This document shows, one piece after another, positions 1-10,422 of a stretch of DNA of 10,422 nucleotides. This DNA comes from Gemmatimonadota bacterium (lineage in GTDB: Bacteria > 4572-55 > J002). The position numbers and the translations under genes are program-made. Position 1 is the first letter of the stretch. Each line of letters begins with the position of its first letter. Where the stretch lies: NCBI GenBank assembly GCA_003697105.1, contig RFFQ01000093.1:1-10422 (forward strand), read 5' to 3'. The notes beneath the pieces were generated by a model that did not search any database, was not told where the DNA came from, and worked only from the letters and a program-made list of their open reading frames with translations.

Positions 1-34
1 AAATCAAATTGAGCACCAAATGGAACGAAAAATC

Positions 35-53
35 AAAAAACTGCAGAAAGCAG
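35..53 (-). terminator. Weak possible terminator after the small secreted gene
   Basis: On the minus strand, 18 bases past the TAG at 71-73, CTGC-TTTCT-GCAG (53-41) can form a 4-bp stem followed by TTTTTT (40-35). Orientation and position fit termination of the small gene, but the stem is short. Nothing else was recognised in bases 1-70. Confidence 0.3.
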
Positions 54-70
54 CATGAAGACTAAATCAA

Positions 71-577
71 CTAATCATTACTTGTCGAATTTGAGTAAAT
101 ACCCTCCGTCAAGAGCGATTGCGGCTTGAAATCCCTCCGAATCTGTAAAAGATGGAAGGCATAGCTGATCTGGCAATAGTTGAACCTTGAAACTTCCCGA
201 CTCAGCACTGAAAGGTAGATCACACCCCAGTTAGAATCGGGAAGGTCTGGATTTCTTGTAAAAATGATGGGCTGTTGTTCGGTTCCTTCAGCAATGATGT
301 TGCCATCGACCCAGATCATCTTAGCCGGGGCTTCATTGCCGCCGATCTGGGTAAAGTTATAGTAATTGGGCGGATCAAATAAGGCAGAACGAACTTGAAT
401 GATCGTACCGGCTTGAATTGTCAAGGTCACATGGGGATCAATATACAGATCGTTGACCACGATGTATGGATTGTTGCCCGGCGACCAAACCGTATCCTCG
501 GTTAAATGCCCACCGACTTCTATTGCCAAGCTGGTGCAAGGTATCAGTAACACCAAAACCATCAAAAGCTTATTCAT
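71..577 (-). CDS. Secreted beta-helix-like protein, probably truncated
   Basis: 168 residues with an ATG at 575-577 and a good GGAGAG ribosome binding site. Residues 1-18 form a signal peptide (MNKLLMVLVLLIPCTSLA, cleavage probably after SLA; LIPC is not a proper lipobox because Pro precedes the Cys). After it come a TxDTVWSPGNNPYIV strand, DLYIDPHVTLTIQAGTIIQV, GNIIAEGTEQQPIIFT, NWGVIYL and SRFNYCQISYA. This is the start of a right-handed parallel beta-helix of the kind found in long secreted FCB proteins, which normally continue for hundreds of residues and often end in a sorting domain. Here the last ~28 residues (HLLQIRRDFKPQ onward) do not resemble a helix turn. Another frame over the same bases reads SEGFQAAIALDGGYLLKFDK to a stop at 78-80, hinting at a frameshift near 150-165. 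It could be a decayed gene or a short secreted protein. Confidence 0.7.
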   Translation of the reverse strand: MNKLLMVLVLLIPCTSLAIEVGGHLTEDTVWSPGNNPYIVVNDLYIDPHVTLTIQAGTIIQVRSALFDPPNYYNFTQIGGNEAPAKMIWVDGNIIAEGTEQQPIIFTRNPDLPDSNWGVIYLSVLSREVSRFNYCQISYAFHLLQIRRDFKPQSLLTEGIYSNSTSND

Positions 578-583
578 GTCATT

Positions 584-589
584 CTCTCC
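584..589 (-). promoter_or_regulatory. Ribosome binding site of the small secreted gene
   Basis: GGAGAG on the minus strand lies 6 bases before the ATG at 575-577 and supports that start. It directly abuts the T-run of the terminator hairpin, so there is no room for a promoter between terminator and ribosome binding site. Confidence 0.7.
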
Positions 590-630
590 AAAAAGAAAAC
601 CCTCATAGAGTTCAAAACTCTATGAGGGTT
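590..630 (-). terminator. Rho-independent terminator, 13-bp perfect stem
   Basis: AACCCTCATAGAG at 598-610 and its exact reverse complement at 618-630 flank a 7-base loop. On the minus strand the stem is followed by TTCTTTTT (597-590), the orientation that terminates transcripts from the giant gene and from the orphan sorting-domain fragment that ends 8 bases upstream. On the plus strand the downstream side has no T-run, so it is unlikely to be bidirectional. Confidence 0.85.
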
Positions 631-638
631 AATATCGT

Positions 639-779
639 TTACTTCAATAAGACAAGTTTGGTGATTTGCGTAAAATCGTCATTTTCAAACCGGCAGAGAT
701 AAATCCCTGAAGAAACATTTTGATTATAGTTTCGTGTACGGAAAAACCCCAGAAGAGGTTTACCGGGATTTAACCGATC
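639..779 (-). pseudogene. Orphan C-terminal fragment of a second T9SS sorting domain
   Basis: Reading the minus strand from the codon after a TAG at 780-782 to the TAA at 639-641 gives 46 residues. They contain RLNPGK, NVSSGIYLCRFEND and end in TKLVLLK. LNPGK, VSSGIY and a final LVLLK are typical of the second half of type A sorting domains, and NVSSGIY aligns with DVASGVY in the giant protein's own tail. There is no start codon, signal peptide or gene body: only 19 bases separate it from the giant gene's stop, and the upstream half of the domain (YPNPFNP, IYN) is missing. It is best read as the remnant of a deleted secreted-protein gene, now lying in the giant gene's 3' untranslated region. 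Confidence 0.75.
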
Positions 780-798
780 CTATTCTGGTATTCTATCG

Positions 799-3700
799 TT
801 ATTTCAACAGCGTCATACGGTGGGTGCGGACGACCCCCTCACCGGTTTCTAAAACATAGAGATAAACACCACTGGCAACATCCCGTTGGTACTGATCCGT
901 ACCGTTCCACTCCACGGTATGATACCCAGCTTCCATTGTCTCATCCACCAATGTGTTGACCAACTGTCCTTGCAGATTATATATCCGCAAGCTGATATGG
1001 CAGGCAACTGGCAGCCCAAAATCAATCCGAGTCTTTGGATTGAACGGGTTCGGATAGTTTTGGCTTAGAATCACCTGTTCTGGAATCATTACTTGGGGTA
1101 CAATCTTCACTTCAGCCTGAATTGCCGGAAGCGGCTGTTCATTGAACATCAGATTATCCAGCATAACGGTGCCCGTTTGGCCCACGTCTCCAAGCACCTG
1201 AAAGACGATGTTAATCAACGTCCCTTCACCTTCTAACGGCGTTAGGCGATACCCGGCCAGATGTTTAGTGCCTTCGGCGAGAACAAATCCCTCGGTTAAC
1301 GTTCCGGCGGTACGGTATTCCACAAATTCCAGCATTTCGGAATCATAATCCAGTACGGCTTGCATGGCGATAACACCCAATCCGGTAACATCCGTCACGT
1401 ACACCGGAACGATCAATTCATGATCCGGTGCGACGGTCAAATCGGTTACGGAAAGGGGATTCATCGCCACCGGATGGTCCGCTTTGTGTGCTCGGGCGGC
1501 GGCTTCTGGTGACCAGTTGCCGGTCACCTCACCATAGATTATGCCCGTGAAGTCCTGATCCGGTTGGTCTGCATCTAACGGCATATATTCATACATTTCT
1601 GGCAGCCAGAGCCACTCACCGGTACGAGCGCTACTGGAAATATGGGATGAATATTGCAGAATCCGAGCGGCATCGAATGGTGAAATCCCACCATCGCCTG
1701 TAACATCCGCCGCCATCATCTGATATTCATTGAAATCATACAAACCGGCGGAGTACTGCGCCACACGCGCCGCATCAAACGCCGAGATGGACGGGTGCGG
1801 CTGGGTCGCGTCCCCGTAACCCGCTAAGTTGACACTTAGGGTATAATTTCCTTCGGGCGTATCCATGAACGCGAACATACCGGTTTCACTGGTTTGCGCG
1901 GTAAATTCTCGATCTCCGGCGAGCATTACTTCCGTATTGGAAATCGCGGTATCGTTCCAGTATTGCACCTGACCGGTTACATCAAACAAATTACCGCCCA
2001 CATTGAAGCTAACCGGAATAACAATAGGGTTATCTATATCCGCATCATTATGGATGATGGCAAGCGAGCCTGTATATGTGCCCAAAGCGTCCACGCGGCT
2101 CGCATCCAGATACACCGTCACTTCCGCAGAGCCATCACTATTGAGGGTGAGCTGTTCGGGTGTCGTGTAAAGCCAGCGGCTGGGGGAAATCTTCACCGCG
2201 AGGTCATCTTGGACATATTCTGCGTTACAGGCAATTTCCAGACCCGCACCCGCATTATCTTCGATTCCAATAGTGGCACTGTTGAGTATGCCGCTCATGG
2301 ATTGATAATACAGATGAATATCATCATTATCATGCAAGACAATCTGGAAGGTGTAATCACCCTCTTGAGAGCTACTGAAGCGTTTCCAATGGGTGTATTG
2401 TACCGTGAAGGTGTTTCCATCCGTGTAGTAATACAGTTTACCACCGCGTGCCCGGAGGTCATCCCAGAATCCGGCAATCATGTTTTCGGGACCATCTGAC
2501 ATACCAATACAACTATTGCTGAAATCCTGGGAATCACTGGTAAAGGTGATAAAGCCGGTACTGGCAATATTGACGGTGCTAAAGGTTTGACCATAGAAGT
2601 TAAAATCAAACCCAAGTTCAATATCCGGGAAGTTATCGCTGTCGCGGCTGAACAGTTCCGTACCCACTTCGCGGATGTCGTTCCAAACAAAGAAGGGTCC
2701 GCCATCTTCATTGCTATCTGTCCAGGTGTAACCGTAATAGTCGGGTCCGCCACTGCTACGCAAAACGGGCGTATTTTGGTTACGGTCGGTTTCGCCATGT
2801 ACACCGCCTTCATCCACACCCACGACCGTCTTTTTGAGGTAACGAGTAGAGGCGGTTTCCATATCGGCGCGAATTTCCGCCATCAGGGGGAGGTCACCGC
2901 TCCCCAGATTGTCGATGGTCAACGTGACTTCAGCCATTTCACCTAAATCATTGACTTGTGCGCTGATTTCTACCGGTTCAACCGTAATTTGCGGATCCGT
3001 CACGGTGATCGATACCGGGATGTTAATGGTATTGGCACAACCAAAGTTTGCCGTTAGGGTAGTGGTATATGTTCCGGCTTCGCTGGGTGCCGTAATCCAG
3101 ACCGTGACCGTTTCGGAGTAGCGGGGCATCAATCCGTTGCCCATGGATGGGCTGGTGTCCAACCACGCCGCTTCGGGGTCTTCTGTAAAGGTATAATCCA
3201 GCGCGGCAGTGGCGGTAGCATCATTGGTTATCACAATTTCGACGGATTCCGTCTGATTTTCGTACAGATTGAGCGAAATTGCATCCGTATCCATCAGCGG
3301 AAGACATTCGCCTCCGGTAATTGTAAAGTAACAACCGACTTCTACATCCGGATGTTCCGGATCGTTGCTGAGGATGTGGGCAACGGCATAATATTCACCG
3401 TCAATCATGGTTGCTCCGCCGGCGCTTGCCGGTTGGGCATCAAAGAAGACCGATTCGGTTACCGATTCACCTGCCATTACCGTACCCATTCCCGGGTTAA
3501 ACGTGGCATACTCATAGGCGAAGTCACCCAAATCAATACCAACCAATTGGTCTGGATCGGATTGCACCATGGCACACAGCAGAATCGTACCGATTTCCCA
3601 TTGAGTGGTCAGGAACAGACCGCCCGTGTAGGGACCACTGATACCCGGGGAAAGCGTTACACCGGTTAATTCCTGATTAAAAATATCATACTGGGAGATG

Positions 3701-6700
3701 ACCGGATCACCTCCCGAATACGGGTCAAAAATCCAAAGGTAGGGTCCACCTAATGTCAGATTATCATACGCCAATCCAGTGATGCGATAGCTTGGATGAT
3801 CGTAATACTCAACGGTACCATCCCGGTGGATAAACTGGATACCTTCATAACTCCCGACCCAGAATCCATCCCGATCTTCATCGTAGGTCAGCCCGTCAAG
3901 GGAGACCAATTCTGGAATTTCAATCGTTCCAACAACGGCTTGAGCATCCAGATCAATTTGGTATAATGTATTACCCCGAGCCCCATCGGAGTAATAGGTG
4001 GCATATAAATATTCGCCATCCGAGGTAAAATCAAGGAAACCCACGGCAGCATTGATACCACTAATGACCATGTGGTCTAAAATGTTACCATTTCGATCCA
4101 GTTTGTAAATGTGGGGCCGGTTAAAATCGCCTGTGTAAAAATAGGTTCCATCAAAATATACGGCGGATTGGTACGGCGACTGTGTTTCTGCCTGCACATT
4201 CACATTGAGCAGGACATCACCTTGATCGCGTAGCACGGGAGTACTGGTACGGCTTTGCGGAAGACTGCCTTCCACCGGCAATGTGGTAGTAATTGGATCG
4301 GAATTATCCAGCGAATAATGGGGGCGGGAAAACGCTTCTTTCAAGGGACGTACTGAGCGCGCCGCCGCCACTTGAGGCACTTCCGCGTTATAATCCACCA
4401 CGATTTGGTAAGTTAAATCCCCAGAACCCGTATTTTGAATCACCACATCTACCGGGTCTGTCGTTAAACCGGTATTGCGATCAATCGATAGACGAAGTTC
4501 TTCCGTGTCAACCCCAATTTCCGGATTATAGACATTCATGGCGACCGGAACATTCAATGTTCCACTGTTGTCACCGGCTTCCCAGTGGATGAAGATGGTG
4601 CCTTCCAGCGTGCCTACCTCTTGGGCAGTATTAAATATAACGTCCATTTCCCGGCATTCCCCCGGGACGATTCCGGAATCCCAAGCTGGGCTGAACAAGA
4701 GCCAATCCACATCGGTACTCACCGTCCAGGCAATCGCTGAGGTGGAAGTTTCCGCATTACAAACATTTAAGGTTTGCGTGTACGGGGTATATGCCAGCAC
4801 AGTTTCATTCAGTTCTTCCGGCACCACTGAGACCTCTGCGGTACCGCCAGTGATGTTCATTTCAATCGGGATGATACATTGCGGGGTTTCGGGGTCGTTG
4901 GATTCAATGATCATGTTGGCATAGTACATTCCGGCAAGCAATCCGGGTTCCGGGTTGAACGTGAGTGTTGTTGGTATGGATTCGCCGCCGGCAATTACTC
5001 CTTCATACGGTTCGGCGGAAACCCAAGAGACCGGCGGATTGATCATCACCGCCAATTGATTGTGGATATACGGCTCATTACAGACAATTTCCAAGCCGCG
5101 TTGGGCATTATCCTCAATGCCGGCAACAATCGGGACGGTATCGCCGACCATCGTGTCATAGTACAATGCCATACGCCCATCGCGATGGATCACAAATTGG
5201 AACGTATATGGACCGCCGATACCGTAATAGCCCATCACGGCATCAAATTCAACAATAAACTCATCGGGACCCGCTTGGTAATAGACCGTTCCGCCCCACG
5301 GTACGCCTAAATCTGCCCAGAAAGCGGCAAACATATTTTCGGGACCATCAATATCACCGATACACGAATTGGTGTAATCCACCATATTGCTGGTGAATGA
5401 GAGATAGCCTTTGCTACAAATATAAACACTGTTAAACGTTTGCCCGTAGAATTCAAAATCGAAGCCCAAATCAAAGGGTCCTTGGGTCTCATCTGCGCCC
5501 ATCAATAACTCTACTCCACTTTCACTGATGTCGTTCCAGATAAACTCAGGACCCCCCGCTTCATCGCTGTCTATCCAGGTGTAGCCATACCAATCCGGAC
5601 TCCCTGTGTTTCGTAGATTCCGGGCATCTTGGCGGCGTTCCGCGCGAACATCGATCACACCCTGATGTTCTGCGTTCGGGGTGACATCGACCCCTTCAAT
5701 GGTCTGCGGTAATCCTCCGGGGAGGGAGAGTTCCGGTCTCAGTTGAAGATCAATGGTGTAAACCAAATCACCTTCGCCACTGTTGGTCAGAGTGAAATTG
5801 TCTGGATACGGGACATCGGTTTGCCCGACTTCAAAATCGATAGTCAATGTTTCATCGCATCCCACCGGGCTTGGTTCTATCCGCGGTACATAGACATCTA
5901 AAACCACCGGAACAGTGATTGTGCCGGAAGTTTCGTAATCCCCTTCTTGGTTGTCCGTCCAGTTGATGAGGAGATTGACCTCATTATCCCCTTCTGGGAC
6001 GCCGGTGGCATCAAAGTACAGGGTGATTTCATCGGTGGCATCAAAGCCGAGAGGCTCTTCATTCGTGTAGTGGTCTAAGGTCAACCAGCTTACGGCGGGT
6101 TCCAGTACAATTTCGTAGTCTAACGTCGTATTGGCATTTGCTCCATTGCCGATGATCAGGGTATTTTCATCGTTGGTTTCGCCGGGTTGCAAGCTCACTC
6201 GGAACGAGTCCGGCATCGCATACGGATCGGGCGCACCCCCAACAAGGTTGAATTCACAATAGACCGGGAATTCGGGTATTTCGGGGTCATTGCTTTCAAA
6301 GGTCGCCGTGGCGTAGTAGAGTCCGCTAAACAGAATTTCTGCGCCATCGTCTTCGGGGTCGGCATCAAATTTAATAGTACCCATCACTGGGGAATCTTCG
6401 GGCCACACCGAGGCGACCTCCGGTATTACCGAGAGGAACGGGAAGCTACCAACCCCCCGGGCACCTAGCAGATCACTAAACCGGGCTTGATTTACCAGAT
6501 TGGTTTGCGGATTCCAGTGATACTGACCAACCCATAGTTCACCGGCAAAATCAAATTCACATCCACCGGTAAAGAGTTCTGGCGAAACGGGGTCCACAAA
6601 GATCGTTTCTTGTTCGCCAGAAGGGTCATATAATGCCCAATTATCAGCCACTTCCGTAGTTTGCAACAAGCGGTTTGACGCTTCGTGGAAGGCTAATGTT

Positions 6701-9700
6701 GCGGGATAGTTCAAGGCAGAGGGGAAACTACTGATCAGCGTTCCCGGTTGCCCATTATCAATGCCGTCAATCACTAAAATTTGGTTTTGGAATGAGCCAA
6801 TATAGAACTGGTCGGTATTGTGGTTGTAGGAAAGACCTGAACAGCGCTGGAACATGGCGATCCAGGGACCATCTAACTGGTAGAGCAATTCACCGGTTTC
6901 AATATCCATCCCCATCAGGTAGGAGGCGTTGAAATTCTCTTGCCCCAATAACCACAGAATATTGTGATTGTGGTCGTATGCCATATCGCTGTAGCCCGCC
7001 CACGGGTAATACCCCCATTCGAGGAGGGGCACAGAGCGGATAAATGCCCCGCTTGCTTCTTCATGCAACGAAAGTTGTGGGTAACCGTTCAGTAATTGGC
7101 CAAACACCCAGACCCCATCCGGTGTCCAACATGCCAATTGTGCTTGGAGACCCTCGGCTTCCCAACTGGTTAGAATTTCACCGGTTCGTAGGCTTGATCC
7201 TGTTTTTTCCGGGGTGGTTTTACGCACCATCGCTTGAGAAAGCGGCTTGGCATTCGGTGGCAGTGACCGCCCCTCTGGAGCGCCGTAATTGTAGCTAACT
7301 TCATATAGCATGGGACCCGTACCGTTGTTGTACACGTAAATATCATCCGTGACTTCGTAACCGGCAGGCGGGTTATCCAAATCGATGGTCATATAGTAGG
7401 CATCTTCCACCACATCAATATTGGGGTTATAGATATTCATTCCGACCGGAATATCAACGGTGCCACTGCATTCACTCCCGACCCAATCGATGGAAAGTAC
7501 GGTTTCATATATCCCCACACGTTGATCGGTATTAAATGTAAGCGTGATCTCATCACAATCATTGGGGCGCAGTTGCGTCCCGGACATCATATCCAGAGAC
7601 AACCAATCTGGGAGTTCAGATGTGACCTGCCAATTCACTACCGCGTTTGAAGTGGCCGCATTACAGAAGTTCAACGTTTTTTGCAAAGGTTCATTTTCCA
7701 GCGCATATTCATAAAATTCTTCTGGAGCGGTGGACACCTCCGCACAACCGCCGGTGATATGGAAGACACACAGCACTTGTTCATCCGGCATTTCCGGGTC
7801 GTTGTTTTTAAAGTGAACATTCACAAAATAGTCATCAGCGATCAGAATGGGGGTTTCTTCACCATTCGGCTGGGCATCAAAGATGACGGTGCCTTCCAGC
7901 GGTGAATCTTCAGGCCATACAGCGGCGGCGGGCGGGTCAATTACCAACCACGGCAGGCGGTCTCTTCGACCGAGCAACGTACCAAAATCCACTTGATACA
8001 CCATGTTGACCCCGTTTACATTTTGCCGCACCATCCATAAATGACCGTACTCATCAAACTCGATTCCCGCCCCTCGACCGATACCATCATTTGCGGGGGG
8101 GTCATACTGGCTTTCAATTTCGCCGGTTTCGGGATCAACTAGATAGATATACTCCAATTCCCCATTGTTGGTCACCGCAAGTTTATTGGCGCCTTCGTGG
8201 AAGGCTAGTCCGGCCACTCCCTGAAACGGGATAGTGTTGATCGTTGCGCCTGGGGTCTCGCTATCGATTCCTTCTACGACATAGATCACCGTATAGTTCC
8301 AGCTACCGATGTAAAAGGTATCGGTATTGTTATCATAGGCTAATCCACGAGCGGAGGAGAAGGTCCATTCTCCGGTCAACGTTTCGACCACCTCTCCGCT
8401 ATCATAATCTATCCCGTAAATGGCGTTTCCTTCCAAACCGCTTACTTGTACAACCCACAAGATGTTATGGTTGGCATCGTATGCCATATCCGCGCACCAA
8501 AGCTCCATGAAGCTTTCCATACTAAGTTCTGGGGCGAGCCGCCTCCCATCTTCATACCGGTGGGAAGAGATGATCGGGTCTGGATCAAAAATGCTGTAAT
8601 GGTTCAGCCAAATGGCTTCATCGGTAGTCGCAAGCCCCCAACTATTGGGGACATCTTCCGGCACCCAACTATTGAGCACCTCACCCGTGGAGCGGATATG
8701 CCCGCTATCTTCCACACGATAGTCGATTCCGAGTGCATTTTTGGCGTCCGGGTCTGGCGGTGTCAGGATTTCCGAAGGGGTATAGTGAGGATTGCGGGTG
8801 CGCGGAAATGCCTGATAGAGCGGTTTCAAGTCTCCGTAGCGCGCTAGCATTTCCGGTGTGGCGTCAAAGGTATATTCGACTTCGTACACCAAGGGACCCA
8901 CACCGGTATTGTGAATAAAAATATCATCGAGGAACTCGTAGCCTACCGGTGGATTTTCCAGATCGAGGGTCATCTCATAGGTGTTTTCCACCACATCAAT
9001 ATCTGGATTGAAAATGTCCATGGTTACCGGAATCAAGATCGTGCCGGCACTTTCCCCACCGCTCCATTCAATCACAACGGTGGTTTCATACAGCCCGACC
9101 GCTTGGTTTGTATCATAGGTAAAATCGACCTTATGGCATTCTCCCGGTTCCAGATCGTGCCCACTCATCATACTGAGGGTTAACCAGTCAGGAATCTCGG
9201 AGGCAATTTCCCAATCGACTAAAACATTAGAGAGTTCATCGCTACACAAGGTCACCCGGTGTTGCAACGGGTCTTGAGCGACGATATAATCGTATAGTTC
9301 ATCGGTATCGGAGGTCAAGGTTGCCGTTCCACCGGTGATGTTGAAGGTACAGAGCACTTCCACATCCGGGGTAACCGGGTCGTTGCTCAAAATGTGGGCA
9401 ATTGCGAAGTATGAGCCGGCAAGCATCACATTTTCGCCGTCATCTTCGGGGTCGGCGTCAAAGTAGATCATGCCGGTTAAGCCGTTATCTTCGGGCCACA
9501 CCGAAGCGGCAGGGGGGTCTATCACTACCCAAGGCACCCCAGAATATCCTAAATCGATTCCGAAAAGAACATCCGGGTAGGCTTGGGTTATTCCGCCCAA
9601 TGTTGCGGTATTGTCGATATAATCGGTGGTGACAAATGCACCACCGGCGATACCGCTACCGTAGGTCATATCATAGGTAAAACCGGTCAGCTCTCCGGTA

Positions 9701-10422
9701 GCAATTTCCAACTGGTGGAGAATCCCCCCGCCATCTTGACTAAACAGCCAGAGGTACGGACCGCCAGGGGAATAATTATCACAGGCAATACCATATAAAT
9801 TTGCCACCGGATTTGTAATCTCTTGAACAACTTCCCAATCCCGGTTCGCAAAATAAAGCGGTGTATTATAATTGCTGTACCAGAAGCCATCCAGCCGGTC
9901 GTCGTATGTCAGACCGGTGATGTAAGTTCCTGTGGGAGACGGGATGGTATTAATCAACTCGTTGGTTTCCACATTAATAACGTGAATATTGTCATTCTCA
10001 GACCCATAAAGATATTCACCATCCCATGCAAGGTCTCGGATACCATAGATACCAATGAGGTTAATTGTATCAACTAGATTTCCCTCGCGATCCAATTTGT
10101 AAATCAGATTATCATCATATTGGCTGATGTAGAAGTACGTGCCGTCAAACTCGCACCCGACCGAGCCGTAATCTCCCAAAATGGCATTTAAATCAAATTC
10201 AAACAAAACGTCACCGACTTCACGCAAATTGCCGGAATCGGCTTCGCGACGAGACTCCACACCGGGTAAGAGATCGGTATGTTCGGTATCTTCGACGGTT
10301 TCAATTTGGGCTTGCCGGTTGCGTGTTGTGCGGAAGGATTCGTGTAAGGGGCGTAGATGTGCCGGGACTTCCATTTCAGCTAAATAATCAACTTCAACCT
10401 CGTAAAGCAACGGACCCGAACC
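799..10422 (-). CDS. Giant multidomain T9SS-secreted surface protein, 5' end outside window
   Basis: The frame is open from the window edge (first codon GGT at 10420-10422) to the TAA at 799-801, 3,207 residues. Residues here and below are counted from the Leu TTG codon at 10408-10410. That TTG is not a credible start: the upstream codons read GSGP and complete a GxGPLxYEV motif repeated inside the protein, so the real start lies beyond the window. Order seen: six Ig-like units each carrying an inserted domain (to ~2806), carboxypeptidase-regulatory-like and dockerin-like modules (2809-2972), a cohesin-like domain (2986-3104) and a T9SS type A sorting domain (3111-3203). The sorting domain predicts export through the outer membrane with surface anchoring or release. 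No catalytic motif was recognised; adhesion, scaffolding or matrix roles are inference. No terminator follows the stop directly; the nearest is at 590-630. Confidence 0.95.
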   Translation of the reverse strand, partial: GSGPLLYEVEVDYLAEMEVPAHLRPLHESFRTTRNRQAQIETVEDTEHTDLLPGVESRREADSGNLREVGDVLFEFDLNAILGDYGSVGCEFDGTYFYISQYDDNLIYKLDREGNLVDTINLIGIYGIRDLAWDGEYLYGSENDNIHVINVETNELINTIPSPTGTYITGLTYDDRLDGFWYSNYNTPLYFANRDWEVVQEITNPVANLYGIACDNYSPGGPYLWLFSQDGGGILHQLEIATGELTGFTYDMTYGSGIAGGAFVTTDYIDNTATLGGITQAYPDVLFGIDLGYSGVPWVVIDPPAASVWPEDNGLTGMIYFDADPEDDGENVMLAGSYFAIAHILSNDPVTPDVEVLCTFNITGGTATLTSDTDELYDYIVAQDPLQHRVTLCSDELSNVLVDWEIASEIPDWLTLSMMSGHDLEPGECHKVDFTYDTNQAVGLYETTVVIEWSGGESAGTILIPVTMDIFNPDIDVVENTYEMTLDLENPPVGYEFLDDIFIHNTGVGPLVYEVEYTFDATPEMLARYGDLKPLYQAFPRTRNPHYTPSEILTPPDPDAKNALGIDYRVEDSGHIRSTGEVLNSWVPEDVPNSWGLATTDEAIWLNHYSIFDPDPIISSHRYEDGRRLAPELSMESFMELWCADMAYDANHNILWVVQVSGLEGNAIYGIDYDSGEVVETLTGEWTFSSARGLAYDNNTDTFYIGSWNYTVIYVVEGIDSETPGATINTIPFQGVAGLAFHEGANKLAVTNNGELEYIYLVDPETGEIESQYDPPANDGIGRGAGIEFDEYGHLWMVRQNVNGVNMVYQVDFGTLLGRRDRLPWLVIDPPAAAVWPEDSPLEGTVIFDAQPNGEETPILIADDYFVNVHFKNNDPEMPDEQVLCVFHITGGCAEVSTAPEEFYEYALENEPLQKTLNFCNAATSNAVVNWQVTSELPDWLSLDMMSGTQLRPNDCDEITLTFNTDQRVGIYETVLSIDWVGSECSGTVDIPVGMNIYNPNIDVVEDAYYMTIDLDNPPAGYEVTDDIYVYNNGTGPMLYEVSYNYGAPEGRSLPPNAKPLSQAMVRKTTPEKTGSSLRTGEILTSWEAEGLQAQLACWTPDGVWVFGQLLNGYPQLSLHEEASGAFIRSVPLLEWGYYPWAGYSDMAYDHNHNILWLLGQENFNASYLMGMDIETGELLYQLDGPWIAMFQRCSGLSYNHNTDQFYIGSFQNQILVIDGIDNGQPGTLISSFPSALNYPATLAFHEASNRLLQTTEVADNWALYDPSGEQETIFVDPVSPELFTGGCEFDFAGELWVGQYHWNPQTNLVNQARFSDLLGARGVGSFPFLSVIPEVASVWPEDSPVMGTIKFDADPEDDGAEILFSGLYYATATFESNDPEIPEFPVYCEFNLVGGAPDPYAMPDSFRVSLQPGETNDENTLIIGNGANANTTLDYEIVLEPAVSWLTLDHYTNEEPLGFDATDEITLYFDATGVPEGDNEVNLLINWTDNQEGDYETSGTITVPVVLDVYVPRIEPSPVGCDETLTIDFEVGQTDVPYPDNFTLTNSGEGDLVYTIDLQLRPELSLPGGLPQTIEGVDVTPNAEHQGVIDVRAERRQDARNLRNTGSPDWYGYTWIDSDEAGGPEFIWNDISESGVELLMGADETQGPFDLGFDFEFYGQTFNSVYICSKGYLSFTSNMVDYTNSCIGDIDGPENMFAAFWADLGVPWGGTVYYQAGPDEFIVEFDAVMGYYGIGGPYTFQFVIHRDGRMALYYDTMVGDTVPIVAGIEDNAQRGLEIVCNEPYIHNQLAVMINPPVSWVSAEPYEGVIAGGESIPTTLTFNPEPGLLAGMYYANMIIESNDPETPQCIIPIEMNITGGTAEVSVVPEELNETVLAYTPYTQTLNVCNAETSTSAIAWTVSTDVDWLLFSPAWDSGIVPGECREMDVIFNTAQEVGTLEGTIFIHWEAGDNSGTLNVPVAMNVYNPEIGVDTEELRLSIDRNTGLTTDPVDVVIQNTGSGDLTYQIVVDYNAEVPQVAAARSVRPLKEAFSRPHYSLDNSDPITTTLPVEGSLPQSRTSTPVLRDQGDVLLNVNVQAETQSPYQSAVYFDGTYFYTGDFNRPHIYKLDRNGNILDHMVISGINAAVGFLDFTSDGEYLYATYYSDGARGNTLYQIDLDAQAVVGTIEIPELVSLDGLTYDEDRDGFWVGSYEGIQFIHRDGTVEYYDHPSYRITGLAYDNLTLGGPYLWIFDPYSGGDPVISQYDIFNQELTGVTLSPGISGPYTGGLFLTTQWEIGTILLCAMVQSDPDQLVGIDLGDFAYEYATFNPGMGTVMAGESVTESVFFDAQPASAGGATMIDGEYYAVAHILSNDPEHPDVEVGCYFTITGGECLPLMDTDAISLNLYENQTESVEIVITNDATATAALDYTFTEDPEAAWLDTSPSMGNGLMPRYSETVTVWITAPSEAGTYTTTLTANFGCANTINIPVSITVTDPQITVEPVEISAQVNDLGEMAEVTLTIDNLGSGDLPLMAEIRADMETASTRYLKKTVVGVDEGGVHGETDRNQNTPVLRSSGGPDYYGYTWTDSNEDGGPFFVWNDIREVGTELFSRDSDNFPDIELGFDFNFYGQTFSTVNIASTGFITFTSDSQDFSNSCIGMSDGPENMIAGFWDDLRARGGKLYYYTDGNTFTVQYTHWKRFSSSQEGDYTFQIVLHDNDDIHLYYQSMSGILNSATIGIEDNAGAGLEIACNAEYVQDDLAVKISPSRWLYTTPEQLTLNSDGSAEVTVYLDASRVDALGTYTGSLAIIHNDADIDNPIVIPVSFNVGGNLFDVTGQVQYWNDTAISNTEVMLAGDREFTAQTSETGMFAFMDTPEGNYTLSVNLAGYGDATQPHPSISAFDAARVAQYSAGLYDFNEYQMMAADVTGDGGISPFDAARILQYSSHISSSARTGEWLWLPEMYEYMPLDADQPDQDFTGIIYGEVTGNWSPEAAARAHKADHPVAMNPLSVTDLTVAPDHELIVPVYVTDVTGLGVIAMQAVLDYDSEMLEFVEYRTAGTLTEGFVLAEGTKHLAGYRLTPLEGEGTLINIVFQVLGDVGQTGTVMLDNLMFNEQPLPAIQAEVKIVPQVMIPEQVILSQNYPNPFNPKTRIDFGLPVACHISLRIYNLQGQLVNTLVDETMEAGYHTVEWNGTDQYQRDVASGVYLYVLETGEGVVRTHRMTLLK
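802..1080 (-). other. T9SS type A C-terminal sorting domain
   Basis: Residues ~3111-3203, an Ig-like FlgD-type domain ending at the stop codon. Visible hallmarks are SQNYPNPFNPKTRIDFGLP, LRIYNLQGQLV, MEAGYHTVEWNGTD, VASGVYLY and a terminal MTLLK. In the known family this domain is recognised by the type IX translocon and is removed or processed at the cell surface. It fixes both the reading direction and the true C-terminus of the giant protein. Confidence 0.92.
1099..1455 (-). other. Cohesin-like domain
   Basis: Residues ~2986-3104. The sequence follows the cohesin pattern: ELIVPVYVTDVTGLG, MQAVLDYDSEMLEF, a central GYRLTPLEGEGTLINIVFQV and a final VMLDNLMFNE. Cohesins bind dockerins. Here the domain follows a dockerin-like module in the same chain, so an internal or chain-to-chain contact is possible (inference). 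Confidence 0.75.
1495..1986 (-). other. Carboxypeptidase-regulatory-like and dockerin-like region
   Basis: Residues ~2809-2972. A short regulatory-like beta-sandwich comes first (VTGQVQYW, TSETGMFAF, PEGNYTLSV). A duplicated helix-loop repeat follows: SAFDAARVAQYSAG and DVTGDGGISPFDAARILQYSS. The second loop (residues 2902-2913) has Asp at positions 1, 5 and 12, with Thr at position 3, a near-canonical type I dockerin calcium loop. The first loop (2868-2879) has Ala, Gln and His at positions 1, 3 and 5 and keeps only the terminal Asp, so it probably does not bind calcium in the usual way. A trailing FTGIIYGEVTGNW segment completes the module. Confidence 0.8.
2188..2751 (-). other. NIDO-like beta-sandwich insert 2 (type C)
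   Basis: Residues ~2554-2741. It is a sister of insert 1 of this type: YGYTWTDSNEDGGP, VWNDI, LGFDFNFYGQTF, TGFITF, NSCIG, GPENM, AGFWDDL, YTFQIVLHDN, IGIEDN and DLAVKISP, all in the same order. It is followed by the closing Ig half (RWLYTTP, LDAS, GTYTGSLAI, IPVSFNVGG) and then directly by the dockerin region, with no BACON-like domain. Confidence 0.7.
2992..3306 (-). other. BACON-like Ig domain 5, without the cysteine pair
   Basis: Residues ~2369-2473. It has the pattern AAWLDTSPSMGNGLMP, a TVTVWITAPSEAGTYTTTL strand and INIPVSITVTDPQ. The equivalents of the conserved cysteine pair are absent; the one cysteine in the domain body (in FGCAN) lies at a different position. Confidence 0.55.
3523..4218 (-). 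other. Beta-propeller insert 4 (type A)
   Basis: Residues ~2065-2296. It is a sister of insert 1 despite lying about 2,000 residues away: FDGTYFY, HIYKLDRNGNI, DGEYLY, GLTYDEDRDGFW, LAYDN, GGPYLWIF and the final GIDLGDF occur in the same order. Five blade-like repeats are visible. The linker in front carries VRPLKEAFSR, and the junction is LRDQGD. Confidence 0.75.
4513..4842 (-). other. BACON-like Ig domain 4
   Basis: Residues ~1857-1966. It contains LNVCNAETST, VDWLLFSP, PGECREMDVIFNTAQEVG and VPVAMNVYNPEIGV. Cysteines 1884 and 1919 align with the pairs in copies 1 and 2. It matches those two better than copies 3 and 5, although the inserted domain in front of it is of a different type. Confidence 0.6.
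5041..5601 (-). other. NIDO-like beta-sandwich insert 1 (type C)
   Basis: Residues ~1604-1791, entered through LRNTGSPDWYGY. Hallmarks in order are YGYTWIDSDEAGGP, WNDIS, LGFDFEFYGQTF, a KGYLSF strand, NSCIG, GPENM, AAFWADL, GGTVYY, YTFQFVIHRDG, AGIEDN and QLAVMINPP. This domain is recurrent in secreted FCB-group proteins, often beside proteases or sorting domains, and resembles nidogen-like (NIDO) domains around the FW and strand motifs. Its function is not established; ligand or matrix binding is inference. Confidence 0.7.
5887..6234 (-). other. BACON-like Ig domain 3, cysteine-free
   Basis: Residues ~1393-1508. It contains VSWLTLD, a YFDATGVPEGDNEV strand and a final ITVPVVLDVYVP, fitting the same Ig/BACON-like pattern. 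It lacks both cysteines that are conserved in copies 1, 2 and 4, which sets it apart as a divergent copy. Confidence 0.55.
6451..7179 (-). other. Beta-propeller insert 3 (type B)
   Basis: Residues ~1078-1320, a sister of insert 2 with matching DMAYDHNHNILW, NTDQFYIGSF, GIDNGQPGT and LAFHEASN strings. Five blade-like repeats can be drawn. It is entered through LRTGE and left through FPFLSVIP, the second half of the Ig domain. The adjacent B-B placement suggests a unit-length tandem duplication of units 2 and 3. Confidence 0.75.
7417..7740 (-). other. BACON-like Ig domain 2
   Basis: Residues ~891-998. It is the closest partner of copy 1: LPDWLSLDMMSG matches IPDWLTLSMMSG, and FNTDQRVGIYET matches YDTNQAVGLYET. 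The conserved cysteines are at 916 (LNFCNA) and 952 (PNDC). The domain ends in VGMNIYNPNIDV, which leads into the next unit. Confidence 0.6.
7963..8682 (-). other. Beta-propeller insert 2 (type B)
   Basis: Residues ~577-816, between the Ig halves of unit 2. Five blade-like repeats are visible. Diagnostic strings shared with insert 3 are DMAYD(A/H)NHNILW, the D-x-x-T/S-G-E turn, NTDxFYIGS, GID and LAFHE. This subtype differs from inserts 1 and 4, which lack NHNILW and LAFHE. The domain is flanked by the junction motif IRSTGE on its N-side and by PWLVIDPP, the return into the Ig fold, on its C-side. Confidence 0.75.
9001..9327 (-). other. BACON-like Ig domain 1
   Basis: Residues ~362-470. The core pattern is HRVTLC, DW, a P-D-W-L-T-L segment, PGEC and YDTNQAVGLYETTVVIEW, ending in PVTMDIFNP. 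The motif W-L-x-hydrophobic plus an aliphatic xVGxYE(T/G) strand is what BACON-type carbohydrate-associated Ig domains show. Two cysteines (389 and 425) recur at equivalent positions in copies 2 and 4. Confidence 0.6.
9541..10212 (-). other. Beta-propeller insert 1 (type A)
   Basis: Residues ~67-290. Five blade-like repeats of about 40-45 residues are visible, built on patterns such as FDGTYFY, WDGEYLY, GLTYDDRLDGFW and GGPYLWLF followed by a strand with a tge-like turn. The closest relative in this protein is insert 4: both contain FDGTYFY, IYKLDR, GLTYD, DGFW, GGPYLW and GIDLG in the same order. Propellers of this YVTN/NHL-like kind usually bind proteins or ligands; no specific ligand can be read here. 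The preceding linker contains LRPLHESFR. Confidence 0.75.

Follow-up and report, generated by a model that had tools for sequence, protein, structure and literature searches.

Split Ig-like domains as carriers of complete cargo domains in a very large, putatively secreted bacterial protein

This analysis indicates that the window, by which we mean the whole stretch of 10,422 nucleotides under study, probably encodes a very large secreted surface protein whose stalk is made of ASH/BACON-type Ig domains, intact spacers alternating with split carriers of complete cargo domains. In related proteins, the corresponding Ig loop would act as a general cargo socket over many bacterial phyla, into which no fewer than six unrelated folds, one of them an entire subtilisin zymogen, have been swapped on many occasions, as an independent counterpart of the split domains of RTX adhesins; this broader reading is one towards which we lean with some reserve.

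Organization of the Protein

The window corresponds to an entire contig of a 4.18-Mb draft genome in 199 contigs, and carries on its minus strand a single 3207-aa ORF (799-10422), the N-terminus of which is lost at the contig end. Its architecture consists of repeats of a split Ig domain with cargo followed by an intact Ig domain, closing with U6; the C-terminal region then adds a carboxypeptidase-regulatory domain and a dockerin-like pair, followed by a cohesin domain and a type IX sorting tail (Table 1). The original prediction had proposed six Ig-like units split by cargo domains in A-B-B-C-A-C order, and these six units are indeed present in one frame, U6 ending at window position 1993. 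It had overlooked the five uninterrupted BACON-like Ig domains interleaved with them, as well as the C-terminal segments.

Contig C124 encodes a paralogue, of at least 1477 aa, that likewise runs off a contig end. Both paralogues are broken inside repeated unit sequence (window 10422 and L011:1-35), and both contig breaks are probably assembly breaks at repeats.

Table 1. Features of the window protein, in order from its N-terminal side.
Feature	Position	Strand	Evidence
U1 first Ig half, truncated by contig end (aa 1-12, GSGPLLYEVEVD)	10387..10422	-	ORF translation
U1 linker and cargo A (propeller)	9535..10386	-	DUF6923 match 8.2e-08; 35% identity to U5 cargo
U1 second Ig half (PWVVIDP...FDADP...SNDPVTP)	9331..9534	-	profile alignment
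Intact Ig-like spacer 1 (BACON-like)	9004..9330	-	continuous profile match; Pfam BACON weak
U2 first Ig half	8866..9003	-	profile 3-49
U2 linker and cargo B (complete propeller, model residues about 105-343)	7957..8865	-	AlphaFold2 and fold search
U2 second Ig half	7750..7956	-	profile 48-112
Intact Ig-like spacer 2	7423..7749	-	BACON_2 1.3e-06; continuous profile match
U3 first Ig half	7285..7422	-	profile match
U3 linker and cargo B	6445..7284	-	35% identity to U2 cargo; no Pfam match
U3 second Ig half	6241..6444	-	profile match
Intact Ig-like spacer 3	5884..6240	-	profile match
U4 first Ig half	5743..5883	-	spliced Pfam match, profile match, fold match
U4 linker (low-confidence, model aa 50-95) and cargo C (NIDO-like)	5032..5742	-	NIDO 0.0019; AlphaFold2; profile match to PDB 8gl6 chain D
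U4 second Ig half	4846..5031	-	spliced U4 vs PF22544 24-95/100; fold match
Intact Ig-like spacer 4	4522..4845	-	profile match
U5 first Ig half	4390..4521	-	profile match; spliced U5 vs PF22544 23-73
U5 linker and cargo A (propeller subtype)	3520..4389	-	35% identity to U1 cargo
U5 second Ig half	3313..3519	-	profile match
Intact Ig-like spacer 5	2992..3312	-	BACON_2 9e-05; profile match
U6 first Ig half	2857..2991	-	spliced Pfam matches; unspliced choice_anch_D 10-60/108, this half only
U6 linker and cargo C (NIDO-like)	2182..2856	-	NIDO 6.8e-05
U6 second Ig half	1993..2181	-	spliced U6: BACON_2 2-79/94, PF22544 12-89/100, choice_anch_D 27-107/108
Carboxypeptidase regulatory-like domain PF13620	1765..1980	-	Pfam match
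Dockerin-like pair (PF00404)	1654..1791	-	E 0.0011, under curated cut-off; ADVTGDGGISPFDAARI = one Ca-binding-type loop by reading
Cohesin domain PF00963	1144..1452	-	1.4e-08
C-terminal T9SS type A sorting-like tail	823..1056	-	TIGR04183 30.8 bits, cut-off 23

Reassembly of the Split Ig Domains

In each of the five complete units, the carrier profile breaks at one and the same column (49/50 of 112), U1 retaining merely the end of its first half where the contig starts; this column has descriptive value, as the profile was built from both domain classes, including these very sequences. The flanks measure about 46 residues (first half) and about 65 residues (second half). An interruption is indeed found in each unit, with a length of about 225-303 residues rather than the 170-310 initially proposed. 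The predicted GxGxL motif precedes the split, but it reads GxGxM in U3 and the strand runs about 8 residues past it; similarly, the W/F position expected after the insert is present, but is occupied by Y in U5.

Splicing the two halves together restored matches to curated profiles. Against the Pfam HYDIN Ig family (PF22544, 100 positions, curated cut-off 25.5 bits), spliced U4 gave 7.7e-06 over positions 24-95 (26.5 bits, above the cut-off), U5 gave 0.0019 over 23-73 and U6 gave 5e-05 over 12-89 (18.8 and 23.9 bits, both below it), all three being co-linear through the junction. The choice-of-anchor D profile likewise spanned 28-107, 31-98 and 27-107 on spliced U4, U5 and U6, and BACON_2 spanned 2-79 on spliced U6. 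In the unspliced protein, the best stretch for HYDIN Ig was limited to residues 1799-1850 (profile 47-94 of 100), and that for choice-of-anchor D to residues 2472-2523 (profile 10-60 of 108). Spliced U2 and U3 had no Pfam match, and their assignment rests on alignment to the other units. The intact Ig domains align with the spliced carriers straight over the split site, where they have just a few residues; judged from these alignments, they are the best internal (empty-site) control for splitting. Spacer 2 exceeded the BACON_2 cut-off of 25 bits (28.7), as did the whole protein (48), spacers 1, 3, 4 and 5 being below it or without match.

From a structural point of view, about 100 residues drawn from the range 1-346 of the U4 AlphaFold2 model (13-sequence alignment, mean pLDDT 73.5, linker residues 50-95 below 50) superpose on single solved ASH/PapD-type Ig domains. 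The alignments with 7n6g (Z 12.7, rmsd 1.9, 100 aligned), with the PapD-like domain of human HYDIN (2e6j, 112 residues; Z 11.3, rmsd 2.5, 101 aligned), and with these two, 7som and 6fvi together (Z 11.1-12.7, rmsd 1.6-2.9, 98-108 aligned) agree in this respect, strand pairing being read off these fold matches rather than from coordinates, in a model of moderate confidence. As both U4 halves sum to about 108 residues, nearly all of each participates in the Ig match. Foldseek returned no match under E 0.001 for the full U4 model (the PBD-split domain of FrhA, 9ybq, was sixth, with probability 0.18), because the cargo dilutes the Ig matches; the VIA alignment resolved the Ig.

The nested topology, previously inferred from the usual contiguity of ASPM/SPD-2/Hydin-like domains, is thus supported by co-linear matches to curated profiles across the junction, as well as by the U4 model and by the five intact domains of this protein, which fall in the same length class. 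The first half alone does not amount to a complete Ig domain, given its small size and the single Ig in which the U4 model puts both flanks. An ordinary tandem array, in which the flanks would be separate complete small domains with globular domains between them and without nesting, would suit a long multi-domain protein, and the linker before the cargo is indeed long and modelled with low confidence. This reading is nevertheless highly improbable: first halves match the N-terminal half of Ig profiles only, second halves the C-terminal half only, the spliced halves fit one profile, and tandem complete domains are contradicted by the single-Ig fold match of U4.

Cargo Domains of the Window

Sequence identity reaches 35% between the A cargos (U1 and U5), 35% between the B cargos (U2 and U3) and 46% between the C cargos (U4 and U6), every other pair being at 22-26%. 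The three different folds announced for these inserts therefore correspond to three sequence classes, but to two folds only, since A and B are both propellers. Cargo A was recognised through DUF6923 in U1. Cargo B is a complete closed propeller in the U2 AlphaFold2 model (mean pLDDT 75.0), close to glutaminyl cyclase 3mbr (Z 23.3, rmsd 2.6, 213 aligned, model residues 105-343) and to YjiK 3qqz (Z 23.1, rmsd 2.5, 218 aligned); propellers fill the list of this fold search, so that the match concerns the cargo and not the Ig halves.

Cargo C matched Pfam NIDO with 29.7 for the whole protein against a cut-off of 25, and with 18.7 and 23.4 for single units, over profile positions 1-54 of 186 only. 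A profile of the C-type unit matched chain D of PDB 8gl6 (RemA/RemZ; residues 52-191, 2.7e-12), deposited as RemA. This match needs the profile, as the single U4 cargo sequence had no match among solved structures in the PDB. At profile level, the NIDO-like cargo thus matches a T9SS substrate of the gliding-adhesin family of F. johnsoniae, to which it may be linked. Scanning viral sequences with the NIDO-unit alignment yielded no relative. The last strands at the end of NIDO-like cargos (YxHDxLAVxI, for instance at residues 1444-1470 of locus L047) weakly resemble the pre-split Ig strand, and contiguous profile matches there can therefore be false intact domains.

The Split Point in Related Proteins

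The proposal of an insertion-tolerant scaffold accepting different inserts was supported and much extended by a search for other split-Ig proteins, which gave 195 split units in 117 proteins, counts that are lower bounds, since, of the six units of the window, U4 and U6 alone are recovered as complete by the iterated pre- and post-split models. The loci comprised a set fetched by the NIDO-type unit and a set fetched by the intact-domain model in 192 diverse genomes; as they were mostly selected by NIDO cargo, the share of NIDO inserts is not a frequency. Located with separate half profiles, the halves were 4-32 residues apart in 54 domains and 154-478 apart in 195, with none between, a split/intact ratio that is not a frequency either, as the second set was chosen for matches beginning at the split point. 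The first half was followed by the second 253 times, vs. 43 order breaks, and the intact domains of relatives have 4-10 residues at the split point.

The inserts formed 26 groups by BLAST clustering (E 1e-3); some of these groups share a fold, and we therefore claim at least six folds rather than 26. In addition to the cargos described above, SGL (SMP-30-like propeller, 3e-10), DUF4394 propeller (1e-11), InhA-like_MAM (2e-6) and Laminin_G_3 (6e-6) domains were found at the split point, together with weakly ThuA-like Rossmann domains and several unannotated domains. The L047 cargo matched Peptidase_S8 (5e-60) and a Fervidolysin-type prodomain (6e-15). Named hosts belong to Krumholzibacteriota, Zixibacteria, Calditrichota, Eisenbacteria, Cloacimonadota, Myxococcota, Planctomycetota, Nitrospirota and others, among which phyla represented by a single bin need care, as most hosts are metagenome bins.

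Individual loci deserve mention. Nested in a split Ig domain at L047:6640-7944 is an entire S8 subtilisin, which has its own prodomain and in which the catalytic motifs DTG, HGTH and GTSMA can be seen. Single proteins of L158 (frame +1) and L111 (frame +1) combine five or six split carriers with three or four unrelated folds. Locus L078 (frame -2, around residues 1463-1802) shows two intact Ig domains and then a third, interrupted at the split point by a short stretch of roughly 25-30 residues that is probably disordered, possibly an intermediate.

Cargo Exchange and Duplication

In a tree of 51 carriers from 15 proteins holding more than one cargo class, all five L158 carriers (two ThuA-like, two propellers, one NIDO-like) grouped in a single supported clade (100/99), within which sister relationship of a propeller carrier with a ThuA-like one was also supported (98/86), so that unrelated cargos occupy sister scaffolds of a single protein. 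A single-clade constraint was rejected for the propeller carriers (p-AU 2.6e-08) and for the ThuA-like carriers (p-AU 1e-29), a label which is based partly on sequence reading, not on Pfam alone. Cargo and carrier histories thus differ, which points either to cargo exchange or to homogenisation of the carriers by recombination between units. Exchange of cargo while the carrier stays is supported for the family; this claim rests on the AU tests, pooled identity comparisons being made of non-independent pairs from mixed species. The exchange predicted from the window accordingly held at the family level, where scaffolds with the same cargo are polyphyletic; inside the window it may have occurred as well, but whole-unit duplication was not rejected there for B or C.

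Indeed, it is plausible, if slightly disfavoured in our opinion, that carrier and cargo were only ever copied together within the window protein. When the scaffolds of the window and of its paralogue were placed in a tree, based on few data, a single clade was not rejected for C (support 81/80) or B, and A was borderline (AU p 0.052). Against duplication, the second half of U1 (cargo A) is nearer to those of U2 and U3 (53 and 50%) than to that of U5 (45%), and the U4 and U6 cargos are 46% identical vs. 21-25% for their Ig halves, both points being weakened by long branches; in relatives, moreover, same-cargo scaffolds are strongly polyphyletic. The exchange signal of the family could itself be partly an artefact of concerted evolution, neighbouring Ig segments being homogenised by recombination, in line with the L158 scaffold DNA, in which identity between units of different cargo reaches 87% for the first half and 71% for the second. 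We consider this somewhat unlikely, as cargo can itself be moved by recombination in the carrier arms, and as the diversity of cargos at one site across phyla needs repeated gain.

Comparison With Known Systems

In pilus adhesins of the RrgA type, a binding domain is nested within Ig-type domains, RrgA being a single adhesin at the pilus tip, not known as a repeated, exchangeable socket. The principle of an Ig domain split by cargo in giant surface proteins is already known from RTX adhesins. MpIBP, FrhA and AhLap contain split Ig-like ("companion split") domains, which are reported to project ligand-binding domains off axis (PMC12077191, PMC10865825); such domains also appear in Graham et al. 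(2024), as cited in these two articles. In both RTX adhesins and the window protein, a discontinuous Ig-like sandwich hosts a complete domain and alternates with uninterrupted Ig-like domains within a giant protein. Several cargos unrelated to one another are known from RTX split domains (CBM, PBD, PA14, RTX roll), while the cargos here include propellers and NIDO-like domains in the window, and a protease too in relatives. The exit point also differs, after the first strand in the RTX-like unit of AhLap (PMC12077191) and after the third/fourth strand in the window carriers, which are of the ASH/BACON type, number six per chain and are followed by a T9SS-like tail instead of RTX/T1SS features. 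A Pfam scan to E 1 detected no RTX repeat family in the window protein, the N-terminus of which is missing, and solved RTX split domains were not among the sequence-search matches to its carriers. Filing the protein as an RTX adhesin was rejected.

The reassembled carrier shares profile and fold with the ASH (PF22544), PapD-like and choice-of-anchor D Ig families, but these models are uninterrupted domains, whereas the window carriers are interrupted. The intact spacers partly match BACON_2, of the BACON domains (PF19190, PF13004). BACON domains are known as tandem repeats, including in crAss-like phages, and nested cargo is not mentioned in the abstract of one account (PMC6949934). DDxP proteins are likewise giant bacterial surface proteins proposed to grow by insertion of varied modules; they are of the RTX type, their modules terminate in DDxP motifs interpreted as target-site duplications, and these modules do not occupy one Ig-fold loop (PMC7730722). 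A literature search that covered few subscription papers retrieved no description of an ASH/BACON-type socket, RTX split domains and DDxP proteins being the only nested-Ig/BACON insertions found. The differences from RTX adhesins lie in the Ig family, the insertion point, the secretion tail, the presence of six carriers per chain and the cargo range, including enzymes.

Export and Putative Function

The C-terminal tail passes the TIGR04183 cut-off, while its Pfam Por_Secre_tail score (19.8) is below the cut-off of 27. SprA_N was detected in the same genome (5.4e-20, in a 2069-aa frame) and in none of 14 control genomes. Since the genome has SprA and the tail passes a T9SS cut-off, the window protein is likely exported by the type IX secretion system of its host. 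An NYPNPF-like tail motif was present in only 20 of the 117 related ORFs, a good number of which are truncated where the fetched loci stop, and these counts do not establish T9SS export as general.

From a mechanistic point of view, the chain of about eleven Ig domains may form a stalk, each cargo being attached via a disordered linker and lying in the gap that separates the third/fourth strand from the W-L-S-x-x-P strand. Such a split point would set the cargo beside the stalk, with its N and C ends together, so that each carrier would hold its cargo sideways and several binding or enzymatic heads could be presented in a row, much as in RTX adhesins with their split domains. The propellers and NIDO-like domains of the window would, by analogy, be ligand-binding heads, and a display or adhesion role of the protein is suggested. 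It may be envisaged instead that the protein is no adhesin and that an enzyme or cohesin-dockerin assembly at the cell surface is built on it as scaffold, the cargos being structural or catalytic. The cohesin and dockerin-like pair at its C-terminus, 14 cohesin matches in about ten frames of the genome and the full S8 protease held in an equivalent socket by a relative are in line with this proposal; we judge it unlikely, as the window cargos match no enzyme family convincingly and the dockerin match is under its cut-off. A cohesin-dockerin network in the genome is nonetheless possible, from the C-terminal segments and the cohesin matches.

Split domains are hard to recognise via homology (PMC10865825), and annotation of giant proteins of uncultured bacteria will thus misread the halves as absent or degenerate Ig domains. 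With a fixed split point and flanking profiles, functional heads can be listed directly, the cargo being whatever sits between the halves, and the repeated polyphyly of cargos renders domain exchange at one structural site testable. If the broader reading of a general cargo socket is true, the loop would be a natural plug-in system for surface proteins, and the split site is a natural candidate for domain grafting in protein engineering. The L047 subtilisin is held at both ends, which makes its activation as a protease of interest.

Near the opposite contig end, the minus strand of the window carries at 71-577 a 168-aa frame that starts like a signal peptide and has beta-helix-like sequence.
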